DNA of 32,096 nt, taken from the IMG/VR virus record IMGVR_UViG_3300047557_000678, positions 1 to 32,096 of that record. The stretch is one strand, 5' to 3'. The stretch comes from a virus. Both the position numbers and the translations under genes were made by a program. This document shows positions 1 to 32,096 of the stretch, piece after piece (within the stretch, counting starts at the first letter, position 1; each line of letters begins with the position of its first letter). The notes beneath the pieces are model-generated. The model was given only the letters and a program-made list of their open reading frames with translations, did no database searches and had not been told where the DNA came from.

Positions 1-128
1 AGATTCAATGAACGCCGCGCTGTCCGTAAGTCGTAGCCCGTACGCAGTTCTGAACCGGCACGTTCAAATGCTTCCTCGACAATGTCGTTCAAGTCAAGAG
101 TGAAACTGGCTGTGCCGGATGTGGTCAT
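1..128 (-). CDS. Conserved phage structural-module protein, N-terminal fragment
   Basis: The gene reads leftward off the window edge, so only the first 42 codons are present. The protein begins MTTSGTASFTLDLNDIVEEA and continues with a charged segment containing RTGYDLRTARRSLN. I recognise this N-terminus from structural modules of environmental phages, where a head-tail connector or adaptor role is often suspected; that role is recall and inference, not shown here. The start codon follows directly on the stop of the 81-residue gene upstream, in line with the tight packing of the late operon. What the missing C-terminal part contains cannot be said. Confidence 0.7.
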   Translation of the reverse strand, partial: MTTSGTASFTLDLNDIVEEAFERAGSELRTGYDLRTARRSLN

Positions 129-374
129 TTACTTTCCCTTACTTCGATGCGGCGCTACCTTCTTGGCGATGCTCTTGGGTTGTGCAACAAACTGCTTACC
201 TGCTGCTTTCCCTGCACGCTTGGCCCGAGTTGTCGCGGCATACTCAGCGGGGGTCAAAGCTTTTATCGCACTCTCCGGCAGATACCGCTCTCCGGTCTTC
301 GACGATGGCTTGCCACTCTTTGTGCGCCACTTCTGCTCCGTCCACGCTTTCAGGCTTTGCTGCGGGGCTTTCAT
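129..374 (-). CDS. Small basic phage protein, DUF5872-like
   Basis: An 81-residue, very lysine- and arginine-rich protein. It has an SLKAWTEQKWRTKSGKPSSK segment, a central RYLPESAIKALTP motif and a basic tail. This arrangement recalls the DUF5872 family found in phages and large DNA viruses; the family name is from memory. The charge suggests nucleic-acid contact or a place inside the virion, but no function is known. It starts 1 base after the stop of the 57-residue gene upstream and ends exactly where the partial edge gene begins, so it is one unit of the late operon. Confidence 0.72.
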   Translation of the reverse strand: MKAPQQSLKAWTEQKWRTKSGKPSSKTGERYLPESAIKALTPAEYAATTRAKRAGKAAGKQFVAQPKSIAKKVAPHRSKGK

Positions 375-375
375 A

Positions 376-549
376 TCACTTCATCTTCTTTAGCGTCTGT
401 GCCAGTCGTGCTCTTTGGCCCAGCTTGCCGGGTTTCTTTGCCGCCGCTGCCAGCTTCTTTGCTGGGATTGGCTTGCCCTCTTTTGCGCCAAGCTGAGAGC
501 GCAGTGCGCCGGGCTTCTTGATCGCCTTTTGTATCCATTTTTCAGCCAC
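376..549 (-). CDS. Small basic phage protein (57 aa), GTG start
   Basis: A 57-residue reading frame starting with GTG and preceded by GGAGG at 6-base spacing. It begins MAEKWIQKAIKKPGALRSQL and is almost entirely Lys, Ala, Gly and Pro with one hydrophobic patch. The KKPGAL motif recurs in small proteins of phage structural modules. Its start overlaps the end of the 95-residue upstream gene by 8 bases and its stop lies 1 base before the next start, a typical late-operon arrangement. A different frame across the same DNA is longer but lacks this RBS and gives a biased, shadow-like protein. Function unknown. Confidence 0.75.
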   Translation of the reverse strand: MAEKWIQKAIKKPGALRSQLGAKEGKPIPAKKLAAAAKKPGKLGQRARLAQTLKKMK

Positions 550-829
550 GATAACCTCCGCCCTTCTCTTTGTACTTCTTGGCGAGAAGCTGTGCTTTTC
601 TCGCGCTCCACTGACCTGCCGCTGTACCTTGCGTTGCTGAGTTTTTGATCTGGTTAAACAGACTTTTCCTCATACCCGGCTTGGTGTAGTTGCCAGACTC
701 ATTCACGCGGGATTTTGTAGCACCACCTTCTTTATATTGCGTAAAGTCGGTGTCGTCCCGTCGGGCCTTTTTCTTGGCCTTGGGCATTTTGCTTGGGTTA
801 ATGTCACCCATCCCGCGTGAGGCCATCAT
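542..829 (-). CDS. Conserved small phage protein of unknown function
   Basis: A 95-residue basic protein beginning MMASRGMGDINPSKMPKAKK. Two consecutive ATG codons are available; the first overlaps the upstream stop as TAATG, which points to translational re-initiation. The ASRGMGDINPSKMPKAKK segment and a charged RRDDTDFTQYKEGG segment are recognisable from phage structural operons. There are no membrane segments or known enzymatic motifs. Sitting among several lysine-rich minor proteins, it may be virion-associated, which is an inference. Confidence 0.75.
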   Translation of the reverse strand: MMASRGMGDINPSKMPKAKKKARRDDTDFTQYKEGGATKSRVNESGNYTKPGMRKSLFNQIKNSATQGTAAGQWSARKAQLLAKKYKEKGGGYRG

Positions 830-1206
830 TAGCAGTACCCGCCTTTTTTCATGCCCTTGGCACCAGACATGACAATTTGTTTAGCACGGGTCTTACCTTT
901 AGTGGCAATACCATCAGCCGACTTGTGACCAGCAGCTAGACCGCCGCCCGCCATCTTCTTGACCTTGCCGCCATATTTCATACCGCCCATTTCAGCAGCT
1001 TCGTGCTTGATCATGGACTTAGGTGCGCCCTTCTTTTTCATGAACGCAATCTCTTTACCAACCATTGCTTTTGACTCAGCCATACCGCCTCCTGATTTAG
1101 TGAACTCGCGTCCTACGCTCATCGGTACGCCGACTTTCTTTGCAAATGAAGGACTGTGAGCGACAGCCCTCATGAATCGTTCCTGTTTTTCAGTCTTGGC
1201 TGGCAT
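829..1206 (-). CDS. Conserved lysine/glycine-rich phage protein
   Basis: A 125-residue protein counted from the MPAKTEKQERFMRAVAHSP start. A longer frame exists, but this ATG sits right after the upstream stop with AAGG in front, and homologues in my memory begin at MPAK. The N-terminal part carries FAKKVGVPMSVGREFTKSGG; the C-terminal part is rich in Met, Lys and Gly and ends KGMKKGGYC. In related phages the two halves can be separate small proteins, so this may be a natural fusion. No enzymatic motif is seen. Role unknown, probably structural or virion-associated by context. Confidence 0.75.
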   Translation of the reverse strand: MPAKTEKQERFMRAVAHSPSFAKKVGVPMSVGREFTKSGGGMAESKAMVGKEIAFMKKKGAPKSMIKHEAAEMGGMKYGGKVKKMAGGGLAAGHKSADGIATKGKTRAKQIVMSGAKGMKKGGYC

Positions 1207-1207
1207 G

Positions 1208-1396
1208 TCAGACCTTAATGATCCAGCCTTTGCCAAACACAAAGCCGACGACCAGTAGACCGACCCAGATCAGAACTTTCTCGACAACAGTTTTGCCAAT
1301 CTTCTTGTAAAACTCCGAAGACAATTCTTCAAGCGCAAGCTTTGCCGCTTCTTTGGCAATCTGTCTTTCGCGTTCTGTTAGTTGTATATCGCTCAT
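1208..1396 (-). CDS. Small single-pass membrane protein
   Basis: A 62-residue protein with a charged, helical N-terminal half (about residues 7-38) and one hydrophobic segment near residues 41-60, ending in Lys-Val. One transmembrane helix with an amphipathic N-terminal domain fits a membrane-anchored late protein. A holin or holin-like role is possible because no other lysis gene is visible in this window, but no endolysin lies beside it, so that is only a guess. It is tightly packed: its stop is 1 base before the next start and its own start is 1 base after the preceding stop. Confidence 0.7.
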   Translation of the reverse strand: MSDIQLTERERQIAKEAAKLALEELSSEFYKKIGKTVVEKVLIWVGLLVVGFVFGKGWIIKV

Positions 1397-1397
1397 G

Positions 1398-1652
1398 TCA
1401 GCATTTCCAAGCTCTTAATGATTTGTTAATACGGCTATTCGGGTCGTTCGCAGTTTTGGCGCTTGTGAGCTTCTTCTTCATACCCTTCATCCGGGCACAG
1501 AATGAATCACGACGAGGCCCACCCTCCGGTTGCGGCGCTTTAAGTCCGGGCTTGCCGGGGTTTGCTGCGTTATACGAAGCTCGCCCCTTGGCGTTCAAAC
1601 CGCCCTTGGGGTTTTTACCTTCTTTGCGCTGCCACGCCGGAGTCTTAGCCAT
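1398..1652 (-). CDS. Conserved phage protein, DUF6321-like
   Basis: An 84-residue basic protein starting MAKTPAWQRKEGKNPKGGLN. It contains GRASYNAANPGKPGLKAP, then SFCARMKGMKKKLTSAKT and an NDPNSRINKSLRAWKC end. This order of motifs matches the DUF6321 family common in phages; the name is from memory. The two conserved cysteines (CARM and the C-terminal Cys) are present. I chose the internal ATG because it overlaps the upstream stop by 8 bases and matches the family start. Function unknown; frequently near capsid genes. Confidence 0.8.
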   Translation of the reverse strand: MAKTPAWQRKEGKNPKGGLNAKGRASYNAANPGKPGLKAPQPEGGPRRDSFCARMKGMKKKLTSAKTANDPNSRINKSLRAWKC

Positions 1653-1917
1653 AGAACACCACCGCATCTACTCCAGCACTAGTAATAATAGCTAGATTTT
1701 GCTGACAAAGCACACCTTCGCCGGGAAGCAGAATATAGTTTGACTCTGCCCCACCAATAGTTAGCGTAAACAAGGGGAGGCCACCATCGTCAACGACGAT
1801 GGTGCTTGCAGCAGTCGCGCTATACCATAGCCCTTTTAAACGGGTTCGACCGTTATACGGTACGGATACCGAATCGGCTGGGCACGTTGCGCCTTTTACG
1901 TCTGTTTGCATGGTCAT
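1645..1917 (-). CDS. Small beta-rich phage protein, virion-associated by context
   Basis: A 90-residue protein with GGAGG 5 bases before the first ATG; a second ATG two codons on is less well spaced. The sequence alternates hydrophobic and polar residues with many Gly, Thr and Val, typical of a small beta-structured protein. It includes YNGRTRLKGLWYSA and DDGGLPLFTLTIGG. Similar short proteins occur next to capsid genes in environmental phages. No enzymatic motif is seen. A capsid surface or decoration role is possible but unproven. Confidence 0.72.
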   Translation of the reverse strand: MTMQTDVKGATCPADSVSVPYNGRTRLKGLWYSATAASTIVVDDGGLPLFTLTIGGAESNYILLPGEGVLCQQNLAIITSAGVDAVVFYG

Positions 1918-1929
1918 AATGACCTCCTA

Positions 1930-2412
1930 TCAGACGTTTTGCTGGCCTTCGAGCGGATCAGCAACGAAGTATTGGATCACACCGGTCATATTGCCAGTAC
2001 CAGCACTACCACCTACACGCGCCGTGATGTACACCATTTCGGTAGCGGACATAACTGTGCCTAATGCAGTGCCAGAACCTGTAGCACCCGGAGTGATTTG
2101 ACCTACGACGTTGTTTGCGTTGTCCAACAAACCCGCCGGAGTATTTGTGCCGGTGTTATAGAGCGTAAAGCCCAAGTCAGTTTGGCCTGTAGCAGAATCA
2201 CCTGTAAAGGTAATCGCCATGATCCGTGCGCCCGCAGGCAGAATCAGATTAGCTGCACCAGATGTAGAAGAGACTTTGACGTTTGTAGCACTAGCAGCAG
2301 CAACGTCATCGATGTAGAAAGTAGCAGCCATCATGCCCGAACCACAATATGCGGTGCGAGTCGTGTCGCCGCCACCCGAACGCCAAATACTTTGGGTAGT
2401 AGAAAGAGCCAT
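1930..2412 (-). CDS. Putative virion structural protein (Gly/Ala/Thr-rich)
   Basis: A 160-residue protein from the ATG of MALSTTQSIWRSGGGDTTRT, which has GAGGG at about 5-base spacing. A longer frame would extend into the leader but has no better ribosome-binding site. The composition is rich in Ala, Gly, Thr and Ser with alternating hydrophobics, as in beta-sandwich virion proteins. It lies just downstream of the major capsid gene and its terminator-like hairpin, so it is probably a head decoration or minor structural protein. No motif identifies it further. Confidence 0.65.
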   Translation of the reverse strand: MALSTTQSIWRSGGGDTTRTAYCGSGMMAATFYIDDVAAASATNVKVSSTSGAANLILPAGARIMAITFTGDSATGQTDLGFTLYNTGTNTPAGLLDNANNVVGQITPGATGSGTALGTVMSATEMVYITARVGGSAGTGNMTGVIQYFVADPLEGQQNV

Positions 2413-2515
2413 GTTTTCCCTCATGCGGTTAGGTGCGTCAATCTGCATGAAGTCAGGCCGGGAGCCTGTTTGACGCACCGGGTAATCCCGGAATAACTAC
2501 TTTATATACTACAAC

Positions 2516-2540
2516 AAGGGGGGCGTAAAGCCCCCCTTTT
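2516..2540 (+). terminator. Perfect 9-bp stem-loop after the capsid gene, possibly bidirectional
   Basis: AAGGGGGGC (2516-2524), loop GTAAA, GCCCCCCTT (2530-2538), followed by TTTTATT on the plus strand. The stem is perfect and GC-rich. On the plus strand the U-tract makes a canonical Rho-independent terminator that would block antisense transcripts entering the capsid gene. On the minus strand the same stem lies just past the capsid stop codon, but the following bases are only weakly T-rich, so there it may act as partial terminator or 3' stabiliser for capsid mRNA. Confidence 0.7.
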
Positions 2541-2541
2541 A

Positions 2542-3450
2542 TTACGCGCCTTGCGAACCAAACATACCGAGCGGATCGCTGAACCCGAAGCTGTAACGCT
2601 CACGGGCCTTGTAACGTACATTCCCTGTATCGAAGTCTCCGTCCATTGACTGCGACAACGGAATACGAACAAAGTGCTTCATGCCGTTTGGAACATCGGT
2701 GGTCAAGAACCATGCGTTGTTGTCGGTCAGCCAGTGGTTAATTGCGTAACCCTCTGGGATCGAGCCATTGTTCTTGAGCGCGTTGATGTCGTTGTCGTTG
2801 GTGCCAACGCGGAGGCTGGTTTCCAACAAACGAGTCGCAACGAACTGAAGTGCCGGTGGGATAACCAGCTTACGAGGCTTGGCTGCAATCAGCAGGCCGC
2901 GTTCGTCAGTCCACGCAGCGATTTGAATCACAGCGTTTTCCAACGAGGTTTCGTTCAAGTCGGCAGGTGTCGAAGGGATGTTCGAGTTCGTGCCACCAGA
3001 AACGAGCGGGTGGTTGTTGGCAAACAAAGGCTTACCATCGCCACCCGGATAGGCAGCATTGAAGCCGTTGTTTAGCACGCCAGCAGCCTTAACCTGCTTG
3101 GTGTATGCCATCGAACGAGCCAGCGCCTTGGTATAACGAGCCGACAGGCTGTCATACAGGTTATCTTCAATCGCTTCTTCAGTGATCGAGAAACCTTGTG
3201 CGATGGTCTCGTGGTTGTATCGGGCGGTCCATGCTTCCTGACCGTTGTCGTACGCGATTGCAGAACCTTCGTTCTTCACCGGTGCGGCACTAAAGCCAGA
3301 CAGTTTGGTTTCTTCTTCGAACGAACGCTCGGAAGTCTCGGTTTCGTAGATCTCCTTGTGCTCTTCGCCGTAACGAGCGTACTCCAGACCGAACAATGCG
3401 TTCAAGCCGGGGAGCAGCTCTTTCAGTAGTTGTGCGCGTGAAATAGCCAT
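2542..3450 (-). CDS. Major capsid protein, Mu gpT-like (HK97 fold)
   Basis: A 302-residue protein beginning MAISRAQLLKELLPGLNALF. It includes an ETETSERSFEEE segment followed by LSGF, an ITEEAIEDNLYDSLS helix, GGDGKPLFANNHPL, an ADLNETSLENA helix, and a GFSDPLGMFGS end. This order matches Mu-like major head subunit gpT proteins common in environmental phages. It forms the icosahedral shell with the scaffold encoded upstream. The start has AGGGAG in front, overlapping the previous stop region. A strong hairpin follows the gene, suggesting separate control of capsid mRNA level. Length is normal for the family. Confidence 0.93.
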   Translation of the reverse strand: MAISRAQLLKELLPGLNALFGLEYARYGEEHKEIYETETSERSFEEETKLSGFSAAPVKNEGSAIAYDNGQEAWTARYNHETIAQGFSITEEAIEDNLYDSLSARYTKALARSMAYTKQVKAAGVLNNGFNAAYPGGDGKPLFANNHPLVSGGTNSNIPSTPADLNETSLENAVIQIAAWTDERGLLIAAKPRKLVIPPALQFVATRLLETSLRVGTNDNDINALKNNGSIPEGYAINHWLTDNNAWFLTTDVPNGMKHFVRIPLSQSMDGDFDTGNVRYKARERYSFGFSDPLGMFGSQGA

Positions 3451-3463
3451 GATTCAGACTCCC

Positions 3464-4150
3464 TTATACGTTGAACTGACCGTTCGGGTTCAGATAAGAA
3501 TGTCCACCAGCCACAGTCACCGACGCAGTTTCCGCGTTGAAATCGATGGTAATGGTTGGGTACGGAGCATTCCACTTGACAATAACTTCACTGTAATTAC
3601 CGCTGGAATCAGTGGTCTCTTCTACAAGACCAACAACACGTAGCGGCAATGTCTGAACAGTGCTATCGGCAGCGTTGTATGCGCCGATGTTTGAATTGCC
3701 CGAAATAGTGCCGTTCGAAACAGGCTGCGAAATACCCATGTTGCTGCCAAGAATGGCATTGTCAATCGGGGTAATGGTGGTCGAAGTAGAGCCGCCAGTC
3801 ACAGCAACCTTGAACAACTGATCAGGATCATCTGCCACGTATGCCAGAATGTCCGAAGCAGTTACGCCACCCGGATACGAGTTAGCAAACAGCTTCTGAC
3901 CAGTCGAAGGATTGGTATAACTGCAACCCAAAAATACACCGACAACACCTTTTGCGGAAACAGTAGCAGTACCTGTTTCTTTTTCAATAGTGCCATCAGT
4001 AGTGTTAAATTTGACAACGTCACCGTTGTTGATAACGGTGCCATAGCCACTTGCAATCGGGAGTTCACGAGTTTGGCCCGCGAACACCTGACCGCCGATC
4101 AAATTGATCGGTTTTAGCCCGTAGGGGGCATTTACAGTCGGATAAGCCAT
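3464..4150 (-). CDS. Putative capsid decoration or minor head protein
   Basis: A 228-residue protein with AGGAG 6 bases before the ATG. It starts with a short PYGLKPINLIGG segment and continues as a Gly/Thr/Ser/Val-rich, beta-type sequence, including GVVGVFLGCSYTNP, DPDQLFKVAV, LPLRVVGLVEE and EVIVKWNAP, ending with GGHSYLNPNGQF. This pattern recurs immediately upstream of gpT-like capsid genes in environmental phages. By position and composition it is most likely a head decoration or capsid-stabilising protein. It ends 13 bases before the capsid gene. Confidence 0.75.
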   Translation of the reverse strand: MAYPTVNAPYGLKPINLIGGQVFAGQTRELPIASGYGTVINNGDVVKFNTTDGTIEKETGTATVSAKGVVGVFLGCSYTNPSTGQKLFANSYPGGVTASDILAYVADDPDQLFKVAVTGGSTSTTITPIDNAILGSNMGISQPVSNGTISGNSNIGAYNAADSTVQTLPLRVVGLVEETTDSSGNYSEVIVKWNAPYPTITIDFNAETASVTVAGGHSYLNPNGQFNV

Positions 4151-4173
4151 TTTAGCTCCTAGTTAATAAAAAG

Positions 4174-4611
4174 CTACTTAATACCTTTACCAAAGGTCGT
4201 CGTAGACTTCCGTTCATTGAACAGCGGCATACGAGCATCGCTCTGGCGCATCAATGTGTTATCAACCGATTGCTCCTGCTTCGACGCTTGGTCGTTGTAG
4301 TACGCATTCCGTGCTTCCACGGTTTCTTCCGGTTGTTTACACAACATCAGTCCACCAATTTCGACGTTGCCTGCTGCGTTAGCTGGCAGCATTAGTTCAG
4401 GATGGTCTTCCGCCTTTACCGGTACCCAACCTTCGCGCATTCTCAGGGCGACGTTCTGGGCGTAGTTCTGACCGTTGACTTGTGTTGCAATCCAACGGAA
4501 TCTCCAACCGGGTTCAGGGGTCGGATCAGGCAGCATGGACGGGGGTGTATAGACCGCACGCGCTGTCTTTTCACGAGTTACCAAATCACGAGGGGTACGA
4601 TTTTCAGCCAT
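4174..4611 (-). CDS. Conserved phage protein in capsid module
   Basis: A 145-residue protein with GGAGG 7 bases before the ATG. Recognisable segments are NRTPRDLVTREKTAR, PGWRFRWIATQVNG, MREGWVPVKAEDHPEL, GGLMLCKQPEE and MPLFNERKSTT. The set is familiar from environmental phages, always between the scaffold and capsid genes, but has no assigned function. It overlaps the scaffold gene end by 8 bases, suggesting coupled translation. A role in head assembly is inferred from position. Confidence 0.78.
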   Translation of the reverse strand: MAENRTPRDLVTREKTARAVYTPPSMLPDPTPEPGWRFRWIATQVNGQNYAQNVALRMREGWVPVKAEDHPELMLPANAAGNVEIGGLMLCKQPEETVEARNAYYNDQASKQEQSVDNTLMRQSDARMPLFNERKSTTTFGKGIK

Positions 4612-5590
4612 TTCTTGCCTCCAGTTTTGCTACTTCAGCAGCGTATTGCTGCGGGGTTAGTCCATACTTTTTCGCCAGAGCATACTGACTCTGGGTAAGC
4701 TGGATTGTCTTCTTACCAGTCGAACGACTAGCAGGTGCGACGACCGTAGTAGGTTTGGCTGGAGTTCCCTGCTGACTTGCAGGCTCAGATTTGGGCGTAT
4801 CCGTCGCGCCGAACAATTCGGGGAACGTCTTTCGCATGCGCCCATCGATTTGGGCGAAGTACTCATCAGTGCGCGGGTCTACTCCCGCGTTGACTAGCTT
4901 ATGATGCAGCCCTAGTGCGTAGCTGGTGTATTCTTCGAACCCCGGTTGACCGTACCACTGGTTTTTTGCCTGCCAGCGCAGCGTCTTTTCGTCCGGTTGA
5001 ACCGTTTCGGGTTGCGATGGTGCTCTTTGTACAACAGGTTCATCCTCTTGTAAAGGGGCGGGCTTGTAATTTTTTATCTGGTCGAATCTAACCTTTGCCT
5101 CCATCAGCGCTTCTTGGGCGGCAATGATGGCATCTGTGTCAAACGATTCCTGCGCATCTTTCAGACTGCGCCGCGCTGCGACCAACTGGGCTTCGGCTTC
5201 CCGCATCGCTGTGGAAGCATAGACTTCCTGTCCGTAATTAACGGTTTGTTTGAGCTTCTTATTCTCTTCGGCCATGTACTCCAACAGCCGCTCCATCTCT
5301 TGCTTTTCTCGCAACAATTCTTCTTTGCGGCGACGTTCGTCATGGCGGGCATGCGTTAGCTCTTTGATACGCGCTTGTACCTTGTCTGAGTAGTTCTCGA
5401 TCTCGTCGTCAGTCGGATCGGCGACCTCTTTGTCTAAGGGTTTACGGCCCTTGTCGCGGTCAGGCGTATCGTCAATTATTTCAATTTCAACATCATCGCT
5501 GGCTTCTACCTGCGACTTCTCTTCTGTTGCCGTATTGTTCTGTTCCTCTTCATCGGGGAACCGAAACTCTTCGCCTTTAAACTCAGCCAT
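4604..5590 (-). CDS. Putative scaffolding protein
   Basis: A 328-residue acidic protein. The first 60 residues are strongly acidic; residues about 65-160 are rich in Arg, Glu and Lys with heptad-like spacing, predicting a long coiled coil; a Pro-rich middle follows; the C-terminal part is basic with a QLTQSQYALAKKYGLTPQQY helix pair. An acidic N-terminus, coiled coil and basic C-terminal helix-turn-helix that binds coat protein is the usual layout of phage scaffolds. Its place upstream of the capsid gene supports the call. AGGAG precedes the ATG. Confidence 0.75.
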   Translation of the reverse strand: MAEFKGEEFRFPDEEEQNNTATEEKSQVEASDDVEIEIIDDTPDRDKGRKPLDKEVADPTDDEIENYSDKVQARIKELTHARHDERRRKEELLREKQEMERLLEYMAEENKKLKQTVNYGQEVYASTAMREAEAQLVAARRSLKDAQESFDTDAIIAAQEALMEAKVRFDQIKNYKPAPLQEDEPVVQRAPSQPETVQPDEKTLRWQAKNQWYGQPGFEEYTSYALGLHHKLVNAGVDPRTDEYFAQIDGRMRKTFPELFGATDTPKSEPASQQGTPAKPTTVVAPASRSTGKKTIQLTQSQYALAKKYGLTPQQYAAEVAKLEARNG

Positions 5591-5602
5591 AACTTTCTCC
5601 TG

Positions 5603-6037
5603 TTAAGCGCGTGCGTAGCCACGCGGGTCTTCCACGACACCTTCCACCTGATCGTCGTTGATCATGCGGAACTCTCTGCCGTGAATCGTGAAACGCGTAC
5701 CGGAGTACGTGCGAACCAGCACAAAATCACCCTCTTTACACCAAGGACCGCTGGGAAACTTGTTAGCATCTTTATAAGCATCGGGGCCGATTGCAACGAC
5801 GAAAAGCACCGTTGTAGTCTGCTCCTCAATTCGCTGAGAAATTGCCGCTTTGACAAGCACAGAATCATCAAACGTATCTTCCGCAGGTGGCACGGCGCAG
5901 AGCAACTTCCACCCTTTTGGTTTAGGTAGCTGCCGCGCTTTGGCTTCGTCTGCCGGGGCGTCTACGGCTTCTTCACTTATTTCTTGTTCGTTCTCAATTA
6001 AATCTTTTAAGTATTTCGGCAGGATTAACTCACTCAT
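5603..6037 (-). CDS. GroES-like co-chaperonin
   Basis: A 144-residue protein whose region from about residue 42 to 137 follows the GroES/Cpn10 barrel: KGWKLLCAVPP at the first strand, VVAIGPDAY (80-88) matching the GxV-V-A-V-GpG turn, KEGDFVLVRTYSGT (101-114) matching the vk-GD-V strand, then REFRMINDDQVEGVV at the end. It is longer than host GroES (about 97 residues) because of an acidic N-terminal extension. Phage GroES homologues such as T4 gp31 adapt the host GroEL for capsid folding; lying between portal and scaffold fits that. The start overlaps the upstream stop (ATGAGTGA). Confidence 0.82.
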   Translation of the reverse strand: MSELILPKYLKDLIENEQEISEEAVDAPADEAKARQLPKPKGWKLLCAVPPAEDTFDDSVLVKAAISQRIEEQTTTVLFVVAIGPDAYKDANKFPSGPWCKEGDFVLVRTYSGTRFTIHGREFRMINDDQVEGVVEDPRGYARA

Positions 6038-6233
6038 CGCCTTCTTCTCCTTTGCGTATTGCTTCAACAAGGTCAAGTAATAAACGCTCTGCAAGGGCAA
6101 GACCTTGTATTAACCCGCAGAGTTTTTGGTAAGCGGCAAAATCCTGACACGCGCCAGTGGCTACGTCATCAGCATAGTTGTTCATTTCAACGCGTAGCTT
6201 CTCGCGCAGTACGCTTGCGAAGTCATGCTCCAT
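6030..6233 (-). CDS. Small conserved helical protein
   Basis: A 67-residue, mainly helical acidic protein beginning MEHDFASVLREKLRVEMNNY. It starts directly after the portal stop codon with no gap and overlaps the GroES-like gene by 8 bases. The ribosome-binding site GGGAG lies inside the portal gene end. Small proteins of this type are regular occupants of the position after the portal gene in environmental phages. There are no cysteines in metal-binding spacing or membrane segments. Function unknown. Confidence 0.7.
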   Translation of the reverse strand: MEHDFASVLREKLRVEMNNYADDVATGACQDFAAYQKLCGLIQGLALAERLLLDLVEAIRKGEEGDE

Positions 6234-8735
6234 TTATTCTCCCTTTGGTTTTTGCTCCGGCTTTTTAAACGCCGCCATGTGTTTGAGCGCGGCTTGTTTT
6301 CTTTGTAGGTCTGCTTGTTCTTTTGCTTTGGCAGTCTCGATACCCAAACGCACGCCTTCTGCGGTTTGTTTACCTTCCAACGTCGCTTGCTGGTGTTTAA
6401 TGTTTGCGCCGACCTTCATTGCTTCTAACTGCTGACGGCCATCGATCTCTTGCTTGCGCAACTCAAGCTCATCGGTCTTAGCCGCAGCATCGATCTGCAT
6501 TTGTTTTTCTTTAAGCTCAAGCTCTTTGGCACGAAGCTGCAACTCTTGCATTTGCATCTGAACAATCGGGTCTTGCATCTGCTGTTGTGCTTGCTGTTGC
6601 GCAGCCATTGCCTGATTCTGTTGCAACACTTGTTGTGCCGCTTGCGCCATCATCTGAGACAACGCCAACTCGTACTGCGGCGGCAGCTTCTCGTCTTCTG
6701 GTGGCAGTGCGATACCCATCTGCTCTTCGATTTTCTGGCGGTACAAGAACCCAACGTGTTCTGAAATATGTGCGGCCATTGCCGCTTGCATTTGCTGCGC
6801 TTGTGGGTTTTGTCCGATTAACTGCGCCATCATCGGGTCTTGCATTGCTGCCATGTGAACCTGAATATGTGCCTGATGATCTTGGTAGAAGAACGCTTTG
6901 ACCGGCTCCAGTTTCAACACAGCCATGTTCTCGGCAACCGGATCGCGTGGTTTCTGATCGTCCGGTAGGGGCACAAGCTTTTCTGCATTCTTAATGCCCA
7001 ACACCTCCAGCATCTGACGGTGCAAGAACGGCATGTCATAAATCTGTGGTGCGCCTTGGGCTAACTGAAGAACGGCTTGGTACTGAACAACGCGCTGGGA
7101 TAGCGTGGCTGCGTTAGGGTCACTAACGGGAATCAAATCCACCAGATCGTAGTCTTCACGCTTGGCTTTCTTCGTGCCGTACTCTGGTGTGTATTCGTAA
7201 TCCGGGTCTGTGTAGTCCCGTATGATGGTCTTGAGCAGCTTAAACTCACGCTTTAACGTGCTGTGGACACGCGCTTGCACGGCTGTCATGACTTTTAGCT
7301 GGCGCTCTAATATGGCCAGTGTGGAACCTACCGGCGAGTTTGCCGACATGTCCGAAACTTGTAAGTCTGCCGTTGCAGCAAACCTACGACCTTCGTCAAC
7401 GATGGTACTCAGTAAATTATAGAGAACAGATGATGGTTCTTTATACGGTAATGGGAGAATACTGTCTCTGATGTTGCCCGACGCAACATCCACATCTCGC
7501 CACTCACCCGGTGCAATTGGCGTATCGTCACCTTTGATTCGCAACCCTCTGGACTTCAGCCCGCCGGGTAGGTTTGAAAGGGTCCCTGCGTCCACCAGCT
7601 GTCTCATAATACTGGTTGCGTTCTTGGCGAATCCCCCAATGAGATGGAACAGACCAAAGCCGTAAGCACCGAAGCCCGGAATGTACTGGTAGTGAACGAA
7701 GTGCTGACGTTTGAGTTTTAGTTTGTCGTCTTGGTTCCAGTTTCTGCGTATGGCCAGAATCTGGTTGGTGCCTTTTATGATGGTGACCACGTACGGCAAT
7801 GCGATCTCGGTCAACTCATCTTTATCGTTCTTGTCTGCGTACGGATCGTCTTCCAAATACAAATCGACATGGCACTCGTACAGCGTGTAACGCTCGTCAT
7901 TTAAATCGGAGAAGCCTGTTTCTTTGTCTTTGGCTTTCTGAATATCCTCAACAACTTTCTGCGGGTCCCCCAGTTCAACGTCTCGGTAAAACCCGCCCTG
8001 CTGAAGTTTCATAATCTCGTTCTTGGTTTTGCGCATCACATGCGTTACGCGATGGCATGTGTCCAAGTCTGATGCGCCATACGGCAAGAAGATATCTTCT
8101 GCCGGAACAAACATACTGACTTGACGACCAAGGTTGGGGTCGTAGTACACCTTCTTGAACGCACTGCCTGTGGCGGGCAGCGACCACAACATTCTCTCGT
8201 GCTCCGGGCGGTACTCTGTCATCACCTCGGTTAGCTCGTAGTTCATATCATCTTCAACGCGTGCTGCGGCCTCCATGACCTGCGGCGTTTCTTTACCGAT
8301 GATCTTGGTTCGCACAGGACCCGATGCGGGGAATGTCTCGGTAATGGTTTCGGATTGGAATCTAACAACAGCTTCGGCCAGCATAGGATGAAACACGCCA
8401 CACGCGCCGCTCCACGGTTCTGTGCGTTCTTCTATTTGTAAGCCAAGTAGTTTGATGCCCTCGACGTACATCTTCTCCCACTCTTTACGGGAGCCTTTGT
8501 CATTGTCAATATCCCCAGCTAAATCTTCGGCCAGCGACTGCAAAGCGCTATCGTCCATGTCCTCGGCTAAGTTACTGGCAAAGGCTTCTTCACCCTCAAC
8601 TTTGGCCAACTCAATCTCAAAGCCCGGACCGCTGATGTTGACGGCTTCTGGGTCTACGATCTCAACCTCAATGGCTTCGCCTTCGTCTTCAGGGAGTCCC
8701 GCCGGGGCTGCATAGAGTGCTTTATCAATCGCCAT
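6234..8735 (-). CDS. Portal protein, P22 gp1-like
   Basis: An 833-residue protein following the large terminase. The acidic N-terminus is followed by RKEWEKMYVEGIKLLGL and TEPWSGACGVFHPMLAEAVV, an HYQYIPGFGAYGFGLFHLIG membrane-proximal-like segment, and FAATADLQVSDMSANSPVGS, all typical of P22-type portals. From about residue 690 onward the sequence is very rich in Gln, Ala and Met and then in charged heptads, as expected for the long helical barrel tail that extends inside the head. It forms the dodecameric DNA gate at one capsid vertex. AAGGAAA precedes the ATG; it starts 9 bases after the terminase stop. Confidence 0.9.
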   Translation of the reverse strand: MAIDKALYAAPAGLPEDEGEAIEVEIVDPEAVNISGPGFEIELAKVEGEEAFASNLAEDMDDSALQSLAEDLAGDIDNDKGSRKEWEKMYVEGIKLLGLQIEERTEPWSGACGVFHPMLAEAVVRFQSETITETFPASGPVRTKIIGKETPQVMEAAARVEDDMNYELTEVMTEYRPEHERMLWSLPATGSAFKKVYYDPNLGRQVSMFVPAEDIFLPYGASDLDTCHRVTHVMRKTKNEIMKLQQGGFYRDVELGDPQKVVEDIQKAKDKETGFSDLNDERYTLYECHVDLYLEDDPYADKNDKDELTEIALPYVVTIIKGTNQILAIRRNWNQDDKLKLKRQHFVHYQYIPGFGAYGFGLFHLIGGFAKNATSIMRQLVDAGTLSNLPGGLKSRGLRIKGDDTPIAPGEWRDVDVASGNIRDSILPLPYKEPSSVLYNLLSTIVDEGRRFAATADLQVSDMSANSPVGSTLAILERQLKVMTAVQARVHSTLKREFKLLKTIIRDYTDPDYEYTPEYGTKKAKREDYDLVDLIPVSDPNAATLSQRVVQYQAVLQLAQGAPQIYDMPFLHRQMLEVLGIKNAEKLVPLPDDQKPRDPVAENMAVLKLEPVKAFFYQDHQAHIQVHMAAMQDPMMAQLIGQNPQAQQMQAAMAAHISEHVGFLYRQKIEEQMGIALPPEDEKLPPQYELALSQMMAQAAQQVLQQNQAMAAQQQAQQQMQDPIVQMQMQELQLRAKELELKEKQMQIDAAAKTDELELRKQEIDGRQQLEAMKVGANIKHQQATLEGKQTAEGVRLGIETAKAKEQADLQRKQAALKHMAAFKKPEQKPKGE

Positions 8736-8744
8736 GATGTTTCC

Positions 8745-10283
8745 TTAATAGTAAGCAGCCCTGCGGGGCGCGTAGTATTTGGTGTCCTGTTCGTCCGTGT
8801 CGAGGGTAATAAACCCCCCTTGCCGAAAGCGTAGCAATGCTTGCGACGTAGTATCTACGAAGTCGTCGTGTTCTCCAACTGGAAAGGCGGCGACTTCCTC
8901 AATTACTTCTCGTGCCCATCGGGTGTCCGGTGCCCAGACTTTGCCTGAAGTAAATAAATCCGCGATGGCGTTGACTCGGACAACTTTGTCGTTGCCTCGG
9001 CTTGGGCTGAACTCTTGGACAGGGATGCCCATTGAGCGGAGTTCTTGAATAAGTGGGGCACCTGCTGCCTTTTTTTCCACGATGAACGCATCCGGCTCCC
9101 ACTCCTTGTAGTGCTTCAATGCCGCTTGTTTTAATTCTGGAAACGCCATCCGGTCTTTAAACGCATCCAGCAGGATTACCTGTGGCTGGTCGTTTTCTTC
9201 CTCGTTGTAGAAAATGCCCCATGTCGTGCAGGCTGAGAAGTCAGCAGAGGTCTTGGACTCGTACGCCGTATCCCACGACTGGATAATATATTCGCAACGT
9301 GGTGGCTCGTCCTGCTCCCATATCCGCCAGTGTTTTCTGGCGATGATTGCCGAGTTCTCCGATGTGGGCTGCTGCATATACTGCGCGTTCCAGAACCGAG
9401 GGTCCATCCCGGCTTTCTTGGCTTTTAGCGCGTCCAACGGCCACTGCTCTGGCCAGAGCGATTTCTCAACGATGGTGCCGTCGTCTTGCTCTTTCTCTAA
9501 TATGGCCGGTAGCTCCACGATCTCCCACTGATCCGCCTCCGGGTTGCGCGTCTGGTAGTCAATCAGCCTGCCCGTTAAGTCCAACAGCGACCACCTTGTC
9601 ATAATTACTATGATCGCCCCACCCGGCATAAGCCGCTGTAGTGGGCCTGTTTGGAACCATGCCCATGCCGTATCAAACGCAAGTCTAGAGTTTGACTTTA
9701 CATCTTGTTCGGAGTGAGGATCATCGATAACAAACAAATCAGCACCGCGACCAGCAAGAGCGCCACCCACACCCGCTGCATAATACTGACCTTCTTCTGA
9801 GGTGCTCCATTTACCGGCAGCTTTTTGGTCATCAGATATCTGCGTGCTGGGAAACAGGTCTTGATATTCATCGGACTCAATCAGGTTACGAACACGACGG
9901 CCAAAGTCCTCCGACAAGGAGGCGGTATGCGTCCCCATGATGATCTTCTTGTTTGGGAACTTGCCAAGAAAGTAAGCCGGGAACAGGTAGGACGAAAACT
10001 CGGACTTACCCATACGAGGTGCAATATTGATAATAACGCGCTTCTTTTTACCCGCAATCACCTCCTCGAATATCTTGGCCAGTTTCCTGTGGTGCGGCCC
10101 TATTTTGAATCCGGGGTACACATGGAGGGCAAAGCCCAGCAAGCTGTCGCGGCCAATTTTTTTGGATGCGCGGGTCGCGCGCTCTTCCAAGTCCTGTAGC
10201 AGTTCTGCTTTTTCTTGTGCGCTTAACGTGGGGAGTACCCGGTTTAGCGCCTGTATTTCTTCAGGACTCAGTACGGGCTTCAT
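8745..10283 (-). CDS. terL: Terminase large subunit (ATPase and nuclease)
   Basis: A 512-residue DNA packaging motor protein. Walker A is APRMGKSE (88-95), Walker B is LFVIDD (183-188), and the coupling motif region MTRWSLLDLTG follows at about 228. The C-terminal RNase H-like nuclease has Asp338 in QSWDTAYE, Glu403 in FIVEKKAAG and the Asp473-Asp474 pair in EHDDFVDT. All key residues are present and length is normal. It works with the small subunit and docks on the portal encoded next. It overlaps the small terminase gene by 23 bases. Confidence 0.95.
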   Translation of the reverse strand: MKPVLSPEEIQALNRVLPTLSAQEKAELLQDLEERATRASKKIGRDSLLGFALHVYPGFKIGPHHRKLAKIFEEVIAGKKKRVIINIAPRMGKSEFSSYLFPAYFLGKFPNKKIIMGTHTASLSEDFGRRVRNLIESDEYQDLFPSTQISDDQKAAGKWSTSEEGQYYAAGVGGALAGRGADLFVIDDPHSEQDVKSNSRLAFDTAWAWFQTGPLQRLMPGGAIIVIMTRWSLLDLTGRLIDYQTRNPEADQWEIVELPAILEKEQDDGTIVEKSLWPEQWPLDALKAKKAGMDPRFWNAQYMQQPTSENSAIIARKHWRIWEQDEPPRCEYIIQSWDTAYESKTSADFSACTTWGIFYNEEENDQPQVILLDAFKDRMAFPELKQAALKHYKEWEPDAFIVEKKAAGAPLIQELRSMGIPVQEFSPSRGNDKVVRVNAIADLFTSGKVWAPDTRWAREVIEEVAAFPVGEHDDFVDTTSQALLRFRQGGFITLDTDEQDTKYYAPRRAAYY

Positions 10284-10857
10284 CGTCGATTTCTTTTATC
10301 TGGGCATCGCTGATGTCCGTGATGTCTACGATTTTTGCCAGTTTGTTAAGTTTCTCCTTGATGCGGGCTTCCAACTCGGTGTCAGATAGCTCGGTCTTTT
10401 TCACTTCTATCTTTTCGGTAAACAGACCCACCTCGGTGACTTTGCCCAACAGGGCAAGTGCTTTTAGCCGTATGCTGGCCGTGGGGTGGTTTGTGTCTTC
10501 CAAGATTTTTGCCACCGTGTAGCCGCGCAGTTCTTTGGCTTGGTGGATGAATTCCCAATCATACGCTGTTAGCATTCCAACAAGATGCTGGACGGCAGCG
10601 GGGGTTTTAATTTCGGCAAGTGCTGCTTGCTGCGCTTCTTGGGGTTGCGCAGTTATAAACGAACCAAATGCTTTTCTGGCAGCGTTGGCTTCCAACTCGG
10701 TAGCAACGTCACTACTTGCAGCGCCCAGACTCTTTAACCAATCAGTGGTTTTCACCTGTGCATCGATGACATCGACGGGATCGGTTTTCTCAAGGCGTGT
10801 GAAATCTGTGGAGTCCTGCTCCACATCGGGCGTAAAGTCGATCAGATGGTCCAGCAT
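10261..10857 (-). CDS. terS: Putative terminase small subunit
   Basis: A 198-residue acidic helical protein starting MLDHLIDFTPDVEQDSTDFT. It has VDVIDAQVKTTDWLKSLG, then AVQHLVGMLTAYDWEFIHQA, a KELRGYTVAKILEDTNHPTA segment and a charged C-terminus. I recognise this as the small protein that regularly precedes TerL in environmental phages. An upstream extension of the frame exists but passes through leader hairpins. The chosen ATG has only a weak ribosome-binding site (AAGAG at 9 bases), yet a 31-codon leader frame with a strong site runs through it and stops 13 bases inside, suggesting translational coupling. Confidence 0.75.
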   Translation of the reverse strand: MLDHLIDFTPDVEQDSTDFTRLEKTDPVDVIDAQVKTTDWLKSLGAASSDVATELEANAARKAFGSFITAQPQEAQQAALAEIKTPAAVQHLVGMLTAYDWEFIHQAKELRGYTVAKILEDTNHPTASIRLKALALLGKVTEVGLFTEKIEVKKTELSDTELEARIKEKLNKLAKIVDITDISDAQIKEIDDEARTES

Positions 10858-10937
10858 GCGATGGTTCTCTTGTAACCACGTTGGGCGCAGTGTATAGTCG
10901 TTTCTGCAAGTGTGCAAGCGGGGTCTATCCGTTGCAT
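10842..10937 (-). CDS. Leader peptide overlapping the small terminase start
   Basis: A 31-codon frame starting MQRIDPACTLAETTIHCAQR. It is preceded by AAGGAGAAGCAACT, the strongest ribosome-binding site of the late operon and identical in core to the plus-strand early ones. It ends 13-15 bases downstream of the small terminase ATG, so ribosomes finishing it could re-initiate on terS. The peptide has no recognisable domain. Its start region lies directly beside a perfect 9-bp inverted repeat and is opposite a predicted plus-strand RNA. It could be a real leader or simply a coupling device. Confidence 0.5.
   Translation of the reverse strand: MQRIDPACTLAETTIHCAQRGYKRTIACWTI
10870..10898 (+). 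promoter_or_regulatory. Sigma70-type promoter for a plus-strand small RNA
   Basis: TTGTAA (10870-10875) and TATAGT (10893-10898) are separated by exactly 17 bases; the -10 matches consensus at 5 of 6 and the -35 at 4 of 6. Transcription would begin near 10905 and run rightward, antisense to the terminase leader, into a strong terminator at 10975-11004. No coding sequence lies between, which is why an RNA product is inferred. Confidence 0.55.
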
Positions 10938-10949
10938 AGTTGCTTCTCC

Positions 10950-10971
10950 TTGATGGTTCGCAAACCATCAA
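10950..10971. repeat. Perfect 9-bp inverted repeat beside the terminase-leader RBS
   Basis: TTGATGGTT, CGCA, AACCATCAA. On the minus strand the 3' arm ends in AA immediately before GGAG of the leader peptide ribosome-binding site, so the hairpin abuts or partly covers it. It could be an operator for one of the phage HTH proteins, an mRNA hairpin controlling terminase translation, or the central hairpin of the plus-strand RNA. The symmetry is exact, so chance is unlikely. Confidence 0.65.
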
Positions 10972-10974
10972 TTC

Positions 10975-11004
10975 GCCCCGCCTTCTCCCTGCGGGGCTTT
11001 TTTT
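10975..11004 (+). terminator. Rho-independent terminator on the plus strand
   Basis: GCCCCGC (10975-10981), loop CTTCTCCCT, GCGGGGC (10991-10997), then seven T. It is a textbook intrinsic terminator in the plus direction with no plus-strand protein gene before it. It would end the predicted small RNA and also insulate the early promoter just downstream from antisense readthrough of the late operon. The minus strand has no U-tract after the stem. Confidence 0.8.
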
Positions 11005-11024
11005 CGGCTGTATTTGTCTAAGAT

Positions 11025-11053
11025 TTGACATTATTGGTTGTGTTTTTTGAAAT
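11025..11053 (+). promoter_or_regulatory. Candidate early promoter
   Basis: A perfect -35 TTGACA (11025-11030) is followed after 17 bases by TGAAAT (11048-11053), 4 of 6 to the -10 consensus. It faces the plus-strand early genes and sits directly after the small-RNA terminator. A 260-base untranslated leader with G-rich and hairpin elements would follow. The weak -10 leaves doubt; AATATT three bases further on gives a worse spacing. TTGTCTAAG occurs twice nearby (11014 and 11075) and could be a regulator site. Confidence 0.4.
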
Positions 11054-11129
11054 ATTGTGGGGGATGTGCTGTGGTTGTCTAAGTGATAACGGATGTTGTG
11101 GGAATGGGTGGGGATTAGTGTTCTATGGC

Positions 11130-11178
11130 GACCCCTCCCCCGTCATCAATTTGGGGTGGTGGGGGTAGGGTAGGGGTC
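11130..11178 (+). promoter_or_regulatory. G-quadruplex motif with competing hairpin in the early leader
   Basis: GGGG (11153-11156), GGGGG (11161-11165), GGG (11168-11170) and GGGG (11173-11176) are separated by loops of 4, 2 and 2 bases, a canonical four-tract G-quadruplex motif on the strand that becomes early mRNA. Upstream, GACCCCT (11130-11136) is the exact reverse complement of AGGGGTC (11172-11178), and CCCCC follows it, so a long hairpin would compete with the quadruplex. More G-runs lie at 11059-11063 and 11100-11113. The region lies between late and early genes, where a replication start, packaging site or leader switch could all occur. Confidence 0.5.
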
Positions 11179-11204
11179 AAAAACGGCCAAAACCCAGCAA
11201 AATA

Positions 11205-11219
11205 GGGTCATTTTGACCC
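11205..11219. repeat. GGGTCA-TTT-TGACCC hairpin, copy 1
   Basis: A perfect 6-bp inverted repeat with a 3-base loop in the early leader, about 100 bases before the first early gene. It is the first of six dispersed copies of the same palindrome. Unlike most others it lacks the outer C-G pair and has no U-tract, so by itself it would not be a strong terminator. Confidence 0.7.
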
Positions 11220-11321
11220 GAAATAGACCGAATAACTGGATAAAAAGAGGGGTATGCGATACTGAAATTGTCGGGGGAAAGCCCTCGGCGCAACCTTTTT
11301 AACCTGAATAGGAGAATCACC

Positions 11322-11711
11322 ATGAAAAACGCAGTCATCCAAACCAAAGTCAACGCACTCACAGCAGACTTTCTCAAAGCCGCAGACGCGATCGTCATAG
11401 GCGTACACTCGCTTGGCCTTGATACGCCCGAATTACAACGGCCATACGTCATCAAGGCCGTATGCGCGTTCACGCTCAAAAGCCAGAGCGCGGGCTGGAG
11501 TGAATCGTCGTCGAGCGGCAAAATCATGCTCGACAGTAGCCATGAGCATTACGAACTCATCAAGACCCGCGTGCGTCGAGTGATGGACGCCCTGAAGGGC
11601 GAGAAGCGTAGCGCGTCGAGCGGCAAGACTGACCCAGTCGATGCAATCATCAAAGCGTTCAACAAGCTGGATGCGAAGCAGAAGCGCGCTTTCCTGAAGG
11701 CCGTTGCTTGA
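11322..11711 (+). CDS. Early phage protein of unknown function
   Basis: A 129-residue protein from the ATG that follows TAGGAGAATCACC; a longer frame upstream has no such site. The N-terminal half is mixed helix, the middle has a SHEHYELIKTRVRRVMDALK helix and the C-terminus a KTDPVDAIIKAFNKLDAKQK helix pair ending in FLKAVA. It carries no metal-binding or catalytic motif that I recognise. It is the first gene of the rightward early block, bracketed by hairpin copies 1 and 2, so it is probably its own transcript and expressed first after infection. Confidence 0.75.
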   Translation: MKNAVIQTKVNALTADFLKAADAIVIGVHSLGLDTPELQRPYVIKAVCAFTLKSQSAGWSESSSSGKIMLDSSHEHYELIKTRVRRVMDALKGEKRSASSGKTDPVDAIIKAFNKLDAKQKRAFLKAVA

Positions 11712-11714
11712 TTT

Positions 11715-11736
11715 CGGGTCACGTTGACCCGTTTTT
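11715..11736 (+). terminator. CGGGTCA-CGT-TGACCCG hairpin with U-tract, copy 2
   Basis: A perfect 7-bp stem with 3-base loop followed by five T, 3 bases after the stop of the first early gene. This copy qualifies as a Rho-independent terminator. It shares stem sequence with five other copies but differs in loop. Confidence 0.75.
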
Positions 11737-11747
11737 CTCCGAGCGTG

Positions 11748-11770
11748 ACAGCGGAAGGGCTGGCCGCTGT
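11748..11770 (+). terminator. Second stem-loop behind the first early gene
   Basis: ACAGCGG (11748-11754), 9-base loop, CCGCTGT (11764-11770), followed by TTCATT. It may back up the preceding terminator or protect the 5' end of the next mRNA. The T-run is short, so termination alone is doubtful. Confidence 0.4.
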
Positions 11771-11827
11771 TTCATTCCCTGTCCAATCCAGCCCTGTTTC
11801 ACCTAAACCAACCTGAAAGGAAACATC

Positions 11828-12091
11828 ATGCAAACCATCTTCTTTGTCGAAGTCACCGACACCTACGGCGGCGAAGCCAACTATTGCTGGGTACACCGCT
11901 TCAAAGTCCACGCATCCAGCTTCATGGGCGCGATCCGCAAAGTACGGCGGGAAATGGGCTTACCGCCCGCCCGCATCAACGGCAACTACGGCGACATGGC
12001 GCGGTATGACTTCAAAGACACGGCCATCTGCGCGTTTGTCATGGGCTACGAAGACCAAGCCGAGCATTACTCCCGCGTTGTATCCATCTAA
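11828..12091 (+). CDS. Conserved small phage protein
   Basis: An 87-residue protein preceded by GAAAGGAAACATC. It begins MQTIFFVEVTDTYGGEANYC and has a WVHRFKVHASSFMGAIRKV segment, a MARYDF segment and a YEDQAEHYSRVVSI end. Similar short proteins occur in phages and bacteria of beta-proteobacterial association, from memory and without known function. The alternating pattern suggests a small alpha/beta domain. It forms a two-gene unit with the membrane protein that starts 19 bases after its stop. Confidence 0.72.
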   Translation: MQTIFFVEVTDTYGGEANYCWVHRFKVHASSFMGAIRKVRREMGLPPARINGNYGDMARYDFKDTAICAFVMGYEDQAEHYSRVVSI

Positions 12092-12110
12092 CCCTGAAAG
12101 GAACCACACC

Positions 12111-12290
12111 ATGAAAACCCACGCATTTGCCAACCTTCTCGGCACAATCTTCGCTGTCTGCTGCATTGTCTTCTCGCTCGACTTCATCGAGGGCGACGGC
12201 ATGATCTGGCTTCCCCTGTACACGCTGGGCGTCATCATCCTGACCAACAAGGTCAACCGCATCTACTACGAAGAAAACGGGTCAAAATGA
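12111..12290 (+). CDS. Small two-segment membrane protein
   Basis: A 59-residue protein preceded by AAAGGAACCACACC. Hydrophobic segments at about residues 6-23 and 31-46 are linked by FIEGDG, predicting a hairpin in the inner membrane with a basic then acidic tail. The last codons (EENGSK, stop) lie inside hairpin copy 3, so the stop codon is part of the palindrome. Early position argues against a lysis holin; superinfection exclusion or host-membrane remodelling is equally possible. No family recognised. Confidence 0.65.
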   Translation: MKTHAFANLLGTIFAVCCIVFSLDFIEGDGMIWLPLYTLGVIILTNKVNRIYYEENGSK

Positions 12291-12294
12291 CCCG
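12278..12294. repeat. CGGGTCA-AAA-TGACCCG hairpin overlapping a stop codon, copy 3
   Basis: A perfect 7-bp stem with 3-base loop. Its right arm begins with the TGA stop of the 59-residue membrane protein gene. Flanks are AGAAAA on the left and AAAAAG on the right, so U-runs would lie on the minus-strand transcript. The left flank is shared with copy 4. Confidence 0.75.
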
Positions 12295-12661
12295 AAAAAG
12301 GGGGTATCCGGCACTATCCATCGTTTTATCAACTACGGACAACTTTCGGACACCCCCAAAACCCGCATGAATCCTAGCGTCCAGATATATACAGTCCTAT
12401 ACATACATATATATAAATAAAAACTATAGGTTAGTAGTATCTGTATTTTAGTGCGTGCGTTTCCACGTTCGTATTCGTCCAACTTTTTGTTCGTTCCTGA
12501 AGGGGTATAGTTATTTCCAAAAACCATGAACACAAAGGACTGTCGCGTCGCAAACCCAGCACCCGTGCGGGTTTTGGGGTATCCAAAAAGGTGGACACAC
12601 TCGGCAAAATGATGGATACTTCCAGACGCACTATCCAAAATACATTTTAAAAGAGGACAAA
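12295..12661. other. Non-coding 367-bp region with AT-rich core and TATCCA repeats
   Basis: No supported gene lies here. Positions about 12381-12440 are very A+T-rich with alternating TA runs, unlike the rest of the window. TATCCA occurs at 12315, 12580 and 12632 and inverted at 12613; the 12580 and 12632 copies extend to TATCCAAAA. TATCCG occurs at 12305. An easily melted core beside short repeats resembles a replication origin or a repressor-controlled promoter region. A terminator-like hairpin lies at 12552-12575. Which role applies cannot be decided from sequence alone. Confidence 0.45.
12552..12575 (+). terminator. Terminator-like stem-loop in the AT-rich intergenic region
   Basis: AAACCC, bulged A, GCA, loop CCCG, TGC, GGGTTT and one further T. 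The nine paired bases with one bulge resemble an intrinsic terminator, but the U-tract is only four bases. It could end transcripts that started in the AT-rich segment. Confidence 0.4.
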
Positions 12662-13459
12662 ATGAAAGCATTTATGTTGTACATCGGCATGACGGACAAA
12701 GAAGTTCACGCCGCCCTACTCAAGCGAGGCATCCGAGGAAAAGAAGCGCAGGCCATTCGAGACCAAGTTGCCGAACACAAACGCGAGGCCAGAAGCAGGG
12801 CGGCACGCAAGCGCATGGTGCAGGAGTTATGGCGTGAGCTACTCACACCGTTGGCGAACGAGCAACGCAGCGTGCGGTCAATGTTGAACTACGAAAGCCA
12901 GAAGTACCCGAACCCACAACGGCGTGAAGCGTTGACGGAGTACGCCAAGCTATTAGCCAAGCTAAAAGAAAAGCTGCGTGAGTACCGGTACTACGGCGAA
13001 CGCACACCCAAAGAACAGGCCAAGTACTTAAAGCAAGAGAAGGGCAAGGAGATACCCAACGAGGGCAAGCACTGGACAGACTGGGTTCCCCAAAACATCA
13101 AACACGCCGTGATCCAAGCGTTCGCCGAGATACCCCGCGCAGCCAAAGCCAGAGTCAAAGACCCCTTCCCCCGCACCATGTCAAAGACCGACAACCAGAA
13201 GCTACGCATCAGGCACATCGCCACAGCCAAGCGCGAGATTCTCGAAGCGGAACAAGAACTGACCCTGATACGCGAACTAAACAAAGGCGAACCCAGCGAG
13301 GCCGAGCGCGATGCGCAGGCTACGGTCAAGCACACGCAGAACATTCTGAACTGGCTAATTCTGGCCGATGACGATGAGCAAGTACCCCACACATGGGGTG
13401 AACTATATGTAGCAGAACTACCGGTAGTAAAATTACCGGAAGAAAACGGGTCAGCCTGA
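12662..13459 (+). CDS. Basic coiled-coil early protein of unknown function
   Basis: A 265-residue protein with GAGGACAAA before the ATG. It is rich in Lys, Arg and Glu and largely helical: residues about 28-55 (QAIRDQVAEHKREARSRAAR) and 85-110 look like coiled coils. A YYGERTPKEQAKYLKQEKGK segment and KHWTDWVPQNIKHAVIQAF follow, then a second helical region around 185-225. No enzyme motif is recognised. The last codons, EENGSA and stop, lie in hairpin copy 4, as in the 59-residue gene. A DNA- or RNA-binding role is suggested only by charge. Confidence 0.7.
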   Translation: MKAFMLYIGMTDKEVHAALLKRGIRGKEAQAIRDQVAEHKREARSRAARKRMVQELWRELLTPLANEQRSVRSMLNYESQKYPNPQRREALTEYAKLLAKLKEKLREYRYYGERTPKEQAKYLKQEKGKEIPNEGKHWTDWVPQNIKHAVIQAFAEIPRAAKARVKDPFPRTMSKTDNQKLRIRHIATAKREILEAEQELTLIRELNKGEPSEAERDAQATVKHTQNILNWLILADDDEQVPHTWGELYVAELPVVKLPEENGSA

Positions 13460-13474
13460 CCCGAAAAATCAGGC
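13447..13474. repeat. CGGGTCA-GCC-TGACCCG hairpin with competing stem, copy 4
   Basis: A perfect 7-bp stem (13447-13463) whose right arm starts with the TGA stop of the preceding gene. The loop plus TGA (GCCTGA, 13454-13459) is also the exact complement of TCAGGC at 13469-13474, giving a second, mutually exclusive 6-bp stem. Copy 5 has the same alternative arrangement. Confidence 0.7.
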
Positions 13475-13523
13475 AAACAACCTGCCGCAGGCGGCACAAC
13501 AACCAAGCAAAGGAGAAGCAACC

Positions 13524-13745
13524 ATGCAACTGATCCACATCAAAACCAACGAGCCAGTCAAGACCGGCGACGTAGCGCATACGTTCGACGGTGAAGCAGT
13601 CGTAGTCACAGGCTGGAGAGAACCACACCACGCAGGCAGCACCGGCAGGGTGTATGTGAAGTTCATGAACGACAGCGGCTGGGTCACCGAGTTCTACCCC
13701 AGCGTGATCAACGCCAAATGGGTGGAGAGGAACGATGGACGATGA
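13524..13745 (+). CDS. Conserved small beta-type phage protein
   Basis: A 73-residue protein preceded by AAAGGAGAAGCAACC, one of the strongest ribosome-binding sites here. It begins MQLIHIKTNEPVKTGDVAHT, with VVVTGWREPHHAGSTGRVYV and EFYPSVINAKWVE. This pattern of short strands and a conserved GWREPH turn is familiar from many proteobacterial phages, with no assigned function. It is the first gene of a four-gene unit between hairpin copies 4 and 5. Confidence 0.75.
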   Translation: MQLIHIKTNEPVKTGDVAHTFDGEAVVVTGWREPHHAGSTGRVYVKFMNDSGWVTEFYPSVINAKWVERNDGR

Positions 13746-13839
13746 TGAACTTTTTATCCTTGCCGCTGCCATCGGCGGCGCAATACTCGGCTGCACACTA
13801 GCTGCGCTGCTCTTATTAATTGTCTTTAATCGTTTTTAA
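13735..13839 (+). CDS. 34-residue membrane peptide
   Basis: A 34-codon frame, MDDDELFILAAAIGGAILGC followed by further hydrophobic residues to NRF. GGAGAGGAACG lies just before the ATG, inside the end of the preceding gene, which it overlaps by 11 bases. The acidic N-terminus, one transmembrane helix at about residues 6-30 with small-residue GxxxG-like spacing and a basic end fit an inner-membrane peptide with its C-terminus in the cytoplasm. Its position in an operon of early genes supports reality. Function unknown. Confidence 0.6.
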   Translation: MDDDELFILAAAIGGAILGCTLAALLLLIVFNRF

Positions 13840-13856
13840 CTGAAGGGAGAAAGCAC

Positions 13857-14078
13857 ATGGAAACCAATATCAAAGCAATGCCGCGTCCGATGCGCGTACT
13901 AGAGAAGTACACCAACGACCAGCTACACAAGGCCGCGCAGAAGATGCAGGAACGTGGTGGTCACTTCGCCTCACGCATAGCCGAGGCATATTTCTACGCT
14001 GACCTGTCCAACAGAAGAAAACTGTTGGATGCGTTCGGTGACTTGTTCGAACGGTTCATTGAGAAGGAGGGTGAGTGA
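13857..14078 (+). CDS. Small helical early protein
   Basis: A 73-residue protein preceded by AAGGGAGAAAGCAC. It begins METNIKAMPRPMRVLEKYTN and is helical, with an AAQKMQERGGHFASRIAEAY segment and a DLFERFIEKEGE end. No family recognised. Its stop overlaps the next start as TGATG, so the two are probably translated together. Confidence 0.65.
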   Translation: METNIKAMPRPMRVLEKYTNDQLHKAAQKMQERGGHFASRIAEAYFYADLSNRRKLLDAFGDLFERFIEKEGE

Positions 14079-14320
14079 TGGACTGGATAGCCACGCAGAT
14101 TGCAACGAAAGAAAACAGGTATGGGTACAGCGACTACGAGATGACGGTGTTAAGTACGCCCACGCTGATCGTAGAGATGGTGCTGACAATACCATTCGAT
14201 GACGGTGAGCAACCATACCTGCGCTTCATACTGGGTGACCCAGAAGAACGCTTCGACATGGACACACCGACAATCCCACTAACGAGAGAACAGGCGCACA
14301 CACTACTGACAACCAGCTAA
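14078..14320 (+). CDS. Small early protein of unknown function
   Basis: An 80-residue protein. GGAGG lies 7 bases before the ATG that overlaps the previous stop; a GTG directly before it is possible but less likely. The acidic sequence contains YSDYEMTVLSTPTLIVEMVL and FDDGEQPYLRFILGDPEERF, suggesting a mixed alpha/beta fold. No motif gives a function. Hairpin copy 5 follows 7 bases after its stop. Confidence 0.65.
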   Translation: MDWIATQIATKENRYGYSDYEMTVLSTPTLIVEMVLTIPFDDGEQPYLRFILGDPEERFDMDTPTIPLTREQAHTLLTTS

Positions 14321-14327
14321 CCAAAAA

Positions 14328-14354
14328 CGGGTCGGGCTGACCCGAAATCAGCCC
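14328..14354. repeat. CGGGTCG-GGC-TGACCCG hairpin with competing stem, copy 5
   Basis: Six Watson-Crick pairs plus a G-T (G-U in RNA) pair at the loop-closing position. GGGCTGA (14334-14340) also pairs exactly with TCAGCCC (14348-14354), giving a competing 7-bp stem with loop CCCGAAA. The loop bases differ from copy 4, yet the downstream partner differs in the matching way, so pairing is kept. Confidence 0.7.
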
Positions 14355-14384
14355 ACACATAAATCAACAACAGGAGAAGTAATC

Positions 14385-15977
14385 ATGCAACTACACACGA
14401 CAAGTACGTGGGTCAACCCACATGAGTCCGACTTCGAGCTACGCCTGCGCCATGCTCGTGAGGAAGCAAGAGCCAAGCAACGCAAGTACTGGCTGCACGG
14501 CTACGACAGCGGGGCGGCGATCCGACTGATCGATGATCTGAAGAACGTGCTGCGCACCATGCACGTAGTGGCTACCTGCCCCGATGCGTTCTATCTCGAA
14601 CGCAACTTTCCCAACATCAACGTAGAGGACGCCAAGGAACACGCATGGCACGCTGACCTGCAACATCGGTTCAAGCTACACCCCGCTGTGATTGCTGCTG
14701 TACACCAGTACAGACCGCGCTCTGTCCACACACTAGTCTTCGAATGGCCGCACGTATCCGAGACTGACCCCAACCGACTGGCCTACACACGCGACAACCG
14801 TGCAGGTCACGAGAACCGACAAACAATAACCAGCGTAGGGAAATACCTAGCCCGACACTTCCCCGATATGCCTGACCATGCGATACGCGATATGGCTGCA
14901 CGCTACGCGGGGTATCGGTTCGAGCTGTGGGATACCACGAACAAGATCATTCAGTCCGTGCAAGAGGGGCCAGCAAGCTGTATGCAGTGGGATGACGGCG
15001 ACGAGGACAACCACCCCTACCGCACATATGACCCCCGCTTCGGTTGGCGTGCTGCGGTGCGCTTGAACGGTCACGGCCAGATCGTTGGCCGGTGTCTGGT
15101 GTATGACGATACAGAGACAGACAGGCAGCGCATCGGCAAGATATACGTACGGTCGTATGCACACAAGGAAGGCGGGTACTCACACAGCGATGAGGGTCTT
15201 GAGTCGTGGCTGCGTGAGCAAGGGTTCAGCAAACAGCACACATGGGCGGGGTGCAAACTAGCACGCATCGAGGAGAATGGCTGGGGTGACTTCCTTGCAC
15301 CGTACCTTGACGGTGACTGTAAGCGTGTGACAGATGCAGGTACGCACCTCATCATTAACGAGACCGGACGCTTGCTGTTCGACTGTACCAACGGTAGCCA
15401 CAACACCTGCGGGCGTGAGTGCGATGACTGCGGCAACGATCATGACGAGGAGGACACCACCTACGTCGGGCGGCACGAGGATCACGGCGTGTGTCCGTCA
15501 TGTCGTGAGGACTACACCCTTGTGTATGGTCGCAGAGGCAACCAGTACTACCTGCACGACGACAACATTGTGTGGGACATTCACGGGCATGAGGCGTATG
15601 ACCCCGAGTTCCTTGCCGACAACAACATGGTCGAGTTGCATAACGGCGACATCGTTGAGATGGACGAGGCGGTGTACCTTGAGTCACGCGGTGAGTATTG
15701 GTACTGCAACGACGATCAGGTTGTGTTCTGCGAACACGATGACGTATACGAGCACATCGATGATGTTGTCGAGCTGGAAGACGGTACGTACGCAGACCCA
15801 GACAACACATGGACCTGCCATGTGTCAGGCAACATCTACCACGACAAAGCGGACAAACGGTATCGCAGGGTGTTGTCAATACGCGAGGATCAAGATGAAG
15901 TTTCTGTACATGACGACTACATCGACGCCTTCGAAGCCAACCTCGACGCCGATCTCACCACACTTGCAACAATCTAA
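14385..15977 (+). CDS. Large acidic zinc-ribbon protein of unknown function
   Basis: A 530-residue protein preceded by CAGGAGAAGTAATC. The N-terminal half is helical and includes KYLARHFPDMPDHAIRDMAA. A middle domain (about 195-310) has SCMQWD, HPYRTYDPRFGWRAAVRL and IVGRCLVYDD, a pattern I recall from uncharacterised phage proteins. A zinc ribbon follows with Cys346-Cys349 and Cys370-Cys373, then strongly acidic, Tyr/Trp-rich repeats with Cys441, Cys449 and Cys478. It may bind a protein or nucleic acid through the ribbon, or mimic DNA through the acidic part; both are inference. It forms a two-gene unit with the metallopeptidase. Confidence 0.75.
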   Translation: MQLHTTSTWVNPHESDFELRLRHAREEARAKQRKYWLHGYDSGAAIRLIDDLKNVLRTMHVVATCPDAFYLERNFPNINVEDAKEHAWHADLQHRFKLHPAVIAAVHQYRPRSVHTLVFEWPHVSETDPNRLAYTRDNRAGHENRQTITSVGKYLARHFPDMPDHAIRDMAARYAGYRFELWDTTNKIIQSVQEGPASCMQWDDGDEDNHPYRTYDPRFGWRAAVRLNGHGQIVGRCLVYDDTETDRQRIGKIYVRSYAHKEGGYSHSDEGLESWLREQGFSKQHTWAGCKLARIEENGWGDFLAPYLDGDCKRVTDAGTHLIINETGRLLFDCTNGSHNTCGRECDDCGNDHDEEDTTYVGRHEDHGVCPSCREDYTLVYGRRGNQYYLHDDNIVWDIHGHEAYDPEFLADNNMVELHNGDIVEMDEAVYLESRGEYWYCNDDQVVFCEHDDVYEHIDDVVELEDGTYADPDNTWTCHVSGNIYHDKADKRYRRVLSIREDQDEVSVHDDYIDAFEANLDADLTTLATI

Positions 15978-15995
15978 CCATCAAGGAGAATCATC

Positions 15996-17129
15996 ATGAC
16001 TAAGCAAAACACCATTCAGTTCAAAGTACTGAACAAACTTCTTTCAACCAAGCGCCCACACGGGTCCGAGACCAACAAGCGAATCACGGCATGGCTGCGT
16101 GAGCAACTACCGTTCGAGTTGAACAAGGCTGCGTTCTATGATGGGGCAGGCAACCTGCACGTAGACAATCGTTCTTTAACTTCACATAGGACTTTGTTTG
16201 TAGCACACGTAGACACCGTACACAGATCAGAGGGCAAGAACAAGATCAGAAAGACCCAGACCCATTGGCACGCCAAGGGTGACGTACTGGGCGCAGATGA
16301 CGGCGCGGGTGTAGCGATGCTGTTCCATATGATCTGGGGTGGTATCGCAGGCTATTACATCTTCACGCAGGGCGAGGAGCGGGGCGGTGTGGGTGCGCGG
16401 TATTTGGCAGAGAAGATGCCTGATCTGTTACGTGAGTTTGACCGAGCCATTGCGTTTGATCGTCGGGGTATTGACTCTGTCATTACCCATCAGGGCTGGG
16501 GTCGCTGCTGTTCCGATGCGTTCGGGGATGCGCTGTGCGATGCGTTGATGCTGGGGTCTGACCAGTTGATGATGTTGAACGATGACACCGGCGTGTATAC
16601 GGATACCGCTGAGTTTACCAACATCATCCCTGAATGCACCAACATCTCTGTTGGCTACGACGCGGAGCATACGCAGGCTGAAAGTCTCAACCTCAACTAC
16701 TATCAACATCTTTCTTCTGCTGTGCTTCAGCTTGACTGGGACGCGTTGCCGGTGCAGCGTGATCCCTCGGTGGTGGAAGAACTGTACCCTTCTTCAAAGG
16801 GCGGTTGGTGGTCGGAGTATCAAATCTACACCGACAAATCAAGCAAGTATCTGCACGACTTCGAGTACGACGATATGCGGTTCGAGCAGATTGTGCGACG
16901 CGAAGATGCCATCGATGCCGTGATCGATGCGCAGTATGGGTTTACTGACAACTTGGCAAGAATGATTGCGGCATCGGTGTACCCCGACGATGCAGAGTTG
17001 GCAATGAAACATATGAACTTCAAACAGCTTGACCCACGCTTGCTTGACGAGGCGTACGAGGCACTCGACGCGGGGGAGGATGTTGACCTTGTGATGGGTA
17101 TGCTGTTCGATGACCTGCACGTTGCCTAA
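15996..17129 (+). CDS. Phage M20/M28-like zinc metallopeptidase
   Basis: A 377-residue protein with AAGGAGAATCATC before the ATG. It carries the whole co-catalytic metal site of M20/M28/M42-type peptidases: His71-Val-Asp73-Thr-Val, GADDGAG (99-105, bridging Asp101), GEE (Glu127 base and Glu128 ligand), Asp155 in AFDRRG and His225 in DAEHTQAE. GADDGAGVAML resembles peptidase T. The C-terminal 120 residues have no recognised domain. The family normally removes amino acids from peptides or hydrolyses amide bonds. In an early phage operon the substrate might be a host peptide or a small metabolite. It is bounded by a strong terminator. Confidence 0.85.
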   Translation: MTKQNTIQFKVLNKLLSTKRPHGSETNKRITAWLREQLPFELNKAAFYDGAGNLHVDNRSLTSHRTLFVAHVDTVHRSEGKNKIRKTQTHWHAKGDVLGADDGAGVAMLFHMIWGGIAGYYIFTQGEERGGVGARYLAEKMPDLLREFDRAIAFDRRGIDSVITHQGWGRCCSDAFGDALCDALMLGSDQLMMLNDDTGVYTDTAEFTNIIPECTNISVGYDAEHTQAESLNLNYYQHLSSAVLQLDWDALPVQRDPSVVEELYPSSKGGWWSEYQIYTDKSSKYLHDFEYDDMRFEQIVRREDAIDAVIDAQYGFTDNLARMIAASVYPDDAELAMKHMNFKQLDPRLLDEAYEALDAGEDVDLVMGMLFDDLHVA

Positions 17130-17137
17130 AACTAAAT

Positions 17138-17160
17138 GGGGTCAGGTTGACCCCTTTTTT
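17138..17160 (+). terminator. GGGGTCA-GGT-TGACCCC hairpin with U-tract, copy 6
   Basis: A perfect 7-bp stem and 3-base loop followed by six T, 8 bases after the peptidase stop. It is a canonical intrinsic terminator. The outermost pair is G-C where copies 2 to 5 have C-G, a compensatory change that keeps pairing. Confidence 0.82.
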
Positions 17161-17174
17161 GAAAGGAGAAGCAA

Positions 17175-17405
17175 ATGTTTGAAGACGACGATATCAATGA
17201 AACAATGTGGAAGACTTCGCTGGAGGTAAGCAAACTGATAATGGACACAGGCTTATCTACCATGCAAGGCAAGGTGGTATTGGCGCGGACACTCGCTGTT
17301 GCGTTTAGGGCGGAGGGTATTGGTAGGCACGAAGCCATCACGCGCTTTACTGAGGTCGTCAAACTTGTTTACGACGAGCTTGACAAATCTACCCGTAGTA
17401 ACTAA
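17175..17405 (+). CDS. Small helical early protein
   Basis: A 76-residue protein preceded by AAAGGAGAAGCAA. It begins MFEDDDINETMWKTSLEVSK and is predicted almost wholly helical, with a VVLARTLAVAFRAEGIGRHE segment. No family or catalytic motif recognised. It opens the chain of regulatory genes after the hairpin terminator, so it probably starts a new transcript or re-uses readthrough. Confidence 0.68.
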   Translation: MFEDDDINETMWKTSLEVSKLIMDTGLSTMQGKVVLARTLAVAFRAEGIGRHEAITRFTEVVKLVYDELDKSTRSN

Positions 17406-17437
17406 CTTTAATAATTCCCAGTAGGAAAGGAAACACT

Positions 17438-17683
17438 ATGAACAAAAAAGCAACGCAACATGAGATTACGCAACCCCCGCCGTACCACACCGGCAAGATC
17501 AAAATCGGTGTGTATTACAAACCACCACGCCAGAAGCAAAGCGACGAAGACTTGATGCTGCAAAGTTTGTTGTTGGGTGACAAGACCAACTTCATGCCGC
17601 AGTTTCATTTTGATGTGAAGTACCTGTTCTATGTAGTAACAGGTTTTGTTGGTTATCTCATACTCATGGCATTAGTTAGATAA
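17438..17683 (+). CDS. Tail-anchored small membrane protein
   Basis: An 81-residue protein with GGAAAGGAAACACT before the ATG. The first 60 residues are polar, with a Pro-rich stretch around 11-15; residues about 61-80 are hydrophobic and end the protein with an Arg. This is the layout of a C-terminally anchored membrane protein facing the cytoplasm. Its early position suggests modification of a host membrane process rather than lysis. No family recognised. Confidence 0.65.
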   Translation: MNKKATQHEITQPPPYHTGKIKIGVYYKPPRQKQSDEDLMLQSLLLGDKTNFMPQFHFDVKYLFYVVTGFVGYLILMALVR

Positions 17684-17695
17684 AGGAGAAGCGTC

Positions 17696-18283
17696 ATGCC
17701 AGACCTAGCAACTGCACTACGAAAAGCAATCACAACTAAGGAGAACAACATGCAAACGCAATCAACTGAACTGAAGAAAACCATCAACGACTGGGCGAAA
17801 GACGAGAAGAAACCTAAGCACTTGTTCGAAGCATCCAACAACGTCAGCCGCGCTACGTTCAATCTCGTCAAAGCCAACCCCGGCTGCGACGCAAAGACCA
17901 TCGTCAAGATCGCAGGGAACCAAGGACACAAGGCAACCTCTGTTACATCACTCCTTGCACAACTCACACGCGTAGGACAGATACGCAAGAACGAGCAAGG
18001 CCAGATGTGGGTAACGCAGCATGAGTACACGCCGATCAAAGTGAAAGACTTGAGATTGGCCAAAGAAAAAGCAGAGAAAGAAAGACAGGCCGCAGAACGT
18101 GCAATAAGAAAAGCACAGCGCGAAGCGAACAAAGCCAAGCCAGTAGCTGTCGATGCCGCGCACAAGGTGCAGCCTAAACCCCAAGCACTACCTGACAACA
18201 TCGACCAGCTTCTCTCAACGCTGTCGTTCACTCAAGCGATTGCGCTGTACAAGAAATTAAAAGCCATGCTGGGTGAAGTATGA
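17696..18283 (+). CDS. Winged-helix DNA-binding protein with two possible starts
   Basis: A 195-residue protein. Residues about 53-107 form a winged helix-turn-helix, with [20 protein letters not shown] as the first helices and [16 protein letters not shown] as the wing; residues 116-148 are a charged coiled coil, and the C-terminus has an [20 protein letters not shown] helix. Two strong ribosome-binding sites exist: AAAGGAGAAGCGTC before Met1 and AAGGAGAACAAC before Met19. It may therefore give two products of 195 and 177 residues. The sigma-like gene overlaps its stop by 4 bases, which suggests a joint regulatory role. Confidence 0.78.
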
Positions 18284-18903
18284 ATGACTCCGTCAAAGAC
18301 TATCGGGTAACAATCAAGGTACGAAACGCACGGCTACTTAACGCGCTTGCAGAGGTTGGTGAAACAGTAGGACAAAAGCTGGCAGATAAGTTAGGTATTT
18401 CGTACATGAATCTGTTGGCGCTGTCTAACTTAAAAGCATCGCCTATTGATAAGGATGGAAACATCCGACCAATCGTGTTAAAGCTGTGCGAATTCACTAA
18501 TAAAACGCCGCTTGAACTTTTCTCTGTTGATCAACTTATACCGCTGGAAACCAACACCGCTGAAGTGGACATGACTGCCGACGATGTTGAGCAGTTGCTT
18601 CTTCCTTCAGATGGAAACGGTAACCCGGAGAAGTTGTTACTTGATGTGCAGGGAATACACAAGCTGCACGAATTAGTTGATACCTTAACACCGAGAGAAA
18701 CTAAAGTTATACAACTACGGTTTGGTTTTGATTGCCCGGATCATACGTACGAAGAAGTTGGCCAGATATTTGGTGTATCTAGAGAACGTATTCGACAAAT
18801 CGAAGCCAAAGCTTTGCGTAAACTACGACACCCGTCCAGAGCAGATCAATTGCGAGAAACCGTTGACTATCTGGAGTTTCCAGAAGAAAAGGAGGATGCA
18901 TGA
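18280..18903 (+). CDS. Phage sigma-like factor: HTH domain fused to sigma70 region 4
   Basis: A 207-residue protein. Residues about 131-187 match sigma70 region 4 of RpoD type: [15 protein letters not shown], then [20 protein letters not shown] and [12 protein letters not shown], which is nearly the housekeeping sequence. The N-terminal 80 residues look like an XRE-type helix-turn-helix with [11 protein letters not shown]. Regions 2 and 3, needed for -10 recognition and melting, are absent. It may bind the RNA polymerase beta flap and -35-like DNA, redirecting host polymerase to phage promoters, possibly the late operon. Similar fusions are known in phages and prophages from memory but are little studied. 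Confidence 0.85.
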
Positions 18904-19061
18904 GGTATTGGGTCTACGACGAGTTCGGTAGACTCTTTCGAAAGTTTTGGGACCAGCACACTGCGGTTAAGTTTTTACAGCCGGAGTGGAAGCTGGTCGT
19001 CAAACCGAAAGACAAACCTGAGAAACCAACAACAGATACACATGGAGAAGCAAGATGGTAA
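18900..19061 (+). CDS. 53-residue protein downstream of the sigma-like factor
   Basis: A 53-codon frame with GGAGG 4 bases before the ATG, overlapping the sigma-like stop by 4 bases and the next HTH gene by 7 bases. It begins [20 protein letters not shown] and continues with a [13 protein letters not shown] tail. The first half is aromatic and beta-like, the end proline- and lysine-rich. The strong ribosome-binding site and coupling at both ends make it a real gene. It could be a partner or antagonist of the sigma-like protein, but nothing proves that. Confidence 0.65.
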
Positions 19062-19273
19062 AAGCACTACAAGAAACCCACACACTCCTTGATGCCATCA
19101 TCAAGGAGTTCAACCTGAAAAACGACGCAGACCTTGCACGGTTCATGAAGGTAGCACCGTCGATGGTGTCCAAGCTACGTCACCGCACGCTATCCGTGAC
19201 AGGCGACACCATCCTGATCGTGTATGACCGCACAGGTTGGAGCATCGAGACAATTAGAAAACTACTCAAGTGA
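19055..19273 (+). CDS. Small XRE/Cro-like helix-turn-helix regulator
   Basis: A 72-residue protein preceded by ATGGAGAAGCAAG. A helix-turn-helix spans about residues 24-45, NDADLARFMKVAPSMVSKLR, with the second helix APSMVSKLRHR as the probable recognition helix. This size and layout fit a phage Cro-like regulator or a one-domain repressor. It is a candidate to bind the inverted repeats in the control region or the hairpin palindromes. It overlaps the preceding 53-residue gene. Confidence 0.78.
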   Translation: MVKALQETHTLLDAIIKEFNLKNDADLARFMKVAPSMVSKLRHRTLSVTGDTILIVYDRTGWSIETIRKLLK

Positions 19274-19282
19274 GGAGGCGCT

Positions 19283-19474
19283 GTGAAAACACTAAAAGAC
19301 ATTGACGTATTAAAGAAAGCCGAATTGTTTTCTGACACGCCCGTGCTTGTCGAAAACCTGAAAGACATGGGGATGCACGACTACGCTCGGCATCTGCACC
19401 GTATACACACGTACCACAAAGCCTTGATCGCAGAGATCAGGAAGCTACGTAAACAATTAAAGGAGAAGTTATGA
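19283..19474 (+). CDS. Small basic helical protein, GTG start
   Basis: A 63-residue protein beginning with GTG, preceded by GAGGAGGCGCT. It has a TPVLVENLKDMGMHDYARHL segment and ends in a lysine- and arginine-rich helix, IRKLRKQLKEKL. No family recognised. The stop overlaps the next gene start as ATGA, so it is translated in one chain with the zinc protein that follows. Confidence 0.62.
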   Translation: MKTLKDIDVLKKAELFSDTPVLVENLKDMGMHDYARHLHRIHTYHKALIAEIRKLRKQLKEKL

Positions 19475-19647
19475 ACGACACCAAGTTTTGCACAAGCTGC
19501 CAAACGACAAGATCAGTAGAGGGGGGAGAGACCCGAGCCACACGAGGTGTGCCACGTTGGGTGTGCCAAGCCTGTATTGAACGCAAGTCAGAAAGCATAT
19601 ACAAGAACCACAATAACGTGGAACGACAACTAAAGGAGAAAGTATGA
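19471..19647 (+). CDS. 58-residue zinc-finger protein
   Basis: A 58-codon frame with AAAGGAGAAGTT before the ATG. Cys7-x2-Cys10 and Cys32-x2-Cys35 form a compact four-cysteine zinc site, the spacing being 21 residues; a basic stretch RSVEGGETRATRGVPRW lies between and a charged helix follows. It overlaps genes on both sides by 4 bases. A small phage zinc finger could bind nucleic acid or a host protein; function unknown. Confidence 0.7.
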   Translation: MNDTKFCTSCQTTRSVEGGETRATRGVPRWVCQACIERKSESIYKNHNNVERQLKEKV

Positions 19648-19871
19648 ACAGAGATGACATTACCCGCATGGCGCGGGAAGCCTGTGGTGAACCTGCGTGG
19701 GACGGCGGTGTTGAATGGACATGGGAAGAAGTTGAACGCTTTACCAACCTAGTCGCAGCAGCGGAGCGCGAGGCGTGTGCAAAGATACTTGATGAGATGG
19801 CAGCGAAGGACAAGCTGTCGAATTATTACAAGGTAGCTGCATTAGCTATCCGCGAGAGAGGTGCGCCATGA
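19644..19871 (+). CDS. Conserved small phage protein
   Basis: A 75-residue protein with AAAGGAGAAAGT before the ATG. It begins MNRDDITRMAREACGEPAWD and contains FTNLVAAAEREACAKILDEM and AIRERG near the end. This pattern is very common in short phage proteins of proteobacteria and has no assigned function. It overlaps the upstream stop by 4 bases and the next gene by 4 bases. Confidence 0.75.
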   Translation: MNRDDITRMAREACGEPAWDGGVEWTWEEVERFTNLVAAAEREACAKILDEMAAKDKLSNYYKVAALAIRERGAP

Positions 19872-20161
19872 GCGGAGACCATAATCAATACCAGAAGCCT
19901 AAACCGTTCCCAGCAAAATCAAAAGGCGCGTTAAGCCATGAAGAAAACAAGCAGCACAACAAAAAGATTCTGGACAAGTTCTACGAGGAGAACGCGCATC
20001 TTTACACCGCCCCACCACAGCGCGAATGGCAAACCCTGACAGAGAATGAAATCAAACACCTTTGGTACGAAGCGTGTCAGACAAATCTTGAATTAACTTC
20101 ACAACTTATTGTGCATTTGGCTAGAAACATCGAAGCCAAGTTGAAGGAGAAGAACACATGA
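19868..20161 (+). CDS. Small modular phage protein, paralogue 1 of 3
   Basis: A 97-residue protein beginning MSGDHNQYQKPKPFPAKSKG. A middle QREWQTLTENEIKHLW motif is followed by a helix and an IEAKLKEKNT end. The start MSGDHN is shared with the third gene of this set and the REWQ-LT motif and KEKNT end with the second, so the three are built from shared pieces. REWQ-LT motifs are common in short phage proteins of unknown function. It overlaps both neighbours by 4 bases. Confidence 0.72.
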   Translation: MSGDHNQYQKPKPFPAKSKGALSHEENKQHNKKILDKFYEENAHLYTAPPQREWQTLTENEIKHLWYEACQTNLELTSQLIVHLARNIEAKLKEKNT

Positions 20162-20397
20162 AACCAGCAGCATGGGTACGAAACCTGACCGATCCACAAC
20201 CGCATTGCGTAACTGACTTGAAGTACATGAGCGCGGCTGACGTTGATGCAGGGGTGCAATATGTGCCGTTGTATACAAAGCGCGAATGGCAAGGGCTGAC
20301 CCCCGAAGAAGCTAGAGAAATATCCCTAGCAAACCGTCCGTATGTGGTAGACATGATCGCCGCGCTGGAGGCAAGACTAAAGGAGAAGAACACATGA
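20158..20397 (+). CDS. Small modular phage protein, paralogue 2 of 3
   Basis: A 79-residue protein preceded by GAAGGAGAAGAACAC, the same site as the third gene. It begins MKPAAWVRNLTDPQPHCVTD, has VDAGVQYVPLYTKREWQGLT and ends EARLKEKNT. The WVRNLTD and VPLYT pieces are typical of phage Ea22-like or antirepressor-related short proteins, but no function is known. The C-terminus resembles that of the first paralogue. It overlaps both neighbours by 4 bases. Confidence 0.72.
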   Translation: MKPAAWVRNLTDPQPHCVTDLKYMSAADVDAGVQYVPLYTKREWQGLTPEEAREISLANRPYVVDMIAALEARLKEKNT

Positions 20398-20744
20398 GCG
20401 GAGACCACAACATGTACGCAAACTGGGAGCCAAGGCACGAACGACTGTACAAAGACGGAGTGCTGATACACCACAAAGTTCAACGCACACCTAATGGAGA
20501 GTGGGAAGACTACGTTCCTGAAGAACCACCGCCGGTGAAGAAGCCGCAGCCGAAAGCATTCCCAAACATGACGGGACAAACAGGCATGGACTTGCGGGAT
20601 TACTTTGCTGCGCAGGCGATGCAGACACTGATCCAGATTTTTGCAGAAGACCCAACTGTCGATAGCCCCGATGAGCGTAGGGAAATAGTAGCAAAATCAG
20701 CATATGAGCAAGCAGACGCAATGATGAAAGCGAGAGAAGAATGA
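20394..20744 (+). CDS. Small modular phage protein, paralogue 3 of 3
   Basis: A 116-residue protein preceded by AAAGGAGAAGAACAC. It shares the MSGDHN start with the first paralogue, then has a Pro-rich linker (PEEPPPVKKPQPKAFPN) and a MDLRDYFAAQAMQTLIQIFA helix followed by YEQADAMMKAREE. The latter pattern is frequent in phage proteins of unknown function. It overlaps the zinc-ribbon gene downstream by 4 bases. Confidence 0.75.
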   Translation: MSGDHNMYANWEPRHERLYKDGVLIHHKVQRTPNGEWEDYVPEEPPPVKKPQPKAFPNMTGQTGMDLRDYFAAQAMQTLIQIFAEDPTVDSPDERREIVAKSAYEQADAMMKAREE

Positions 20745-20962
20745 ACTGTCCTGAGTGTCAAAGCAGCAAGCTAAACATCTACGACTCCCGCCACATTGGG
20801 GATCACGTAGTGCGTAAAAGAAAATGTTTAGCGTGTGACGAACGGTTCTACACCATCGAGAGTTACATGTCGGCAGAAGAACTGGAAGCAATCGAAGCAA
20901 TTAGACGGGGGCAACATGACACCGGAAGCGAAAGTCAAGAAACAAGTGAGGAGGCTGCTTGA
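20741..20962 (+). CDS. NrdR-like zinc-ribbon protein without ATP-cone
   Basis: A 73-residue protein. Cys3-x2-Cys6 and Cys29-x2-Cys32 with YDSRHIGDHVVRKRKC and ERFYTIE match the N-terminal zinc ribbon of NrdR, the repressor of ribonucleotide reductase genes. The ATP-cone that senses nucleotides in NrdR is missing; instead there is a short acidic helix. It might bind NrdR-box-like DNA or interfere with host NrdR to keep nucleotide supply up; alternatively it is a generic small zinc-ribbon protein. It overlaps the VRR-nuclease gene by 47 bases. Confidence 0.75.
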   Translation: MNCPECQSSKLNIYDSRHIGDHVVRKRKCLACDERFYTIESYMSAEELEAIEAIRRGQHDTGSESQETSEEAA

Positions 20963-21266
20963 TGATTTACAAATCTACTACTTCTTTCCCGCAGCCAATG
21001 GCTACGGTCGGGCGGGTATCCCGGACATTATTGGGTGCGTCCTCGGCAGGTTTATTGCGATTGAATGCAAGGCAGGTAAGAACACCACAACCGCACTACA
21101 AGATCGTGAGATCGAGAGTATTCAAAACGCTGGAGGCTATGCGTTCGTGGCCAACGAACATAACCTCGATCAATTACAGGAGGAACTAACATGTTTGATC
21201 CGAGCGGATTTGCCAAACGCGTGGACTCGATGGACGAAGACGACAGAGACCACTTCAGACGAGTAA
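20916..21266 (+). CDS. VRR-NUC family nuclease
   Basis: A 116-residue protein counted from the ATG after GACGGGGGCAAC. It has the compact PD-(D/E)xK layout of the VRR-NUC family: YFFPAANGYGRAGIPD with Asp37, then IAIECKAG with Glu50 and Lys52 and Gln62 in LQDREIESIQNAGG. Such stand-alone proteins are expected to cut branched DNA such as Holliday junctions during replication and packaging. It overlaps the zinc-ribbon gene by 47 bases and the next gene by 76 bases, in different frames. Confidence 0.87.
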   Translation: MTPEAKVKKQVRRLLDDLQIYYFFPAANGYGRAGIPDIIGCVLGRFIAIECKAGKNTTTALQDREIESIQNAGGYAFVANEHNLDQLQEELTCLIRADLPNAWTRWTKTTETTSDE

Positions 21267-21460
21267 TCGAAGCGTTGTCTTACTGCTACGTACGAGATGG
21301 TATGAGGGCTTTAGTTGTCATCGACAATCCATCAGGACGCGTGGATACTATTACGATTAACTGTGACGACATGGAGGCTTACGAAATATCAAACGCTACA
21401 ACACAATGGTTTGAGTTTGTAAATACAAAAGACGCACCACCCAAGGAGAAATTTAATTGA
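21191..21460 (+). CDS. Small acidic protein before the DNA polymerase
   Basis: An 89-residue protein with AGGAGGAACTAAC before the ATG. It begins MFDPSGFAKRVDSMDEDDRD and has an ALVVIDNPSGRVDTITINCD beta segment. It overlaps the VRR-nuclease gene by 76 bases, unusually long, which indicates that both frames are under selection or that the nuclease end is dispensable. The stop overlaps the polymerase TTG start. Function unknown; position suggests a replication accessory role. Confidence 0.68.
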   Translation: MFDPSGFAKRVDSMDEDDRDHFRRVIEALSYCYVRDGMRALVVIDNPSGRVDTITINCDDMEAYEISNATTQWFEFVNTKDAPPKEKFN

Positions 21461-23430
21461 GTAAACCCTACGACAGAGTCATCGTACTCGACTTCGAAAC
21501 GGCATGGGGGAGAGAAGTCAAGCTAGGCTTCTCATGCCAGACAAACGAAGAGTACGTGCGTGACCCGCGCTTCAAGGCGTGGGGGCTGTGCTGGAAAGAC
21601 TACAACGATCCGCTGCCAGCAACGTGGATCAGGGGCAAAGACATCGTCTCGTGGGCTAGAGACTTTGACTGGTCACGCACAGCCATCATCGCGCAGAACG
21701 CGCAGTTTGACGCCTCCATACTAGCTTGGCACTACGACGTACATCCAACGTTTATCTTCGACACACTGTCGATGGGTCGGGCGCTGCGTGGTGTTGAGGT
21801 AGGCAACAGCTTGAAGAAGTTGGCCGAGGCGTTCGAGTTGCCGCCCAAGGGAGAGGGGCTGCACTCATCGGAGAACTATCTGGATGAGTTGCCGTTCCAT
21901 GTAGAGCAGGAGTTGGCCGACTACTGTCGGCACGATGTGTTCCTGTGCGAAGAAATATTCAAGCGGTTGGTGGATGGTTACCCGGCAAGTGAGTTGCGGT
22001 TGATCGACATGACGCTGAAGATGTATACAGAACCCAAGCTGGTGCTGGACAGGGAGATGCTGGCGCTGGCCATTGATGAGGAGAGAAAGAGTCGTGAGGA
22101 ACTATTGGAGAGACTTGGGGTGGACGATGCGACGCTATCGAGTAATCCTAAATTCGCGGATTTGTTGGCTTCACTGGGCTGCGATATACCGTACAAGACA
22201 AGCAAGACTACGGGCAAGCAGACTCTGGCGCTGGCTAAAAATGACGCGCTCTTCCAAGCCTTACTCCATAGTGAACGAGACGACATATCAACGCTGTGTG
22301 AAGCACGGCTGCGAGTCAAGTCTACAACTGAGCGAACACGAGCGCAGCGTTTCCTTGATATCGCACACCGGGGTGCGCTACCCGTACCCCTCGCCTACTA
22401 CGGTGCCAAGTCGGGTCGATGGTCGGCAGCAAAGGGAAGCGCGATCAACATGCAGAACCTAAAGCGCGGGTCGTTCTTGCGCAAGGCAATCATGGCACCC
22501 GATGGGCATGTCGTAGTGGCGGGGGACTTGTCGCAGATCGAGCCGCGTGTGCTGGGTTGGTTGTCAGATTATGAAGACCTGCTGGAGATATTCCGCTCAG
22601 GTCAGGATGCGTACTCGATGTTCGGGCGGCAGATGTTCAACATCCCGGACTTAACAAAAGACTCACACCCTGACCTACGGCAGAGCGCGAAGTCGGCGTT
22701 GCTGGGCTGTGGGTATGGGCTAGGCTGGGCATCGTTCGCGTCGCAGCTTCTGGTGGGGTTTCTGGGTGCGCCTCCGGTGCGCTACGACATGGCGTTTGCC
22801 AAGAAGCTGGGCGTGACCAAGGAGTACGTGGACGAGTTCCTAGCGTGGGGCGACAACGCGGTCAAGCTGGAGGCCATACCCCATACGTGCACGCTGCGGG
22901 AGTTATTAATCCATTGTGTTGCCGCAAAGAAAATCATCGACATCTACCGCAGCACGGCATACCCCGTTGTTGGCTTTTGGGAAATGTGTTCCGGCCTGCT
23001 GGAGCGGAGTCTTTACGGCGGCAAAGAGTTCGCGTATAAATGTCTAATCTTCCGCAAGGAAGAGATCGAACTACCGAACGGCATGAAGCTGCTGTACCCC
23101 GATCTGCGCATCCAAAAAGATGATCGCGGAAGGAACCAGTTCGTGTACGGCCCAGAGGCAACCAAGCTGTACGCAGGGAAGATCACCAACAACGTGACAC
23201 AAGCGTTGGCAAGAATCGTGATGACCGATGGGATGCTGAGAATCAGCAAGCGTTACCCAGTAGTTGGCACGGTGCATGATGAAGCGTGGGCGTTGGCTCC
23301 CGCAGCAGAAGGTGAAGAAGCAAGAGAGTGGATGCTTGAGCAGATGATCAAGGAGCCGAAGTACATGCCCGGCATACCACTCAACGCAGAAGTTGGTTAC
23401 AACCAACGATACGGACTAGCAAAAGGATAA
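21457..23430 (+). CDS. Family A DNA polymerase with 3'-5' exonuclease
   Basis: A 657-residue replicative polymerase beginning with TTG after AAGGAGAAATTTAA; no ATG is near. The DEDDy exonuclease has Asp12 and Glu14 in VLDFETA, Asp85 in NAQFDASIL and Tyr156/Asp160 in DYCRHD. Polymerase motif A is AGDLSQIEPRVLGWLSD (Asp357), motif B is RQSAKSALLGCGYGLG (Arg408 to Gly421) and motif C is VGTVHDEAWA (His607-Asp-Glu609). All catalytic residues are present. No 5' nuclease domain, as in T7 polymerase. It works with the primase-helicase encoded downstream. Start overlaps the previous stop. Confidence 0.95.
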   Translation: MSKPYDRVIVLDFETAWGREVKLGFSCQTNEEYVRDPRFKAWGLCWKDYNDPLPATWIRGKDIVSWARDFDWSRTAIIAQNAQFDASILAWHYDVHPTFIFDTLSMGRALRGVEVGNSLKKLAEAFELPPKGEGLHSSENYLDELPFHVEQELADYCRHDVFLCEEIFKRLVDGYPASELRLIDMTLKMYTEPKLVLDREMLALAIDEERKSREELLERLGVDDATLSSNPKFADLLASLGCDIPYKTSKTTGKQTLALAKNDALFQALLHSERDDISTLCEARLRVKSTTERTRAQRFLDIAHRGALPVPLAYYGAKSGRWSAAKGSAINMQNLKRGSFLRKAIMAPDGHVVVAGDLSQIEPRVLGWLSDYEDLLEIFRSGQDAYSMFGRQMFNIPDLTKDSHPDLRQSAKSALLGCGYGLGWASFASQLLVGFLGAPPVRYDMAFAKKLGVTKEYVDEFLAWGDNAVKLEAIPHTCTLRELLIHCVAAKKIIDIYRSTAYPVVGFWEMCSGLLERSLYGGKEFAYKCLIFRKEEIELPNGMKLLYPDLRIQKDDRGRNQFVYGPEATKLYAGKITNNVTQALARIVMTDGMLRISKRYPVVGTVHDEAWALAPAAEGEEAREWMLEQMIKEPKYMPGIPLNAEVGYNQRYGLAKG

Positions 23431-23438
23431 GGAGAAGC

Positions 23439-23765
23439 ATGAACAAAACAAAACTAAGAGCCACTTTGCCGCGCACCATCCGCATAGGGAAGCAACGATA
23501 CTCCGTCGATCTGGTGGAGACGATGCTGAACAAGGGCGACATGGCGCGGGTGTTCTACGACGAGAGAAAAATTCAGATCGGTAAGAAGAGCGGCGTCACT
23601 GGTCGGCGTTACTCAAAGAAAGAGATGAATGATTCGTTCTGGCATGAGTTGGTGCACGCCATCTTGTACGACATGGATGAGCACCGCTTGAACCGCAACG
23701 AGAAGTTCGTCACCGAGTTTGCCAACCGACTAGCTGAAGCAATTGACTCTGCGAGGTTTGAATGA
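23439..23765 (+). CDS. Small HExxH zinc metalloprotease-like protein
   Basis: A 108-residue protein preceded by AAGGAGAAGC. FWHELVHAIL contains His69-Glu70-x2-His73, a classic zinc-protease motif, and Glu88 or Glu93 could be the third ligand. The size and layout recall SprT- or ImmA/IrrE-like minimal proteases. Next to replication nucleases, a SprT-like role in removing proteins from DNA is an attractive but unproven idea. It may alternatively cleave a repressor. It overlaps the next gene by 4 bases. Confidence 0.75.
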   Translation: MNKTKLRATLPRTIRIGKQRYSVDLVETMLNKGDMARVFYDERKIQIGKKSGVTGRRYSKKEMNDSFWHELVHAILYDMDEHRLNRNEKFVTEFANRLAEAIDSARFE

Positions 23766-24427
23766 ATAAGGTTGTGTGGTCACACAGCGCCCTGAAAGAT
23801 TACGAGGGTTGCCCACGCCGATACCAAGAGGTACGGGTCTTGAAGAACTACGCGTTCCAAGAGACCGAGGCTACCAAGTACGGCACACAGTTACACCTCG
23901 CTGCGGAGGAGTACATCAGGGACGGCAAGGAGTTGCCCGAACAGTTTGCGTTCATCAAGGACACGTTGGATGCGCTCAACAAAAAGCCCGGACGCAAACT
24001 GTGCGAACACAAGATGGCGCTGACCCAAGACTTGAAGCCTTGCGATTGGAAGGCCAAAGAGGTTTGGGTCAGGGGCATCGCTGACTTGCTGATTGTTGAC
24101 GACGATAACTTGACAGCGTGGGTAGCGGACTACAAGACAGGCAACAACCGTTACCCAGACCGTGAGCAGCTACAGTTGATGGCGTTGATGGTGTTCGCAC
24201 ACTTCCCACACATTCGCAAAGTCAACGCAGCCCTGCTGTTCGTCGTCAAGAACGACATGGTGAAAGCATCGTATACGCTCGACGATGTAGAGCCTGCGTG
24301 GTGGGAGTACAGAGAGCGCGTTGCACGGATCGAGCAAGCACACGAGGTTAATGTGTGGAACCCAAGACCTTCACCGTTATGTCCGTGGTGTCCCGTCACC
24401 ACTTGCGTCAACCATCCACGACACTAA
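23762..24427 (+). CDS. Cas4/RecB-like PD-(D/E)xK exonuclease with iron-sulfur cysteines
   Basis: A 221-residue protein. The nuclease core has His45 in YGTQLHLAAEEYI, Asp108 in RGIADLLIV, Asp123 and Lys125 in VADYKTG and a following Gln in REQLQL. Cys17 near the N-terminus with Cys207, Cys210 and Cys215 near the C-terminus is the four-cysteine set that holds a 4Fe-4S cluster in Cas4 and AddB-type nucleases. There is no CRISPR array or Cas1, so this is a phage recombination or end-processing nuclease. Start overlaps the HExxH gene stop by 4 bases. Confidence 0.88.
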   Translation: MNKVVWSHSALKDYEGCPRRYQEVRVLKNYAFQETEATKYGTQLHLAAEEYIRDGKELPEQFAFIKDTLDALNKKPGRKLCEHKMALTQDLKPCDWKAKEVWVRGIADLLIVDDDNLTAWVADYKTGNNRYPDREQLQLMALMVFAHFPHIRKVNAALLFVVKNDMVKASYTLDDVEPAWWEYRERVARIEQAHEVNVWNPRPSPLCPWCPVTTCVNHPRH

Positions 24428-24436
24428 GGAAAGATC

Positions 24437-24667
24437 ATGACACGCAATTACAAATCTGAGTATCAGAACTACCACGCCCAGCCAGAGCAGATCAAGAAGC
24501 GTGGGCAACGCGTCAAGGCGCGTCGCATGCTGGAGAAAGAAGGCGCTGTCACCAAAGGTGACAACAAAGATGTTGACCACAAAAAACCTTTACGCTCTGG
24601 TGGCAGTACCACTAGAAGCAACCTCAGAGTTCGCAGTGTGAAGGCAAATAGAAGCGATAATAAATAG
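24437..24667 (+). CDS. Small HNH-like nuclease
   Basis: A 76-residue basic protein. Asp47-His48 in KDVDHKKPLRSGG, Asn62 in TTRSNLRV and Asn71 in KANRS follow the HNH order of a small phage HNH family that I recall with the same KARRMLEKEG start region. Unlike larger HNH proteins it lacks zinc-binding cysteines. It may nick DNA during replication or packaging; an inactive structural role is also possible. It starts 9 bases after the Cas4-like gene. Confidence 0.75.
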   Translation: MTRNYKSEYQNYHAQPEQIKKRGQRVKARRMLEKEGAVTKGDNKDVDHKKPLRSGGSTTRSNLRVRSVKANRSDNK

Positions 24668-24676
24668 GAGAAGCCA

Positions 24677-26239
24677 GTGCAGATCGTTGAAGACAAAGCG
24701 TTGTTGTTCAAGACGCGCAACCCCAGTAAGTATTCAATCATTCCTAAACATAAGGTCATACAAAAATATGAAGACGGGAGCGCAGAGATCGCCGTTTATT
24801 TCGGGTTGGACGAGGCGCGCGTACTCAAAAATCTTGGAGTCAAAAATGTCCCGTCTCCGATTAGTTGCCGGTATAACTGGCCGGGCAAGTTTAAGCCCAT
24901 GTCCCACCAGATTGAGACTTCGGCGTTCCTCACTCTTAACAAGAAAGCGTTTGTTTTCTCCGAGCCGGGAACAGGTAAGACCCTCTCGGCTCTTTGGGCT
25001 GCGGACTACCTTATGGAGCGCGGCGAAGTAAGACGCTGCTTGATTCTCTGCCCACTATCGATCATGCAAAGCGCATGGTTGAATGACTTGAACAACAGCA
25101 TTATTCATCGCTCTGCCATCATCGCGCACCATTACCAAGCTAGTCGGCGTATCGAGATGGTTCAGGAGAACTACGACTTTGTCATTACGAACTACGACGG
25201 TCTGAACCTGATCGCTGACGAAGTTAACAACGACGGACGGTTTGATCTTGTCATCGTCGATGAAGCCAACGCATACAAGACGATCACCACCAAACGCTGG
25301 AAGGCGTTGCAGTCCATCTTGAAACCGACGACGCACCTCTGGATGATGACGGGTACACCCGCATCGCAGTCCCCTGCTGATGCGTACGGCTTGGCGCGGC
25401 TGGTAAATCCTGCGGGTGTGCCGAAGTTCTTCACTGGTTGGCGCGACAAGGTCATGTACAAAGTCACGCAGTTCAAATGGATGCCCAAGCCCTCCGCTGC
25501 CGAGGAAGTACACGAGGCGCTGCAACCAGCGATACGCTTTACCAAAGAGCAGTGTCTTGATCTGCCACCCGTTATCACACAGGCGCGGGACGTACCGCTC
25601 ACACCACAGCAAGCCAAGTATTACAACCTGCTGAAAGAACGCATGATGGTGCAGGCAGCAGGCGAGACGATCACCGCAGTCAACGCCGCCGCAGGCGTCT
25701 CCAAGCTACTACAGATTTCCTGCGGTGCCGCATACACCGACGACAAAGAAGTCATCGAGTTCGACGCTGCGCCAAGGCTGCATGTGCTGGAAGAAATTCT
25801 GGAGGAGACATCACGCAAGGTTATTATCTTTGCATTGTTTCGCAGCACCATCGACACCATTCAGACACACTTGACCAAGCGCAACATTACTAACGAATGC
25901 ATCCACGGCGATGTCTCGCCCAACAAACGCGCTGACATCATCAGACGTTTCCAAACAGAGAAAGACCCGCGTGTACTTGTCATGCAGCCGCAGGCTACGG
26001 CGCATGGGATCACACTAACCGCAGCGGATACGGTTGTCTTTTATGGTCCATTGATGTCTGTTGAGCAATACATCCAGTGCATCGCTCGTGCTGATCGCAA
26101 GGGGCAGAACTCCGACAAGGTGACAGTCGTACACATTCAAGGCAGTCCGATTGAGCGCCGCATGTTCAAGGCGTTGGAAAGCAAAGTGACAGATAACACT
26201 CTGCTAACTGACATGTTTACAACTGAAATTCGTTCGTGA
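24677..26239 (+). CDS. SNF2-type superfamily 2 helicase/ATPase, GTG start
   Basis: A 520-residue protein beginning with GTG after AATAGGAGAAGCCA. Walker A is SEPGTGKT (95-102), motif II is IVDEAN (193-198), motif III MMTGTPAS follows, and the second RecA domain has IIFALFRSTID and motif VI QYIQCIARADRKGQ. The MSHQIETSAFL segment corresponds to the Q-motif region. This layout matches phage SNF2-like helicases that remodel DNA or replication forks. Located between nucleases and the SSB-like protein, it likely serves replication or recombination. Length is normal. Confidence 0.92.
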   Translation: MQIVEDKALLFKTRNPSKYSIIPKHKVIQKYEDGSAEIAVYFGLDEARVLKNLGVKNVPSPISCRYNWPGKFKPMSHQIETSAFLTLNKKAFVFSEPGTGKTLSALWAADYLMERGEVRRCLILCPLSIMQSAWLNDLNNSIIHRSAIIAHHYQASRRIEMVQENYDFVITNYDGLNLIADEVNNDGRFDLVIVDEANAYKTITTKRWKALQSILKPTTHLWMMTGTPASQSPADAYGLARLVNPAGVPKFFTGWRDKVMYKVTQFKWMPKPSAAEEVHEALQPAIRFTKEQCLDLPPVITQARDVPLTPQQAKYYNLLKERMMVQAAGETITAVNAAAGVSKLLQISCGAAYTDDKEVIEFDAAPRLHVLEEILEETSRKVIIFALFRSTIDTIQTHLTKRNITNECIHGDVSPNKRADIIRRFQTEKDPRVLVMQPQATAHGITLTAADTVVFYGPLMSVEQYIQCIARADRKGQNSDKVTVVHIQGSPIERRMFKALESKVTDNTLLTDMFTTEIRS

Positions 26240-26274
26240 AAGGGGGTTGCATTCAAATTCAATTCGCAGTAATC

Positions 26275-26290
26275 TGTCTAACCCTAGACA
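26275..26290. repeat. Perfect 6-bp intergenic inverted repeat
   Basis: TGTCTA, ACCC, TAGACA in the 79-base gap between helicase and the next gene. It is exact but short. It could be an operator site or an mRNA hairpin. There is no U-tract on the plus strand. Confidence 0.4.
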
Positions 26291-26318
26291 AAAAAGCAGC
26301 TAATAACAGGAGAAGCAA

Positions 26319-26723
26319 ATGTCAGATGATCTTGTTCCACTGGACAAGCTTGCAAAGATTTATCGCAAGATCAAGTCCGAGATCGATCAACTCACCCAAG
26401 AGTACGACACCAAGCTGGAAATGCTCAAAGCACAGCAAGATGAATTGCGCTTTGCAATGAAAGACCAGATGAAGGCGCTCGGTGTGAGATCGGTCAATAC
26501 CGCCTTCGGGACGGTGACGATGGTCACCAAGACGCGATACAACACCACCGACTGGGACTCGTTCAAGAAGTTTATTGTCGAGCACGATGTCGTTGATCTG
26601 TTGGAGAAGCGTATTGCACAGACCAACATGTCTACGTTCCTTGAAGAGAATCCGGGGCTTGTACCGCCCGGTTTAAATTCGAACACTGAGTTCGAAATCC
26701 GTGTAACCAAACCGTCTAAGTGA
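26319..26723 (+). CDS. Conserved helical phage protein beside the SSB-like gene
   Basis: A 134-residue protein preceded by CAGGAGAAGCAA. The N-terminal half is a coiled coil, LAKIYRKIKSEIDQLTQEYD, followed by VNTAFGTVTMVTKTRYNTTD and a TDWDSFKKFIVEHDVVDLLE segment, and ends PGLVPPGLNSNTEFEIRVTK. This organisation is familiar from phage replication modules, where it often precedes the SSB-like protein and is sometimes compared with Gam or Gp157-type proteins. No catalytic residue seen. Probable role in DNA end protection or recombination is inferred. Confidence 0.72.
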   Translation: MSDDLVPLDKLAKIYRKIKSEIDQLTQEYDTKLEMLKAQQDELRFAMKDQMKALGVRSVNTAFGTVTMVTKTRYNTTDWDSFKKFIVEHDVVDLLEKRIAQTNMSTFLEENPGLVPPGLNSNTEFEIRVTKPSK

Positions 26724-26731
26724 GACTACCC

Positions 26732-27676
26732 ATGAGCAATGTATCTTTATTCAATCCGTCCCAAGTCCCGGCCTTCGCTCGTAATAATGAACTGTCGGAT
26801 ACCGCCAAAGCCCTAACCGGTGGCGGCGCTGGCGCTGGTATCAAGCGCATCAGTATCAAAGGTGGTGTGTTCCGTCTTGTCTCTGGTGGCAAGGAGATCG
26901 CATCCATCGATGAGCGCCATCTGGATGTCATCATTGTTAAAGCTGCACCCAAGGTCAGCCGTGTGTTCTACATGGCGAAGTACGATGCAGAGAATCCTGC
27001 TGGCCCTGATTGCTGGTCGAACGATGGTGAGAAGCCAGACGCTTCGATTGATTCACCACAAGCAGTAACGTGCATGTCCTGCCCACAGAACATCGCTGGC
27101 AGCGGCAACGGTAACAGCCGTGCATGTCGGTATCAACAACGCCTTGCAGTCGTGCTGGAGAACAACCCAGACGGCGATGTCCTACAGCTAACGCTGCCAG
27201 CGACATCGATCTTCGGCAAGGAAGAAGGCGACAAGCGTCCGCTGCAAGCCTTCGCTCGTTATCTGGCCGTGCAGTCGCCCCCGATTAACCCGGAGCAGAT
27301 TGTCACTCGCATGCGGTTCGACACCAAAGCAGAAGCGCCGAAGCTGTTCTTCCAACCGATGCGTTGGTTGACTGACGACGAGTATGCGGTTGTGCAGCGG
27401 CAAAGTACGACTGCTGATGCACAGCGTGCGGTGGTGATGACCGTGGCTGCTGCGGACGGTATCCAGAAAGCTGCGCCGGTTGCCCTGCCGGGTAAACCAC
27501 CTGCGGTGGAAGAAGACGAAGCACCGGCAAAACCGAAGGCCAAGAAAGCCAAGGCAGAAGTTGTTGAGGACGATGGTTCCGAACCAGAAGTTCGCAAGGA
27601 CTCGGCCAAACCTTCGGCAGTACCGGAGAAGAAGTCGAAGCTGGCCGACATCGTGGCTGACTGGGACGACGAGTAA
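26732..27676 (+). CDS. SSB-like phage protein with zinc site and acidic tail
   Basis: A 314-residue protein starting at MSNVSLFNPSQVPAFARNNE; a GTG four codons upstream has no better site. ISIKGGVFRLVSGG forms a beta core; Cys94, Cys114, Cys117 and Cys132 form a four-cysteine zinc site; LPATSIFGKEEGDKRPLQAF follows. A Lys/Ala/Pro-rich linker leads to an acidic end, IVADWDDE, like the protein-docking tails of single-strand-binding proteins. This phage family is common and functionally unassigned; an ssDNA-binding role is a reasonable inference. Confidence 0.78.
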   Translation: MSNVSLFNPSQVPAFARNNELSDTAKALTGGGAGAGIKRISIKGGVFRLVSGGKEIASIDERHLDVIIVKAAPKVSRVFYMAKYDAENPAGPDCWSNDGEKPDASIDSPQAVTCMSCPQNIAGSGNGNSRACRYQQRLAVVLENNPDGDVLQLTLPATSIFGKEEGDKRPLQAFARYLAVQSPPINPEQIVTRMRFDTKAEAPKLFFQPMRWLTDDEYAVVQRQSTTADAQRAVVMTVAAADGIQKAAPVALPGKPPAVEEDEAPAKPKAKKAKAEVVEDDGSEPEVRKDSAKPSAVPEKKSKLADIVADWDDE

Positions 27677-27791
27677 AACCGAACAGCCCAGCCGGAGGTG
27701 GCGCATATAACACCGGCAGCGGGGGCTGGCATCCTTTCAGGTACGACACTTTATGCCAGTGACCCCGCACCCTACTTACAAGGAGAAGCAA
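27677..27791. other. 115-bp structured intergenic region
   Basis: No gene is supported. CCAGCC (27688-27693) is complementary to GGCTGG (27724-27729), and inside it GGTG/CACC-GGC can pair as well, giving a long bulged stem with a GCGCATATAA apical part. No U-tract follows. It lies between the SSB-like gene and an HTH gene with its own strong ribosome-binding site, so it may be an mRNA processing or attenuation element. Confidence 0.4.
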
Positions 27792-28127
27792 ATGCGATTC
27801 GGAACCGATCCCAAACATCTTGTGCGTCCCGACGATCCTGACACAAGTCATGAAGCTGCTGAACACGTTGATACAACACGGCTGGAACAAATGGTTTATG
27901 AGGCCATTAAAAGTTTCGGTGAGCGTGGGTGCATCAGCGACGAAGTTCGCGCCAAGTTTAGCGGCTACCCATACTCGTCAATTACCGCCCGATACCGTGC
28001 GCTATTAGATAAAGGCTACATCGAAGACACGGGACAACGGCGGCAAGGAAAATCGGGCAGAAACCAGCGCGTCATGCGCATACTTAACGCAGACAAACTA
28101 CATGGCCTACTCTCAAAAAATAATTGA
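27792..28127 (+). CDS. Winged-helix DNA-binding protein
   Basis: A 111-residue protein from the ATG after AAGGAGAAGCAA. An upstream in-frame ATG has no ribosome-binding site. It begins MRFGTDPKHLVRPDDPDTSH and has a winged-helix domain: RLEQMVYEAIKSFGERGCIS, SDEVRAKF and YSSITARYRALLDKGYIEDT, with a basic RRQGKSGRNQRVMRI wing and tail. It resembles small phage regulators that sit before the primase gene. A role at an origin or promoter is inferred. Confidence 0.8.
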   Translation: MRFGTDPKHLVRPDDPDTSHEAAEHVDTTRLEQMVYEAIKSFGERGCISDEVRAKFSGYPYSSITARYRALLDKGYIEDTGQRRQGKSGRNQRVMRILNADKLHGLLSKNN

Positions 28128-28383
28128 CGCGATAACTAAAGCGCCAAAAAGTCCCGGTGTTGTGCTGGGTCGATGGGCAATCTATCTGGACTTTCCAGTA
28201 ACCAAGATTGCCAAGGCGCTGGGTGTGACTCGCCAAACCGTGTACAACTGGTTCACAGGTGAGACGGAAGTATTCGTCGGCTACCAAGAGCGAGTTGAAC
28301 TGATGACCAAAATCATGGCGTCTTCCAAGACTGCCGAAGAAGCATGGAGGAAAATATGCGATCTGTACAACCTACCAGCCTGA
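28102..28383 (+). CDS. Helix-turn-helix protein overlapping the winged-helix gene
   Basis: A 93-residue protein. The helix-turn-helix is at about residues 31-53, DFPVTKIAKALGVTRQTVYN with a WFTG turn, of homeodomain or Cro-like type. It overlaps the preceding gene by 26 bases in another frame and has no clear ribosome-binding site, so translation probably depends on coupling. Two DNA-binding proteins back to back just before the primase suggest origin or early-promoter control. Confidence 0.75.
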   Translation: MAYSQKIIDAITKAPKSPGVVLGRWAIYLDFPVTKIAKALGVTRQTVYNWFTGETEVFVGYQERVELMTKIMASSKTAEEAWRKICDLYNLPA

Positions 28384-28535
28384 CAACAGAAGAACTCATC
28401 AAGCATGCTGACCTGATGCTGCTACGTGGTGAGCTGCCTGAAGACTGGCAGAAAGAAATACTGTCACGCTTAGAAAAACTTATTTACGGCGGCAGCACCG
28501 TCGCCCATGACCCGCGCCAACTCTCCCTGTTCTAA
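28356..28535 (+). CDS. 59-residue protein ending in a sliding-clamp-binding motif
   Basis: A 59-residue protein from the ATG with GAGG 5 bases upstream; an earlier ATG four codons before has no site of its own. A helical body (TEELIKHADLMLLRGELPED, QKEILSRLEKLI) is followed by a short linker and the exact C-terminal pentapeptide QLSLF (55-59). QL(S/D)LF is the consensus by which bacterial polymerases and repair proteins bind the beta sliding clamp. A phage peptide with it could recruit the clamp to phage DNA or block host replication. The binding is inferred, not shown. Confidence 0.68.
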   Translation: MRSVQPTSLTTEELIKHADLMLLRGELPEDWQKEILSRLEKLIYGGSTVAHDPRQLSLF

Positions 28536-28544
28536 AGGACTCCT

Positions 28545-31496
28545 ATGCAACCGCTTGACTTCATGGCGGCGGTTCTACCTCCGCAGGGGAGTGGTTTCTT
28601 CTGCGTCGTGGAACTTACAACAAGAAAAAAGGAACACCAATACAAGGAGACTTTACAAGAACTTGAACCTTTCATTGAGCGTTGCAAACTAAACGGTCAC
28701 GATACGTACTTCGCACTGGGTACATTCAAAGAGGCCGACAGCCGCACATCAGGCAACGTCAACATGGTGAAGTGCATTGCCATCGACGTTGACTGTAATC
28801 ATCCGCAAGACATACCGGATGCGGAAGGTGTAATCAAAACTAAGGCATACCCATCGCCCAAGGCAGGCTTTGAAGCAGTCATTAAGTTTGCCGAGGACGT
28901 TGGGTTGTCTGGTCTTGGTCAGCCGTGGTTCATCCATTCAGGCGGCGGGGTACACGCATACTGGCCACTGAAGGAAGCCATACCTGCATCGGAGTGGAAG
29001 CCTGTAGCGGAGCGGTTTAAACGCCTGTGCTTCGTCAACAAGCTGCACATTGATCCGAATGTCACGGGGGATTCGTCACGCATACTGCGTGTGCCCGGTA
29101 CCACCAATAACGGCGTGAAGAACGGCGTCAAGGTGCGCGGCACAACCAACGTGCGCTTCATGAACGAAGGCGACTTCTTCGACTTCGAAGATATCAAGGC
29201 GCTGGTAGACAAGGGACTGCTTGGTACAGCGTATGAAGCCAAACCGCTGCCGCCTGCGAACGTCATCGAGCTTCCCGGTCAACGGCCTACCGCACCTGCA
29301 CCTACCGGTACAGCGGTCAAGCTGTTCGAGAACAGTGTCACGAAGTTCAAGACCATCCTTGAGAAGACCAAGCAGGGCACAGGCTGCGGTCAGCTTTCAT
29401 ACTACATCGAGAACGCGTCAGACGATGGCATGGAACCGTTGTGGCGTGGGCTGCTGTCGATAGCGCAGAAGTGTGAGGAAGCGCCCAAGGCTGTGGTGTG
29501 GCTGTCCAAGATGCACCCTTACTCCGAAGACCGGATGCAGACCAAGCTGCGGGAGATCAAAGGGCCGTACCCCTGCACCAAGTTCGACTCCGAGAATCCG
29601 GGCGTGTGTACGTCGTGTGTACACTGGGGCAAGATCACCAACCCCTTGGCGCTGGGGCGGCAGTATGCTGTCGAGGTTGCCGAGAAGGTGATCGAAGTCA
29701 CGGTAGACGACAAGGCACGCAAGATACTGCGGCCTGAACCGCCACGCGGCTATGCCTACGGTGCGCACGGCGGCGTGTTCATCGAGAAAGAAGACGAGGA
29801 TGCTGACGGTAACAAGATGAAGCGCCAAGTCATGCTGCTGCCGTACGACTTGTTTCCAGTGGACATCTTGCAGAGCGGAACCGAACACACCGTACACATG
29901 ATGGCTATCCGTGGGAACCAGACGTTTCAGATCACGATGCCGCAGAAGTCAACGGTCAGCAAAGACGAGACGTTAAAGAGTCTGGCCAGCCAAAACATTC
30001 TGGCTTCGTTCGGAGCGGGTAACGACAAGAACCTGTACGACTACATCCGCGCTTGCGTGGAGAAAGTCAGCGTTGAGAAGACACCGATCAAAGTGCCCAC
30101 CAGCTACGGCTGGCAGGAGGACGACACGATGGTGTTCGCTGGCAAGATATACACGGCTAACGGTAACTTCGAAGTGCCGATGCCGGGGCTTGAGAACATC
30201 ATCGCCAACACACAGCCCACAGGCAGCATCGAGGCGTGGCGCGACTTCATTAACCTGCTGATCCACAAGAAAATGTGGAAGCACCTGTGCATCCTGCTGG
30301 CAGGCGCGGGGTCACCGCTGATGCGCTTCACCGGTATCTACGGGCTGACTTACCACGTTGGCTCAACCTACTCCGGTACAGGTAAGTCTCTGGCGCTGGA
30401 GGCTGCGGCTTCAATCTGGGGGCATCCGGTTCACTACCGTACTGGTAAAGGCACATCGCCTGTGGCCATGCAGCAGCGTCTGGGGTTGCTCAACAGCTTC
30501 TCGTTGATCACCGACGAGATCACCAGCAAAAACCGTAAGGACTTTGATTGGTTCGCAGCACACGCTCTGGACATGACAGAAGGCCGAGGCAAGGAGCGTA
30601 TGGAGTCCGGCTCCAACAAGGAACGGATGAACCTGTCTACGTGGATGTCGAACGCCATCATGTCATCTAATACGCACGTTGTGGACTACTTCACCGGGGC
30701 ACAGGATCATGCTGCGGAAGGTGAATTGCGACGCGTGTTGGAGTTCATCATCGATGATGTGCTGACATGGGAGCCGCACGAGATTGAGATTCTCAAATCG
30801 CTACAGCAGAACTACGCAGTAGCGGGGCACATGTTTGTTGAGTTCATGGTGCGCAACGTCTCGACGCTAAAGACCTTTGTACCGCAGGTAGTACAGCGCA
30901 TGTACACGGAGTTCAAGGCTACGAACGACGAGCGTTTCTGGATGGCAGGTATCGGTGCCAACATCGCTGCGGGTATTCTCTGGAGTGATTCGCATGCAGG
31001 GATAGCTAACATCCCGTTGGAACCCATCATCGGCGCGTACAAGGAAGTCGTAGCGTACATGCGCAACAGCATCAAGGACGGTAGCCGCAACGCCGAGGAT
31101 GTGCTGAACAGCTTTACACGTACATACTACGGCAACTTCATCATCGTTAAATTCAACCCAGTAGACGGTGTGCTGGCAGAGCTTGGCAACGGTGGGGCTA
31201 TCGATGCGTCAACGACACGTTCTAACATCATGGGACGCATCGAGCATGGGGTGACGGTGGGCTGCGTGGACTACTACATCGAGGAACGACTGCTCAAAGC
31301 GTTCTGTTCTAGCCTCAGTTTTGGCTATGCGGATTTCAAGCGCCAGCTTGAGCAAGAATTCAACGTCGCATACATGCCGAAGAAAGACATGATGTCACGT
31401 ACCAAGGGGCCACAGATGCGCGTACCTGTGCTGAAGATTACCCGCAGAATCGATGAAGAAGAACTTACGAATCAGCTATCCGTGGCCGCAGCTTAA
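28545..31496 (+). CDS. AEP primase/DUF927 helicase (primase-helicase fusion)
   Basis: A 983-residue protein. The N-terminal primase-polymerase has AIDVDCN (Asp81 and Asp83), SGGGVHAYW with His137, and ILRVPGTTN at about 180. Cys310, Cys344, Cys355 and Cys358 may form a zinc site in the linker. The C-terminal half is a DUF927-type ATPase: SYGWQEDDTMVFAGK entry, Walker A STYSGTGKS (607-615), Walker B SLITDEIT (Asp657/Glu658) and a helical end. It would lay primers and unwind at the phage fork together with the family A polymerase. It is the last large plus-strand gene. No clear Shine-Dalgarno beyond AAAGGACTCCT. Confidence 0.93.
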   Translation: MQPLDFMAAVLPPQGSGFFCVVELTTRKKEHQYKETLQELEPFIERCKLNGHDTYFALGTFKEADSRTSGNVNMVKCIAIDVDCNHPQDIPDAEGVIKTKAYPSPKAGFEAVIKFAEDVGLSGLGQPWFIHSGGGVHAYWPLKEAIPASEWKPVAERFKRLCFVNKLHIDPNVTGDSSRILRVPGTTNNGVKNGVKVRGTTNVRFMNEGDFFDFEDIKALVDKGLLGTAYEAKPLPPANVIELPGQRPTAPAPTGTAVKLFENSVTKFKTILEKTKQGTGCGQLSYYIENASDDGMEPLWRGLLSIAQKCEEAPKAVVWLSKMHPYSEDRMQTKLREIKGPYPCTKFDSENPGVCTSCVHWGKITNPLALGRQYAVEVAEKVIEVTVDDKARKILRPEPPRGYAYGAHGGVFIEKEDEDADGNKMKRQVMLLPYDLFPVDILQSGTEHTVHMMAIRGNQTFQITMPQKSTVSKDETLKSLASQNILASFGAGNDKNLYDYIRACVEKVSVEKTPIKVPTSYGWQEDDTMVFAGKIYTANGNFEVPMPGLENIIANTQPTGSIEAWRDFINLLIHKKMWKHLCILLAGAGSPLMRFTGIYGLTYHVGSTYSGTGKSLALEAAASIWGHPVHYRTGKGTSPVAMQQRLGLLNSFSLITDEITSKNRKDFDWFAAHALDMTEGRGKERMESGSNKERMNLSTWMSNAIMSSNTHVVDYFTGAQDHAAEGELRRVLEFIIDDVLTWEPHEIEILKSLQQNYAVAGHMFVEFMVRNVSTLKTFVPQVVQRMYTEFKATNDERFWMAGIGANIAAGILWSDSHAGIANIPLEPIIGAYKEVVAYMRNSIKDGSRNAEDVLNSFTRTYYGNFIIVKFNPVDGVLAELGNGGAIDASTTRSNIMGRIEHGVTVGCVDYYIEERLLKAFCSSLSFGYADFKRQLEQEFNVAYMPKKDMMSRTKGPQMRVPVLKITRRIDEEELTNQLSVAAA

Positions 31497-31644
31497 ACGC
31501 GGCATGGGGTTCTTTGTTCCCTGCTTGGATACGGAGGCCGTCAGAATAGACGGTCTCCGGGATGCCTTACGCTACCGCATCTTCCACGCCAAAGCCACCG
31601 TAGGTGTTAAGGGCGGGCGGCTTGGGGTTTGGTTTCACCTGTGA
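31453..31644 (+). CDS. Small protein overlapping the primase end
   Basis: A 63-residue protein starting inside the primase gene, overlapping by 44 bases in another frame. It begins MKKNLRISYPWPQLKRGMGF and has FVPCLDTEAVRIDGL and AKATVGVKGGRLGVWF. The YPW-L-G-GFFVP and ARATVG-style pattern recurs in short phage proteins behind primases, supporting the upstream start. Its 3' end overlaps the converging late gene by 38 bases. Function unknown. Confidence 0.62.
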   Translation: MKKNLRISYPWPQLKRGMGFFVPCLDTEAVRIDGLRDALRYRIFHAKATVGVKGGRLGVWFHL

Positions 31645-32096
31645 TGCTTAAAAACTTTTGAGCAATCAATACCTGTTGATCGTCAATGCGTTCCAGTATT
31701 TTGTCTTTCTGTTCTTGCGACAGGTTTGGCAGGCCGATGACACGCCTGCGCACCGTAGCTAATTCACCTAGCTTCTGTTGCACCGCACCTGAAAGCGAAG
31801 AAGCGATCAGTTTGTTGCGGTAGGTATCCAAGAACTCAAGCGCCTCTTTCTTACGCCCTTCCTCTACCAGCCGGTTGAACGTACCCTTGGCCTGCTGAAT
31901 CTCCAACATGCGCTCGTATGCCGCATCGAGCGTGCCTCTACCTTCCACCGGCTGGAACAGACCGCCAATAAACGGTTGCTGATGCAGTTTTTTACTTGGC
32001 TGTTCCACGGCGCTGGCTTCGGTATTTAGTATCGGGTTAGCCAACGACACCAGCGCAATCCCCAGACCGCCTGTGTAACCACGAATCAAATGATCC
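31607..32096 (-). CDS. C-terminal fragment of a large virion protein (LPD38-like)
   Basis: The frame is open to the right window edge, so only the last 162 codons are seen and a nominal start near the edge is not real. It begins HLIRGYTGGLGIALVSL, then has a charged helical domain, with GRGTLDAAYERMLEIQQAKG and QEQKDKILERIDDQ, and a short KPQAARP tail. The HLIRGYTGG segment followed by a helical domain is what I recall at the end of large internal virion proteins with a large-polyvalent-protein domain. It belongs to the late minus-strand operon that continues off the window. Confidence 0.65.
   Translation of the reverse strand, partial: DHLIRGYTGGLGIALVSLANPILNTEASAVEQPSKKLHQQPFIGGLFQPVEGRGTLDAAYERMLEIQQAKGTFNRLVEEGRKKEALEFLDTYRNKLIASSLSGAVQQKLGELATVRRRVIGLPNLSQEQKDKILERIDDQQVLIAQKFLSITGETKPQAARP

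Follow-up and report, generated by a model that had tools for sequence, protein, structure and literature searches.

The window analysed here, a stretch of 32,096 nucleotides that forms an IMG/VR virus record, appears to carry a small RNA gene, one well supported by its recurrence among about 150 IMG/VR relatives. An unpaired patch of this RNA is complementary to the ribosome sites of many early genes of the same phage. Patch and sites changed together among relatives, a pattern suggestive of an RNA switch that would halt the making of early proteins as the late packaging genes come on. We therefore favour, with a probability of roughly 0.7, a trans-acting phage small RNA that blocks early ribosome sites and so stops early translation once late transcription begins. 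Comparison of sequences supports the RNA gene itself, the plus strand as the selected one, the match between seed and early sites, and their co-variation. Repression as the result, its onset late in infection and a possible requirement for Hfq are what we infer.

The small RNA locus and its conservation

The locus adjoins a putative terS gene (10261-10857, minus strand), named by its position and having a conserved start, MLDHL/MLEHL, at 10857; its product matched no family. Promoters and starts were predicted here by consensus. On the plus strand, a predicted promoter TTGTAA-17-TATAGT (10870-10898, with TTGTAA at 10870-10875 and TATAGT at 10893-10898) precedes a predicted RNA of about 100 nt (10905-11004), whose 5' end was placed from the -10 element. 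A short 5' stretch leads to TTGCTTCTCCTT (10940-10951), in the anti-Shine-Dalgarno seed GTTGCTTCTCCTT (10939-10951, plus strand), the complement of AAGGAGAAGCAAC, and two hairpins follow. The first, P1, has nine base pairs (TTGATGGTT/cgca/AACCATCAA, 10950-10971, plus strand); the second is an intrinsic terminator (GCCCCGC/cttctccct/GCGGGGC followed by seven T, 10975-11004, plus strand). The UCUCCU of the seed is predicted to be unpaired, and UUGCUUCUCCUU is the unpaired motif. CTTCTCC occurs at 10943-10949 and again, in the terminator loop, at 10982-10988. The initial annotation of this DNA had described this promoter, a body of about 100 bases with a 9-bp hairpin, the terminator with seven T and both CTTCTCC copies, and all were found where it had put them.

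Two other promoters are predicted next to that of the RNA gene. That of terS, TTGCAC-17-TACACT (10889-10917, minus strand), is predicted to be late and overlaps the small-RNA promoter at the -10 elements. On the other side, an operator-like palindrome, TGTCTAAGATTTGACA (11015-11030), overlaps the -35 TTGACA of a likely early rightward promoter. The palindrome TGTCnAACnTTnGACA recurs in relatives (at matching places in L004-L082), where it adjoins TTGACA-N17/18-TATAAT, and its place over the early -35 makes it a probable operator for some regulator. The terS frame stays open 5' of its conserved start as far as 11031 (10261-11031, minus strand). Automatic annotation of this open frame would probably call a 256-aa protein and thereby mask the small RNA.

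A TerL search retrieved hundreds of relatives from IMG/VR, and isolates were only about 50% identical; the annotated phages searched gave no DNA match to the window. Judging from the sources of the IMG/VR records and from one isolate relative, these phages appear to be freshwater. Among the relatives, whose contigs are fragments, a single order recurs upstream of terS: promoter, CUUCUCC-type seed, variable hairpin and terminator. About 40 of 48 distinct relatives have a small-RNA promoter (TTG...-16/17/18-TATAnT/TACACT/TACAAT) at the corresponding position, and the terS -10 is TACACT or TATACT in 38 of these 48. Two pattern scans placed the RNA 655-714 nt upstream of TerL, on the opposite strand, in all 57 loci that hold TerL. 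The CUCC core of the seed is present in nearly all relatives bearing the RNA, and its flanks differ between close relatives. No clear equivalent was found upstream of TerL in DSL-LC04, HTVC027P, 023Pt_psg01 and HTVC023P (TerL about 50%), nor in MinM2 (TerL 44%) or the beta-proteobacterial contig L134. The only genome contig with a TerL relative (50%) comes from a metagenome-assembled beta proteobacterium.

The same comparison separates the two CTTCTCC copies. The first copy and the terminator survive it. The loop copy had been put forward as a second motif complementary to early ribosome sites, a view to be given up if related phages had lost it; every other relative examined lacks CTTCTCC in the loop, the window alone having it, and we rejected it as conserved design. 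The terminator loops of the window's nearest relatives are also C-rich.

The strand under selection

Stems were picked by their Watson-Crick pairs, with mismatches tolerated whatever their type, a procedure neutral with respect to strand. Consensus folding of MAFFT alignments was unusable, because P1 varies in length and the stems were misaligned, and each sequence's stems were scored singly. P1 has 20 different 5' arms among the relatives and yet keeps its pairing (combined p=1.5e-15 against same-base shuffles). Read on the plus strand, the stem mismatches comprise 22 G-U and not one A-C, the latter being what a G-U on the minus strand would look like. Stems that vary while pairing is kept, and G-U outnumbering A-C by 22 to 0, identify the plus strand as the selected RNA.

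These observations bear on a very different reading of the locus, in which the minus strand is the leader of terS, with a ribosome site for terS or for a leader peptide, and the hairpins are leader structures. The window does have GGAGAAG-5-ATG on that strand, an ATG follows the motif in 28 of 48 relatives, and in one clade a frame of 230 aa opens from the minus-strand GGAGAAG. We nevertheless rejected this reading and consider it very unlikely. Relatives keep the minus-strand GGAGAA, but 20 of the 48 have no ATG after it, as a ribosome site of terS would need. The minus-strand frames are mostly of 5-49 aa and unrelated to one another, and the ATG, where present, is also the complement of the targets' start codon. 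Furthermore, the conserved start and the promoter of terS lie downstream of the motif, G-U pairs occur on the plus strand only, and the T-run is positioned for a terminator on the plus strand. The initial annotation had set the RNA opposite the terminase leader and had allowed that it might delay terminase. Neither this placement nor a repression of terminase finds support: there is no terS ribosome site there, the conserved start is the ATG at 10857 (MLDHLIDF...), and the predicted message begins near 10883, left of the RNA and outside its complement. A minus-strand start further right, which would let the RNA overlap the terS transcript as a cis-antisense RNA of the OOP or sar type does, is also compatible with the sequence.

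Early ribosome sites and their co-variation with the seed

GGAGAAG occurs 20 times on the two strands of the window, against 3.2 expected from dinucleotide shuffles, none of 100 reaching 20. It had been claimed to stand before twelve named early genes, and it does so in 12 of 12, a few bases 5' of the start codon. The early-gene consensus reads more fully AAGGAGAAGCAA-ATG, to which TTGCTTCTCCTT of the RNA is exactly complementary. At 6 of 35 early starts of the window, and at none of 14 late ones, duplex energies fell below z=-2 relative to shuffled RNA. The energy comparison with shuffles that had been proposed as a check sets early starts apart from late ones, but two of the named targets, those at 20158 and 20394, come out weak.

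All twelve predicted sites lie on the plus strand. The best belongs to the gene starting at 13524 (site 13510-13534), where 23 of 25 nt are complementary to the RNA and the complementarity spans the start codon; its duplex has -29.4 kcal/mol, against -14.9 with shuffled RNA (z=-4.9). The gene at 14385-15977 is a predicted target as well (site 14373-14387, -24.5 kcal/mol, z=-4.7), and so is that at 27792-28127 (27782-27794, -26.3 kcal/mol, z=-3.5). Further predicted targets are the genes 17175-17405 (17165-17177, -21.0 kcal/mol, z=-3.1), 17696-18283 (17685-17698, -21.7 kcal/mol, z=-2.4), 19055-19273 (19044-19057, -20.0 kcal/mol, z=-1.8) and 19471-19647 (19462-19473, -17.5 kcal/mol, z=-3.5). The two weak candidates are 20158-20397 (20146-20160, -16.0 kcal/mol, z=-0.7) and 20394-20744 (20382-20396, -17.4 kcal/mol, z=-1.0). 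Next to the latter, 20741-20962 (plus strand) encodes a 73-aa protein with only the N-terminal zinc ribbon of NrdR (PF22811, E=5.9e-13). The remaining three predicted targets have orthologues whose sites track the RNA class, namely 23439-23765 (23431-23441), the DNA helicase gene 24677-26239 (24667-24679) and 26319-26723 (26309-26321), which is Pam3 gp33-like and weakly Gam-like. The polymerase, primase and nuclease genes of the window showed no match to the small RNA, so that any shut-off of early genes would be partial.

The relatives allowed us to ask whether sites follow the seed. Genes were called by longest frame and starts by a GGAG, GAGG or AGGA core, which is blind to the bases tested. 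RNAs were classed by the four bases after GGAG as AAGC, AAAC or AAAG. Early sites of AAGC genomes were 26 AAGC, 6 AAAC and 11 AAAG; those of AAAC genomes 5, 19 and 1, and those of AAAG genomes 4, 1 and 27, in the same order. Site and RNA class agree in 72 of these 100 sites of the first genome set, with 34 expected. A larger set gave agreement with the genome's own RNA at 79 of 119 extended sites, where 44 were expected (p=2e-5, in a permutation that treats genomes as independent; the independent class switches that could be tested in genomes number about three to four). The class itself changed eight times on the TerL tree. The gene at 23439 illustrates the co-variation, its site being aaggagaagcATG in the window, aggagaaacaATG in one relative (G002) and aggagaaagcATG in another (G004), and sites of the orthologues of helicase 24677, 26319 and 26720 likewise follow the class. 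Extended sites are also concentrated on the early strand, with 119 of 370 sites against 19 of 198 on the late strand (p=4e-10). The central claim of the initial annotation, a small RNA whose anti-Shine-Dalgarno motif is aimed at the phage's own early genes, is borne out to the extent that the RNA is conserved in most relatives and co-varies with early sites.

The match is uneven among genomes. Four of them have the small RNA and no site of their own class (G008, 0/7; G013, 0/11; G029, 0/8; G030, 0/8). The metallopeptidase-like early gene 15996-17129 (plus strand; PHROG 4191, weak M28 match) has an extended site (GGAGAAAC) in AAAC relatives and not in the window. Seeds are strongly altered in the distant relatives L316, L323, L311, L326, L221, L275, L292 and L267, with complements such as GGAGAAAGTGG, GGAGAGTATA and GGAGTAAGCAA; their early ribosome sites could extend the co-variation, but the contigs of these relatives are mostly too short for it.

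Natural losses point the same way as the co-variation. In a clade with TerL about 77% identical (L195, L197-L203, L289, L291, L298, L302, L305, L309, L310 and L318-L324), the body of the small RNA is missing and the terS promoter runs straight to the early operator. Four genomes of this clade have the extended type at 1 of 47 early GGAG sites, against 119 of 370 (p=1.4e-6), a difference that may reflect a single event of loss. In addition, G005 has the seed AATAG, has lost P1 and has no sites of its own type, and G028, with the seed GGAGGAGC, has no extended site.

One might argue that the plus-strand hairpin is a mere insulating terminator, which keeps antisense readthrough out of the early promoter, CTTCTCC being incidental. 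A strong terminator does stand immediately before that promoter, but the seed has been conserved and varies in step with the early ribosome sites, P1 is retained as a second hairpin, and the clade without the small RNA lacks the terminator too. We rejected this explanation, which we hold to be extremely unlikely.

Possible roles and known counterparts

We propose that rightward transcription from one half of a bidirectional promoter would make the RNA, the other half driving the late terS-terL operon. An intrinsic terminator belonging to the small RNA would end it shortly ahead of the early promoter. The unpaired UUGCUUCUCCUU of the RNA would then pair with ribosome sites of the form AAGGAGAAGCAA-AUG, found before many genes of the early strand, and exclude ribosomes, and the late-strand genes, mostly devoid of a matching site, would escape. 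The onset of late transcription would in this way stop early translation. The small RNA (10893-10898) and terS (10894-10889) have -10 elements that overlap, one on each strand, and their predicted starts are separated by about 22 bp; divergent starts of bacterial bidirectional promoters are 7-25 bp apart (PMC10268837). With overlapping -10 elements, the small RNA should be made together with the late operon, and this shared promoter makes the shut-off of early translation its likeliest role. The early-strand gene 18280-18903 (plus strand) encodes a protein of 207 aa in which a sigma-70 region 4 domain was recognised (PF04545, E=1.5e-20); it may be a sigma factor of the phage or an RNA-polymerase appropriator. 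This product could switch on the late/small-RNA promoter.

The same RNA and targets might serve another moment, preceding infection or at its onset, or might confer superinfection immunity, with a resident phage silencing a newcomer of the same address. The address does differ between close relatives, with its eight changes on the TerL tree, as heteroimmunity would predict, and c4 RNA gives heteroimmunity in P1/P7 (PMC12197685). The promoter shared with terS points instead to late expression, no sign of lysogeny was encountered in passing, and we regard these timings as rather unlikely. One might further speculate that a single RNA with a lineage-specific site address makes a genome-wide translational switch whose address diversifies because it decides which co-infecting phages are silenced; we hold this idea to be doubtful.

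The closest element by build is the Betaproteobacteria toxic small RNA, RF02278, reported in four copies in B. cenocepacia (PMC4603805) and four in Herbaspirillum (PMC7011215), for which pairing with ribosome sites was suggested. An Rfam search of the window at gathering level gave no match, and 11 short relative loci gave nothing at E=0.05 (64 kb). Searched as a single family in each genome, RF02278 aligned over model positions 1-64 of 64 to the window's RNA with 39.0 bits, below its gathering cut-off of 50 bits. None of 39 phage genomes passed this cut-off, relatives scoring 11-31 bits. In the first 21 phage genomes its best match, with scores that never reach the cut-off, nearly always falls on the small RNA; one exception is cut at that place (G018) and G010 is weak, at 11.4 bits. 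Of the four genomes from the RNA-less clade, three had no match and the fourth had 13 bits away from the expected place. In both RNAs an unpaired UCUCCU towards the 5' side is followed by a single hairpin and then by an intrinsic terminator. However, RF02278 has a second CUCC in the loop of its first hairpin, whereas the P1 loop of the window is CGCA and holds no anti-Shine-Dalgarno motif; the window's RNA is also phage-borne and its predicted targets are the phage's own early genes. This likeness raises the possibility that the RNA is directed at the host and shuts its translation, as toxic small RNAs inhibit the growth of E. coli (PMC4603805, PMC7011215): the architecture is the same, and the full-length match has E=8.5e-7 in 201 nt. 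Yet phage genes should avoid a host-directed RNA, and early sites instead match it over 10-13 nt and change along with it; beyond the CUCC, moreover, its flanks differ between close relatives. A role against the host is in our opinion clearly unlikely.

The RNA targeting early genes that we favour shows, in its sequence, several attributes of trans-acting, seed-pairing small RNAs: a predicted promoter of its own, an intrinsic terminator, a conserved unpaired seed and co-varying sites. Small RNAs are known to regulate phage development, e.g. lambda OOP and aQ, P22 sar and P1/P7 c4, of which sar and c4 keep a phage mRNA from initiating translation (PMC12197685). Each has one phage target as described in that review, whereas a dozen early genes share the site in the window. 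Lambda PreS and VP882 VpdS act in trans, as proposed here; PreS targets host dnaN, and VpdS alters levels of host and phage mRNAs via Hfq, with no common ribosome-site address reported for either in its description there (PMC12197685). The phage small RNAs described in this 2025 review act on one phage target each, on genes of the host or on its small RNAs (PMC12197685). In the open-access literature searched, we met no account of a phage RNA that recognises a common site before many of its own early genes.

By task, the closest system is T4 RegA, which competes with ribosomes at about 30 mRNAs and sits atop the middle-to-late switch, and T4 RegB cleaves at GGAG within the initiation regions of early genes (PMC3014915). 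The likeness is one of function: RegA and RegB are proteins and the window's element is a non-coding RNA that would read an extended ribosome-site sequence. If our reading is true, a single RNA operates an early-to-late switch at the level of translation, as an RNA counterpart of RegA whose co-evolving targets number up to a dozen in each genome, among uncultivated phages with many environmental relatives. It would also account for the length of the early-gene ribosome site, which exceeds what a ribosome requires. The relatives, which show changed seeds, changed targets and loss of the RNA, would then offer an unusually clean natural experiment.
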